DNA of 64,000 bases. Source: Auriscalpium vulgare (taxonomy: Eukaryota > Basidiomycota > Agaricomycetes > Russulales > Auriscalpiaceae). A program made the translations under genes and the position numbers. Shown here piece by piece: positions 1 to 64,000 of the stretch (its first letter is position 1; every line of letters begins with the position of its first letter). The stretch is taken from positions 2,108,001 through 2,172,000 of the forward strand of contig JAHBBC010000001.1 in assembly GCA_019915015.1 (NCBI GenBank). Reading direction: 5' to 3'. The notes under the pieces were generated by a model, which ran no database searches, was not told the DNA's origin, and saw only the letters and a program-made list of their open reading frames with translations.

Positions 1-1
1 A

Positions 2-1060
2 TGGGACACAATTCGCGCATTTGTCTTCGGCCTCTACCTGACTTCCTCAACCGGTGACGACGCCGATTTCCTTAGCGCTCAAGGCATGATGAACATCTCG
101 GAGGCTAAGATAGCGGAGTTACTCGGTGTCAGCCTGCACACTGAGCGACAGCATGAGACAATCGCAGGCCTTACCGTTGGGGAAGTTGGCGGGCCTGGGT
201 GGGAAGTGGTACAGCTGCTGAAGAAACTCTTGCACGACACGGGCGCTACGCTCAAGAACAGCGGCTACCGAGACTTGGGCAGCTTCGTTGTCGAATCCCT
301 CCAGGAGGGCGACAAAGCGGCCAAGGGCAAGGGCGAAGAAGTGGCCGCCGAGGTCGTTCTAGAACGGGTGTGTCAGTTTACACCGTGCCCAAATATCGCG
401 CTCAAAGTAGTGTCATATAGCTGGTTCGCGCGTTCCCTGGCTTTCAGGATATGGGTTTGGTAGACGGTCGGCGTGAGTGCCCACCTCCGACGCGTTGGAA
501 AACCTCTGATTCCGGCATTTCCAGCCGTCTATTGTTTCAAGAAGGCGCTCTTTCTCATCCACGGGATAACCATCCGCTTTGGCTCAAAGTCGCCCTCGCC
601 ATTCCCTGTCCCTCATACGTCACACCTCCCGGTATTCACCGACAACGTTCTCCCCTCAATGCTGATTCATCTCGGTCTCATCGATCTTTCCGCCGCCGCT
701 CAATCACTCTCATCGCTCTTCCCCGGTGCCGGCAGTGAGCAGAGTTTGGAGACTTTACTGGCGCCCGCGCCCGAAGCCTCCGCGGCGACAGCGCCTCGAA
801 AAAAGCAACCCCCGAAAGACGGGCCTACGCTGACGACAGAGCAGGCATACGTCCTGCGCGCCGCAGCAATTGATGCCTGTGAGCTCATTGTGGCATACGC
901 ACGCACCATGGATACGGCCGAGCTCGAGCCGCAGGGCCTAGCCTGGATAAAGGACATTACGCTGCCCGATTTCGACATGTGGCTCTGGGCGGTCGCAAAG
1001 GACAGGGAGGACTACCGTGCGCTTGAGCGATTTGTTTTGCGAAATACGCTATTCTTCTGA
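2..1060 (+). CDS. QNG1: Queuosine salvage protein (DUF2419 / queuosine-nucleotide N-glycosylase), 5' end outside window
   Basis: The model has three exons: 2-367, 421-472 and 525-1060. The reading frame enters from the left edge, so the N-terminus is missing. The spliced protein keeps blocks typical of the queuosine salvage family: FPGFQDMGLVDGRPVYCFKK, then FTDNVLPSMLIHLGLIDLS, and a C-terminal block DITLPDFDMWLWAVAKDRED. Family members release queuine from queuosine 5'-phosphate so that it can be re-used for tRNA wobble modification. Eukaryotes cannot make queuine and must salvage it. About 65 residues between the FTDN block and the C-terminal helices (around 735-840) are Ala/Pro-rich and look like a lineage-specific insertion. 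Family assignment is by motif recall, not by search. Confidence 0.85.
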
Positions 1061-2177
1061 TTTTTCCAGTACGTTTTCTGCTTCCGGGCGCCTACTACCC
1101 TCAATTGAAGACATGATGCTGATCCGCGCTGGCGAAGGCACCTCACCTCTGTCATACACGATTTGTACGTTAGACGCTGAGAATCTGGCCCACGCCATTT
1201 CGTACTTAGTGAGTCTGCTGTAAGTACGATGTCATCGTCCTTTCAGCGGCGCGTGGACGTCCGCGAGCCCAACCACAGCTCATCTGTTGCGCCTATGAGC
1301 TGCATATGTCCGTGGCGTCTAGCCCACACAGGAGATCAACTGCACGGCTTGCCGCTAAGCAATCAAAATCAAGGCGACGCACGATGCTAGCCTCGCGGCC
1401 ACCAACACCAGCCGAATCCCTGAGCCTTGGACCGCGCATGGTTCTGATCCATACGCCGCACGAAGATCGGGCAGGACTCCTAACACCTTCACACGTCGAG
1501 AAACTGCCGACGGGGTTCCTTATTCTCCAGAGGAGCGCGCGCGTCCCACGAGGCGCCGCACGAGGGCAGGGCAGCGCGATCGCTCTTTGCGCTCTGCGTC
1601 GCCTTCTGGTCTTCTTCCATGCAGCGACTCAGCGCCGGTCTGGACCGGACTTGCGCTTGTTAGGCTTTCGGACCCTCCCGTCGGCCATACCGTGGGTCGA
1701 TTTGGTTTACTGTAATGAAATAAGCTTCGCGGGCGCCGCTACCACGCTGCATGGAAGGTCGGTGAGAGTGTACCCGGCTGATTTGCATGGCGTTGCATTG
1801 GTCGCCGCCGCCACCGATGGAAGGGCCTCTTGAGAAAGACCATAGGCGCATGAGAACGGCATCGAAGCCCAGCGCTCAGCGCTCACTGCAATATACTTGT
1901 GTGTTACAATTCCGCATGGTGTATAGGTGGAGAATGGATAAGTAACTTGGCTATGCTGTATAATACAACAGCGAATATCAGAAAGATCTATGGCACATTG
2001 AGGAAGCAAACCACAGCCGAAACGCGGGCGCCGAATAATACGGCCATTCAGCCCCGGCACCCACAACAACCCACAAGCAGCACTAGAAGACCGCCCCACC
2101 ATAGAAACCAGCACCTCCGCCGAAGAAAAACAGAAGATCTTGAGTAGCAGCGTTGACTGGATCAAGGGACACAGCGC
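1061..2177. other. Intergenic, no supported gene
   Basis: This stretch lies between the convergent ends of the queuosine-salvage gene and NAD kinase. Open frames of 60-175 codons occur on both strands, for example 1306-1833 (+). None has recognisable motifs, a clean intron pattern or a homologous block. A frame near 1460-1710 (+) reads smoothly but has no start and ends at a stop. It may be a remnant of a former gene. Confidence 0.4.
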
Positions 2178-5100
2178 TCACAAATCCGTGTCGCTCGTGC
2201 TATCGCTTTCGTCCTGCCCCCACACCGCGAACGCGCGCGGGTGCACCGTCGGCGCGCCCTCGTCCTCCACCGCCCACCGCTGCTTCGAGCGCGGGCGCCG
2301 CGTGTGCGCGTGGCCCTGGCCGTGCGCGCGGTGTTCCGCCGCCGTCGGCGTGCGCAGGTCGTGCAGCGCGCCATCTTGCTGCAGCGCGCGCGTGGACGGC
2401 GGGCTGCCCAGCGACGACTCGGATGCGCTTGACTGGGCGTACGCGTGCGAAAACTGCACGTGCCGCGGCGGTGGCTGCGCGTGTGGGCCGGCGAAGCGGT
2501 CCGGCGAGTCGACGCCAGAGTGCAGCCCGGAGCGCGTGCGCGAGGCCGCGCGCGCCCGCGCGACGCTTACGCCCATGATCGCCTCGGCGGCCTCCTCTGC
2601 GCGGCGGCCGGCGCGGACCTCCTCCTCAAACACCTCGTGCACCTTCGCCTGCGCCGTGTGGTGTGTCTGTTGGCTGTTCGGCCGGGCAACCTCGACGGAT
2701 TGTGAGTCGGCCGAGAGGTCGTCGATGTCGTACTTCTCCTCCTCTTCTTCCTCTTCCTCGTCGTCGTCATCGTCGTCTTCTTCTTCTTCTACTTCCTCCG
2801 CTTCTACCTCGTTGCTGTTATGTGTCGGCGACGGCACCGCCGATGCAGGGGCTGAGCCTGCGGACGACGTGGCGGACGACACGGAGCCCTCCTTCTGCTT
2901 GCGCTTGACCGGGCCCTCCTCCACAACGACGAACGACTTCTGGCGCTCGCGGTCGTTCCACTTGAGCGTGCGCGATATCGCGTGGAACCAGTCCGTCGAC
3001 TGCTTGTCCGCGCAGACCGTGGGGAACGGGAACTTCGACGCCGTGACCTTGATGTGATCGCCCTCTGCAACCAAACAAACGTCAGACAAGCTCGTGGCGC
3101 ACTAGGACCAAGGATGACGGGGACGTACGTTTGAGCTCGACACGGCCGCGGCCATCAAACGACACCCATGCGGTGCTGCGCGAGTTGAACGGGACGCACA
3201 CGCGCACCTCCATACTGTCCGGGAGCAGCATCGGCCGGAAGGACAGCGTGTGCGGCGCAAGGGGCGTGATCAGGATCGCAGGTATCTCGGGGTGCACGAG
3301 GGAGCCGCCGGCAGACAGCTAGACAGCGCGTCAGTGCTACATTGCGCTGGTAAATGGAAGGCGACGCACAGAGTAGGCAGTCGAACCAGTGGGCGTTGCA
3401 ATCGTGAGGCCGTCGCCTTGCACGGTGGTCATATGGTGCTCGTCGCCTGTGTCTGCGTCAGCACCGCACATCGCCTGCCCCGCACGAGGTAAAAAGCTCA
3501 CCGAACAGCTCCAGCATGCTCACATACGGACTCGGGCCCCTGTCCACGACAAGATCATTCAAAACCTCAAAGCTTTCCACAGGGCGTGTCGTGAAACACA
3601 TGATCTCCTTGTCCTTCGCGCACCGGTTCGCCTCGGCGTGGTTTCCGCCCTCAAGCGCCTCCCAGCCGCCTTTCTCGAGGTTGCGCATCATTATCTCGCC
3701 GGTCTCGGCCTTCTTGACCGCCTTGCGCTTGCTCTTGCCGGAGCGACGCAGCTCCTCACGCGAGACAGCGCGGTAGACGGTGCACGTGAAGCGCATGCGC
3801 AGGTTCACGCGGATGCCAGATTCGAGCGCGCTGTCCATTGTCGCTTGGTGGTCCGCGAAGTCGAAGTTCGTCAGGAAGCCGAGCGAGCCGAGGGCGAAGG
3901 GCAGCACCGGCGGCACGATGCGCTGGAAAAGCCATGATGTGAAGAGCACTGTGCCGTCGCCGCCGAGCTGGTGAGGCCATTCAGCTATGAACGTGCCGCG
4001 AGTAAAATGAAATGGCGCACTGTGACGACGAAATCGAACAAGTTGGGGCTGCGGCTGCACATCTCGGCGGTCCAGTAGCGCAGCTGCCCCTCGCCATTCA
4101 GCGAGGAGCCGTGCTCGTCTTTGCTGCTCGACAGCGTCGACGTCGACGACAGCGAGTTGCTGCTGGACGAGCGGCGGCGCGGGGACGGCACGAACAGCTC
4201 CGGGTGCTCACGCTCGATCCCCGCAGCGTCGAAGCGGCGCGACGTGCGCAGCTGGTGGTCAACGTAACTATGCACCAAGAAAATGTAACGCAGTCTCGTC
4301 AGCGCTGGGGTCCGACGAAGGTGGTCGGCGAGACGACGCACACGACGAGGCCGCGCCCGCCGTACCGCGGCTTCTTCATGAGGTAGAGCGCGAGGTCGCG
4401 CGTGAGCTTGATGAGCCGGTTGTCGCGCGCCTTGGTGACAATGAGCACATTCTGGATGTTGCTCTTGATCCGTGCGCGGCCTGGATGCACCGCGATCAGC
4501 CAATCTGCGTGCGCACACACGAGATCCCCGCAATCGCAGGAAAAAATCGTGCGACGGGGGGGCTTACGCACCAAGCTGCTTGCTCATCTCGCGTACGCCG
4601 ACGGCGGTCTCAGCGAGCTGCTTTGTCAGACTGCTACTCGTCTCGTCCTCCTCGTACTCGCCGCCGTCGACCGCGTAGCTGTCCGCGGGCATACCGTCCT
4701 CGTATGGCACCGGGATGACCTGCCCGTTCTCCGTCTTCCTGTATCTGCGCGGGCGTGGCTGCGCCGGCTGCTGCTCCTCCTGCACCGGCGAGACGGTCTG
4801 GAGGGCGGGCGCGAGCGCCGGCTGCGCGATGCCGCGCGAGCGCAGCCAGTCGGCGAACGAGGCGCCTTTATCGAGGTTTGAGTGTACGAAGCAAGGAGAC
4901 ATCATAGGGCTGAGTGCAGGCGAGCGTGGGCGCAGGGCACCGTTCTGTAGTACGGGCGAGTCCGCGGAGAGGCGGTCGGTGACGAGGGGCAGGGGTTCGG
5001 CGGCACCGCCGTTGGTGGCTGGAGCGGGCCCGGGGTGGCTGGGCCCGTGCGCGTGCCCGTTGAGCGACGCGGATGATGGGCGCGGCGTCGTCGGGTGCTT

Positions 5101-5313
5101 TGCGGACGCGGCGAGCGGGGACTGGGCCTCGACGACGATGTCCGGCTTGAAGTCCTCTGCAGACTGCGAGAGGTGCAGATTGGAAGGCCGGCTGGCGGCA
5201 CGGGAGAGGGAGGGGCGGATGCGCCCGTCGAAGGGGATGGCTGCGTCCATGGGCGTCGTGGGCGGCGTGGAGAAAACCTCGGCGTCGGGTGAGTTGAGGA
5301 CTGCGGTTGGCAT
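2178..5313 (-). CDS. NAD(+) kinase
   Basis: Seven exons on the minus strand: 5313-4572, 4480-4342, 4267-4021, 3967-3502, 3452-3370, 3318-3129 and 3064-2178, giving 917 aa. The core shows LVVYVDHQLR, then the ATP-binding [14 protein letters not shown] (near residue 378) and the NAD-binding [20 protein letters not shown], which are the hallmarks of ATP-NAD kinases. The enzyme phosphorylates NAD to NADP, the entry to NADPH supply. The first 247 residues are Ser/Pro-rich and probably disordered. About 60 residues inserted before the GGDG block carry a run of Ser. The last ~295 residues lie beyond the catalytic fold and include a long Asp/Glu tract around 2730-2800. With no mitochondrial presequence visible, a cytosolic or nuclear Utr1-type enzyme is more likely than Pos5, but that is inference. 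Confidence 0.93.
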
Positions 5314-5900
5314 GTCTAGGGAGTCTAGGGTGGGGTGGGTATATGCGTGGTCTATATGGAGGGATTAAGAAGGGATGGGCTGGCGGGTGCGATTGGCGCT
5401 GTCGACGTGGGCGACGACGACCGGGCAGTCGCCAGGCAACGAGGGGAAGGGCAAGAGGCGAGCGGCGAGGAACAGCGCATGTGTACGCGTCCGAGAGGAT
5501 CCCGGCTCGCTGATAAAACGTAAGAAAGGCGCAGATAATTTCAGGATAATTTCATTGGTTGTCGGTGTCCGCGACCTATCAGACCCGCTCGCTTAGCCCA
5601 TCCAATCTCTTCCCACATTTCTCTCCTCCCCGCCTTTGATGGTGAACTGGAACCCTGTTGGAACAGCAGCGCCTGCATCGTTTGCTTCCGTCGCTGGCGC
5701 CCCGCCTCGGCACCCGGGACCAATCGCTTCGCCATTGGGCCAGCGCGGGCTCGATGTTGAGATGCCAGGGAGTGAAGAAGGACCGCGTTGCGACGGACAA
5801 CACTTTTTGACAGATCTGGCCCTGCCGCGCCGTCTCAAGGCCAGCGGTGCGGTATGTTGACATCAATGCACCTTGATCATCAGCAAGCGACAAAGTGATT
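5314..5900. promoter_or_regulatory. Upstream region of NAD kinase
   Basis: The 587 bp upstream of the NAD kinase start codon hold no convincing gene. Open frames at 5579-5893 (-) and 5636-5860 (+) overlap each other and match nothing I recognise. Confidence 0.3.
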
Positions 5901-6155
5901 ATGATGTGCTACATGGATGAGAAGATATTCATCAAGGCATTCAAGTTCCGGAACACACAGGGCAATGCCGTTGCCAGCAAAGTGGAGAGATGCTGTAAGT
6001 TACTCGATCGCAATCTCTGAGCGTGCACTTCGTGGCCGATACATCCCGCAGATGGCTCGAGTGTATCACGTCTGGATGTGACAGACTTGTGCTCCGACGT
6101 GTTTGACGCAGCCTGGCCGAGCCTACGCTGCCTTCGCGCTGTCGACAAGTCTTGA
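5901..6155 (+). CDS. Possible small two-exon gene of unknown function
   Basis: An ATG at 5901 opens a frame that runs to 5994. A good donor (gtaagt) follows, with an acceptor cccgcag at 6045-6051, and the frame continues in 6052-6155 to a TGA. The total is 65 aa. The protein contains KIFIKAFKFRNTQGNAVASK and ends in LRCLRAVDKS. I do not recognise it. It could be the remnant of a larger leucine-rich or F-box-like gene, because similar composition continues past the stop. Small size and no known relative keep confidence low. Confidence 0.2.
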
Positions 6156-6943
6156 GCCCGCATGTAGCACCTCCGTGAAGAGCATAGCGGTGTGTTGCAC
6201 ACCGTCAATCACATGTCTGAGTTGCGAAGCGCTCACGGCGGCGTGTGCCACCGCAACTTACAAGGGTTTACAATTTTCACAGAGGTCCGCAAGGCGAAAC
6301 AAACTGCGCACTGGAATGTGCGAAGACCATGAACTGGGCAAGCCTGACCAGTGAGCTCGAGTTTGCCAATGAGGCACTGACTGACGGGTTTGGGGCAAAT
6401 GCGGCACAGGACTGTATTTAGACCATGAGCTCACACTACCGTGGCAAGGATGACCAGCAAGTCGTTGGCTTCTTGTCCGACTGCGAAGACGATGGTGGTT
6501 TTGACGGATCAGTCTACGTTGCACGTGGTGTGCGTGACCTCCACACTTGAATGTGGCTGCTCCACTGAGAGTCGTCATAGGAAACGGCCAAGCATGCCAG
6601 ACGCCGTATGCGAGGGTGCAACTGCCCTACGCGGCTCCAGGTCCCACGACGCGGTTGCAGAGGCGAGCGGTCTGCCCAATGGCGGGCTCACGCGACCCGG
6701 GAATCCCATGCAAGCGGCCGTCTCTCGCCCACTGCCAGCTCCGCAACAAGCATGCATATCCCCCGCCCGGGTGACGCACCGCCCCACATTGACGTCGCCC
6801 CCCGATCACATGACCCTCCCCGCCGCGCTCTGCGTCATTCCGCCGCTCCTCCAATCGGTATAAATACCCCGCCCGCGACCCTCTACAACCCATCCTCTCT
6901 TCTCCCCACACCACATCCACCCAACCAACCAACCGTTTTCACC
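6156..6943. promoter_or_regulatory. Intergenic and upstream region of the Hsp9/12 gene
   Basis: No gene is supported here. The last 100 bp hold a CCAAT box at 6851 and a TATA box at 6859, listed separately. Confidence 0.4.
6851..6866 (+). promoter_or_regulatory. CCAAT box and TATA box of the Hsp9/12 gene
   Basis: CCAAT at 6851-6855 is followed directly by TATAAATA at 6859-6866, 78 bp upstream of the start codon at 6944. A strong TATA element fits a stress-induced, highly expressed small gene. The leader between them is CA/CT-rich. Confidence 0.6.
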
Positions 6944-7398
6944 ATGTCCGACACCGGCCGCGAATCTTTCACCGACAAGGCTTCCGCCGCCCTCAAGGTT
7001 CGTTCCGTTGACGGCGTCATCGTCGTTATCTGTGACTGGCGCGTCGCGTTGCTGACGCGCTATCTTTCCAGCCCGACTCTCAGAAGTCCAACACTGAGCA
7101 CGCCGGCGACAAGCTCAAGGGCACCGGCGACTCCGTCGCTTCCACCTTCCAGCCCGAGGTTCGTCCTTGTCTGATCTCTGCGGCAGGCGACCGTCTGACA
7201 TCCCACTCCCTTCAGAGCCAGAAGTCCACCTCCCAGCAGGTTGGCGATACGTTCTCCTCGAACAACAACGATAACCAAGTACGCATACACTCTATCCTAC
7301 TTCCCTTACGCGCTTGTTAAACACATGCTCTTTGTTAGGATTCGTTGCTCGGCAAGGCCAAGAACGCTGTCGGCCTCGGCGGCAACAAAGATATCTGA
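6944..7398 (+). CDS. HSP12: Hsp9/Hsp12-family small stress protein
   Basis: Four exons (6944-6997, 7072-7158, 7216-7278, 7339-7398) encode 87 aa. The start MSDTGRESFTDKASAALKPD and the repeated motifs GDKLKGTGDSVAS and QVGDTFSSN are diagnostic of the Hsp9/Hsp12 family, as is the end LLGKAKNAVGLGGN. These proteins are small, soluble and intrinsically disordered. They fold into amphipathic helices at membranes and build up under heat, osmotic or stationary-phase stress. Length is usual for basidiomycete members. The TATA box close upstream fits induced expression. Confidence 0.95.
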
Positions 7399-7722
7399 AT
7401 CGTCGTCTTGTAATATCATGGGCAATCTTGTGTACAGGCGGTCATGGCCGTATCTCTTGATTCGCATACTGTTGTCGATGTAGTCCTGGAGTAATACCAG
7501 CTGTATCATTATATTGTGTGTCATGTCCTCCGAATTCTGCGCTTGGAAACCCGAATCTCCCTTGAAGATCTGTCAACTCCTATGGCACTCTGAACATTTG
7601 TTCACAGACAATCGACCAATTCCTTATTGTAACTTCATCGCTGTTTTCATGTACTCGGGGTGAACTTGAGAATAATACTTCCCGAAATCTCTCTGTCGGA
7701 ACTAGGGACAATCCGGAAATTA
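7399..7722. other. Convergent 3' intergenic region
   Basis: This 324-bp AT-richer spacer separates the 3' ends of the Hsp9/12 gene (+) and the paraoxonase-like gene (-). It probably holds both 3' untranslated regions. No gene is seen. Confidence 0.5.
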
Positions 7723-9151
7723 TCATATTTTACACTTGAGGACATGTGAAGTGACCAGTCCTGCAGATGTCGATCAGCGCCCGGTCGTCCCGGTTCACAC
7801 CACCGACTTACCACTTAGGTACAACACTCCTCGCCTGCTGTCGTGGACCACCGATGTAACCCCCGGGATTTTGTTCCCATCGTCTTCAAATGCCTTCCAA
7901 ACGATCAGCACCGCTGCGTGAAGACCCAAATGAACGCCGTGCGCACCTTCTCGACCTTGTATTTCTCCCCAAAGTAAGCGCTCTCTCCGGTGTTACGGGT
8001 TATACGAAGACCAGAGGACGGCGTGATTTTGGATGGATCCGCCGCGGCAGCGACGAACGACAGCGCGTCGACGAGGCCGGCTGCCCATACCGCGCCGTCC
8101 TCGTCGACGGACACGTTGTCAATAAGGCGGTCTGTGAACTGCCTCTGCATTCGCTCTTCCAGAGAATCGTCACCGAATACGCACCTGTGCGGATGGTATC
8201 GGTGATGCTGAGCGAGTTGTCGGCGTGGCGCTTCAGGACGCGGACCTCGGCGCCTTTGCTGTTTGCGAGGTAGAACGTCCCGTTGGGCGCCATGGCCAGC
8301 CCGTTGCACCCGCGAACATGAGAAAGCGCAGCCTTGCACCCAGTGTCTACGTGGCAGTACGCAACGGAGGCCTTCTTCGTGCCAGCTACGAGTTCAAGGG
8401 TGCGAGACTAGATGGAGGATCAGCACAAGACTTGAGTGCGGATGCGGGATACGGACCAAGTGGCCAACTTTCTTGCCATGGTCGTTGGTGACGAAGAAGC
8501 TCTTGCCGTCCGGAGAACCCGCGACATCGTTCGGCGTGACAATCGTAGGGTCCTCGACTGTCCTGATATGCGTCGCCGTCTTACCGCCTAAAGTTGTCTT
8601 GAAGATCTCGACGACGGAATCGGCGCCAACGTCTTTAGCGTGTCCGTGTAGCGGCTCACGATGGTTGATCGCGTAGATAAACAGCTCCTTCGGATTAGAT
8701 GATGACGGCACGACGTCAAAGCCGTGCGTCGACAAGCCTCGCGGAGAATCGAAGCCTTGAATATCGAGCCGCTTAACAGAGGACGTCGACGGGTCGTAAA
8801 ACGCGACGACGTCGTCGTGGTTGTTGTCCTCTCCGCTGAACAAGTCGAGCGAGGGAATCCAGTGGCTGCGACCCGCTGGCGTGGAGCACACTGCATACAG
8901 CAGACCAGTGGGCGCGTGGAGCACGAGCTCTTCAGCGGAGACAAGTGAGTAGGGTGGTGGTGCAGAGGGTGCGCCGACGTACCTTCGCATGCTGTCAACC
9001 CGGGGATGCGTTCGCAGTCTGAGTTCCCGACGTTCTCTATTACACGGCCTATTGCGCCTATGTTCAACAGGAGGGGCTTCACGTGGAACTGGTACTCCGC
9101 CGCAAGTAGGCCGGCGAGCACAGCTGTAGCGGTGATCCAGGCGGGGGGCAT
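7723..9151 (-). CDS. Paraoxonase/arylesterase-like calcium-dependent lactonase
   Basis: Six exons (9151-8983, 8929-8457, 8407-8185, 8131-7947, 7893-7812, 7760-7723) give 389 aa. The N-terminus carries a hydrophobic segment (AWITATAVLAGLLAA), a probable signal anchor. The body has paraoxonase-family blocks: HAPTGLLYAVCSTPAGRSHW, GFDSPRGLSTHGFDVVPS, VEDPTIVTPNDVAGSPDGKS, FVTNDHG and YCHVDTGC. The Asn and Asp of the NDV and NDHG motifs match the calcium-ligand positions of six-bladed beta-propeller esterases. The reaction in fungi is not settled; hydrolysis of lactones or aryl esters is the family expectation. The last two short exons restore a typical C-terminus (LYLSGLVTSHVLKC). An in-frame upstream ATG at 9196 would add 15 residues. 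Confidence 0.88.
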
Positions 9152-9898
9152 GTCGTGGAGGAAGGGAGAGTCGGTAAGGGTGGAAGGCACTCCCAAGCTA
9201 GGGATCCAGTACGTCGATATATCGTCTGCTCACGGCCGCGATGCAGCCGACAGCGGTCGCCAACCGTCCCCTCCGCGCTCCTCCGCGCTTCTGCCAGTGT
9301 AAATCCATACGGCCAGGTGGTCACGGCCAAGCACGGGACGACGACGGTTGCGCGTCCAGCGTGCCCTGGCGGGGCGGGCTCACTCTGTGCGCCCGCCCGG
9401 TCCTTGCGGGATCCCTAGTCTCCAGTGGTGCGCTGTCAAGGTGAGTCCTGGGCATATGCGGCCATCGTGGTCGCGTCCGTCGCCCATCGTTCATCGTCGG
9501 CAGAGCATGGTGGGATCGGTAGACATGAGGCCCGAGGAGATTACCAGCGCAGATATGAGGTACCGAGAAAAGACAAGGCTGACACGTATCATCGAGCCGA
9601 ACGCGTGGCGACAAGACTCGCGACGCGCTTTGCCGCAACGTAGTCGACCCCGATGGCAGCCGCGGTGACACGTATAACATCCTGGGTCGGTGCCAGTGTT
9701 CAAACGTTCAAGTCCGTTCACGAGCAAGAATCGAATAGATGTCGAAGCATGATGCATGAGGGGTTGAGGTCATATTTTCAAGCGGAGATCGTTGAGCACG
9801 GAAGCTAGGGTCGCCTCCTGATACCACTTTCTGCGCTGGTGAAAGCTCAATTTCCTTCAAAAAGTATGTACAGTCATGAAGTTCTACAGCATACCACC
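9152..9898. other. Intergenic region between two minus-strand genes
   Basis: These 747 bp lie upstream of the paraoxonase-like gene and downstream of ataxin-3. Open frames such as 9321-9680 (-) and 9348-9668 (+) overlap on opposite strands and show no recognisable protein. Confidence 0.4.
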
Positions 9899-11824
9899 TT
9901 ACGAGCCACCAAACCGCGCTAACCGCCGTCTCCGCATCTCATCCACGTCTACCACCTCTTCACGTGCAGGCGGCGCCTCAGTCTCAGGCTCCGTCTCCGT
10001 CTCCGCCACGCTCGCCTCCTCCACATACTCATCCTCGTCATCCGCGCGGGACGCCCCCGGCAGGGCGACCGCGGCAGGAGGCGCAGCTGCAGGCGGAGCG
10101 AGCGCAGCCGGTGCGGTCGCCGGCGGCGTGTCGGGAATCGTGAACCCGGGCGGGACGCTCTCGAGCGACGCCCGCAGCGCAGCCTGCAGCTCCGCGTCGT
10201 CGTCGTCGTACACGCGGTCCGCGAGCGCGGTGCCGCGCGCCCACGCCGGCAGCTCCGCCCGCGCGTTTGCATCCGCGCCCGCGTCCATGTCGTCGTCGTC
10301 GATGTCGACATCATCCTCCCCGTCGCGGTCGGCGCGCGCGAGTGCCTCACTCTCTGCGAGCGCGCGGCGCAGTTCCGCGTCGTCGTCGGCGTCGGCGTGG
10401 TGGAAGCCCGCGACCTCGTCCGCGTATGTCTCGCGCAGCGCGAACTCCTGCTCGCGCCGCATGCGCTCGAAGAGCGCGCGGTTGCGCGCGGTCGACGCAG
10501 CGACGGGGTCCGTTGCGGCGCCCGCGCCCGAGCCCGACGCGGGCCAGGGCGACGCGGACGCGCTGGGGAAGGCGGGGCGCGTGGACGAGGGCGGAAGCGG
10601 CGGCGGCGGCGACGCCGGCCCGGAGCCGCCGGCGAAGAGCGCGGACGGCGGGAATATGCCTTGGAGCGGCTCGAGCGCGGGGGGCGGGGTCGCGGAGGAG
10701 GAAGACGAGGACGACTGGGGCCAGGGCGCAGACTCGCCGCCGAGCGAGGCCTGCAGCGCGGCTTGGAGCTCGAGGTCCTCATCCTCGAGGCCCGCGGGCG
10801 CGCGCGGGATGCGCGCGGTGGAGAGGTGTGTGCGAGGCGCGGCAGAAGTGGGCTCGAGGAGGGTGGACGCGACACGGTCGGCGTCGGTGCGCGTGAGCGC
10901 GAGCGGCGCGGACGGGTCGGTCTGTGTGATGGCGAAGACGGAGTAGCCTGGCGTAGCGCATGGCAGGCAGGTCAGTGCGTGTGGGAGATACATTGGCGCG
11001 CGGCGCACCTTCGGCTTCGGCTTGCTGGAGCACCATGCCGAGGTATGTCCTGGAGACCCACTCGGGCGCGTCGAGGAAAGAGTTGAGGTTGAACCAGTGC
11101 CCATTGCCTGCGTCCGCGTCAATATCTGGGGAGGCGTCGCCGAAGCGGCGGAGGCTGAACCAATGCTGATTCAGGTTGAGGATAAAGGCGAGTTGCGTGC
11201 TGTGGGAACGGGGACATCGGTGTGAACGTAAAAGACGGCATGTATGCGGGCGGGCTTACTGCGGGTGGTCTTGGTATGCCCGCAAGGCTTCACTGCGCCA
11301 TCGGACGAGGCTGTGTGACGACCGAGCCATTGAGCGAGTATAACAGTAGCAGACAGCGTATAACGTACCTCAATCCCCACACATTGAGCGCGTTCTCCAG
11401 CACCTGCACGGAGAAGAAGCCTAGCAGTAGCAGCGTGTCAGCGCGCCAGAATACAATGCCACCGCGCCGACGTACCTGTGTCGTCCATATTCGCGGAGTC
11501 ACGCCCAGCGCGGTCTTCGTCGTAGCTCTCCTCGAGCGTATCGAGGGACTGCGCGATGGCGGACAGATCGGGCGCGGTGAACTACCACAGAGAAAGCGCC
11601 ACATCGATTAAGCGATGCTGGGACGAGTGCGCACATGCGGAGGACTGACATAGTTTCCTTCTGCATCAAGCAAAGGAATAAAGATGGTTGTGAGGGGCCA
11701 GTGGAGAAGGTGCGTGAGGCTACGCACGGAGGAGGGAGTTGAGGGCGTGCTGGGCGCAGAGCATCGATCCGGGCTGCTGCGTTTCATGGTAGATGAGCGG
11801 GACGAGCGTCTCGAGGCCGGCCAT
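9899..11824 (-). CDS. ATXN3: Ataxin-3-like deubiquitinase (Josephin domain plus ubiquitin-interacting motifs)
   Basis: Seven exons (11824-11728, 11660-11650, 11581-11476, 11420-11369, 11310-11260, 11199-11009, 10947-9899) give 518 aa. The Josephin domain fills the first half. The catalytic Cys23 lies in QQPGSMLCAQHALNSLL. The histidine block is LAFILNLNQHWFSLRRFG and the Asn block is GHWFNLNSFLDAPEW. The long last exon holds three ubiquitin-interacting-like helices (EDLELQAALQASL, DDAELRRALAESEAL, DDAELQAALRASL) and ends DEMRRRRLARFGGS, as in many fungal homologues. The enzyme should trim ubiquitin chains in protein quality control. The second exon is only 11 nt; it is needed to read LLQGNYFTAPDLS. 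The gene shares a 259-bp promoter with the divergent ATG27 gene. Confidence 0.94.
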
Positions 11825-12083
11825 CGTGCGTTGTGTACTCGTCTGGATCGCGCGTCTGCAGGTGTGTATGCGCGGGTAGAGGACGAGATGGGCGGAGGAT
11901 GCAAGGGGCGTTGCGCGCGTCTCAGGCGGGGAGCTGCAGCGCGACGCGCAAGCACGCGTATATTCCGTAGCCCGCACTCCCCGGGGTCCGCCCCGCTGCC
12001 CTCGGCACCGCGCCCCAGCCTCCTCCAGCTGGCCCTACCACCATCCTCTGTCCCCCTCCCGCCCTGCCAAACCCCTGCGCGCC
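11825..12083. promoter_or_regulatory. Bidirectional promoter, ataxin-3 / ATG27
   Basis: These 259 bp separate the two divergent start codons at 11824 (-) and 12084 (+). Both genes must be driven from here. No clear TATA box is visible. Confidence 0.55.
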
Positions 12084-13176
12084 ATGGTCGGCCGCCAGAA
12101 CATCTGCCACACTTTTGCGCTCCTCGGGCTGTTATTTGCGTCCGCACACGCCCAGGACGACGACGAGGCGTGCCGTGTCACCCTCGGGGCCAAGAAGTAC
12201 GATCTGAACCTCGTCAAGGGCGACCACGAGGCGGCGCGCACGCGCGAGACGCCGCCGACCGCGATGGTCGACACGGTGCGCTTCAATGTGTGCGGGGAGC
12301 TCGCGGCGCTGGACGGCGTCGACGCGGCGGACCAGGTACGCAGCACTGTGCTTGGGCTTGGGCCGCGGCGCGCAGGGTGCTGATGGTATGCAGTGCGCGA
12401 GCGGGGTACGCGCGTGCTTGACGAAAACGAATCAGAAAGAGGGCGAGTCGGACAGGGTCGTCGCTGCCATTGCCGTCGGCCAGACGTCAGATACCGATCC
12501 TAAATACGAAGTTCTGCCATGTACGGGTGGTCTCTCTCTATTTATGTCATGTCGCTCACTGATACTCTGTGATGGCTGATAGCACCGCACCGCGGCATCT
12601 CGGTGATCATGCTCGGCGCATCCTACCCGTCCTCCGACCCAATACCCCAGTCCTTCACCCTCAACCTCCTCTGTGGGACCGAGAATTCCTCTCCCGTGTT
12701 CCAGTCGTACAATGGTTCGCAGCTCGTGGTTGAGATGAGCTCCACAGCGGGCTGCGGGTTCACCGCCCCGGGGGAGCCTGACGGCGGAGACCAAGGTGGT
12801 GACGAGGGGAACGAAGGGCAAAGCGTGGGCAGCGGGATTGGGTGGTTCTTCTTAGCGTGAGTGGCACATCGATGTCCTGCGCGTCCGAGCGAGGCTTATG
12901 GAACGATTGGGCAGGCTACTGCTGGTGTTTGCAGGTTACTTCGGACTGGGCGCATATTATAACTACACGACGTACGGCGCTACCGGCGCCGACCTCATTC
13001 CGTGCGCACCACCCGTCCTATTTCCGTGATAACTCAGCGCTGATTTCGCCTCGTGCTACCACAGGCATCGGGACTTCTGGCGGGAAGTGCCATACATGCT
13101 GCGCGACGTCGCCTCGCATCTTTGCTCCTCATTCCAGCCGCGGCATAGCTCTAGGGGTGGCTACATTGCCGTATGA
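12084..13176 (+). CDS. ATG27: Autophagy-related protein Atg27 (type I membrane protein)
   Basis: Five exons (12084-12335, 12394-12520, 12583-12856, 12915-13001, 13065-13176) give 283 aa. A cleavable signal peptide (FALLGLLFASAHAQ) is followed by a Cys-containing lumenal domain of the mannose-6-phosphate-receptor type, then an acidic Gly-rich linker. One transmembrane segment follows (GWFFLALLLVFAGYFGLGAY). The cytosolic tail holds HRDFWREVPYMLRDV, a block typical of Atg27. Yeast Atg27 cycles between Golgi, endosomes and the phagophore assembly site and helps traffic Atg9. The tail ends in YIAV, a Tyr-x-x-hydrophobic signal at the very C-terminus like the YSAV of the yeast protein. The fourth exon was placed at the gggcag acceptor because only that choice yields the membrane helix. 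Confidence 0.92.
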
Positions 13177-13600
13177 TTGCGATCCTGCGGTGGAGGTGGA
13201 GAGAGGACATATCCTACTAGTCGCATACAGCGCTGTGCTTAGCATGTCATCATAATTTATTGCGGCCACAGTGCCGGAAGCCTCCGATCATGCAAACTAC
13301 ATTGTTGGATCGTAACGCTCTCTCTCTCTCTTGCCACTGGCCTTTCGAGCTAGACGCACCGTCCCTTTCCAGCAGGTGTGGATGTGAGCAGCGGGCGCAG
13401 CATCGCCGCACTTGCAGAGAGCCTCCAGTGAAGTACTCGTGCGCAGCGAAGGGGTCCCGGGGTCGCGCCGCTAGCGTCGCGTCCCATTGGCCACATCGCC
13501 TAGATCCTAATAATGGCGGCTGTAGGGCTGCCCGCGTAACGGGTTCAACTCGAACGACGATCACGCCGTTCGTTTGGCACCCACCTCGCGATCGCAGTGA
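13177..13600. other. Intergenic, no gene seen
   Basis: This 424-bp gap lies between ATG27 and the next plus-strand gene. The 248-codon frame on the minus strand (13250-13996) is antisense to the next gene and has no motifs. Confidence 0.45.
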
Positions 13601-16148
13601 ATGCCCCGCAGGCGCGCTTGGTACACCGTGGTCGTGGGCAGACAGCCGGGGGTGTACGAGACCTGGTGCGTCCTTCAACAACCAAACCGAGCCGCGGGGG
13701 GCAGCGTCGATGCTCACGTAGTCTGTCTCTGGCAGGGCGGACGTCGCGACAAACACGTACGGCGTGCGCGGCGCGATCCAGGAGGCGCATCCTACAGCCG
13801 AGGCCGCCCACCAAAGCTTCAGCAAGATGCGCAAGGCGGGCCGAGTGCGCGCGGTCGACGGGGACGACGCGAAGCCTGCAAAAGATTGCGGCAGCGACAA
13901 CGACGAGGGCTTCAGCAGCGGGGACGCGCAGGATAGATCGAGTCCGATTCGCGGGCCGTCGACGTCGGCGCCTCTTCCTGGGAGCAATCGGGCCAAGCGC
14001 GCTCACGCTGCATCGCCGAGCCATCCCCCACTGGCATCAGCCTCTGCGCCCACGGTCGGCCTCTCTACTCGCCCTCGCATAGACAACACGGAAGTGCACG
14101 CGCCCCGGCCATCCTCCAGCCAACCACCGCCCCAACGCCCGCCCACCCGCGAGAACTCGGTCCAGGCAAACATCCAGGAAGACCCCGACACCACTCCCAC
14201 GCGCTACACGCGTCCGCCCACCAGAGAGAACTCCGCGCAGACCGTCGTGGAGAGTCCGACGACGCCGAGGACGAGGGCGGAGGTGCGTGCGGAGCGCATG
14301 CGCACGATCGAGGCCACGCGTGCGCCGGGGCTCTCTGCATCGGCGCCGCCAGGGCAGCTGTTGCGGGGCGATCCCGATGGCGACGGGCTGAGAGCGCGGG
14401 CACCGCCGCTCGCGCAGACGCGATCCGTGCCGGCTGGTGGAGAGGGTGCGTCTGGCCGTGAGCGACGCGCCAGGGTGAAGCACGAGACAGCCGAAGAGGT
14501 CCCTGCGAGCCCGCCTCGCTCCCTCCATGCGCGTGCCGAAGACGAAGGCGTTGCGAACACGCCCACCACAGCAGCGCGCCGGGGCACGGTCAAGCGCGAG
14601 GACGAAGACGTGGAGCAGGCCGCAACGCGCCCGTCTGCCAGCTCCCGCCGCTCCGGGCGCGCTCGCACTGTGAAGCGCGACTCCGAGGAGGGGCGCTCGC
14701 GCACGCAGCCTCCCACCTCCGTCCAAAAGGAGGCAGACGAGCCCTCGGAGAGCGAGCACGTCGACATCGCGTATGTGATGGGCCAGCGTAAGACCCCGCG
14801 CCGCCCGATTCACCACCCGGCGCTCAGCGCTCAGCCGCCGCCCTCATCCGTGTCCCAACAGCCGAGGCGCACGTCGGCGTCGCCTGCCACGCCCCGTCAG
14901 CAGCGCCAAACGCCATCCACGCCCCGTCAGCCGCACCGTCCGCGCGCGCGGCAGTCTACGAGCTCCTCGCCGGACACAGAGGTCACGGTACTAGGTGAAC
15001 CGCGGTCGCACCCGCCCACGCGCACGCCGTCGGCTGCGTCGTCGGTCACGGAGGGCGAGTACCCGCCCGCGACGGACGCATCGCGGAAGAAGGCCGCGCA
15101 GGTCCTGCGAGAGAGGGAAATGGAGAGGGAAAAGGCAGCGGAGGAGGCGGAGCGGACTGTGCGGGAGGCGGAGGAGTTGACGCAGCGCATGTGGCGGGAG
15201 AAGCGGGCGCTCCGATCTCCTGCGCGTGCTGAGCCGGAGGTGCGCGAGGGGACTGCGCGAGAGGACCATGCCGCGGATGTCGATGCTCGGGCAAACAGCT
15301 CACCGTCAGGTCCTTCACCGGCGATGTCCGTCACGGAATACTCATTTCCCCCTCTCACGAAGAGCGAATCATCGCAGGCTGCAAAAGAGGATGCTCGGGC
15401 GAACTTGACGATGGCGCGGTCGCAGCCAGGCTCCTCCTCTGCTACAAGGCCGCTCACAACGGTGGGCACGAAGAGTGAAGCTAGGATGGCCATGCGCGCG
15501 CAGTGGAAGGGTAAAGGGAAGGTAAGGGCTGACGATTCAGACTCGGCTATAGATCTCTCCACGAGCGAGTCATCGTCCGACGAGAGCGAGTACCAATCGG
15601 CACGGAGCGCCAGTCCTTCGCCACCAGACGCGTCTCACGACCCGCAGGGTATCCTGTCGCCCATTTTAATGTCCCCACCTGGCATGCCCTCCCCGCACAT
15701 ACCGGAGCCGCGCGCAGGACAGTCCCAGGCGCATCACCGTGACACGCGCGCCGCGCACACGGCATCGTCGCACGCGAGTCACGACGAGGGTCGCATCCCC
15801 GGCGCGTTCGCCGCCACTCCGCCCCGGCGCGCGCGTCCGTCGGGCGGCGGGCTCTATCCCTCGCTGGAAGAGATGACGCTGAGCCCTGCGGGGGGCTCCG
15901 GCTTGGGACTGAGTCTGTTTGGGTTCGCGCCGATGCAGGCGCCCGACGTGGCGTACAATGCGCGGCTGGATCCACGCTCACCACTGTCGAGGAGCACGAA
16001 CGTGCCGCTGAATGACGGGAGGTGAGCATGTCAGTATCGTCCTCGCCGTGGTTGAGTATGCATCAGCTTACGCGTCGTGTGCAGGAGGGCGCCGGTATTT
16101 GGCCGGCCGACTCCACCCATGACGGGGAGGTTGGATCTATATTGTTAA
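13601..16148 (+). CDS. RNase H1 N-terminal (viroplasmin-like) domain protein with long disordered tail
   Basis: Three exons (13601-13665, 13736-16021, 16085-16148) give 804 aa. Residues ~5-55 form the small alpha/beta fold shared by RNase H1 N-termini and caulimoviral viroplasmin: WYTVVVGRQPGVYETW, then TYGVRGAIQEAHPTAEAA. In RNase H1 this fold binds RNA-DNA hybrids. No RNase H catalytic domain follows. The rest is Ser/Pro/Arg/Glu-rich and probably disordered, with one charged helical stretch (EREMEREKAAEEAERTVREA) that could be a short coiled coil. Many basidiomycetes encode such proteins; their role is unknown. A related module is found in the transposon cargo gene at 46416-47427. The last small exon is inferred from a good intron and an in-frame stop. 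Confidence 0.75.
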
Positions 16149-16547
16149 TACCGTGAGATGGGTGCATCTAGATGTTTGAGTTTTAGTTTTCCGATTTGTC
16201 TACGGCCAAACCTTGTTCTTGAATTGTGGTTGCTTCGCATCGTGTTGGCGGCATCTTGCGCGCCGGGTTCATGTGTGTGTTTTCTGCTTGCCTGTTGTAA
16301 TTCAACTGTTGTTATACATCATGTGTACTTCTATGAATGCCACATTATTCTTCTGTGGTTTCCCGTCGCCAAGCGCGTCCGTGACTGTCACGTTGATTAA
16401 AAACACGTGAACGTGACAGACGCGTTGAGCAATCCGACGCTGCGCCTGCCGCCGAGCGCTTTGGCCTACGCCTCCGCCTTCACAAAACGTCGACGCACAA
16501 AACTTGCTGGCAAGACCGCACGGGCTCTCCTCTCCTCTCTGATACCC
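16149..16547. promoter_or_regulatory. Intergenic and upstream region of the GEN1-like gene
   Basis: This 399-bp spacer lies between two plus-strand genes. It is AT-richer in its first 250 bp, probably 3' untranslated sequence and terminator. No gene is seen. Confidence 0.4.
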
Positions 16548-19500
16548 ATGGGCGTGTCTGGTCTTTGGGATGTAAGCATCTTGTCGCGTTCGAACATCGG
16601 ATCGCACTGACCACTGCGCCGCTCTGCTCGTGACAGATCCTGCTCTCGGCCGGCCAGTCTCGCGCCTTGACGAACATCGCCGCCGTTGACGGTTTCGAAG
16701 CTAATACCTCGGGGCTGCGCGGGTACCGTGTCGGCATCGATGCAAGTCTGTGGTATACCCATACGATGGGCAGCAAGGGCGGCGAGAACCCAGAGCTGCG
16801 CATGCTATTCTTCAGGGTCAGGGCGCTCGCGGCAATGCCGCTGCTTCCGCTCTTTGTGTTTGATGGGCGCGAGCGGCCGAAAATGAAGAGAGGGAGCAAA
16901 ATGGGCAAGTCCGGGTCGCACACGCTCACGGCGGGGCTGAAAAGGATGATTGAGCTCTTTGGGATGGAATGGCGCATGGTGAGCGCCAATCACGGTCGGC
17001 GTTGTCGCATTGACAGAATGTTTCTCTGTAGGCTATCGGAGAAGCAGAAGCGGAGCTCGCTTACCTCAATCGCATAGGTTTAATCGATGCCGTGCTCACC
17101 GACGACGTCGACGCGCTGATTTTCGGCGCCACGACGCTCATCAGAAAGTGCGGCAATCGCGTTCTTGTCCATCTACAAGCCACTCACCTGGTGCTCGTCT
17201 TTTAGTTCTAGTCTGGGTTTGACGGGCAATAAATCCAACCCTGCGCGCGATTTGAACGATCAGCCGAGCAAGTTCCATTGCATGGTATACACCGCGGACC
17301 GCATCAAAAATCACGCGGATGTCCAATTGACTCGAGGAGGTCTCATCCTCATTGCGCTTTTGGCAGGGGGAGATTACCACGCCGTGCGTCGAGCGCGCCA
17401 TGACCACGGCATTCTAATCTCTTACATTTGTTGGCATCTGACAGGGACTGAAAGGGTTCGGCCCCCTCGTTGGGCACGGGCTGGCTCGCTGCGGTTTTGG
17501 CAACACGCTCCTCGACATCTACGGGCGACGCGAGGAGCAAGACATCCGACCTCTGCTGTCCCAATGGCGCGACTCCGTCCGCGATGAGCTCCGCAGCAAC
17601 TCCAAGGGCTTCCTGTCGAAACGCCACCCCTCCCTCGCGCTTCCCCCCAATTTCCCGCCCATGGAGGTCCTCGAGAGTTATCTCTTCCCAAAGACTAGCG
17701 AAGCCTCCGGCGGACGCAGCTCAGGCGTGCGGGACATTGCGGAACTGAGCCTGCCGCGCCTGGCAGCGTTCTGCGAAACGCACTTTGGCGAGTGGGGGTA
17801 CGAAGCAGCAATTCTGAAGCGCTTCCGCAGCCTCATGTGGGTTGCGGCAATCATGCGTGTCCTCCGACGCGCTGCGCTCGAGACGGACGACAAGGAGAAA
17901 GACCGACGCCGCACGGCGGGTTTGGAGAACTGGTCCACGATTCGCGGACTACTCAGGCCTGCGCCGGCAGACGCTGTGGGGATCCCCGATACGTACCTGG
18001 AGAAATTTCTGAATATGCAGAGCGTGGACCGGTATAGGGACGCGTTTGTCAATCAGGGCCCGCAGGCGCCGGGCCCACGCATCAAGGACCGCAACCCGTT
18101 GAATATGAAGATCGTCAGCTCGCGGAGGCACGTGTCCACGGACAATCTCCCGGAGTACCGCGTTGAGTTCAACCCCTCTCGCCTTGTCGCGCTCACGCGC
18201 ACTGGCATCAAAGGCAAACATGCTGCGCCGACCGGAACCCAGGACGACGACGGCGACGACGACCCACTGGGCGTGGACTTCACCAAGGGCTTCAAGAAGA
18301 GCGGGGCGCAGCGTGAACCGAAGGAAACGGTCGACCCGGATACTGTGATGAGAGAGTGGCTGCCAGCGTTAATGATGGAGCAGGTGTTTCCGGGGCTTGT
18401 GCTGGAGTTCAGGGCGAAGGAGGAGGCAAAAAAGACGAAGACCAAAGGCAAGGGCAAGGCGAAGGCGAATACACAGCCCCGCGGAGCTGGCGATCAAAGC
18501 AACGACGACGTAGACGATGCCTATGGTGACGGGATGCATGACGAGCCCAGTACACCGCGCGCATCACATACCGCGCACAATCACTCTGCGAGGACCCCCT
18601 CAAGCAGCGCAGCGGGGCCTTCAGCCATCGCAACTCCCATCACATCACAGCCTATGCTGTCCGCATGGGACGCCGAACAGTTGTACGGGCCACGAGGCTG
18701 GCGGAGCGGCTTCTACTTCACCTTTCCCAACCCTGACGACCCCGACATGATACTGCCTGAGGACGCGGTGGACATGTCGGGTGCCTCTTTATCTACCCCT
18801 TCAGCGTCCTCGTTGTTGCCTCGCAGCACATTGCCCGCCAAGACGAGCAGCCAGCCTCAAGCGGCGCGCCGCCGCCACTCCTCGCCTGCTCCCGGACCTG
18901 ACCCACCACGAGACGCGTTCGACCCTATCTTCGACAGCATCATGGGGCTTGATCCGGCCGGACGTCGCGCAAGCCAGCCAGCAAGTACCCGCACGCGGCG
19001 ACCGCGAGCTGGCGCGCCTGCTGCGTCGCAGCGCGGAGGCAGGGCCCGTCCACCACGCCCGCATGCTCACGACGACGTCGATGCGGCGATGCTCGGCTTT
19101 GGCATGGGCGACGACGATGAGCTGCCCATCGGCCCGCCGCCCATGAACCAGTCGCGCGCATCTGAGGCGCTTTTCGACGGCCTGTTCGACCAGGTCATGG
19201 GCGGCTCATCGGGGCGGCGGCGCGCTGCGCCTGCGCGTCGCGCACGAGGCGCACGGGGCGGTCGCGGTGGTCGCGGCACGCGTGCCCCGCGCCTCACAAG
19301 AGAAGACTCGGATCTGGGAGCAGGATCTGCGCTAGGGCTCGGCGCGGACGTGCGCGATGACGAGGAGATGCCTATCCGACCTCCGCCGGCGGGGCAGTCA
19401 GCCACAACAGCGCGCATGTACGATGCCCTGTTCGAGCAGACAGCGGGCGGCTCGAGCGCCAGCCAGCGACCAAAACTGAAGCCGCGTCCGCTGAAGCGCC

Positions 19501-19940
19501 GCGTGCAATTGCCGGAGTCTGAGACCAGTAGCGCGCACATCCCGTCTTCGTCGCCCGCTCGCACGCTCACCCCACGGTTGAGCAGTCCTCCGCTCGCCGC
19601 CATTGAGTTTGAGCGGCCGCGAAAGAGGGCGCGAGTATCGGCGCCGGCGACCGCCGCTTTCCCTGCGCTTCCCGAGCTCGACTCGCCCACCCGCGCGCAC
19701 CGCTCTGTACCGCGCCGACCGCCGCAGCCGGTTTTGAGGACCGACTCGAAGGGCATCATTGAGATCTCAACCGACTCTGAGGACGAGGGTCCACAGCCGT
19801 CGAGCTCCCGCACGCCTGTGTTTTCGAGAGCGAGGCGAAGCGGAGGGGTAGGCAGGCACGCCTACCCTGAGGCCAGCTCGTCGCAGGACAGTGGGCTGTT
19901 GGATCTGTCGGATGTCTCTGTCTTCGTTGATCTCACTTGA
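16548..19940 (+). CDS. GEN1: GEN1/Yen1-type Holliday-junction resolvase (XPG/Rad2 family)
   Basis: Five exons (16548-16571, 16637-16978, 17032-17147, 17206-17383, 17445-19940) give 1051 aa. It begins MGVSGLWDILLSAG, the usual XPG N-terminus. Metal-ligand acidic residues are visible in YRVGIDASLW, LFVFDGRERP, IGEAEAELAYLNR, LTDDVDALIFG and LAGGDYHAGLKGFG; the last also holds the helix-hairpin-helix that grips DNA. A long spacer and a chromodomain-like region (EYRVEFNPSRLV) follow, as in GEN1, favouring this over Fen1, Exo1 or XPG. It should cut four-way junctions in the nucleus. The last ~400 residues are basic, Ser/Pro-rich and contain three copies of an amphipathic motif (see findings). The first exon encodes just eight residues. 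Confidence 0.9.
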
Positions 19941-20381
19941 GAAGGGGCGTTGTTTCGTTACCAATTATACACTACAGGAGTCGTTTAGGATATTAATGGT
20001 AGATACCTCTGAAATCCGTACCATAATACATCTTCTACCTAGTACCATGATAACATGGCCAATAGCGGTAGTCGACTGGTGTCATTCATTCTTTAAAGAG
20101 GCTTCAGCCATATCTCAGTGAGACTAGTCACTACTAGCCTTTGCAAGGGTCAGTGCAAGGACTGCCAAGCCAGATCCCACCCAAGCTGATTCCGCCGGGG
20201 GTTATAACTCCCTTAGTCCTCGCGCAGAGATAGCAAAATGGTGACTATTGGGCAGTGAGTAATATGTGGAACGATACAATTCGGTTATGGCTACAGATGT
20301 TCAGTTAACTTGGAAGATCGAGAGCATAAGTATACTACATCGCATTGCGCCCTCGCACGGTGGCGCCATATGGTGGGCGAA
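19941..20381. other. Convergent 3' intergenic region
   Basis: This 441-bp AT-richer stretch lies between the ends of the GEN1-like gene (+) and the HbrB gene (-). No gene is seen. Confidence 0.5.
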
Positions 20382-22575
20382 CTACCATATGCCATGCGGG
20401 GCTTTGGCGACGAGTTCCGGATGGCCCTCCTTCGCCCTCATGCCAACCATTCGCTCCACGACATCCTACAGCGCCTCTGATCAACTCAACTTGCACCTCG
20501 GCCGGGCAACCCACGCACCTGCGCCTGGTCCCAATCCAATGGATCCTCGTCATCCTCGTCGTCCTTCCCCCGCTCCTTCTCGTCGTTCCACGCGCCGACG
20601 CCGAGCCCCCACCCACCGACGCTCGCGCGATCGGCGCCCGGCGGGTCCGGGCTGCGGAGCGACTCGAGGAACTCGCGCTCCTTCTCGCGGTCGTGCGCGA
20701 ACCCGATGCGCGGCGTCTCGCCGCCGTCGGGCTCGTCGTCGGAGAGCAGGTCGATGTCGACGCGCAGCGGGCCGGGGCGCTGCGCGATGCGCCCGCGGCG
20801 GTCTCGCGGGGTGTTGGAGGAGAGGAAGGAGAGCGCGCGCGCTTGCTGGTGCGGGGTGCGGCCGCCGGAGAGGCGCGCGCCGGTGGTGGACGCGCGGACG
20901 AGGCGCAGGAGGCGGGAGACGGCGGCTTCGCCGGGCGCGAGTTGGGGGTGGGAGGAGGTGAGGGACATTGAGGAGACCTGTGTGCGGGTTTGGGAGACAA
21001 GGACGAGCAGCCTAGAGAACCGTGGTCAGCGTCGGGAAAGATGATAATGCGTAGACGGGACAGACATTTGCTGTAGCCGCGGGTATATGTGGCTCTCGAC
21101 GAGGTTCTCACTCCGTTGCAAGTTAAGTCGTGTGTTGAGGATGGAGGAGATGGGGAGGATGATCTTGTCGCGGAAGGAGCGCAGCGCTACCGTCCTGACG
21201 TCGATCTGCGGGGATGTGGGCAAATACGACGGCATGGATAACGAGCCCTTGCTGTTCTGCCGCGTAGGCGATGATGTGCGGTGGCCCTTCGGCGTGCGAT
21301 ACAGGGAAGAGAGGATCGGGTCCGTCTGGAGCGGCAGGAGGACCTACAGAAATGGCTTGTGAGAGCGCGCATCGTGTGCACAGCTGAAGGACACGCACCC
21401 CTTCCACGTATGGCAGCACCTGGTCCCAGAAGAATCCCCACAGCTCAACCACCCGCGCGACGAGCTTGTCCTCTTCGATCCCTGCGAGCTTGCCGTTCAG
21501 GGTGTCCATGCCCGAGCCGATGAGATCCGACGCCTCGGTTTCGAGTGTGGCGACGGCTTTTGGGGGCGAGTTGGAGACAATGCTTTGGATGTGCCGCTTC
21601 ACGAGGGTGTTGAGGTCCTCGCTACAAGTCAAAGTCAGGTAGGTTGGTATGTATGCGACCAGGACACTCACATCGGCACGCGCAGCGGCTCGCCGTTGAA
21701 GAGCGGGAGAACCAATACATGCAGGGTGCCCCATGGGTTGTCTGCCGACGAGCTTGATGTGAGAGCGGGCGCTGGAAGGTTGTTTGTGGGCATGACAAGG
21801 GTGGTCGAGGACGCGCTCGCTGAGATAGACGGCGTGAGGGCGGTGGGGAGGTGCGCGAGGTTGCCGAGCCTATGCATCTCGCGGGAGACAAGTTTGGAAT
21901 CGTACGTCCTTGAAGAACCCTGTGCGGTGCCAGGAAATACATCAGCGCCAAGTGGTGTTGATAGAAGAGCACAGGCCAGGGAAAGTCTGACAAGGAACAA
22001 AGAAGGCTCATACGGCACACGCTCTCGGTGGCGTCGATCCAGCCGATATCAGACGACGCACACACCTTCGATGGGGACGTGTGCCCCTTGGGGAGGGTTG
22101 CGGACATGACGAGCGTGGATGAAGGCGACGCCGACGCTGCGTCCCGGTCACGACTGCCAGGCTGCGGGGCAGCCGAGTCACCACCTCGGCCGTGGCTGCG
22201 CGAGGGGAGAAGCTGTGTGGGCCCGCGCGACGTGCTCGATGCCAGCTTGTCTGTGAAGATGGCGAGGCGCTTGTGGTGGTGGTGTGGTGCGTCGTGCGGC
22301 GAGGTCGAGGCGGGACTTGCACTGGCAGGGACACCGGCGGTCTGCCCGGCGGCGGGACCGGCGCTATATTGCTCGCTTGGGCTCTGCCTGCCGCGGTGAG
22401 CTGCTGCTGCCGCTCCCAGCGTCCGCACAGGCGGGCGGGGTGTCTCGTCGTCCATTGTGCGCGATGGGCGCGAGGGTGACGGCGGCGACGGCTGGTCGAC
22501 GGAGCGGCGGGGCACGCCAGTGTGCGCGCCGAGCGCCATTGCGGCCGTGAGGGTGTTGAAGTGGGGCAGGGCCAT
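20382..22575 (-). CDS. HbrB-domain protein, TORC2 subunit (Bit61/PRR5-like)
   Basis: Six exons (22575-22021, 21919-21672, 21621-21399, 21343-21066, 21011-20519, 20465-20382) give 626 aa. After a disordered, His/Pro/Ser-rich N-terminus comes the HbrB region: NPWGTLHVLVLPLFNGEPLR, IEDLNTLVKRHI, VVELWGFFWDQVLPYVEG, LLPLQTDPILSS and VALRSFRDKIILP. Proteins of this family (Aspergillus HbrB, yeast Bit61, mammalian Protor) are accessory subunits of TOR complex 2, which controls polarity and membrane homeostasis. The C-terminus is acidic (DDEDDEDPLDWDQAQ) and the final exon adds VVERMVGM, a familiar ending. The start MALPHFNTLTAAMALGAH was chosen over an upstream in-frame ATG that would add a low-complexity Arg run. 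It is divergent from QRI7. Confidence 0.88.
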
Positions 22576-22784
22576 GTCGGGCGCTGCGCTGGGGGCGCGC
22601 TGGGGGAGGCGGCGACGGCGGCGTCGATGGGAGCAGCGAACAGCTTGCTGCGGGTCGGCACCCCTCGCCGGTGCGCTCGGCGCGACTCGCACCGCCGTTC
22701 TTTTCTACTTACCACCACCAGCATCGCCTCGTTTTCGACTTCGTCGCATTTATTTGTCGCGCTCAAAAAAAGCATGCAGGAGAT
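22576..22784. promoter_or_regulatory. Bidirectional promoter, HbrB gene / QRI7
   Basis: Only 209 bp separate the divergent start codons at 22575 (-) and 22785 (+). There is no obvious TATA box. Confidence 0.55.
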
Positions 22785-24308
22785 ATGCACCTTGTAGGCC
22801 GACCGCGCCTGCCACTTCGACAACTCATTCGCGCTCGAGCGTCGCGCGCGCTCACTGTCCTCGCCATCGAGTCCTCCGCAGACGATACGGGCGTGGCAGT
22901 GGTCACATCCTCGGGTCAAATCCTGTCGAACGTTGTCATCAAACAACACACGGTGTAAGGCGCAGGCTTGTCTCCATTGGGAGGTGTGGGCTGACTCGCA
23001 GGCAGTCACGAAGGATACGGTGGCATCCACCCGTTCGAGGCAGTGCGCGCCCACCAACGGAATCTGGTACGTGTACAACGTGCGTGGTATCTGGCAGCCC
23101 CTTATTGACGATGGTCTCATATTCTATCCTGGGCTTAGCCAGGTGCCGTGCGGGACGCGCTTTCCGTCGCACAGCTACGTGCTACAGATGTTGATGGAAT
23201 AGCGTTCACCCGAGGACCCGGTGCGATCCTAATATCCTCGAGCGCGCAGTTGCTCCCTGCTGACTGCCCTATTCGCCTAGGAATGAGGGGATGTCTTGGG
23301 GTCGGCGCGAGCGCTGCGAAGACGCTCGCCGCGGCTCTCGACAAGCCGGTGGTCGGCGTACACCATATGGTTGGGCCCGTTCCTCGTCAATGCTCCAGCT
23401 GCTGTCTGACGAGTACTCCACCTTGCTGGTACAGCAAGCCCATGCCCTCACCGCGCTCCTCACCGAGGCATCTGCGCCGCCGACGTTTCCGTTCCTGACG
23501 CTGCTAGTGTCGGGCGGGCACACGCTGCTCCTGCTCGCCACTTCGCGCACCGAGTTCCGCCTCCTCGCAACGACCCCGGACGAGAGCATCGGGCGCGTTT
23601 TTGATAAGGTGTCGCGCATGCTGGAGATTCCATGGACGTCTTTGGGGCCGGGCGCCGCTCTGGAAGACTTCTGTCGAGATGCTGCTGTCCAAGAGGGGTC
23701 GATGACTGTCCCCAACCTTCCGCGGAGCATGCCCGGAGTGATGGGATTCTCCTTTGCTGGTTTGCACTCCGCCGTCGAGCGCTTCATCCGCGCACAGGGC
23801 GGTATCGGGTGCTTGGACGAATCGACGAGGCGCGCCCTCGCTGCGGAGTTCCAGCGTGCGGCGGTCGGGCAGCTCGAGGAGAAGGTGCGCCTCGCACTCA
23901 AATGGAGCCGCGGCGCGGGGCACGACGTGCGGCACGTCGTCGTGAGCGGGGGCGTCGCGAGCAATGTGTATCTTCGAGAAAGGTACGCGTCACGTTTCCG
24001 AATACTGGGATCCTTGGCCTCTGACAGATTGCGATCCTAATACACGCATATGTCCGTTCTAGATTGCGTCTGACTGTTGGTGACGCCAGCCTGGGCAGTC
24101 CGATAGCACTTGTATTGCCGCCACCCGCCCTGTGCACAGGTGCGTCGCTCATTACCCACTCCCCGGGGCTGGCGCAATACTAACGTCCTCCGCAGACAAC
24201 GCGGTGATGATTGCATGGGCGTCGATGCACCGGTTCCTCGCAGGGGACGTCGACGAGTACTCGATTTTGGTGCGCCCAAAGTGGAATATCGAAGAGCTCT
24301 CTGTGTGA
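22785..24308 (+). CDS. QRI7: Mitochondrial tRNA t6A37 threonylcarbamoyltransferase (Qri7/OSGEPL1)
   Basis: Seven exons (22785-22954, 23006-23066, 23139-23220, 23281-23369, 23435-23982, 24063-24139, 24196-24308) give 379 aa. An Arg-rich, acid-free N-terminus (MHLVGRPRLPLRQLIRARAS) looks like a mitochondrial presequence. The Kae1/TsaD fold follows: LAIESSADDTGVAVV, GGIHPFEAVRAHQ, TRGPGMRGCLGVG, the metal-binding HHMQAH, LLVSGGHT, PNLPRSMPGVMGFSFAGLH, VVSGGVASN and DNAVMIAWA. It ends RPKWNIEEL as in Qri7. The enzyme transfers threonylcarbamoyl to A37 of ANN-decoding mitochondrial tRNAs. The donor at 23370 (gttggg) is weaker than the others, but the splice is needed to form HHMQAH. Confidence 0.95.
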
Positions 24309-24762
24309 AATACTGGCGGAGTGTTCCTATGGGCGCATCCCAATTGCTGTATGTACGGAGGATACGGCGTCTTATCTCACAGTAGAGGCTCTGCTAAGCC
24401 CTAACCTTACGTTGAGGTTACTGAGTATTGTCTCCGGACTCAAGTCTCAGGCGGCTCAGAGCCACCTGCTCCGTTGTCTAAATTGTGAATCAATTCGACG
24501 GCGGACGCGAAGTGCGCCTGACGGTGCCGCCTGCAAGGGAATATGAGTCCTGTGCGAGGCTGCGCACCAGGGCGTCAACCTTCGAAATGCTAGGACAGGT
24601 TAGGCGCCTCCGCCGTCGCCATTACATATAAACTCGCCCGCTGACTCCTTATCCTTCCACCCCGCTGTCTCTGCCCCCTTCGCAGCTAGGACAATCCCAT
24701 CCCATTGTCCTCACACCCACAAAGTGTGAGCTCCCCAGGCCTCCTCAATCATCCTCGCCGAC
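24309..24762. promoter_or_regulatory. Intergenic and upstream region with TATA box
   Basis: These 454 bp contain no gene. A TATAAA at 24627-24632 lies 131 bp upstream of the next start codon and is followed by a CT-rich leader. Confidence 0.45.
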
Positions 24763-26938
24763 ATGTGTCCCCCCGGGCCTGCCCTGCCGTACCCGTCGTA
24801 CACTCCATACAGCCCTTTCCCACCGCGTCCCCAATTTCCGCCGGCGTCGCCTATTGAACGGGATGACCTTGCGGCCACCTCTCGCGCGGTCGAATCCATT
24901 GTCGAAGGCCAGCAGCAAGCGACGCAGGGTCTCATCACCCACCTCGGCCACATCCGCTCGGCGGCCGAGCGCGAGCGCCGCCAGCACAATACCGAGCACA
25001 CGGCGGTCGTCCAGCACTTGCAGCAGCTGATCCTCGCGCTCCCCGACCTGTGCACCGCGCAGGTTGGCATCGAGCAGTCCGTGCGCGCGCTGCAGGCGAG
25101 GACCGGCGGGCTGCAGGACGCCGGCGTCCCGACGCCTCGGACTGCCGACTTCAAGCAGCGCCAGACCGAGACGCAGCTCCGCGACCTCGAGTCGAGCGTG
25201 ACGGCTATCCGGAACACAGCTGAGGCCCTCGCCGAAGTCTTGAAGATAAAGATCCCGTATCTTGTATGTCTGTCGTTCCACCGTGCTCGCAAGCGCTTAC
25301 CGTTGTGCGCACCAGGGCCTCCCTGGACAGACCTTCCCGACCGTCGCACAGCCCGACAGCTGGAACCGCTGGAACAGCCCGTTGGCCAACAACCCGCCCT
25401 TCGTCCCGGCCTACCCGTATGGGCAACCGTTCCCCAGTACGGTGCCACCCGCGATGCGCACGACCAACCCGTATGCCGTGTACAGTCCGCCGTGGGCCGG
25501 CAGGCCGATGAATCTTGAACCTTTCATCCCAGGGCAGACGCCGCGCTCCGTGCACTGGCCGCAGGCTTGTGAGTCGCAGCCCAAGCCTCTGTCGACCGTG
25601 TCCGAGTCCACGGAGCCCAAGTCCCCCGCACCCGCGCTGCCGGGCTCCCCGTGGGGTGCGCCATACGTGGTGTCATCCGCCGCTACTGTGCGCCCGCCGC
25701 CGCTGCCCACCGCGACGTACCCCAACGTCTCGCAAGTGCCGCCGGTGGACTCCGACACCGCGTCCCCGTCGCTGACGAATGAGAGCTTCACGTACGCGTC
25801 CCACCCGCCGGTACCGCCGCCCGTAAATTTCGACTTTGAGCTGTTCGATTCCACCTCGATGTCCATGGCGCCCATGATGCGCCGCGCGCGCCGCCAAGAG
25901 AAGTCCAAGGTTGCCCCCGCGCCCGCGCCCGTGCCCACGACTGACACCAACAAGCCCGTGCAGTTCCACAGCCTCAGCCAGATGGTGCGCAACGGGTCGC
26001 CCATGCCCCTGTATTCGCCCTCCCCACCGCCGGGCCCGAGCGCGCCCTATCCGCCGTCCTTCGGATTCGGTTACGCGATGGACATGCCCATCATGGCACC
26101 GCCGCGCTTCGACTGGGAGATCCAAAACCCGCTCGTCCGCCCGCCGTCGGGCGGGCCGCAGAGCATCGAACTCGTGCTCCCGCAGCCCACTGAGGTCGTG
26201 GAAGCGTCCGCGGAGATGGTGAAGCGCGCGCCGAGCGCCGCGTCGACGATCGAGTCGCTCGTGCAGGTGCTGCCGGGCCCCCCTGCGGACGAGAGCATCT
26301 GCACGCGGACGATGCCGCTGTATTCGCCACAGGACAACGTGCGCAGCCGGAGCCCGTCCGAGTCGCTGTGCACGGACTCGAGCTTTCTCGGTGAGCACGG
26401 TGCCTCGCATCTGTACGCGCGCACGCCGCTGACCGCGCCGCCAGCCCCGTCTGAACCGTCCACGAATGTCACGCACGACGAGTTCCCGCCCCCGTCCTCC
26501 TCGAAGCTGCAGCCGCAGCCGCAGCCTGCTGCCGTGAAAAAGGTCGAGGCGTTCTTCAACATGCTGCGCGCGACCTTCCAGTACCCCAGCACGATTGATC
26601 TGGCGTACCAGGGCTTCGAGATCGTGCTCGACATGCGGCGCGTGCTCCCCGACCAAATTGTCGACGCGGACGCGCCCGTGGACCCCGCCGCGCGTCGGTT
26701 CGTGCTGTCCGAGACGCCGCGCAACGCGTCGGTGAACGGGTACGTGCGCGAGCTGGAGTGCCTGTTGCGCGACGTCGGCGAGGACGGCGGCGCGGCGTAC
26801 ATTCGCAGCCGCCTGAGGAGTGAGCTGCAAGCCATGCAGGGGTGGAAAGACATGGTGTGCAAGACGGCGAGCGCGCTGAGTTTGATGCATGAAGCGATCA
26901 GCACGAAGGACGTTTTTGCGGAGAATGGGCGCGCTTGA
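24763..26938 (+). CDS. Uncharacterised Pro/Ser-rich protein with N-terminal coiled coil
   Basis: Two exons (24763-25263 and 25316-26938) give 707 aa. I do not recognise a named family. Residues ~30-165 are helical and heptad-like (GQQQATQGLITHLGHIRSAA, then VEQ/LRDLESSVTAI-like stretches), probably a coiled coil. The middle ~370 residues are Pro/Ser/Thr-rich and disordered. The last ~140 residues look folded (VKKVEAFFNMLRATFQYPST, DLAYQGFEIVLDMRRVLPDQ, YVRELECLLRDVGED). The long minus-strand frames over this gene are shadows of its codon bias. A TATA box lies upstream. A structural or regulatory role is possible, but nothing specific can be said. Confidence 0.7.
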
Positions 26939-27391
26939 GGGCTATGTGGCAAGTGATGAAAGGACACTTTGCTTTGGGTGTATTCAACTTTGTGTAAATT
27001 GGTATAGCTGTATGTTGTAAAATGAAATATGCCTATGCGACGGTCTCCAACATAGGAGTGATTGACCGAGCAAGTCGAGGAAAACATTGATTTCGAGTCG
27101 TCAGTCCTGTTAGTATCCAACGCGTCGATATTGCGACAATATTCGTGTCCGGTAGCGGGTCGGAAGGGTGGCGACAGTGCAGAGGAGCGGTCCCGTGATG
27201 GGCTTCCTTCGCGTCCTCAGCAGACGTCATCCCGCCCCTAAAGCATGGAGACGGTTTTATGTGTAGAAGGCTCCAGAGTGGCGACTAGCTGGGGGCCGCA
27301 GCTAGCTATATAGACCCACTCCTAGCACTCCCTCGTGCTTCTCCACCCTCTTTCACTTCTACATCACACATCTACTCACAACCTGAACACC
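26939..27391. promoter_or_regulatory. Intergenic and upstream region of the Con-6 gene
   Basis: This 453-bp spacer holds no gene. A TATATA at 27307-27312 lies about 80 bp upstream of the Con-6 start, followed by a pyrimidine-rich leader. Confidence 0.5.
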
Positions 27392-28054
27392 ATGTCCGGT
27401 GAGTCGAGCCGAATTCTTGTTCGTGTTGTCGATGCTCATCACGTTGCGCGCAGAGCATAAGGATGCCACTCGCGTCGCCGCTGGGCTCAAGGCCGCGATG
27501 CACAACCCAAACGTGTCCGCAGAGGCAAAGGCCGATGCAGAGCAGCGCCTCGAGCGCATGGGCGCAATCGAGCACCAGGCCCAGCGTGGCAGCAAGCAGG
27601 CGCCCAACGGCGGGACGCACGAACAGCGAGTCATGGGTGCGTAAGATGCATGCGGCTGGCACTATGCCTTGCTCACCGTCATTTTTCCTGCGCACGTACA
27701 GGAGGCTACAAGGCCACTCTGAGTAGTGAGTCCTTCTCACCGCGTACTCGACCTTACCACGTTGACTTGTTATTTGGGAAGACCCCAACACCTCCGAGCA
27801 TGCGAAGGCTCACGCTCGTGAGGTCCTCGAGGCTGCGGGCTACCTCGAGCGGCCCGCGGGCACCAGCGAGGAGGAGCACGAGACGCGTGTCCTCGCGGGG
27901 TATAAGGCTGCTCTGCATAGTGAGTTCCTGTCAGCCTTGGCGTTCGGCTTACCGACACTAATGAAATGATGAACATTACGAAGACCCACGCGTGTCTGAC
28001 GCGGCCAAGCAGCATGCTCGCGAGTACCTCGGCGAGCGAGGTGTGTCTGCTTGA
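27392..28054 (+). CDS. con-6: Conidiation-specific protein 6 (Con-6) repeat protein
   Basis: Five exons (27392-27398, 27454-27636, 27702-27725, 27782-27919, 27984-28054) give 140 aa. Three Con-6 units are visible, each of the form GxKAxxxNPxVSxxAKxxAxxxL: first AAGLKAAMHNPNVSAEAK, then GGYKATLSNPNTSEHAKAHA, then AGYKAALHNPRVSDAAKQHA. Neurospora con-6 is induced during conidiation; basidiomycete copies are usually small, abundant and stress- or spore-related. The molecular function is unknown. The first exon has only 7 nt, so the start is set by the need to join ATGTCCG to the next exon. A TATA box sits close upstream. Confidence 0.9.
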
Positions 28055-29019
28055 GGAAGTAAAAGTCCAGACTTGAATCGGTAGAAAGTACCAGTAGTTG
28101 TGCGTCCCGGCCGCAGTAGTGTACGATGTCGATGAAAAATGAAGCTGTTTGACCATGCGAATTGTGCTACGTAGACTCGCTCCGAGTACTCCGAGCGCAA
28201 GCCACAGGCACGGTATACACTGCATTGCACTTGCCACATCCACCTCCCGGCCCTTGCAACGCCGTGATAGCCACCCTATACACATGGTTTCCATCCGAAC
28301 CTCCTCATGGCCGCGGTCCACACAAGGCCTCGATCGGTGGGGACAGCTGAGCGGCTTTGAGCGGCCATGAACGGCGGCGTGCTTCGTGCTCAAGCCAACC
28401 TGACTGGCAGCTGGTCAGATCTTCGTAGCCCTCGCGACTGCGGCAACGGGCATCCCGGGTGGTGTGTTGGTTCTTCTTTATCTTTCCTTTCTGCCATGTT
28501 GTGTCGTCATTAGAGCGCATTATCGCGTACAATTTGTCGCTAATGAACTTCAGTTCCGATCACGTCCGGCGACAATGCGACCCTGTGAGTCTGGTGGTCC
28601 TCTACGCACACCTACGTGTCGGTATCCTACGCTATGGAGGCCGGAACAGGTTGCGTCGCATGATCTCGGTCCACCAATACTCCGATTTTGTTCCATTCAA
28701 TTCATCGGTCGCGAGGAACAAATGTAGTGCGTTGCATCTTCGCAGATCATGAACAGCCTTCCAGTGGACTGATTCTCAACATTCTTCAGTAGCTCGCGCT
28801 TATAGGACGCGATGTCGCCAGCCGATCGAGCTCGTCCGATCAACTTGCAATTGCAGTGTCACTCGAGATACCGTCGCGTCGACGTCCGGCTTTAGATCGA
28901 CTTCTCGTCAATCTTTGATGGATCCACACGGTGCCGAGACTTCGCCAAGGGCCGTTGCATGTGTTCGACTCGGTACTTAAGGTCGTCGATGAGCGGACGG
29001 TCACAGCAGGTTTGCAGTC
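28055..29019. other. Long intergenic region, no gene seen
   Basis: These 965 bp separate Con-6 from the subtilase gene. Open frames of up to 97 codons (28459-28752) lack motifs. The last few hundred bases probably form the subtilase promoter. No repeat or RNA gene was recognised. Confidence 0.4.
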
Positions 29020-32000
29020 ATGAAGGTCCTCGGCGCTCTCGTCCCACTCGCACTTGCGGGTTATACCCTTGCGGTCATCCCCATTTCCAGCATACGGAAA
29101 TCCACGCTCTCTATCGTCCCTAACAAATTCATCGTCGAAGTCGACACCACCGCCGACATCCCCGGAAAACGGTCCACGGATGCGGTGGGTATATGCGCTT
29201 GCTGTCCTGCTCCCGACTAACGTGCTCATTCCATGCCAGCCTCACGCTCACATTCTCCGCTCGTTGACGGAGCGCGGTGTCAGCTACAAGGTCGGGCACG
29301 AGTACAACAGCCCCGGAGTGTTCGTTGGCGCGACCATTACCCTCGAGGTGAGTAACGCCATCTTCTCGCCATCGCGCGTGCTAACAAGCAACTGCTACCA
29401 GAACGCCAATGTAAGATCTAGTTATTGAGCCTGCCTTCCTCCTGTAACCTTCTTTTTGCCTCAGGATGTCAAGCAGCTCGAGCAGACCGCCGGTATCCAA
29501 GCCATCCGCCCTGTCGTGCTTCTCCCCCGCGCTCAGTGCGTCAGCTTTCTTCATTCCACTGCTACGTCTTTGATCAGATGTTTAGACCCGTCTCGTCCCA
29601 TGTGTTGACTGGCTACGGCGACTCGGCCGCCCCTCCAGATTCTGAGAGCACACACAAAATGACGGTATGTGGCATCCGTTGTGCGTGCAATCTTGACAAT
29701 TAATTTATGTCGTCTAGGGTGTCGACAAGCTTCACGCACAGGGTTACCTCGGCGCCGGAGTCAAGATCGGCATGTGAGTTTGTCCCTTGGGTTGAGGAAA
29801 TGGCAAATGCTGAGTGATACACTCTCTCAGCATCGACACAGGTTCGCACGGGGCGTTTTAAAGAGTCATGTCAGAAGGGCTTATTTTTCGAATACAGGTA
29901 TCGATTACACTCATCCTGCTCTTGGTGGGGGCTTCGGACCCGGCCATAAGGTCGTCGGCGGGTGGGATTTCGTGGGTGACGCCTACACTGGTGAGTCTTG
30001 TTGTATCCGTCTCTGGGCCGCCCTCATTCTTGATGTGACCAGGTACCAATACTCCTGTCCCGGACAGCGACCCCCTCGATCAGTGCGCTGGTACGTTCCC
30101 GGCTCTCTGGTGATGCGACGACGCTAATCATTTTCCAGGTCACGGCACCCATGTCGCTGTGAGCATCAACGCCCGGCTGTCATTGAGGTTTGCTTGCTGA
30201 TGATCGTGCTTCCAGGGCATCATCGGCGCGGACCCTGGCAATGAATGGAACATCAGCGGTGTTGCGTATAAGGCAGCCATCAGCGCGTACCGGGTTTTCG
30301 GCTGCCCCGAGGAGGGCACAGTCAGCGACGACAGTGAGCAATACATATACTCGTTTGCCGCTTGCCTCGGATCTGATGGCGTCGACTCCCCAGTCATTAT
30401 CGCTGCTTTGCTGCGGGGACATGCGGAAAAGCAGGACATCCTGACCCTGTCGCTCGGCGGCTCTGCCGGCTGGGTCGAGGGCTCCTCTGCTGTGGTGGCC
30501 AGCCGCATCGCCGCGACCGGCACTATTGTCACCATCGCTGCCGGGAACGACGGCGCCCATGGCTCGTGGTACTCGTCTAGCCCCGGAAACGGCATCGACG
30601 TCATTTCGGTCGCCAGCGTTGACAAGTGCGTTGCCTAGCTCGATTTCTCGGCTCGTATATTCTGACCTCTGTATACAGCACGGTCATTGCGATCCAGAAC
30701 CTGACCCTCCATGGCGCCGATCGCGATTCTCTTCCTTACTTCAGGCTCCAACCCGCTCCGTTCCCTGACCCGCTCCCGCTCTACGCTACGTCGAACGATA
30801 GCACAGTTGCCAGCGATGCATGCGACCCTCTGCCCGATTCTACACCCGACTTGTCCAAATACGTGACTCTTGTCCGCCGCGGTAGCTGTGCCTTCGTGCG
30901 TATAAATTCAGGCTCGGAGATTTGGTTGCATTGCTGATAGCTGTCTGCAGACCCAGAAGCTTGGCAACATTGCGGCCAAAGGCGGTAACGCTGTCCTGAT
31001 CTACAAGTGAGTCGATCAGGGCTCTTGCATGCCTGTTGTCTGACGTTGGCCATAGCAACGTTCCCGGCTGGGCATCCATCAGCACCGGCATCTACACAAA
31101 CGCGTCCCTCATCCAGGATACGGACGGAGCATACGTGCGCATTCCACACCTGTTACCCACTGCTTACTGCTGACCGAAATTGTCACCTACACACTGACAG
31201 TTGGTCTCCCTGGTCGCCTCCGGCGCGAATGTCACCATTGCGTTCCCTCAGACCGGCGGCAGCTACGATTTCCCGGATCCCCACGGTGGTCTCGTCTCGG
31301 ACTACTCCAGCTACGGCCCGTCGAACGACATGTACTTCAAGCCGGCAGTCGCCGCGCCCGGCGGGAACATCCTCTCTACTTGGCCGGTGCCGCTGGGCAA
31401 ATACGCCGTGCTCTCGGGCACGTCGATGGCCACGCCTTTCGTGGCGGGCAGCGCTGCGCTTGTGCTGAACGCCAAGGGCAAGGGCGTCACGTCGTTGTCT
31501 GCGCGCACGCTCTTCGAGACGACGGCGCAGCCGGTCGCGGCGGACACCACGGACGCGGCCCTGCTCCACACGGCGACCCAGCAGGGCGCCGGGCTGATCA
31601 ACGTGTACACCGCTATCCACACCGAGACGATCGTGTCGCCTGGTGAGCTGATCCTGAACGACACCGCGCATTACCAGAGCTCGTACGTGATGCTTTTTGT
31701 CTCTACACGGGTGGCTGATCGGCTCATTCTTACCCAACCCCAACAGCCATTCGTTCACCGTGCACAATACCGGCAAGAAGGTCAAGCAATATACCTTGAC
31801 CCACGTTCCCGCCGGTACGGCGCAGACTCTCCAGACGGTACGATTTTGCATCCCAATCTTGAGGCTCGTCCTAATAGCAGCTTTGCAGGGCACCATCTTC
31901 GCTTCGTTGGGACCAGTCCCCGCCACCAGCGATCATGCAACCGTGCAGCTCACTACCACAAAGCTGACGCTCCAGCCAGGCCAATCGCACGTTGTCGGCG

Positions 32001-32778
32001 TACACATCACCCCGCCCAAGGGCGGCGACCCGAAGGTGTTCCCGGTGCACTCTGGCTTCATCACCATTACGAGCCCCACCGAGACGACGCACGTGTCGTA
32101 CCTCGGCTTGAAGGGTTCTCTGAAGGACGCCCAGGTCATCGATAATACCGCCACCCTCTTCCCTGTTGCGCCGCCCTTCATTCTCAACGCGACCGGCGAT
32201 GTGCAGGACGCGCCGACGAACTACACCTTCGTCGGTGACGACGTGCCCTCCTGGTTGGTTCGGTATGTGCTATCTATCGGGAACTAGTTTTGCGCTGTGA
32301 AGAACTAACGTGTGCCTTTGCAGTCTGGCTTTCGGCACACCCCTGCTGCGCTTCGATCTCGTCAAGCCTGACATCAAGTTCACCCCGACGCTGGGCCACC
32401 GTGCCCTCGAGGAGCGCACGCCCGTCGTCGACAGGAGCTGGTACTCGTTCCCTCACGGCAAGCCGAACACCTTCGGACAGGTCTCCATCGTCGGGCCCTT
32501 GTTCGAGTTCGACTATCTCCCGCGCGACGCTGTAAGTCTACTTACATTGTCCTGTTCTTGCTGAGAGTTCGCTTACCCCGACCGCGATGCAGGAGGACGG
32601 CTACACGAATACGCCCTTCACGCCGCAGTTCGCCAACGGAACGAACGTCCCAAGCGGGAACTACCGCGTCCTGGTGCGCGCGCTCAAGCCCACGGGCGAC
32701 ATCACGCAGGAGAAGGATTTCGAGAGCTGGCTGAGCCCCATCGTCGGCTTCTGGCCGAACGCGACGGCTGCGCACTAA
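29020..32778 (+). CDS. Secreted subtilisin-like serine protease (S8, with PA and Fn3-like domains)
   Basis: I place 20 exons totalling 900 codons, from 29020-29184 to 32593-32778. A signal peptide (VLGALVPLALAGYTLA) and an I9-type propeptide lead into the peptidase domain. The catalytic Asp is in IIDTGIDYTHPALGG, the His in AGHGTHVAGIIG, the oxyanion Asn in IAAGNDGAHGSWYS and the Ser in LSGTSMATPFVAGSAAL (near residue 525). A protease-associated domain interrupts the fold between the Asn and Ser blocks (TLVRRGSCAFTQKLGNIAAK). A C-terminal Fn3-like region (TVHNTGKKVKQYTLTH) follows. This layout matches the Vpr/minor-extracellular-protease type common in wood- and litter-decay fungi. It should degrade extracellular protein. 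Two exons are only 9 and 11 nt (29402-29410, 29831-29841). Confidence 0.93.
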
Positions 32779-33451
32779 ATATTATTGCTATTTACTTGTC
32801 CGCATTTCGTGGCTCCGGGCATAGGCAGGGATTGGGACCACGCACACTGTTGTACATACTTGTACTTGCGCTCTCTTGCAAAATAGATACGCTCTTCTAA
32901 GTTCGTTGTAACTTAAGTACATGCGTGAGATTTTTGGCTCGTGAGAAGAACATGAGAATCGCGTCGACTGCCGTCTGGACTCTGTCGCCGTCGACATCCT
33001 GGTAACCGCGACCTCATCATCCACCAACGCGCCCTCCGTTCCCAGGTTCTGTCACCTCAAAGAATGGCGTGAAGACGACGGAAGCTGGCATTCGCCTGAC
33101 TTGACAGCATCCCTATTGTTCCACATGGCCCCAGCTCAGGCTGCCTCTGTTCATCGCAGCCCCGCTTGGCAAAGCAAAGCATCCCGCAGACGATGACTCG
33201 ATTTTCGTGTCTTTGTGTGTGCGGACACACTGTGTCTGTGGCGAGCGCTCTTATTATAAGTGAGCCCTGCGCGCTTGTTCCTGCCTTCTCTCTTCTCCTC
33301 GAACCATCATAATCTGGTGAGCCACTCATGTTATCAGTCCAAGAGGACAGACAGCATCTGACGCGTACAACAGGCGCTGGCCGTCACGGCCGTCGGACAG
33401 ACACATCCCTACGCCCCTCCACTATACTCCGTCGCCCACGCCCCGTCGACG
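32779..33451. other. Intergenic, no gene seen
   Basis: These 673 bp lie between the subtilase and the next plus-strand gene. A weak TATA-like tattataag lies near 33250. Short frames on the minus strand have no motifs. Confidence 0.4.
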
Positions 33452-35104
33452 ATGCAGAACCCGTTCAACTTAGAGCCTGTCGATGACCTCCCAGATGCGC
33501 TTTTTCGTCCTCATACCCCGCACCTCGACAAACAATCTCGTCCTCCTCCTGTGACCCCTAATACCGCCCTCTCTCATGCCACGCGACCACCCTACCCTGT
33601 CGGTCCCGCGAGCCCTATTCAGAACTCGCCAAGCATCGTGCGCTCAGTATACGAATATGTTTTTCCGCAGTCACCCATGCGCGAGCCTCTTGTCCCATCC
33701 CCACCACCCCCCGACCACGACGAGGGCTTGCGCCTCCGCCTACAACAGTGCGAGGCCATTTCCACCACTTTCAGTGAACGCTTCGCACAGCTGGAGGCGC
33801 GCCTCGTCACGATCGACACAGCACAAGCTGCTATCGGCTCCACCGTCGACAAGAAATTAGACGACGCCGAAAAGAAGTACTATCAACGAGTCGTCAGGGC
33901 TGAAGGCCGTGGAGACGAATTACGGCAGAGTGTCGCTTCCAGGCACGAGCAGTTGAAGAAAGATCTCGTGGAGAAGGCTAAGGAGGGTGCGCAGAATGGA
34001 CTGAGCGATTTAACCAAGCGTGTCGAAGGTGTGGAGGCGCGACTAGCACAGACGCAAGCGGAGCTAGCCCGTACGCGGGAAGAGCTGGCTCACACGCAGG
34101 AGAAGTTAGCCGAGACGCAGGAGGAACTGGACCGCGAGAAGGCGAATTCTGCTCAAGTGCACGACGCACACGAGGAACGCGCCACTCTTGCGGACGATGA
34201 GCGACGGCAGACCGATGCCGCGCTGACGACGCTTCAAAAGGAGGTTGTGGACGACCGGGAGCGAGCCGCGAAGGAGAAGAGGATCGCCGCGGTGGCCACG
34301 AAGAAGCGCAAAGCTCTCGAAGAGACAATCGAGGGGCGGCTCACGAGCACCGAAACCACTCTCAAGTTGCTTGCAAACCAGAAGGCGGATACCAGCGTCA
34401 CCGACGAGCTGCAGGCGCGCGTCGACGGGCTCCAGGGCGAGGCTCGGACGTTGAAGAAGCGAGTCGGCAAAGCGGAAGACGAGGCGGCGATGCTGAGCAG
34501 CAAGGTCGCAGACCACCGATACGACGCCGACGAACGTCTACGCAAGGCAGACAAGGCCATCACACAGGCCACCGCCGACTTTGTCGCACGTCTCGCTGAC
34601 GGCCTCTCGAAGCTCGACCGGGACTGGAAAGCCAAGCTCGAGGTGAACCAGGACCTCCGCACGGTTATCGAGCGCGCTGCGATCCTGAAAGCGCGGCTCG
34701 ATCACGTCGAAGCGTACGTGTGCCAGGCGCCGCCCACCGACCCCAGGGAGCGCTACGACTGGGAGTGGGAGTTCCGGCAGATGGGCAAGCGCATGGACGC
34801 GAGGACCGCCGCGCTGGCTGCGGAGTTTGCGCCGCTGCGTTTCCGCTCTGTGCCATGGCCGATGGCGTCTCGACCTACGAGCATCGAGGGCCTGACGCGC
34901 CAGGCGATCAGGAGCTTCTTGGTGGAAGACAAGCGCACTGACAAGGCGTTCAAGGAGAAGCTCAAGGATATGTACATGCGCTGGCATCCGGATAAGTGGA
35001 GTAATATTATGAAGACGGTGTCGCAGGCTGAGTTGGAGGATGTCAAGGCGGGGGTGGACGTGGTCGCCGGTATATTGAACGAGCTGAAGAAGGAGACACG
35101 GTAG
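33452..35104 (+). CDS. Coiled-coil protein with C-terminal HPD-type (J-domain-like) motif, copy A
   Basis: This is a single-exon gene of 550 aa, unusual beside intron-rich neighbours. The first ~85 residues are Pro-rich and disordered. Residues ~95-400 are a near-continuous coiled coil (for example AQTQAELARTREELAHTQEK). The last ~140 residues form a conserved block: VEAYVCQAPPTDPRERYDW, FRSVPWPM, then DMYMRWHPDKWSNI and VVAGILNELKK. The WHPDKW sequence recalls the HPD of J-domains and the RWHPD helix of NFKBIL1-type proteins, but a complete J-domain is not evident. A paralogue follows at 35966. The function is unknown; a structural or chaperone-recruiting role is inference only. Confidence 0.75.
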   Translation: MQNPFNLEPVDDLPDALFRPHTPHLDKQSRPPPVTPNTALSHATRPPYPVGPASPIQNSPSIVRSVYEYVFPQSPMREPLVPSPPPPDHDEGLRLRLQQCEAISTTFSERFAQLEARLVTIDTAQAAIGSTVDKKLDDAEKKYYQRVVRAEGRGDELRQSVASRHEQLKKDLVEKAKEGAQNGLSDLTKRVEGVEARLAQTQAELARTREELAHTQEKLAETQEELDREKANSAQVHDAHEERATLADDERRQTDAALTTLQKEVVDDRERAAKEKRIAAVATKKRKALEETIEGRLTSTETTLKLLANQKADTSVTDELQARVDGLQGEARTLKKRVGKAEDEAAMLSSKVADHRYDADERLRKADKAITQATADFVARLADGLSKLDRDWKAKLEVNQDLRTVIERAAILKARLDHVEAYVCQAPPTDPRERYDWEWEFRQMGKRMDARTAALAAEFAPLRFRSVPWPMASRPTSIEGLTRQAIRSFLVEDKRTDKAFKEKLKDMYMRWHPDKWSNIMKTVSQAELEDVKAGVDVVAGILNELKKETR

Positions 35105-35633
35105 CATGTCGAGGCGTGTGCGGGAGGCGACGAGGACGTCTCCCGGACTTCTTCCCCGTGCATGGCGATATATTAGCGCCGTTGACCATACAGAAATGGA
35201 CGCGTTCGAGAATTGATACTGTACTCCGCCATAGCCGTCAATGAGAAGAGGTGCTCCTGGCGGCTTGTATTATAATTGTTTTGTTACTTACCGCACAGCA
35301 TCAGGCCTCGAGGCACTGATAGTAACAACACGTTGCCAGATTGCTTTGTTTACCTTGTACTATGGGGGCGCAATGAATCGCGACGTTCCTTTCAACGAAC
35401 TGCCTCGTGCGAGACAATGGAAAACGTAAAACATGCCCGTTACTACGGTCGCAGTAGCGTGCGCCCACAAGTATAAGATGAGTGCGCACACAATTGATTC
35501 ACCATCATTACATCGTCATATCTTGGTGAGGAGATCCACTGTTTCGCTCTTGCCTAAAATCTGATATCAATCGCGAACCTTAGCTCGGGACTACCGTGCC
35601 TACACTCTTCCCACATATACGACACCCCCTACG
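35105..35633. other. Intergenic between the tandem HPD paralogues
   Basis: These 529 bp include the 3' end of copy A and the promoter of copy B. No other gene is seen. Confidence 0.4.
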
Positions 35634-37075
35634 ATGCCCTTCGACTCGACACGCAGCCAGCCCAGTCTCCTTCCGCGTACACCCCACAAATCCAGGGCCC
35701 CTCCCACTCCTCCTCTGAGCCCCGAAGTTGACGCCACGCCACACGGCCTGACTCGGCCGAGCTCCGAGCCTGCCCCGGGGAAGTCAGAGACGAAGTCGGC
35801 GCTGATCGGGCTCTTGAAGTCCTGATCGATGAAAGGATACAAGCGCGGTTTGAGATCCTTTTCAGCGAGAGGATAGCGCAGTCCGGGGCCCGTCTTGCAG
35901 AATCCGAGAAGAGCCGGGGTTCCGACAAAGGCAAAGATAGCCGCACCGTAACCACGGCGACGAGTTTGGAGAATAGAGTGGAGGAGGTGGGAAACGATGA
36001 GCGGGAGGTGCTCGTCCAGCGCATTCGGAGTCTAGAGCGCCAGCTGAAGGAGGCGGAGGACGCGCTGACCCAAACGAAGTCTAAGCAGGAGGTCAACACC
36101 CGTGCTGCCGCGAACGTCCAGCGCGGGCGTGGCCAGCTCCGGGACAAATTCGACAAGCTCGTCGTGGACGTTGCACGCGATCGCGAGAGCGCCGTGGAGG
36201 ACCGGAAAATCCTCGCAGAACTCCGAACGAAAGTCGATACGCTGTCAGGAGCGGTCGACGAGGACCTGCGGCCATATTTGACTGAGATGGGATCGAAGGT
36301 GGTCGCCTATGTGGACGAGGAGGTGGTTCCTTGCATGCATTGGTTGAAGACGGCAGCGCGGGAGCTAAATGAGCGGTTGACGAGCGTGGAGAAGAAGGTG
36401 GAGTCACTGGCCGAGGATATCGCAGAGCGCCGACGAGAGTCTGAGGAACGTCTGGACGAGGTCAACGAGGCGCTCAAAGACGCCATCTCGAACTCTGCGA
36501 GGCAGTTGACGCAGGTGAAGCATGAACTGTCGTCGAAGGCCACCGAGTCGGGAGCGGCCACACGCAAGGAGGCAGAGAAGAACCAGACGCGGATTGCGGG
36601 GGTGCTGAGCGAGATGAAGGAGCTTCGGCGTACTGTCGAGGGCAACAACACCGCAATCTTGGAGCGGCGGCTCGACTATATCGAGGCGTACGTGTGCCAA
36701 GTGCCGCCGACCGACCCGTACGAGCGCCACGAGTGGGTGTCGGACTTCCGGCGCATGAAGGAGCGTGCAAGCGGGAAGCCTGACGAGCGGGGGATGCCGT
36801 TCTCGCCCCTGCTGTTCCGCTCCATCCCCTGGCCCGTGGCCGTGTCGCCGTCAAGCGTCGCTGACTTGACGAAGGAGGCGATCAGAAGCTTCGTGCTGAA
36901 CGACATGCGGAAGACGCCAAAGGAGAGGTTCAGAGAATTGATGTTGAAGTGGCATCCAGACAAGTGGGAGAATATCAAGTTGACCATTGCGGAGGCAGAC
37001 AAGAAGGACGTGATGGAGGGAGTGAATGTCGTCGCTGCGGTGGTGACGGAGATGAAGTATTTGACGAAGATTTGA
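35634..37075 (+). CDS. Coiled-coil protein with HPD-type motif, copy B, N-terminus in a different frame
   Basis: The main frame opens at 35732, has its first ATG at 35966 and runs to 37075 (369 aa from that ATG). A plausible N-terminus starts at 35634 (MPFDSTRSQPSLLPRTPHKS) in another frame and stops at 35825. Both frames are open between 35732 and 35822, and no convincing intron joins them. A one-base frameshift, a sequencing error or an atypical small intron would reconcile them. The body is coiled coil. The C-terminus matches copy A: EAYVCQVPPTDPYERHEW, FRSIPWPVA, ELMLKWHPDKWENI. The gene is tandem to copy A and in the same orientation, so it arose by local duplication. Function is unknown. 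Confidence 0.6.
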
Positions 37076-37584
37076 TACGTTGTAGCGAAGCTTTCACATT
37101 GCTGCGATGGCAATCTCAATGATGCGCTGGAGAACAGTGCCCGGCGTAAGCAATCTGGAAGACGGCCTGATGAACCACGTGACACGCCAGTCTCTCCCAG
37201 CCAGCGACTCCTCGGACCTCCCCCGCTTGTGCGCGTGAAGCAGGCGAATTGTCACGCTCAAGACTGAGTACCTGTAATATCTAACACATGAAGTGGCGGA
37301 TTGAAAGGAGTCACATGCGTTTCCGCGTATACTAAGAGGCTTTTCCCGCGCGGCGCTTCTGCGTACATACCTGGAACCGCAACATACCGTTTGCTTCCTC
37401 CACACTGCTCCCCTGCACCCCAAAAGATTCTCCGAGCTATAGGGATGTCTGAGCACTACGCATGCAAAATTTGAAGGCGGGGGGAGTGCTGGTGGAGAGT
37501 TTACAGGACTTGCACCCCGATCTTCGAGCTTCCTGCTCGCCCAAAAAAACGTTCCGAACACGTTTTATGGGAGCACAAAAGTAT
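37076..37584. other. Intergenic, no gene seen
   Basis: These 509 bp lie between copy B and the tRNA-Ser gene. A 155-codon minus-strand frame (37094-37561) has no motifs. Confidence 0.4.
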
Positions 37585-37697
37585 CGTCGCCTTAGAGATT
37601 CGAACTCTAGCGTGCAAGCACAACCGCTTACGTAAACAGGACTGTATCAGTCAAGTTCTATAGCAGGCGATCCCGTTAACCACTCCGGCAAAGCGAC
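37585..37697 (-). tRNA. trnS-GCT: tRNA-Ser, anticodon GCT, with 32-nt intron
   Basis: On the minus strand the acceptor arm GTCGCTT (5') pairs with AGGCGAC (3'), with G at discriminator position 73 as usual for serine. The D stem is CCG/CGG around GAGTGGTTAA. The anticodon stem ATCGC/GCGGT encloses CTGCTA plus A, with an intron of about 32 nt one base 3' of the anticodon. The intron can form a GACTG/CAGTC hairpin. A long variable arm (GTGC TT GCAC) confirms a type II tRNA. The T arm is TAGAG/CTCTA with loop TTCGAAT. A T4 run just downstream fits a Pol III terminator. Confidence 0.88.
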
Positions 37698-37999
37698 CTG
37701 TACTAAGGCACAGCGCGGCCCTGTAAGTCTATACACACCCCGGTCTGCACTACTTGCCCTGCTGGCAAGGTCCCACGTACACGTTACATTCCTCCGAGTC
37801 TTCCGGGCTACGTTTGTATCTCTATAACTGCATAGGGCGGCAGGGCCCGCTACTGAGCTCCTTGCCCCCATGCATGGATCCTATCAATACAATTTATTGT
37901 GGTACATAAGACGAAACAGGCCTGCCTGCTCGTCGCGCAGCCCGGGAGAAAATGAAGCCATGTCAATGTTATATTATGAGTAGTACAGCAGCTGCGACA
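37698..37999. other. Intergenic, no gene seen
   Basis: About 300 bp upstream of the tRNA-Ser gene hold no supported feature. Confidence 0.35.
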
Positions 38000-38390
38000 T
38001 TCAGACGTGCAGTGTCCATCGCCAGCTCCTCGCGAGGACAGGAATGACTCGTAGGACTCATCTGCAGCGAAGGTCACCTTCACGTCCCACGGCCCAAGGT
38101 AAGACACGCGCGAGGTGTAGCTGGTAGCACGCCTTGTGGAGGTCCATGCCGACGATCTCCGCCGTAAAGCACGCGCGGCCAGACCTTGAGTAGAGAACGG
38201 ACTGGAATGTGTGCTTGAAAGGGACAAGGCCGAGCGCCCTGCGGAGGCGGTCGTCATAATCGTGCGGGGGAATCAGGGGCGGGTTGACTTAATTGGGGAG
38301 CAGGCGCGTGACGCGCTGGTCAAGGCGGATGACGAGGGCCCTGGCAATCACGCCCGTCTTACGAGGCCAACCGTTGAACGTTGAACCCAT
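38000..38390 (-). pseudogene. Decayed fragment of an unrecognised protein gene
   Basis: On the minus strand an ATG at 38390 opens a frame reading STFNGWPRKTGVIARALVIR. It meets TAA at 38291-38289, then continues in the same frame with DYDDRLRRALGLVPFKH and CFTAEIVGMDLHKACYQLH before further stops. The composition looks protein-like and no good intron removes the stop. I do not recognise the family. It lies 350 bp outside the left end of the transposon. Confidence 0.35.
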
Positions 38391-38735
38391 AGACTATGAG
38401 CTTGTCTCAGGATGGCACACAGATGCTCTGCAACGGAAATCCGTGAGCACCTGAAACAGCGTGAAAAACGACGGCGGACTAAGCCAATCCCGACGGCGTC
38501 CGAACGAACCGCGCAGTCTACGACCGTCAGAGCGCCGGCTGAGGGCCGTCCGTAATTGTGGCACAGAAGAGAGTGCCGTCATTTGAAGTCCCAGGAAGGT
38601 ATCGCTCTCGCAAGGCAGGATTTGAGAGAACGAAGGGGTCCGGGAGAGATGAATGGACGTCGGAAGCGCGCCAGAGAGCGGGATACGAGGGAAGAGGCTT
38701 GTTGCTTGGGCAGGAAAGTTGCGCTGCGACGACTG

Positions 38736-38743
38736 TGAGAGAC
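38736..38743 (+). other. 8-bp target site duplication, left copy
   Basis: GAGAGACG stands directly outside the left terminal repeat. The same eight bases stand directly outside the right terminal repeat at 50858-50865. This marks a single insertion event. Confidence 0.9.
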
Positions 38744-38862
38744 GCACCTGTGAGGCCCGGCTATCATTACTAAGTAGAAGCGGTAGCTCTTCCGGCTACC
38801 CGTTGTAATTACAGGGCTTTCGGGGCCCAGCACGCTTCACGCAATAGCTCCCTTTAGCTCGT

Positions 38863-40225
38863 ACACCGCCAACTCAACCGGGTCTGAGTTAAAGACTCGG
38901 CACAATATACTTGATGCCTTGAGATCAGAGCTGTAGGATATCGAGGGCAGGCCTGTGAGGTCTGAAGATGAGTATCACAGGAGAGCTAGAAAATTCAGAT
39001 ACCTAGCAAAGATCTCCTAGGATATCCCACAGGTGTTTGCGCCAGGTCGTCGAGGCAACGTGCGCGGCTCTCCTTTACAGCACTGATTAATTATTCCCCT
39101 TTATTTCTCCGGGCTTATTTGCCCGCCGCTAGGTGATGCTCAGCAAACTGGCATTGAAATGTGTACTATGTAGTGTAAATTTACAACAGCTACAACAGTA
39201 ATAGCAAAGCAACAATAACATGAACCTAAACACCTCAACAGGGGCGAGGCAGGAGTGAACACGAAAAGGCAGGTGCAGGCAGTCAGTCGTAGCGGTACCC
39301 CATGGCCCATCCCTCCGAACAGGCCAGCCGTGCGTAGATCAGTATCTATCATAGGTTAAGAATTGACCAGACACACGATGAAGGGCAGAGACGGGCACAC
39401 GTGTGGACAAAGCGCCGCGACGTGGGGCAATATCGCAGACAGCGCAGGTGTGAACAGGCAGCGAGCAGGACAGTGCGGCAAGCGGACAGGGCAGCGAGCA
39501 GGACAAAGCAGCAAGCAGGACAGTGCTGGGAGCCTCCTGACAGTGCTGCGAGTGGAGGAGGGCGCTGCGAGTGGAGGGCGCTTAGACCTGAGCCTAAATG
39601 CACAAAGCAAGGACCGCGCGCGGTGGGCAAGATCCCAAGACGGTCGGGGTGTTGATGTCGCGAGGGGAGGGCAATGTGGTCCCGCAGGACTTGGTGGCGG
39701 GGTGATGACCGCCGCAGCAGCGACATTCGAGGCCGGCGCTGCCGCGCGCGCATGACATTGACTCTTCGGATCCAGCCCTCATGTCTGCTTGGATTTGAAA
39801 GACCTTGCAGAAACGCAACGTCGTTGTGGAGGAGGGTGGAGGAGGGTGGAGGAGGGTATGGCGAAAGTGAGTCGTTTGTCGAACGTGAAAATTATTTGAA
39901 CAAGGTCACGCGGTCACGACGGCATTAAGGGCAGGCTTGGTCGACACTCTGATCGAATAATATTGCATCAGCAGGCGTGAAGGCACACGAGGCAGGGACA
40001 GATTTCTCGAGAGATCTCAAGGATATCCAAATTTTTTGAGAGGCCAGGCAAGATATCTGTAGGGTCTCGGCGGGATATCTCACATATCTCACAGAGATAT
40101 CCCACGGATAACTACGGGCTGTTATCTCCAGGGCCTCTCATTGGGATCCCACAGATACTTCGGGAAGGCATCAATCAATTGCTCCGTGCCGGAGCTCTCT
40201 GTGCTATCTGGATGAGTTGGCGGTG
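38863..40225. mobile_element. Non-autonomous 1363-bp DNA element nested in the left terminal repeat
   Basis: The ends are inverted: CACCGCCAACTCA at 38863 and its reverse complement TGAGTTGGCGGTG ending at 40225, with looser similarity for several more bases. TA flanks both ends (38861-38862, 40226-40227), while the matching site in the right terminal repeat has a single TA (50739-50740). A TA duplication suggests the Tc1/mariner group. No transposase is encoded, so it must be mobilised in trans. The subterminal regions carry repeated GATATCCCAC-like motifs, possibly transposase-binding sites. The interior has short GC-rich repeats, including three 10-bp units TGGAGGAGGG at 39827-39856. Confidence 0.85.
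39827..39856 (+). repeat. Three tandem 10-bp units inside the nested element
   Basis: TGGAGGAGGG is repeated three times in a row. Just upstream, 39460-39580 contains diverged repeats of the type gcagcgagcaggaca. There is no coding sense. Confidence 0.8.
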
Positions 40226-40798
40226 TAGGGACTTATGGATATCTGCTCGAGCGTCGGGCAGCGGGAGCCCATCCCGCTCACTGCCGGCGGCACCGCTGTC
40301 CCGCCCCGGCTATCTCCCATCAGCCATCTTATCTCCCCAGCTGGGATATCATCTCCCACGCCAACGCGCCCGTCGTCCCGCCCCTTCCCGCCGTCGCCGC
40401 CGCTCCTCCCCTCGACACCGCCGCCCTCCGCTCCCGCGCCGCCCCCACCCCGCCCCTCCTCGACATGCCCCGTCCCGTCCCGTCTCGATGCAGGCAGTCC
40501 CGCCCCGCCGCCGCCACCCGCCGCCCTGTCCCGCCCGCCGTCGGCGCTCCGCCGCATCGGCGCCGCCGCCGTCAATGACACCGCCACGCACTCTCGCGTC
40601 GCCGTCCTCGCCGCCCGCACCGGACTGTCTCCCGCCGCTGCATCCCGCCGTCCCGCCGTCCAGCTCAACATCATGCCGCTGGGGCGGCTCTCTCTCGCTC
40701 TCACTGCCGACACTACTGTACCTGCATGCCTCGTGTCTCATCAGTCATGATTGTGTTGTACAGTAGATACCCTAATACAAGACGAGTGATTGCCCTAG

Positions 40799-43700
40799 CT
40801 ACGGCTCATGGATAGCAAGCAGCGCCAAGATGGCCGCACCGAACTCCTCTTCTGCATGGCCATCCTCCTCCTCCGCGTCATCCTCCTCCTCCTCGGCCTC
40901 CTCCTCCTCGAGATCATCACGAGCAGACGCCATGGATGCGTCCGAGTCCCTGCGGCCCCGAGAAGGGCCTGCGAGTGCACGCGAGATGGGGAGCAGCGCG
41001 TCCGGCGTCGCTACGTTCGGCAAGTCCGGCGCCGAGACGTTCGGCGCGTCCGGCGTCATCATGTTCGGCGCGTCCGGCGTGCGCGCGACAGCGTCGTTGA
41101 GATGGGACGGGGGCGAGGGTGTGTTCCGGCCGACCTGGTGGGCGACTTGGTCAGGCGCGCCATCAACGGAGAGTGCCATGTTGATGGCAGGGGAGGCGGT
41201 CCGAGCGGCAGTGGCGATGCGTTCGTGTGCAGGCGGCATCGCTGTCGCGCGCGCGCCGGTTCCGTTGAGAGCCATACCAGCGGCCCCTCGGGTGCCCAAC
41301 ACACCCTCGATACTGATACCCGGGCTGAGGGATCCTGTGAAGCCGTCAGAGTGAGCCAGCGAAGTGAACCTGCGCATGTGATGTTCATTGAAGCGCCCTC
41401 GCTCCTGCGCGAAGAGGGCGATCTGATGGGCAAGGTGCGGGTCTTCAGAGCGCACATCTATGACGCGTTGCCGAAGGTATGTGCCCTCGTCACGAATGTA
41501 CGTGACGACGCGCGGGATCTCCACGTTGAGGCGGACGACTTCTTCTGCTGCGCGGAGGATGGTGAAGTGTTGGTCCAAGGCGACGCGCCCGATAGGTGTG
41601 GCCCACATCTGCTTGGATACGTCTTGGCGGGCGTCACGAAGCAGGTCGAAGTCGGACAAGAAAGCGTACTCAATTACATCCGCCCACTGGAGGACGCGTC
41701 TCGGGGGCTTCAAGGCGGCGGCGGCGTTGTTGTAGCGATCGAGGGCGGTACGGACAGCTTGCGAGCGCGCTTGCAGCGCCTTTGCAATATGCTTGCGGAG
41801 CTTGTAACCTACACGAGAATATCAGTGTGAATTCATACGTAGCCAAGATGCAACGTACCGGTCTGAGACATGTTCATCTTCGACAACTCGAAGATGCGTG
41901 CGACGACGAGCGCCTCGAGCGCGTCCACAGCCTTACGGTATGCCCGCAACGCCACATTTTCCTGTGCGCGGAGCCACAGCCTACCCTTCGGCAGCCAGCG
42001 CTCCTTGGTCCCCATGCGGAGCTCGAGCTCGTTGACGATCTCGATCGTCTTCATGTTCCTAGCTATGGCGTGGCGACGTGCCGTCTCTGTCTTCAATGAG
42101 CTGCCGGAAGTGCCGATTGTCTGTGGCGTGAGTGTTGCCCAGGCTGCTCGGGCCTCGACGAGTTTTGCCCTGTGTGTGATCAGGCAGGCGCAGGGAAATA
42201 TGACTGCCGTTACTCACTCGCTGTCATGCATCTGCACGAGGCTCTGGTAATACTCCATTTCTAGAGTGTCTTCTGCTGGCTCGGACTTGAGGCCTTCGAG
42301 ATACGCGCGCTCCTGCGAGAGCCAGATGGGGAAGACGCCACGGTCGGCAATTCCCAGCTGCTTCATGGTGTCTGCAAGGATGCCGGGTGCCGTTGCGAGG
42401 ATGGACAGGGCTTGCTTGTAGTTGTTGCACAAGAAGTCACCTACAGCCGGTTAGCGATGGTTCGGGGCGCAGATTGTGCGCGGCGCGGTGCTTACTTAGA
42501 TTAGCATACACTTCGAAGTTGTCTGCATGCTCGTAGTGTGTGGCGATGTCTTGTTGCCGGTGGAATGCGGACGCATACCGAGTCGTGGGGGCGAGCGGGT
42601 TTGATCGCGAGAACGCGCGTTCACAGCCCTCTAGATCCTCAAGTCCCAAGTTAAGCTTGTACTTGGCGAGGCTCTTGAGCTGACACTTCCGGTTGTGCGC
42701 GTAGCCGTGGAAAGCGCCAACTAGCGATTGATATGAGAGCGAGCGGGCGAGCGGGCCAAGCGGGCTGTTGTTGATGCTGGTGCCAAACTTGCAGCCGATG
42801 TCGTAGCCGCCACCAAGTCCGGCGCCGAACGTCTTGAGAAGCTTCTCGACGGTGGCAAAGCCATATTTTAACCTAGGCATTATGTCAGTACAGGCGCGGG
42901 TTTGATAAGATTAAACTCACAACTCGCCACTTTGAACCATGTCGAGGATGAGGAGGGCGAAGCCGTGCCGACAGAGGGAGAGAAAGATGCCCGTCTCATC
43001 GAAGATGCCCCACATCTTCTTTGTGATGTCGGAGGCCATGTTGCGCCATCGTTCCTCGCATGGATTGGCGTCGTCGTCGCCGGCCGGGTCGTTGGCCGGC
43101 TCGCCGGCCGCATCGCCGGTTGTTGCTGCTGCAGTCCCCTCCGCAGGTTGAAGATCCTCGAAGGCAAGGTCGGCCCATCGGTCAACGACGCCGCGCGCCA
43201 AATAGTAGTCGTTGTCGTGCTGGCGGGTATCGAGGCGCTCAATGACCCGCCCCACAATGGGCGCCGAGTCTGTCGATGACTCGGGAGGTGCGCCGCGTCG
43301 CAGGATCCGCTTCAAAGAGTCGTTGCCGTCCATAGTAAAGAGCATGCTGAAGGGGAGGTTCTCTTCCCCTTCAAGCTTATACGTACACGCCGGACAAGCG
43401 TGACGCAGTCGCCAGTCGGGCGCGTCTCGCTCGAGGGCACGCTGAACGCGTCGGGCCACGCGGGAGCGGATGTCTTGATACAAATCGAACGCGATGGAGA
43501 ATTGGCGAGCCAAATAGCGACGAAACGGTACCTGTATGCAAGTATCAGCGCAGCCACGGAGAATGATACTGATGGCACTTACTCCTTGCAGATCTGACAG
43601 TGTCTTCACGAAAGCTTGTATTGACAGATGGGCGCAGCGCAGATGCGCGACACGAAAGAGTTCCAGGGCTTGAAAGGCGATAGCCACGGTGGGCTTGAGC

Positions 43701-44517
43701 GGAGCGCAGGGAGCGAGACCCTGCCGGACAAGGGCGCTGGCGACATAGCTGTCCGTTGACAGCAGGCTTGCATTAACATAATGTGACTCTGCTGCACAAT
43801 GAGTAGCCGCTTTGTGCAGGATTACGGAACCACGTACCGTACACATCAACTACACGGATGTGATACGTGTTTGGCACGAGCGGCGGGGCTTCGGGCACGG
43901 CGGCGGGCGTGTCAATGCCATCGGACTCTTGAGGCTCAACGTCGCGGGCAGTCCAAGCCAGATAGGCATCGACGATAGGTGCCATTTGTGCGGTGAACAG
44001 TTCGTTGAGGCGCTCTGTGCGGCCGGTCCGAGTACGATAATCCGTATGCCGACGCCGCCTCGTGTGACGAGTCAGCTCGTCCACCTCTGGGCAAGGAAAG
44101 CTGTACTCACTTGGGTGCTGGATACACATCCGCCTGCATTTCTTCCACAAGGTCCTCAAACTCGTTACCCGCATGGCTGATGTCCAACGGCTGTGCACCT
44201 GTCATAATGTCTTCCCACCCGTCTTCATCAGCGTCAATGCGGTGGTCGAGCGTGTCTGTCGCCTCCTGGTATATCCTCTTCTCAGCAGTGGTGAGGCCTA
44301 TAGTACAAAGTAAGAAAGTCAGTTGAGAGACACAAACTAGAGGTTACGCACGGGTTTGGCGTTGACGCTCAGCGGCGCGACCGACCTCCGTCGCCTTCCG
44401 CATTTCCTTTGAATTCAAGACCTCCGACCACTGCGTCCGTACGCCTGTGATGACCGCGGTCTTCGTGCCAGAGCTGCGAACGCGGCCGGAGCCAGATTTA
44501 ACGATCTGCCGCACCAT
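40799..44517 (-). CDS. KDZ transposase (Kyakuja-Dileera-Zisupton superfamily)
   Basis: Nine exons (44517-44352, 44297-44111, 44058-43838, 43791-43583, 43531-42921, 42872-42496, 42440-42218, 42169-41859, 41808-40799) give 1104 aa with no frame break. Family blocks in order: SGTKTAVITGVR; a basic RRRHTDYRTRTGR stretch; SIQAFVKTLSDLQGVPFRRY; a zinc-type CPACTYKLEGE; MWGIFDETGIFLSLCRHGF (near residue 445); GGGYDIGCKFGTS; GAFHGYAHNRKCQLK; LEGCERAFSRSN; VLQWADVIEYAFLSDFDLLR; IPRVVTYIRDE. The Asp of DETG, the Asp of YDIGC and the Glu of GCERAFS are candidate acidic catalytic residues. The tail is acidic and Pro/Ala-rich. One intron (44110-44059) uses a cacgag acceptor 52 nt away; the nearer cag gives the wrong frame. 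The stop lies 268 bp inside the left terminal repeat. Confidence 0.9.
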
Positions 44518-44576
44518 GGCGCGCGAACCAGGCGCGAACAAGGGCGAGCGACCAACTACATTTGAGTCGTTGATGC

Positions 44577-44992
44577 GATCTCGGCACTATCCGGCCAGGA
44601 TCCCCGGGCTCCCACGCTATGTCTCTTAGCATTCAACGAGTGCTCATCGTGCGCGCTCGCGCCCTCGCTGTCTCGACGACGCGCTCGCGTCCCGCAGCAA
44701 CCGCAACTTACGACCGCCAGACTTTGCACAGGGCCTGGCATGCGACGGCCATGGTGCACGGCAGGTGCGCTTTACGCGCGCCGCCTTCTGCTGCTTTCAC
44801 CCGAGCGCCGCCAATGCTGACAATGGTGAGCTCTGTTCCGTGTCCTGTGAGCCACTTACTGCCTTGCTTTTTTGTATACAGCATCATAGGAGATACATAA
44901 AGCTTCCTGCGTGCACGCTTTTCAGCCGCCGCACGCCACACGAGTGCGCCGAACGTCCCGACGCCGACGCCGACGAGCCCGCCGCGCCCCCA
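44577..44992 (+). repeat. Left arm of an internal imperfect inverted repeat (~415 bp)
   Basis: This arm pairs with 45863-46290 in reverse complement. Bases 44643-44830 and 44940-44992 are nearly identical between the arms, while 44835-44940 has diverged, a pattern like exon-intron-exon. Read on the minus strand it contains a Gly-rich hydrophobic stretch, WGRGGLVGVGVGTFGALVWR, then RRKLYVSPMMLY. It may therefore hold a small membrane-protein gene or fragment. I do not recognise the family. Confidence 0.65.
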
Positions 44993-45862
44993 GTACGCAG
45001 CCCAGGGCCACAGTATTTTGCTGCCTCGTTGATATGTACAATCAATAACACTTTATGCATTTACTTTTGGCGTGCGTTCCTCTCGTTCGGTGCGCTGACC
45101 TCGGTGGTAAGGCAAACAACGAGCTCGCGTTCTGGGCTTGTTCTGACACTTAGAAGCGTGATACGTTGTAATTGCCGGCGTACTGTATTGACATACTGAA
45201 TACACGGCTTACATTTATTTCATGCGAACTTGACGGCGCTCACCGTCGCGCATATTTTATCGCCGACGATGCCGACGAACACGCTCTCGCAACGAGAACT
45301 TCGCATAATCTTGTAATTTCACTTGGTATCATCACATAGGACACTGGTGCATCTCGTAAATATTTATCACTGGTTCTGCAGTACTTGCTAAATTATAGGA
45401 TGTACCTTGTTACTCGTACAAGGACATGGCTTGCTCTGAAGGCATCCGGTGTACTATTGTGAATCTCAAGGGCAATATATGTCTTAAATTTTGTAGAAAT
45501 CAACGACTATGATGCAATGGCCTATCTACTCTTGGCAGCAATGAGGATCGCGACTTTAAGAACTCGGCAGCGAGCTCATCGGCGTCGGCGGCGTCGGCGT
45601 CGGAAGCGGCGGCGAACTTGATCGCAACAAAAGAAACGGAATCGGGCCCTTGTATACAGTATACACATACATAAAGTATTCGATCTGAAGGTAGCTTAGT
45701 TCTGACGAAAGGACTGCTGGTGGTAGGAGAGCACCAAGTTGCCGGAGTTGGTGACTTCGGCGGGAAACAACCAAGGAGGGCGCCCAAAAAGCTTTTGAGT
45801 AGACAAGCATAGATCTTGCATATGTAGAGCTGTGCCAAAGCTGGATGTCGTGCGTTGCGTTG
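44993..45862. other. Spacer between the internal inverted repeat arms
   Basis: About 870 bp of AT-richer sequence show no convincing coding potential. Frames that enter it from either arm drift into low-quality sequence and stop. Confidence 0.35.
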
Positions 45863-46290
45863 TGGGGGCGCGGCGGGCTCGTCGGAGTCGGCGTCGGGAG
45901 GGTCGGCACACTCATGCGGCAGGCAGCAATTCGAAAGTAAGCACACAGGAGGCTTAATGTACATCATATGATGTCGTGTACAAAGATGCAAGGCTGTAAG
46001 TGGCCCACAGGATGCGGAGCAGAGCTCACCATTGTCAGCATTGGCGGCGCCCGGGTGAAAGCAGCAGAAGGCGGCGCGCGTAAAGCGCACCTGCCGTGCA
46101 CCATGGCCGTCGCATGCCAGGCCCTGTGCAAAGTCTGGCGGTCGTAAGTTGCGGTTGCTGCGGGACGCGAGCGCGTCGTCGAGACAGCGAGGGCGCAAGC
46201 GCGCACGATGAGGAAGGGGTTGACTCAGGGTTGACTGCTAAGGGACGTATCGTGGGAGCCAGGTGTTCCTGGCCGCATAATGCCGAGATT
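45863..46290 (-). repeat. Right arm of the internal imperfect inverted repeat
   Basis: This is the reverse-complement partner of 44577-44992. Read on the plus strand it starts WGRGGLVGVGVGRVGTLM, matching the other arm, but its frame closes sooner after a gtaagc donor. The equivalent of the other arm's atacag acceptor is altered here. One or both copies may be inactive. Confidence 0.65.
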
Positions 46291-46415
46291 ACTTTCCGCA
46301 GGCCTGCCGGACAAGTCGTCGTCTCATGCATATGGCATTGCACAACTAGCTACTCATACATGGGGGACAAGAAATGATAACTACATGCACACATTGGTGC
46401 GCTCAACCCGCCTGC

Positions 46416-47427
46416 TCAAAGCCCCGACTGCGACCGATGCACTTGCCCCGCTACATACTCCCTCGTGAAGATGCGGTCGGCTTCGGCGAGGCTGCGAGCA
46501 CGCTCGACTCGAGGACCGCGGACGTTGCGGCCGAGAGCGTTGGTAGCTTTCCCACTGCAGGGAAGACATGAGAAATGCAGCGACGGTCACGCAGAGACAT
46601 CACTTACCGACCCGCATACACACCAGGGAGGCGGCCGCGCACGACTACCCAGAACGAATCCTCCTCGTGCTGAGCAGGGTATGCGCCATGTGCGCCAACA
46701 GCGCCGGTAGCGAGCAGATGGGCATACCGATCGTTCGCTTCTTCGACGCTTGCGTAGCCCTTGAAGCGAGCGCCGCTGAAGCCACTCGTGTACCTGGACA
46801 CCTCAAGCCTAAACGCGCGTGAGCACTAGGAATAAGCACTACGAATATGTCCTTACCAGTCTAAGAAAACGCCGACCTCCCGGCCATGCGCGATGACGAA
46901 TGCGACCTTCAAACCTCGCGAACTCACTGTCCACTCCTGCACGGAGACAGGTGTCGGGTCCCGCATCTCCCACTGCTCTGTGGCGAAAGCGAAGGGGTCG
47001 GGACCGGCGGGATAGCGAGCGGTGGAGGATCCTGTTGTCGCGCGGCTTGGCGTCGATGGAGCGCGGCTGGGCGTCGATGGAGCGCGGCTGGCCGTTGATG
47101 GAGCGGATGCGGCCACCCGCGTTACGCTCGATGTATACGGCGAAGCGACGGAGGATGGCGTCGATGGCGCCGCACGCGAACGAGTCGGCTGGGTAGACCG
47201 GGGGAGAGCAGATGGGACAGAAGGCGGAGTGCTTTGTACGGACGTCTCGGTCCATTCGTCGTCGTCTTCATCCTCGTCGGATGCAGGATCCGTCGCCACT
47301 GATACCTCGGTCATTGCAGACGTTATGTACCCAAGATCGTCGTCCCATTGCTGTGGCTGCCCTGTATGAGATGTCAGTAACAACCGTGGATGTCGTCACA
47401 CTGCTACGCACTTTGTCTGTGAGCCAT
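46416..47427 (-). CDS. Transposon cargo: protein with two RNase H1-N/viroplasmin-like modules
   Basis: Four exons (47427-47412, 47361-46857, 46808-46608, 46554-46416) give 286 aa. After an acidic and Ser/Pro-rich N-terminal half come two modules of the same small fold. The first reads VAFVIAHGREVGVFLDW, then SGFSGARFKGYASVEEAN. The second reads SFWVVVRGRLPGVYAGR and continues to ARSLAEADRIFTREYVAGQV. This fold binds RNA-DNA hybrids or double-stranded RNA in RNase H1; no catalytic domain is present. Three 21-bp tandem units at 47042-47104 encode APSTPSR-like repeats. The gene is intact and lies between the transposase and the second cargo gene. It may help recognise transposon nucleic acid, or it may be a captured host gene like the one at 13601-16148; both are inference. 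Confidence 0.75.
47042..47104 (+). repeat. Three tandem 21-bp units within the viroplasmin-like cargo gene
   Basis: Units beginning gcggctt/gggcgtcgatggagc are repeated at 47042, 47063 and 47084 with few differences. They are in frame and encode repeated Ala-Pro-Ser-Thr-Pro-Ser-Arg. Confidence 0.8.
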
Positions 47428-47607
47428 GGTGTTGACGGTGGTGGTGGCAGGAAGTGGCAAGGCGACGATTGCAATCAGACTCAGAGATCTCAACATGGCG
47501 CCAAACAACCGACCACAATCAACGCGCTCACGTGCACAGTAGTCTGCTCATTGAATCTCAATGCCTGAGTCCGTCGTGTCCGCCTAGCTTTGCCAGTATT
47601 ACTTGCC

Positions 47608-50085
47608 ATGGATCCTCGATCGCGAACGCAAAATTACCAGTCAAACGGCTACAATTTTCCATCCCAACCAGCACGTCTTTCGAATGGGAACCCTCCGCAA
47701 CTTCCTCCTCACGACGACCGAGTTCTGCCGCCTCCACTTTCTCAACATAACTATCCGTCGCTGCAGCCTCAAAATCCCCCTTATCCCTCCTTCAGCCACC
47801 CTCGCTATGTTCAATCCCCAGCTTTGACGTCGTCCTCTCATGTGCCGTCCTCGTTGACATACGCGCGACCTCCTCAGCAATATCCCGCTGCCCTGCAACT
47901 CCCTCCGCCGGCAGAGTCAGCTCGCTACACTCAAAGCCCGTACTCCTACCCAACCGCCAGACACTCCGCGCATGCCTTCCCCGCTGCGCACGTTCTACAG
48001 CCTTCATTCCATCGCACACAGTCGCCTCTCACACAGCCTCCTCTCACGCGTCAACCTCTCCTCCCCACAGCATCGGCGCTCGCATACATGCCTCTGGCTA
48101 CGCCTCCCCAACCCCCTCCATCCCCAAATCAGTTCATCAATATGGACTCGAATTCCTTTTCTACCCCGTCGCCGACAATGTTTCAACCCTCCGCTACCCG
48201 ACCTTCGCAGCCAGCACCCTCACCATCCCCGCGCATCCGCACCCTGCCTCCAGTACCCTCACCATCCCCGCGCATCCGCACCCTGCCTCCAGTACCCCCA
48301 CCATCCCCGCGCGTCCGCACCCTGCCTCCACCGCCTGTTCAGCACGTCCCCTCGCCACCAGCACCGCCCGTGCAACAAACCCGCCAAGCCACTGCCACGG
48401 CGTCCCCGGCCCCGGCTCCGGCCCCGGCTCCGGCCTCAACGCCGGCCTCGCCTGTGCAGCTGGCCATCCCGCTCGCTCAACCTCCGCTCCCAGCACAACG
48501 CCTGCCAGCACCGGATGGGCCCCATCAAAGTGCGCAAGCCGCGGCGTCCCTCTTTGAGGACATCGAGTTGCTCGACACCCACTCAACAGCGTGGGCGAGA
48601 GCAAATCCCGACGCGCCAATACTCGAACCGCGCACCCGCGACATCCCTAGCGACGCCGTCAAGGCCACCAGGGCTCTCGGCGCAGACCAAAGGACCGCCA
48701 AGGACGAAGCCCTACAGCAGGATATTGCGCAATTCCTGCGTGATCGAGAAGACGCCATCGAGGTGATCGCAACGACGCACGCAATTGCTAACAAAAAGGT
48801 CCGCGACCTGGTCAACGCAGTTACACACTTCAAAACACCCCGCGCGCCGAACTTTGGTAATGCCCTAGTGCATCTGAAGACGTTAGAGCTCAATGCCGGT
48901 AAGCCATATTGCCTTGAGAAGGCATGGACTGACGGATCCACCCCAGACCTGCCGGAGGGACGGAAGCTGAAGCTCGCGGACATCAAGGCAGCCGTCGCGA
49001 ACGACCCCGAGCTGCAGAATGTCACGCCCAAGCGCAAGCAGGAAATCATGGACCTTCTCAGCGCCCATCGGGAGGAGCACAAGATCGGCATTCGCGTGTC
49101 GCACAAATCGGCTGCGCAGGATGTGATGGCAACGGGAGCACGGTGGACAGCTGAGGTACGTTCCAGCGATTCGCTGTCATCGCTGTGTACTGAGCTTCCC
49201 TGCAGGCAGAGAACCTGTACAGCCGCACAGGAGCCCGCTCATTCACCTTCATCACCCGGAGCGACATCAACGACACAATCCAGCCGTCTTGGATGTGCGG
49301 CGGTGACGCCAGCGGGTTCTTTCTCCAGCAGCTCAAGCAGGACCCTAACGACATAGCGCGGCTCTTCGAGCTGTGGTCTGTTTCCATCGCGCATGGTGAG
49401 TACATGCATTGCATTTGTATATCCGCGCTAACGACCTGTAGATCATCGCGGCGGGGACTCCCTTGCATCTATGCGGAAAGAAGCGTCAGACTCGCTCATC
49501 AGTGGCCTCCGTAAGTGTATCATCTGACTTACATGCAGCCATCTAACGGGCGCTGTAGGTTATGCGGCACAGACCTCGAAGATAGCCATGAACTACGACG
49601 ACTACGACAATGTCATCGTGGCAGCGCGCCGTGTGAAGCTTGTTGGATGGCCCCCCGACATCCCTTTCTGCAAACCTGGTGCCTTGAGCCGAGTCGACGA
49701 GCTGCGGACCCTTCGCGACGCCCTGCAGACAGGCTCCTGCAAGTGGATCCGCCTCACAAACAGGCAGGTTACCGAGCACCTCAAGAGCCTGCAGGCCAGC
49801 GGCGCGGTGCCGGAGAAGCGGCCCCGCAAGGTGCGCAGTGACAAAGGGACGACAAAGGCCCGAAAGCGCACGGCCGATGACGTCGCAGAGGGTAGCGATC
49901 GCGAGGCGGCGTCCTCATCGCGGCCATCCAAGAAAGCCAGGGTCGCGCGGGTAGATCGGGCAGTTGCAAAGGGGAAGGGGAAAGAGAAGGAGAAGGCCCG
50001 TGCACCCAAGAGTGCAGAGTGGGTAGACGATGAGGAGGAGGAGGAGGACGACGACGACGACGACGACGACTACGATAACATGTAG
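47608..50085 (+). CDS. Transposon cargo: uncharacterised basidiomycete protein with Pro-rich N-terminus and acidic tail
   Basis: Four exons (47608-49155, 49206-49395, 49442-49510, 49559-50085) give 777 aa. The first ~320 residues are Pro/Ser/Gln-rich and include three 13-residue repeats (PSPSPRIRTLPPV). The folded part starts near residue 335 with an IELLDTHSTAWARANPDAPI-like block. Next come LKLADIKAAVANDPELQNVT and RVSHKSAAQDVMATGARWTA, then the conserved MNYDDYDNVIVAARRVKLVG followed by WPPDIPF and LRTLRDALQTGSCKW. The C-terminus has basic, nuclear-signal-like clusters (KARKRTADD, RPSKKARVARV) and ends in a run of Glu and Asp. I have seen this domain combination as a recurrent hypothetical protein of mushrooms but know no function. 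A nuclear, chromatin- or DNA-related role in transposition is only inference. The start is the first ATG of the frame. Confidence 0.8.
48216..48332 (+). repeat. Three tandem 39-bp units in the second cargo gene
   Basis: Units start at 48216, 48255 and 48294 and encode three near-identical Pro/Ser/Arg-rich 13-residue repeats. The third unit differs at a few positions. Confidence 0.85.
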
Positions 50086-50435
50086 TCCGTGTTCTCCCTC
50101 GTAGCAAACCCTTTGTAGTACTTTAACATGGTGTATATTGATCACAGTTGGTATATACACAACGGCTTCGACGTAGTAAAAAGTATTATAAACTAACGGG
50201 CAGCGTCGTCTGACGACCACGTGATGCTCCGCCGCCAGCGCCAATCAAAAGATGGAAGTCGAGCTCGCTGGCGCCGACATCGTAGCACACCATCGGGTGG
50301 CGGGGCGGCGGCACAGGGAAACGGTAGCAGGAGACGACAGCGGGCGGCTGCGGCGGGTGACGGACGGCGGTGCGAGGCGGCGGCGGGACGGCGGCGGGAG
50401 CCGACGGGAGATGCCGGCGGGAGGCGCTGCGAGAA
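50086..50435. other. Spacer between cargo gene and right terminal repeat
   Basis: This holds 350 bp of GC-rich sequence with no gene. The long minus-strand Pro/Arg-rich frames here run in from the terminal repeat and are not supported. Confidence 0.45.
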
Positions 50436-50857
50436 GACAGGGCGGCGGGTGGCGGCGGCGGGGCGGGACTGCCTGCATCGAGACGGGACGGGACGGGGCA
50501 TGTCGAGGAGGGGCGGGGTGGGGGCGGCGCGGGAGCGGAGGGCGGCGGTGTCGAGGGGAGGAGCGGCGGCGACGGCGGGAAGGGGCGGGACGACGGGCGC
50601 GTTGGCGTGGGAGATGATATCCCAGCTGGGGAGATAAGATGGCTGATGGGAGATAGCCGGGGCGGGACAGCGGTGCCGCCGGCAGTGAGCGGGATGGGCT
50701 CCCGCTGCCCGACGCTCGAGCAGATATCCATAAGTCCCTACGAGCTAAAGGGAGCTATTGCGTGAAGCGTGCTGGGCCCCGAAAGCCCTGTAATTACAAC
50801 GGGTAGCCGGAAGAGCTACCGCTTCTACTTAGTAATGATAGCCGGGCCTCACAGGTG
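50436..50857 (-). repeat. Right terminal inverted repeat of the KDZ element (422 bp, uninterrupted)
   Basis: This is the reverse complement of the left terminal repeat with the nested element removed. It keeps the unoccupied TA target at 50739-50740, which fixes the borders of the nested insertion on the other side. Confidence 0.9.
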
Positions 50858-50865
50858 GAGAGACG
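50858..50865 (+). other. 8-bp target site duplication, right copy
   Basis: GAGAGACG, identical to 38736-38743. Confidence 0.9.
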
Positions 50866-51199
50866 CCTGTTGATATTTGAGGAGCAAACGATACGCTATA
50901 ATAAATGAGCCATAATATTGGAAGCCCAGGCGACGTGGATACGAGTCGGGTAGGGGCTGACTTGGAATCCGGAGCACAGCACACACTCTCGATTGCAGAC
51001 AATTTTGCCCACCATAGCACAGTAAGGCCCATTACTATAGTCTCCTGGAAGCAGACTGAATGCGGCGGTTGATGATAGTCGACACTTAGTCTCCCTGAGG
51101 CAGAGTACTAGACAGATTCAACCCTTCGCGGGCTCAGGATCATCTGTCTGACGTATCACTGCTCAGTGGCAGGGCAACCCACAGTCCCGAGACCGCACG
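50866..51199. other. Intergenic flank right of the transposon
   Basis: About 330 bp without a supported feature. Confidence 0.35.
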
Positions 51200-51880
51200 T
51201 TGGAGCACATGTCTCACCTTGATGCGCTGCAGCCGCTGCGCCTGTAATCGTCGGGTGCAGGCGAAAGTCCAAAAGCAAAGTTCTGAGCGGCGAGCAGCGG
51301 CGCGGCCGGAGCTGCCGGACTGTAGTTCCGTTCAGCGACGACGGGCAGTCCGACCAGGCTCTCCCAGCTCCGCCACGCGACGCGCTGCAGTGCGCGCTCT
51401 CCCTACTATCTGAACGACACGTCGAGGACCTGCAGCAGCGGGCACTTCTCCGGCAGGCGGTACACGGGGACCAGTGCGGGCAGGCGACGAGCACGAGCGC
51501 AGTGAGCGACGACTGAAGCGCGAGGAGTGCGCGCACGGACTCGAGCGGCGTGTCATCGCGTCTGCGGGCGCGTCCCGCTCGTACGCTGGCTTCACTATGC
51601 CGGGTCCTGCTGCTTGTGCTCGTCGAGATTGGGCTTGCCTTCCCCGGCACGGAAGAGCTCAGTGCGGGGCGTTGCGGGCGACACGACGATGATCGCCACG
51701 CCGTCAACGTGGCCTCCGACGCCAAGCAATGCATACAACGATGCGTCAGGCAGCGGCGCGTGCACGGCAGCCAGCTCAAATGTTTGCGCGTAGGGCAGAG
51801 AGAGCCCTGTGAACGCTCAGCAGCAGGGCACGGTGGGCGTGAGGCGAGACGGAGAAAGACATGGGGCGGCATGGAACAAC
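51200..51880 (-). pseudogene. Decayed leucine-rich-repeat (F-box-like) gene fragment
   Basis: Read on the minus strand, one frame gives LESVRALLALQSSLTALVLV then ACPHW. A shifted frame continues directly with PVYRLPEKCPLLQVLDVSF before a stop. That run of Leu at regular spacing resembles the LRR part of mushroom F-box proteins. Upstream, another frame reads LYALLGVGGHVDGVAIIVVS. The repeated frame changes mark it as broken. It lies 340 bp outside the right end of the transposon. Confidence 0.4.
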
Positions 51881-52416
51881 TGCGGGCAGAGGCTACTATT
51901 GTAACTCGAAGGATATGTCATATATTAGTCCATTAGCCGGCCATTACATTGTTGCGCGAGAGGTAGCGCAGCGTTAGCATCCATTGTCATGCATTGTTAG
52001 CGCGTGAGAATCTAACAGCGGCTGGAACGGGCCGTCATGATTCGGCGGTTTTGCTGATGGGCGCACCCGTGCACTCAGCAGTTCAAGTTGCGCTCTCATA
52101 GACTCTCAGCCAGTCACCGTAACTGTGCATATGGCCATGAGTTTGCGAAGACTGAAGCTGTCTAGCTGAGACATAAATTGGGGCGCCGGCCAGATGGCTC
52201 TGCTACGCCCGGTTTGGCAACAAGATTAATGTAAATGATGCCTCCTTCATTTGTCTCCCCTGGCATGGCTCGTTTCCTTGCATCACATCATTTCTCTTAG
52301 GCTATAGCCACCCGAGACACACACGGGTCGAGACAAACAATGTCACTGTGCACTATCAGTGCCCCGGTAGTCGGCTGTTTGTTGACAGCGTCAAAATGCC
52401 TTGTTTGTTTCACAAA
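51881..52416. other. Intergenic, no gene seen
   Basis: About 530 bp between the pseudogene and the tRNA-Gln gene show no feature. Confidence 0.35.
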
Positions 52417-52523
52417 AGGTCTTACCAGGAATCGAACCTGGGTCGGCGGAAATTCCCACGAACGGTTATTACGTAATCAGCTCGCTTCAGAATCCGCTGT
52501 GCTGACCGCTACACCATAAGACC
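52417..52523 (-). tRNA. trnQ-CTG: tRNA-Gln, anticodon CTG, with 35-nt intron
   Basis: On the minus strand the acceptor arm GGTCTTA pairs with TAAGACC, and the discriminator is T, as usual for glutamine. The D arm reads GGTGTAGCGGTCAGCAC. The anticodon stem GCGGA/TCCGC encloses TTCTGA plus T, interrupted by a ~35-nt intron one base 3' of the anticodon. The T arm is CCAGG/CCTGG with loop TTCGATT. A T4 run follows as terminator. Confidence 0.88.
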
Positions 52524-53312
52524 GTGGTAGCAGAGTTAAAAAAGCTGTATCAAGTGAGGGAGGTAGGGAGCTAGGGAGCTAGAAGGAGAATGCTGCCAAC
52601 TTCCAAGCTCTCCAAATTATTTAGCTCCCTTTATACTTTTGTATCTAGACAATATTTTGGGTAGACCAGTATATTTCTACAGCAGCAGCTTTTTTAAATT
52701 TTAGACTTGGATGTCAGAAGGTGTGAACCATAATCTTTTCTTCACATTGCTTAGCTTCTCAGTTACAAATGTGTGGGATCATCACCATGGGCTACATGGA
52801 TTTGATTTGCATGGGCTGCAGATTGCAGAGAGCCTTTGCTGGTGTGAATCAGAGTTGTTGTGAGTACTATAGACAGAAACGGTGGTTGAGAAATACTTAC
52901 CAGCTATTTGCAAATTGTATCTTGCTTGAGTCTGCGATACACATCAGCACTTGCATCAAATGTTTGTAGAGATGTAGAGAGAGGTCTGATCCCCCTTCCA
53001 AATTTTTGTCACATTTAGAGAGTGGCATGCATTGCAATCCAAAATGCATTGCAACCGATGCTCCGAGGCTCTGGTCGTGGCATTGTTTCAAAGTTCTGAC
53101 CAAAGCCTCCGGAGCCCCCTGTGTGAAGTTGAGGATTGCCACAGAGTTGGATCATCGCAACAAATGATCGAAGAAATAGTGTCGCGCTGCTGATCCCATG
53201 TGTTACGCGTTGCGTGTAGTGGCACGTGCAGGTCAGCGCCGGACACGTGTTGCAGTGACCAGTCGCACCCAAGGAACGTTACAGTAACGTTACCGGCAAC
53301 GACGACGACGCG
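52524..53312. other. AT-rich intergenic region with repeats and promoter motifs
   Basis: Bases 52540-53000 are clearly AT-richer than their surroundings. They include ggagctagggagctag, plus two copies of atgcattgcaa at 53027 and 53044. An imperfect hairpin (ccgaggctctggtc / gaccaaagcctccgg) lies around 53066-53115. The region may be an old transposon remnant. The last 100 bp form the BTB gene promoter. Confidence 0.35.
53223..53292 (+). promoter_or_regulatory. Two CACGTG E-boxes and a palindrome upstream of the BTB gene
   Basis: CACGTG occurs at 53223-53228 and 53244-53249. The palindrome AACGTTAC-A-GTAACGTT follows at about 53275-53291. The gene start is at 53313. CACGTG is the classic bHLH/Cbf1-type site; the palindrome could bind a dimeric factor. 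No binding protein can be named. Confidence 0.4.
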
Positions 53313-55218
53313 ATGTCCACAAACCCGTCCCATATCCTCATTGCTCGCAACTCGCGCAGCCACAACCCATCGGCTTCCCTCAGCTCCCCGACAGAGACCC
53401 ATGCAGCCGCGGCAGGCATCTTTCGGTCGACAGGCTCGCCTCCTTGGTTCCTAGAAGGCGTCGACACCGACGACGTAATCTCCGAGCTCAGTATTGAGGA
53501 CTCGGAGGACCCCATCGATGTTGATCAGACATTTACAAAGCGCTCCGAGTTTCCAGGGACCGTAAAGATCGTGGTGGAGAGCACAACCTTCTGGTGCGTG
53601 CCCGCTGCGATCCTAGTTAGCAAGCGTATCTGATATGAGTCCGCAGGGCGCACAAGGAAGTGCTCTACTTCGCGTCACCTTTCTTTCAGGCTGCTCTGAG
53701 CGGTGATTGGGCGGAAACAGGCCGCCCGACCTCGATGTCCTCGGTGATCACCATCTCGCAACCACCCTCCGTGCCAGGAGCAAAACCCCCCGCGGACCTG
53801 CCTACCGCAATGACCTTTGCGCCTATGGACCCTGACGCCACTCCGGAAGAGCTGGACGTGGACATTGAGGATTCGAGCGAAGCCGACGTCAGCGACTCGT
53901 CTGTGCAAGGAGACGAGGACGAAAAGGCGGCGAAAGCGATGAAGACGGCGAAGGAAATCGGGGAGGCGAAGGAAGCTGCCCGCATGGAGAGCCTAGACAA
54001 GTTGCAGCGCGGGAGCACGACTGTGGCGGATACCTCAGCGGACGAGGCCAAGGCGCAACCGAAGGAGAAGCCACGGGAGACAGTCCGATTGTCGTGGAAG
54101 CGGGGCACCACCGAGGCCGCAGTGCGACGGCGGCAGAGGGCGAACGGTCCGGACGCTGTCATCGTGCTAAAGGAGGAAAAGGTAAGCAAATGCGCCGTTT
54201 CTTGAAACGCGCGCTGACGGCACACAGGCGAGCACTTTCCATGACTTCTTGCACTTCGTCTATCCGGGGTATGTTTCATGCAGTCCCCCTCCCTCACATG
54301 CTGAGTCGCCATCGGCAGCATGGAATGTACCATCACGTGGAACAACGTCGAGGGCCTCATGAACATCGCACACAAGCTCTGCGTGCCATCTCTACAGCGA
54401 AAATGTCTCAATTTCCTGCTCACGCATGCCGCTGGTCGGCCCATAAAGGCGATGCGCATTGCAGAACTCTTCGAAGAGGAGGAGCTATACCGCGAGGCGT
54501 CTCGCTTCGTGCTGGATAACCCAGGTGGCTGGCCAGATCAAGAGCTCAACACTTTGAGCGGTGATACTTTACTGAAGCTGGAGAAACGGTATGGCCTAGG
54601 TTTACGGATAGGCAGATATGGATATGGCGCTGATTTTATCTTCATCGCGCTACCTAGGCGGACGTGGTTCTTGGAGCGAGTTCTGAAGCTGGGCCTCGTC
54701 CAGATTGCCAAGGAGTACGAATGCGTGAGTCTTGCCTGCGTGGGACAGCGCCACGGAATTGAACCGTCTACCAGTGCTCTTCATGCCCTGACCCCGCAGG
54801 CTGTGCTCGTCTTCTAGACGAGAAGTGGCGGCAAGCATACCAGGCCGTCTTCCGCTTCGGTCCATGCCAGCCCTCCATGGTCTTCCGGTATCTGCGGACT
54901 CTGGAGGGCATCAGCCCACCCCTCGCTCTCTCCCATCTTGCATGCCAGAACACCGCCAAGGCGTTCGTGGCGACGTGTGCGTGTTTTCCCACATCGCCCA
55001 CGACAATGACTCACCGGCATCTGACTGCAGTATTCGATCGCATGTTCTCTCTCGGCGTGCGAGGCAGCGGAACGGATACTGCGCCGCTTGGGGCGCGGGT
55101 TGCTGCCGTTGCGGGCATGGCGAGCGCGACGCTGCCCCGCAGACATTTCCTGTACTGCTCCCTCAAGCCTGACAACCCGGTGCCTCCACGGAGCGCGAGG
55201 CATCGTGAGGTGTCCTGA
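53313..55218 (+). CDS. BTB/POZ-domain protein
   Basis: Six exons (53313-53593, 53647-54181, 54228-54268, 54319-54588, 54658-54724, 54775-55218) give 545 aa. The BTB core is split: KIVVESTTFWAHKEVLYFAS then PFFQAAL opens the fold. About 140 disordered, charged residues are inserted. The fold resumes with FHDFLHFVYPG, WNNVEGLMNIAHKLCVPSLQ and AMRIAELFEEEELYREASRF. Similar split BTB proteins are common in mushrooms and are thought to dimerise or recruit Cullin-3, but no partner is visible here. The C-terminal ~150 residues contain RFGPCQPSMVFRYLRTLEG. The acceptor at 54774 was chosen because the next cag gives an immediate stop. A possible extra intron at about 54977-55030 keeps the same frame and cannot be excluded. 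Confidence 0.8.
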
Positions 55219-55794
55219 GATACTTGACTGTTGCTTTCGTTGTTTGACTCTTTGCTTTCGGTGTTCGACCGTTGCTTTCGCTGTTTTTGCCGTCTTTCCA
55301 TGTACATGTACCTGCCTCGCGCATCGATCTCACACTTCTTGCAGTCACACCACGACCATACAGAGCATGATTCCAGGCGAAGAGAAGTGAATAATATAAG
55401 ATACAAGGTCCTGGCAATCAATGAGTGGAATCCAGAACGCGACGGGTGGCGATGCACAAGGACGGGGATATAGGTGTACGGCAACAGTGGTAGCACAAAC
55501 AGACCACCCGCCGGCCGTGAGGGGAAAGGACAAACAAGATGAACGGAGACAGATGATGTGAGATGACATGGCGAGGATACAATCAATACCCACCCAACGG
55601 ATATATACGTGCAATGTCACGCCAGAGATTGAGAACAGTCGAGGCGACTGGAGGCCACAAAGAACAGAGGCTAGAAACCCGGATAGAAGGAACCTAAAGT
55701 GCTGTGTGGGGAATGCTGGGCGAGTGGGCGTGAGGACTGATAGAAGTGTGTAAGGAGTGACAGTAGGAGATGCTATAAGGTAATAAATGCACGA
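55219..55794. other. Convergent 3' intergenic region
   Basis: These 576 bp lie between the BTB gene (+) and the RhoGAP gene (-). The sequence near 55235-55290 has a short repeated ttgctttcg/tgtt pattern. No gene is seen. Confidence 0.45.
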
Positions 55795-58700
55795 TCACTG
55801 GGGGCTCGGGAGAGGGGGGAAGATATCGGCAGCGTTCTCGACGAGAAACTCAATGGAAAGCGCTTTGCCAGCCATGTCGCTGAATTCTGCGCCAGGGTTG
55901 CGCGACCGCATGAGGGTAGCTAAAGCGGAATTAGCATCTGTGGCGATTATGAAGTAGCCATAACTTACGTCCGAAAACAACACCTAGGTTGCGCGCAGTC
56001 ATGAGGTTCTGCGCGCTTTGTAGGTGGACGCTAGAATCGTGCAAATATCGTGAGCGATTTGATGAACCCGAAGAACAAGCGACCAACCGATGAAGGTGGA
56101 GCATGAGCATGCGGAGGGTATAGTAGTGCTCTGTCGGAAGCTGCTTGACCAGATCCGCGTACTTCGTGCTCTTGTACATTGGGTCTGTCAAAGCCGACGC
56201 GTGCATGAACTCGTCGTGAAGGGCGTAGGTGAGCAACGGGTTTGGTAGCGAGCGGAAGTACGTCTTGAGCACGGAGGTAACGCTGCAGATGTCGTTGAAC
56301 CTGTCGGAATCCCGAAGGTCGAATGCGTCATAGTCCCCGCGTTCAAACAGCTGGGTGATCGTCTTGGATTGTCCCGAGCCTCCTGTTTTGCGGTATATGC
56401 CCTCATAGTCCAATGCTGCAAAGCCGTGAATTCCACGCAAGCAGTCCTTTCACACTGGGACTCACCGATGCTATCCACCGCATCTATGCACTTCTCAACG
56501 ATGGCAGGCACCATGCGGTCACGGTTCTTGGAGTCACTTCGTACTTGATCAGTGAGATCACGACCAAACATGGACGGTGCTTTGGTAAAGGTCAGCTAAG
56601 CACACAGCCGGCGAATCCCCTTGGACGTACGAGGAGGACCAGAAGGAGGTGGCGGCTCCATGACCTGTGGTGAGCACGATGCCAAAACATGCCCTTGACA
56701 GCGAACATGTACTGAGATGTTGCAAGCTGAACGGCCGCAGTAAGATTATGCGCGGGATTCAGACGTCGGAGTACTCACCAGTGCATCGAACCTGGGAGCC
56801 AAACAGCTTGTCCCCGCAGTGATCACACCTCGTGAAGCGCAGCACGCTCAGCTGCTGGAACGTATGCTTGCCGCCGCGCCCCTTCTCGTTGTTGTTCTCC
56901 TGCAGGGAGATGGCAATCGGCGTGACCTCCTTGTTGCCACCCCGCCAAGGGAATTTCTTCCGCAGAGTGCCGGGCGTCTCCATCACCTCCACCGGCTTCG
57001 AGACCTTGACATACTTGGAAGAATCTGCACTGTCCTCCGTCGACATGGAGCTGTTCGTCAAGACCGTGCTCGAGGGCTGCAGCACTGCAGGCGGCGAAGG
57101 CGCGGACTTCTCGGGCGCGGAGCGAACCTTCTCCCTGTCGTTGGCGGCTGCGGCGGCCTCCGTGCGCCGCATGTACAATGCGCTCAGCTGTGCAAGTTCC
57201 TCGTTGCGCGAATTCAGCATGGTTGTCTCCTCCAAGAAAACATCGCGGGCGGCCTTGAGCTCGGCAATTTCCCGCAGAAGCGACTCCCGCTCCTCGGTCA
57301 AGGGGAGGAGGTCGCGCCGGTATTGACTCTTCAACTTATCGAGACGCGTCGTGAACGACCGGCTCAGAGCGACACCGTTGCTTTCATTGGTAAGGTCGGG
57401 CGAGCTGTTCCGGGGGTAAGGAGACATTGTAGCAATGTGTAAAAGGCTACGCACCTCTTCGTAGACGCGAGCTCCTCAACCTCAGCGAGCGTAACGTCTC
57501 GCTCAACCTTGAGCTTCGAGACATCCTGTTCAAGCACGCTGAGATTGTCGCTGAGTTCACGGGTGAGGCGCTTGTGCAACTCCTCCTTCCTAGCCGGGGC
57601 AGACATGGCTGTGATCCGCGCAGCCTGACCGTTCAGCAGGACGCGAAGGCGCGTGACCTCCGCTTCCGCGTCTCGCCGCGCGTTGAGCTCAGCCTCATAC
57701 TCGCCCTGCGCGACCGTCAGGCCGTCCATGACCTGCTGGCTCGCCCTCTACAACGAATAGACAGCACATGTCAGCAAGCCGTTGAAGCCCACACGACCGC
57801 GACGCACCTTGATCGTGTCCAACTTGCCCTTCATCTCCGCATTCTCCACCTTGCGCTGCTCGACGACCATGAGAATCGCTTGCACAAACTCTGAGTCCAG
57901 ATTGACGTGCATCGAGCCACGACCGGACGCTTCTTGCAGCGCCTCCTGCAGCCGGCGGATTATCAGGTCAGACTTGTCGAACTTATGGGGCCGCGCCACG
58001 CTCGAGCCCGGTGCGGTCACGGTGATGCGCGCCGCGCTGGACTCGTAGCTGATGCTCGTGTCACCGTTGTACGAGGTGGTGGAGTCGAAACGCTGGCGCT
58101 GGGCCGGCGGCGAATGGCCGTCGCGCGAGTAACCGCCGCGCGAGCCGTGGCCGTGGCCATGGCCGGACGAAGAGCGGCCAGCAACCGTCGGGAAGTGTGG
58201 AGCATCACGGGTATCGTCCGTGGGGACAGTGCCGTTGACAGCGCTGCGTTGTCGCTCAAGAGGAACGATCGTCGAAGGTGTGCCCGGCGGGCCCGGCGGG
58301 CGGTCGTCGCCCTTCGATTGGCTGTATGCATGACCATCGCTGTGTCCGCTGCTACTGGGTGCAGAGGTCGCATCGACGGTCGTCACCGACGAGTCGTCAG
58401 GTATTGACTCGGAAGACATCGTGAAAGTGGTGGCGCTGGCGGAGCTGGTTGGCGTGGGCAGAGATTGCCAATCGTCGCTGTTGCGCACATACGGCGGCGT
58501 TGTCGGCGGCGTGTCCTCCGCGACCTTCTCGAGCGACGAGCTTGTGACAGAGGCACGGTTGCCGGGTGGCATAGACGCGCGGCCGTTAACAGACTTGAGC
58601 AAGTCTGCAAAGTCGCCGTTGTTCATGGAGAACCGGATCGGGGGGAGAGCCGGTGCAATGAATGTCGAATGCGAAACGCGTTCCACGGGTGAAGACTCCC

Positions 58701-60800
58701 CCGACTCCAGATCAGCGACACTCCCAGACCAAGACACGTCAGCCTCCTCAACACTTTCGTCCACCTTGATGTCCAAGTGTAGCATTTCAGGACGAGACCG
58801 TGTCTTCTCCTCCTTCGGCGGGAGCGCAGGAGGCTGGTCGTGGCCATCAACGCTAGCATCCACACTCCTGTGGCCTGCACTGTCGCCCTCGTCGGTGTCC
58901 GTGCCGCTCTCAACCCCATGCGGCACGTCCACTCTGTGAGCTGGAGACGCAACCTGAGCCGCGGGAGATGCTGACCGCGACTTGTTGAGCCCTCGCGACT
59001 TCTCGACATCTATGCTTAATGATGATGCGAGACCACGCGGCGGGCGCTCGTCCACGGATGGCCGAGGGCGGGCACCGGATGGTGCAGGAGACGAGCGACC
59101 ACTCGACGACAGTATGTCCTGCGATATTGGATGGGTCAAGCTATGAGTACGCGGCGGCACTCGTTCCAGTGTGATACTTGGCCGTAACGGCGGTCGCGCA
59201 GGTTCTGAAACCATGGCCGGTTTGGGAGATGATTCTGCGCGTGAGCGTGAGCCTGGAGCAGGGGTTAGGTCGCTCTGCGAGGAGCTCGAAGATGATGCGT
59301 GCGCCATGGCTGGGGGGGACCCAACAAACCCATTTCTCGATGGCTTCCTTGACAAGTCGCTCACGCGCAGATCGGCACCCAGAGGAGAGCTTCGGCCCGG
59401 AGCTGAAGTGGCCGTCGCACGATTCGGGGAGTGAGGTGTGGACTCGGGACCCTTTGCTATCTCAGCCGCGACAGCATTGAGGTCAAACGACATCCCCGGA
59501 TTGATTGAGTTGCGCTTTCCCGCGCGGCCGCCTTTGCTCGGCACATTCAGACCGGTGGGGCTCGCGTCGGACGATGGAGCCCCGCTTTTCGCGAGGAGAA
59601 TATTCAAAGGCCGTACGCCGTCGTCATAACTCTTGCGCTTGCTCAGGGTCTTGGCGTTCGGATCCGGAAGTAGTAGCTGTGCGTTAGACGCTTCGGTGGA
59701 CGGCGACGGATTGAGGTATACCAGAGAGGACGCGTCTGCATCTCGTCCCGCTGGGGGTATCACCACCGCCGGCGACGACGGGCGTGATGAAGAGGCGCGC
59801 CCGAGTGGTTCAGGGGAGGCGACAGTCATTAACGGCGTAGTGGGCGTGGATACGCCGTTTCTTGACCTCCTGTGGGGAGTCAGCACAGACTGAGACAGTG
59901 GAATCTGCGGTGATGCAGGCCGCGCGCCGTTGACGTTTTCATCCTGCATCGATCCCCGCCTCGTCTGAGGAGCTGAAGAGGGGGGATTGGTCTCTTGAGC
60001 GAGCGGGAGGGTATTGGCTCGTTGGCTTAGAGCTGGCGCGGTGCCATCTCGAGACGGCGGATTCGAAGAAGACGCGGAGAGGGATCGTTGGTTCACTGGA
60101 GGGGGCTGAAGGGGCGTTGAGGAACCAGTCTGACATGTAACTTTAGACGAGTAGATGGGACACGGAATTTCAGGACGACGCACCCCGTTATGCTCCTTTG
60201 CCATACGATCCCGCGACTTGGAAGACCCACTTCCACCCGCTGCCTTATCCCGCTCCGCCTGCTTCTGAGCGTGGCGCTTGCTCCTGGCTACACGTTGGTG
60301 ATGACAGTTCATACAATATATGCCGTGACTTGTCTTGGCAAACATGAGTTCGTCGATTCTGTTTTGGCAAGAGCGACATTTGAAGCAGTGGGCGTGGTAG
60401 CTGTCGTCTCCGGTCATGATGGCTTCGTCAAGGATGGGCAGGCGGCAGACGCTGCAACTGTATGAACAGTTGGAACAGACGGGCTGGCCATCGGAGAGCA
60501 GGAGTAGGTTCGTGTCTGCTGTGACTTTGTCATGGCACTTTGCACACTTGAAGCAGTCGACGTGGAAGAAGGACTGGCTGCGGTGGGGTGAGTACGGCAT
60601 GAAGTGAACATGAGGGGGCGCTTGAGGACTGACCCAAACGCGATAACGACGCCACCGTTCTCGTTCATGACGGTCAACTGGCATCCCGGGCACAGCTTGT
60701 TCTCTGCGGGGGAACTGGGCTCGCCCAAGTCGGCGTTTGAGCCTGTGGACATCATGTAGGACATCTGGCCATGGCTGGTCGCCGGGAGGGTTGCCAGCAT
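55795..60800 (-). CDS. LIM-domain Rho GTPase-activating protein (Rga type, with C1 domain)
   Basis: Nine exons (60800-60634, 60577-57808, 57747-57455, 57404-56779, 56726-56631, 56579-56466, 56415-56088, 56030-55969, 55919-55795) give 1526 aa. Two LIM zinc fingers lie near the N-terminus (CPGCQLTVMNENGG to SFFHVDCFKCAKC, and CSVCRLPILDE to HAHCFKCRSC). A ~750-residue Ser/Pro-rich region follows, then a coiled coil (~900-1140). A C1-type zinc finger (VLRFTRCDHCGDKLFGSQVR, then CTACNISVHVRC) sits near 1260-1300. The RhoGAP domain has its arginine finger in GIYRKTGGSGQS and then LMTARNLGVVFGPTLMRSR. It should stimulate GTP hydrolysis by Cdc42 or Rho at growth sites, like yeast Rga1/2. The C1 finger is split across exons 4 and 5. 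Confidence 0.93.
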
Positions 60801-62012
60801 CGAGAGGTAGACTGCGGTTGACTATGCCGACACGGAGCGGCTACGTGGGAGCGAGGGGTACGTGGATGTGATTGGATCGAGGCCTGCCCGAGGACGGTTG
60901 CGGTAGCGATGTGAAGTTGAAGAGCAAGTCGATGGGTGGATATTAGCAAGCAGAGGTCAACCCGCCCTCGTTCGCGGGGGCAGATGCCAGAGCAAGTAGA
61001 CCGCCGAGTATTGTGGGGGACGAGGCAGGAGGAGAAGGGGATGTGGAGGATCTCCAGGGTGATGCTGAGGAGAGCTGTGTTGCTGGCCGAGGACTGAACG
61101 TGGCGGCGCGTTGATACGCCGTCACGCGACCGTCACGCGCGCCCACGCATCATTTCCCGCTCGTCTTCCTCCCCAACTTCCCCTTCGGTCCCTTGGCATC
61201 TTCTTCTCAGACCCGTCCAGCCAGCCCGCCCATCCCTGGCTAAGCCCACCGCCCCGCAGCCGTCGGCCGTCCACCCCGACCCAGCGCTGAGCTCAGGGTC
61301 CGACTGTCACACCCTCGGCCGATATCTGCGCTTCAATCTGCCTTTATCAGTCTCTGCAGGGTTGCAATCTAATCTCAGGGCTCGCTGGCACTGCATCTGC
61401 GCACCGTCATCTGGCTCTCACCGTCTGTCTCCCTCTGTCTTCTCGCATAGCTCCGGGGGCTCTTACGAGGACCTGTCTCCTCTGCCCCGCCACCCCGTAG
61501 CTGACTTTTCGCTGCCTATCTAGAACATCCGTTGTATTCAGCTTACTGTCTTAGTCTACTCGGGTCTCGCCGAGACTGCATTTGATGCAATTGACTGGCC
61601 ACTCCACCGTGTAGCTTCCTGGATCAACAAAGTACCATCTCTCTCGTAGTTGGCTGTGTATGTCACACTTGCGGCCGGACATCTAGGTTACCTCGGCTCA
61701 TCTCGATACGACTTCCCATGGTGAAGTTGACGACAGTCCCCACGCCTCCCGTCCAGCGTTGTATCATCCTCGCGCAGATGGCTACCAATTTTATATGTGG
61801 CGCTTGGATTCGTTGCGAGCGTCTTTCTCAACATCGACCGCGCCTGCGCGCCTAGCAAACTTCATTCTGGTCTCTCAACGCCGAGAACAACCGCGGCACG
61901 ACCGGCTGCTCCATATGTAAGCTCAGAGGATCCCGCGCCGCACGCTCATTTAGTGTGACGACGGTCGTTGGGCAGCTGCGGCGTCGCGCATGGCACGGCT
62001 CCGGCCTCCGAG
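60801..62012. promoter_or_regulatory. Long upstream region of the RhoGAP gene
   Basis: These 1212 bp separate the RhoGAP start from the 3' end of KTI12. The stretch 61160-61560 is pyrimidine-rich on the plus strand (purine-rich on the minus strand). No gene or RNA was recognised. Part is probably the RhoGAP 5' leader. Confidence 0.4.
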
Positions 62013-63126
62013 TCAAGGTTTCATATTCTCTTCAAGATACGTGACGAATTTATCTGCCACGCTCTCCTCACTCCAGTTCACCGCACCTTTCTCGACCGTG
62101 CCCAGTGTGATCGCCTTCTTATGCACCGTGACGAACTGCCGTTTCATCCTCTGCATCTCCGACAGCGTGACAGTACGGTATGGCAGCGTCATTCGCGGCT
62201 TCAGGGTGGCAGAGAGGCTGAGCGCGACCGCGCCGCCGAGGCCCCCAGACGCAGCCTGCTCGGCCATGACGGCGGCGACGATGGCGTTGGTCGTGTGCTC
62301 GAGGGTGTGCAGTGCGTCTGTCGGCGCTTTTGGCACCTGGGCAGTGCAGCGTGAGCGGCACGTCAGAATTTGGATGAGTGATGGAACAGGGGGAACTAAC
62401 TCCTTGTGTCCCGGCATTGGGGGGCTTCACGGTGCCCTCGGTAACAGCCCGCCATATCTGGTCGATGGGTAGATCGTCCTCTGACCAGAGTGTGGTGATA
62501 AGAGGCGAATCCCAGCGGACCATGGACGACGGCTCCTCGTATCGCATGATGAGGTTGTCCAGGCTATCGTGCTGTCAGCGATGGGCCAATCACTTGAAAC
62601 ACACGGTCGTACGTTTCTGGCTTGTACGCCCGCCCGTCCTCCCGCACAGCGTTCCACTCCTTGCACTGCTCCGGCGGCGCGACCACATACACCTACTTCA
62701 GCACGGTAAGCGTGCTTCGCCAGGGACCAGCATAGCCACACGCACTGTGCACACCCGAAGCTTGAACTCGCGCGCAGCGCAGTACATCTGGTAGCGGAAG
62801 CCCTTGATGTAGTTCATCGCGTCGACGATCAGGATCGTGTCCTGGCCCATCTGGCGCTGCATGGCGGTGAACAGCGCGCCGCGAGCAGGCTTCTCTGCGC
62901 GGCTGTCTATACAGGGATTGAGGTGCCGCACAGGTTAGCTGGGGAAGCACGCACCGTCGTATGCATTCCGGTCGATGTTGAGGGAGTCATCCGAGATGAC
63001 GGCGACGGTGAGCTTGGGCCCGTTGTAGGATGGGTCTTGCAGGCGCTGTTGCAGATGGGCTTTGAGCTGAGTCACTCGTCTTGTCTTTCCAGAAGAGGGA
63101 TACCCAGAGAGTGTTATCAGGGCCAT
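62013..63126 (-). CDS. KTI12: Elongator-associated P-loop protein Kti12
   Basis: Five exons (63126-62955, 62906-62746, 62692-62613, 62563-62401, 62336-62013) give 299 aa, close to the usual length. The Walker A motif GYPSSGKT starts at residue 8. SDDSLNIDRNAYD, ILIVDAMNYIKGFRYQMYC and YVVAPPEQCKEWN follow as in Kti12. Kti12 binds tRNA and ATP and activates Elongator, which makes the mcm5/ncm5 modifications of wobble uridines. The C-terminal half (LDNLIMRYEEPSSMVRWDSP; LPYRTVTLSEMQRMKRQFV) also matches family expectations. With QRI7 and the queuosine gene this is the third tRNA-modification gene in the window; they are not clustered. Confidence 0.94.
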
Positions 63127-63463
63127 GCAAAGACCAGGGATGGAGGGAGGTCGCCGACAAGGTGAGCAAACGTAATCTAATCTTATCGCGACTCCGGTCA
63201 AGATACTGGGAACTTGACAATTGATATAGCTGCTGGTCTCAGGCTTTCCCATAAAGTCCTGTCAAGACCTCATGTGAACAAGATTCGGATAATATTGACT
63301 CTTTACCGTCTCCACTTGACTGAGGGCTGCGTGATTCAGTTGGATAAAGGTCCAATTGCGAGCACCCATATACTCTTTAATCATTATTTAAAACATTCAA
63401 AACAGCACCCATGCCATCTGCCCACCGCCGATCGACTACAGTCGACTACTCTTCGCAAGCCCA
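63127..63463. promoter_or_regulatory. Upstream region of KTI12
   Basis: These 337 bp contain no supported gene. An AT-rich run (tttaatcattatttaaaac) near 63377 could be a TATA-like element for a plus-strand gene. Confidence 0.35.
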
Positions 63464-63852
63464 ATGGACCGATCATATACGGTGATAAACCCTGATACTG
63501 GCTCCCGAGTCGCCTATCATCATGCAACGTAAGTACGCTCTTCCCGGCCCTTACACACCAACCGAACAGCATGGTAGGGCGTCTAGAATGGAATCGCAGA
63601 TTCTCATCGAACTCGCCGACTGCAGGCGTTGAGCTCGCGCCGCTCGCTCCCAGTTTAAGTCGCGCGGCGTGGCGTCGCGTCCGATGTGTGAGGGCGTGTC
63701 TACATCCGAGTCCCGCTGCAGGGACGAAAAATACTGACGTCTACGGCGTCGGCGTCGATATAGTGGCCTGCAGATGCCTGTCGAAACGCCGGGTAGCTAG
63801 GGGTGTGAGCACCGTGCAGTCGCGCTTCGCGGCGATGATGGCGAAGAGCTAG
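63464..63852 (+). CDS. Possible small two-exon gene, unknown
   Basis: An ATG at 63464 (MDRSYTVINPDTGSRVAYHH) reads to a gtaagt donor at 63529. A cgaacag acceptor at 63569 continues the frame in 63570-63852, giving 115 aa. The second exon is Arg-rich with no motif I know. An opposite-strand frame (63700-63975) is equally open. The model rests only on good splice sites and an AT-rich element upstream. Confidence 0.22.
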
Positions 63853-64000
63853 CTTCGCCCCTGCTTGATGTTGAATCGCGAGAAGGCCCCAATGGTAGTG
63901 AGTGGCCTGTGTCAGCATGCGTTCAACTGACCTGGGACGACAAGCGTTACATTTGACCGTGCGCAGCATCTGCATTGTGAGATGGGACGGACAATCGATC
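63853..64000. other. Window end, nothing recognised
   Basis: A minus-strand ATG near 63975 (MQMLRTVKCNACRPR) could belong to a gene with a gtcagt donor, but no continuation was convincing. Confidence 0.3.

Follow-up and report, generated by a model that had tools for sequence, protein, structure and literature searches.

A KDZ transposon with 422-bp terminal inverted repeats and an 8-bp target-site duplication in Auriscalpium vulgare, member of a probably recently active family

A 12-kb block within the 64,000-bp stretch of Auriscalpium vulgare DNA analysed here (the window) raises the question of whether it is a fully delimited mobile element, to which kind of element it belongs, and whether its family has moved recently. 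The original prediction had described the block as a complete, apparently young KDZ transposon with identical 422-bp inverted repeats and an 8-bp target duplication. We placed the element at window positions 38745-50857 (C1:2146745-2158857), and its ends are composed of the following features:

38737..38744: target-site duplication, left copy, 8 bp, GAGAGACG
38745..38863, forward strand: left terminal inverted repeat (TIR), outer 119 bp, starting with CACCTGTGAGGCCCGG; 119/119 complementary to 50739-50857
38864..40225: nested element of 1,362 bp in the left TIR, with ends CACCGCCAACTCA..TGAGTTGGCGGTG and TA on both sides (38862-38863 and 40226-40227)
40228..40530, forward strand: left TIR, inner 303 bp
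50436..50857, reverse strand: right TIR, 422 bp, uninterrupted
50858..50865: target-site duplication, right copy, GAGAGACG

The two ends were compared base by base, as the original prediction had advised. The inverted arms 38745-38863/50739-50857 (119 nt) and 40225-40530/50436-50741 (306 nt) were each 100% complementary. If the 1,362-bp insert is set aside and its TA is included a single time, the left TIR (38745-38863 plus 40228-40530) is the reverse complement of 50436-50857 at 422/422 positions, and the identity ends exactly at 422 bp, with no match one base further inward. The identical 422-bp repeats were thus borne out, as was the 8-bp duplication, found directly outside both ends; the left coordinates given for them, 38744-38862 and 38736-38743, were one base too low and are corrected here to 38745-38863 and 38737-38744.

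The nested element starts with CACCGCCAACTCA and terminates in the inverse of the same sequence. Its empty site, the uninterrupted GCTCGTAGGGACTT, is present both in the right TIR of the window element and in the left TIR of a second long copy located on C18, and its relatives are dispersed in the genome, the best of them at C8:1279058 (97% identical over 1,309 positions). We suggest that this TA-flanked 1.36-kb element entered the left TIR after the KDZ insertion. Calling the unit complete thus requires a proviso, as the left TIR is split by the nested 1.36-kb element. Since the left TIR is interrupted, the present mobility of the window copy is uncertain.

The interior of the element contains three predicted genes and several repeats:

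40622..41701: 1,080 bp missing from the C18 copy, the transposase of which lacks approximately the last 300 of 1,104 residues
40799..44517, reverse strand: g1, KDZ transposase, 1,104 aa (PF18758, 237 bits), nine predicted exons (44517-44352, 44297-44111, 44058-43838, 43791-43583, 43531-42921, 42872-42496, 42440-42218, 42169-41859, 41808-40799)
44578..44999: internal inverted repeat, left arm, upstream of g1, 86% identical to the right arm
45856..46289: internal inverted repeat, right arm
46416..47314, reverse strand: g3, RNase H1 N-terminal (Cauli_VI) domain (PF01693, E = 1.2e-13), 265 aa, three predicted exons (47314-46857, 46808-46608, 46554-46416)
47608..50085, forward strand: g2, conserved protein, 777 aa, four predicted exons (47608-49155, 49206-49395, 49442-49510, 49559-50085)
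48211..48330, forward strand: 39-bp tandem repeat within g2, site of a 23.4-kb element in the C18 copy

All three genes could be modelled free of stops. The eight introns of g1 measure approximately 46-55 bp, and the claim of a nine-exon transposase without a frame break held in the predicted model. The splice sites of g1, g2 and g3 were predicted from sequence alone, with several alternative in-frame choices for introns 2 and 3 of g1. The KDZ transposase domain is present: g1 covers the whole 217-position Pfam KDZ profile, with 237 bits versus a cut-off of 26.6. KDZ transposases often contain a CxC cysteine-cluster domain; in the Pfam profile search, CxC2 scored below its cut-off of 27 (12 bits, E = 0.24), and no match to CxC1 was obtained. 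Of the 7,998 candidates scored in the g1 protein search, 764 matched at E ≤ 0.001; the 120 best of them are basidiomycete as far as names show, and the two best matches are A. vulgare proteins (89% and 92% identity). Across 20 aligned proteins, the acidic residues D489 and E549 were conserved in 20/20, D329 in 19/20, and E546 in 18/20. We take D329, D489 and either E546 or E549 to be the candidate catalytic triad. A one-sequence search showed that the tail of the A. vulgare protein P0001 beyond the transposase resembles the translated window TIR (58/83 identical, E = 2e-37). For P0005, a relative of the transposase, the AlphaFold model (19 sequences, pTM 0.56) gave no PDB match at E ≤ 0.001 and resembled retroviral integrase cores only weakly (1asu, E 0.92, probability 0.57), so that an RNase H-like fold of the transposase was not confirmed by this model search.

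When the TIR was searched against the host genome (51.6 Mb, 96 contigs), 12 matches were obtained: three were the window's own, two were the ends of the unit on C18, and seven were shorter (79-83%). The unit at C18:905153-938192 (33,040 bp) has the same ends and its own 8-bp duplication, GTTCGTGG. The original prediction had proposed looking for further copies and had named homology running on past the borders as evidence against the element; in the same genome, the homology of the C18 unit stops exactly at the borders, and the 2-kb flanks of the window element and those of C18 are unrelated, with no blastn match at E ≤ 1e-3. To the left of the window element, two neighbouring long open frames (33362-35104 and 35732-37075) contain similar coiled-coil-like sequence and a similar C-terminal sequence with 'WHPDKW', and judging from this similarity they are probably a tandem gene pair.

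The search for further copies also recovered five shorter relatives with CACCT..AGGTG ends, on C5, C26, C29, C17 and C2, each with an 8/8 duplication. Three of them are 2.1-kb units whose outer ends are the same but for one mismatch in 19 (C5:80385-82471, C26:175942-178035, C29:54073-56180). The remaining two are long-TIR units of approximately 2 kb (C17:865932-867947 and C2:3124223-3126240), which have the ends CACCTCACG..TGAGGTG and the duplications CCTAGCCA and ATCACGCT, respectively, and are apparently non-autonomous. The right end belonging to a CACCT-type left end at C18:975225 was not recovered. With up to three mismatches, the pattern of the termini was found at 14 places versus 10 for the reversed control, and the analysis was therefore restricted to the 11 places having at most one mismatch. 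The units on C26 and C29 have common flanks and, on this similarity, are probably one insertion that was duplicated; they were counted as one. As this pair looks like one duplicated locus, duplication does occur in the genome, and the two long copies might likewise have spread by segmental duplication or recombination instead of transposition. The different 8-bp duplications and unrelated flanks of C1 and C18 make such an origin extremely improbable.

A perfect 422-bp inverted repeat, together with a second copy bearing its own 8-bp duplication, is far beyond chance. The unit is delimited in the manner of a mobile element, the target-site duplication being 8/8 on both long copies. We consider 38745-50857 to be a KDZ-superfamily DNA transposon, most likely moving by cut and paste with an 8-bp staggered insertion, and give this reading a probability of approximately 0.93. 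We infer cut and paste and TIR binding, as well as any role of g2 or g3, the chemistry being argued by analogy: the putative DDE-type transposase encoded by g1 would attach to the long TIRs and cut the unit out, and its reinsertion at a target cleaved with an 8-bp stagger would generate the 8-bp duplication.

The original prediction had further taken the identity of the ends as a sign of recent movement, and this argument fails. Unlike LTRs, the two TIRs of a cut-and-paste element travel together and are not copied anew from a single template; because of this, TIR identity does not date the insertion. The age of the window copy is better approached through the C18 copy. When later inserts are disregarded, 41 of 9,663 aligned bases differ between the two copies (0.42% substitution divergence), and the aligned bases reach beyond the TIRs and include the genes. 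The differences comprise 34 transitions, 24 of which fall in a CpG in either copy, and 7 transversions. At 28 of the 41 positions, the window has C or G and C18 has T or A. Deamination of a methylated or RIP-exposed copy would give such a pattern. The C18 TIRs differ mutually at 3/422 positions, and from the right TIR of the window at 1 and 2 positions. The C18 copy is without the nested 1,362-bp insert, and its g2 is interrupted at the 39-bp tandem repeat by a 23.4-kb element with 658-bp direct terminal repeats. Its transposase has lost the 3' part, and the copy has acquired the 23-kb element. The window copy is thus the only one of the two in which none of the three genes is interrupted. The direct repeats of the 23.4-kb element (C18:912250-935610 approximately) are 99.8% identical, and it also holds a pair of 1,287-bp direct repeats that are 99.9% identical.

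Identical TIRs could also be found in an old insertion that is neither young nor still mobile, if gene conversion had kept them identical, and the interrupted left TIR and at least one later nested insert are in line with such a history. The low divergence from C18 outside the TIRs nevertheless speaks against it, as does the intact state of the duplication and gene models in the window, and the C/G versus T/A bias makes the window copy look the less decayed one. We regard an old insertion as quite unlikely. The divergence between the copies, the intact duplications and the open transposase model suggest recent activity instead, and the family to which the element belongs is a real KDZ family that was probably recently active.

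What g2 and g3 contribute is a separate matter. No Pfam family scored above the cut-off for g2, and its database relatives number four, the best of them from A. vulgare (84%); the AlphaFold model of one relative, P0123 (4 sequences), reached a pTM of 0.22. For g3, sequence matches to solved RNase H1 domains were weak (6vrd, E = 0.00037; 3bsu, E = 0.001), and the single database relative is A. vulgare P0121 (74%). The A. vulgare relatives of g1, g2 and g3 (P0001, P0002, P0121 and P0122) are each assigned to a 411,380-bp contig and, going by this shared figure, probably sit together. Among the papers listed in searches of the open-access literature, none describes a g2- or g3-like gene within KDZ elements in its title or abstract. 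The internal inverted repeat, which lies between g1 and g3 and is common to both long copies, is distantly similar to subterminal parts of the non-autonomous relatives of approximately 2 kb (e.g. C29, 65% over 340 columns); it may be an old insertion of a ~2-kb unit or a shared piece.

The surroundings of KDZ matches throughout the genome bear on the role of these genes. KDZ matches form at least 168 stretches, counted exon by exon. The co-location count used 108 KDZ entries among the matches listed, leaving out other halves of the same loci, together with 31 of 41 g2 entries (additional exons of a locus already counted being omitted), 8/8 for PF01693 and 17/17 for TET. Measured against the KDZ matches listed, 17/31 g2-like loci lie within 10 kb (zones covering 4.0% of the genome) and 7/31 within 5 kb (zones covering 2.1%); outside the window/C18 family, the counts are 16/29 and 7/29. 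As many of the co-located loci are copies of one family, binomial P values overstate their independence. The spacing between g2-like loci and KDZ matches recurs, approximately 4.7 kb being found five times and 7.8-8.0 kb eight times. Other g2-like loci are far from the listed KDZ matches: four on C8 at 1.70-1.72 Mb (more than 120 kb away), C3:2220733 and C20:36617. PF01693 matches lie within 5 kb of KDZ in 5/8 cases in all and in 3/6 outside the window/C18 family, the latter being C22:285768, C24:190553 and C47:79961. TET/JBP (PF12851) matches number 17, and six are within 5 kb of a KDZ match, at a near-constant distance of ~4.3 kb. These six (C8:1578966, C9:154498, C9:492869, C13:416026, C13:539088 and C14:947177) are spaced as in TET-bearing Kyakuja. 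TET/JBP as cargo of the window element was rejected, with 0/17 PF12851 matches inside C1:2146745-2158857 or the C18 copy.

It might be argued that g2 and g3 do not belong to the element machinery but are host genes carried along passively or remnants of other elements. Both are putative proteins without an assigned function, the C18 copy persists despite its interrupted g2, and a protein search of the genome with g3 gave six matches, all in the two long copies, with no relatives outside the window/C18 family. The clustering of g2-like loci near KDZ at repeated spacings and the PF01693 matches beside KDZ outside this family point the other way, as does a distant A. vulgare g1/g2 pair (49% and 36% identity), both members of which are assigned to an 8,714-bp contig. 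Passive carriage thus deserves consideration, and we hold it to be somewhat unlikely. The repeated occurrence of g2 relatives in the vicinity of KDZ transposases makes it most likely that g2 is a partner protein in this branch of KDZ elements, as judged from genomic association. Since g2, PF01693 and TET/JBP are each found near KDZ matches, the KDZ elements of the host genome appear to fall into types that differ in their partner genes. As a tentative proposal, to which we give rather less than an even chance, one KDZ branch would be a two-gene system consisting of the transposase and a conserved g2-family partner that replaces the TET/JBP cargo found in other KDZ elements of this genome, with some families adding g3, a protein with the hybrid-binding domain of RNase H1 and possibly acting on RNA:DNA hybrids or silencing RNA; TIR-bearing KDZ elements with 8-bp duplications would then be a lineage structurally distinct from the TIR-less Kyakuja with 7-bp duplications.

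The view that KDZ elements have been recognised mostly by their protein domains, on which the interest of this locus had been based, is out of date, as delimited and even mobile copies are described in the available parts of two publications (PMC12810828, PMC12730594). In Cryptococcus neoformans, KDZ1 (~11 kb, 241-bp TIRs, 8-bp duplications) inserted into a reporter gene, and KDZ2 and KDZ3 have 139- and 169-bp TIRs with 4-8-bp duplications, the size range of the three being ~9-11 kb (PMC12810828). The window element shares with them a KDZ transposase, long TIRs, a delimited unit and, as in KDZ1, the 8-bp duplication. Its TIRs are longer, and it is known solely as sequence, whereas mobility was seen in Cryptococcus. 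KDZ1-3 are described with a CxC1 domain, unlike g1, which has no CxC1 match and a CxC2 score below the cut-off, and genes of the g2 and g3 type, present in the window element, are without mention in the available part of the description of KDZ1-3 (PMC12810828).

Kyakuja elements of Laccaria and other Agaricomycotina are characterised by 7-bp duplications, by the absence of TIRs and, in the TET+ families, by TET/JBP (Kojima 2025, PMC12730594). The window element is similar to them in its superfamily, its outermost bases (5'-CA..TG-3') and a basidiomycete host, Russulales being included among the hosts, but differs in its 8-bp duplication, its 422-bp TIRs and the lack of a TET/JBP match inside; judged by its ends, it does not fit Kyakuja as defined in the accessible text of that source. 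According to the same text, 8-bp duplications occur in Zisupton and in a Dileera family (PMC12730594). As far as the published description of ends goes, the window element resembles Zisupton in having both an 8-bp duplication and TIRs, and Dileera in the 8-bp duplication. KDZ elements with TIR motifs were characterised in the mushroom genome of Marasmius oreades as well (PMC8290104, as far as available), and for Ectocarpus the part available of PMC12477816 describes giant KDZ elements that contain nested inserts and further genes.

The structure of its ends places the window element among the KDZ elements with TIRs and 8-bp duplications. It is a good additional representative of an established kind of element and not a new kind. 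Outside Cryptococcus, it supplies a KDZ family with fully defined borders, for which a single genome contains the ends and duplications, a copy with all genes, a decayed copy and short non-autonomous relatives. Within that genome, KDZ loci near TET/JBP genes can be told apart from KDZ loci near g2-like genes. The most interesting part is the g2 family, which has no Pfam entry above the cut-off and recurs beside KDZ transposases, and which is a testable partner in KDZ transposition.
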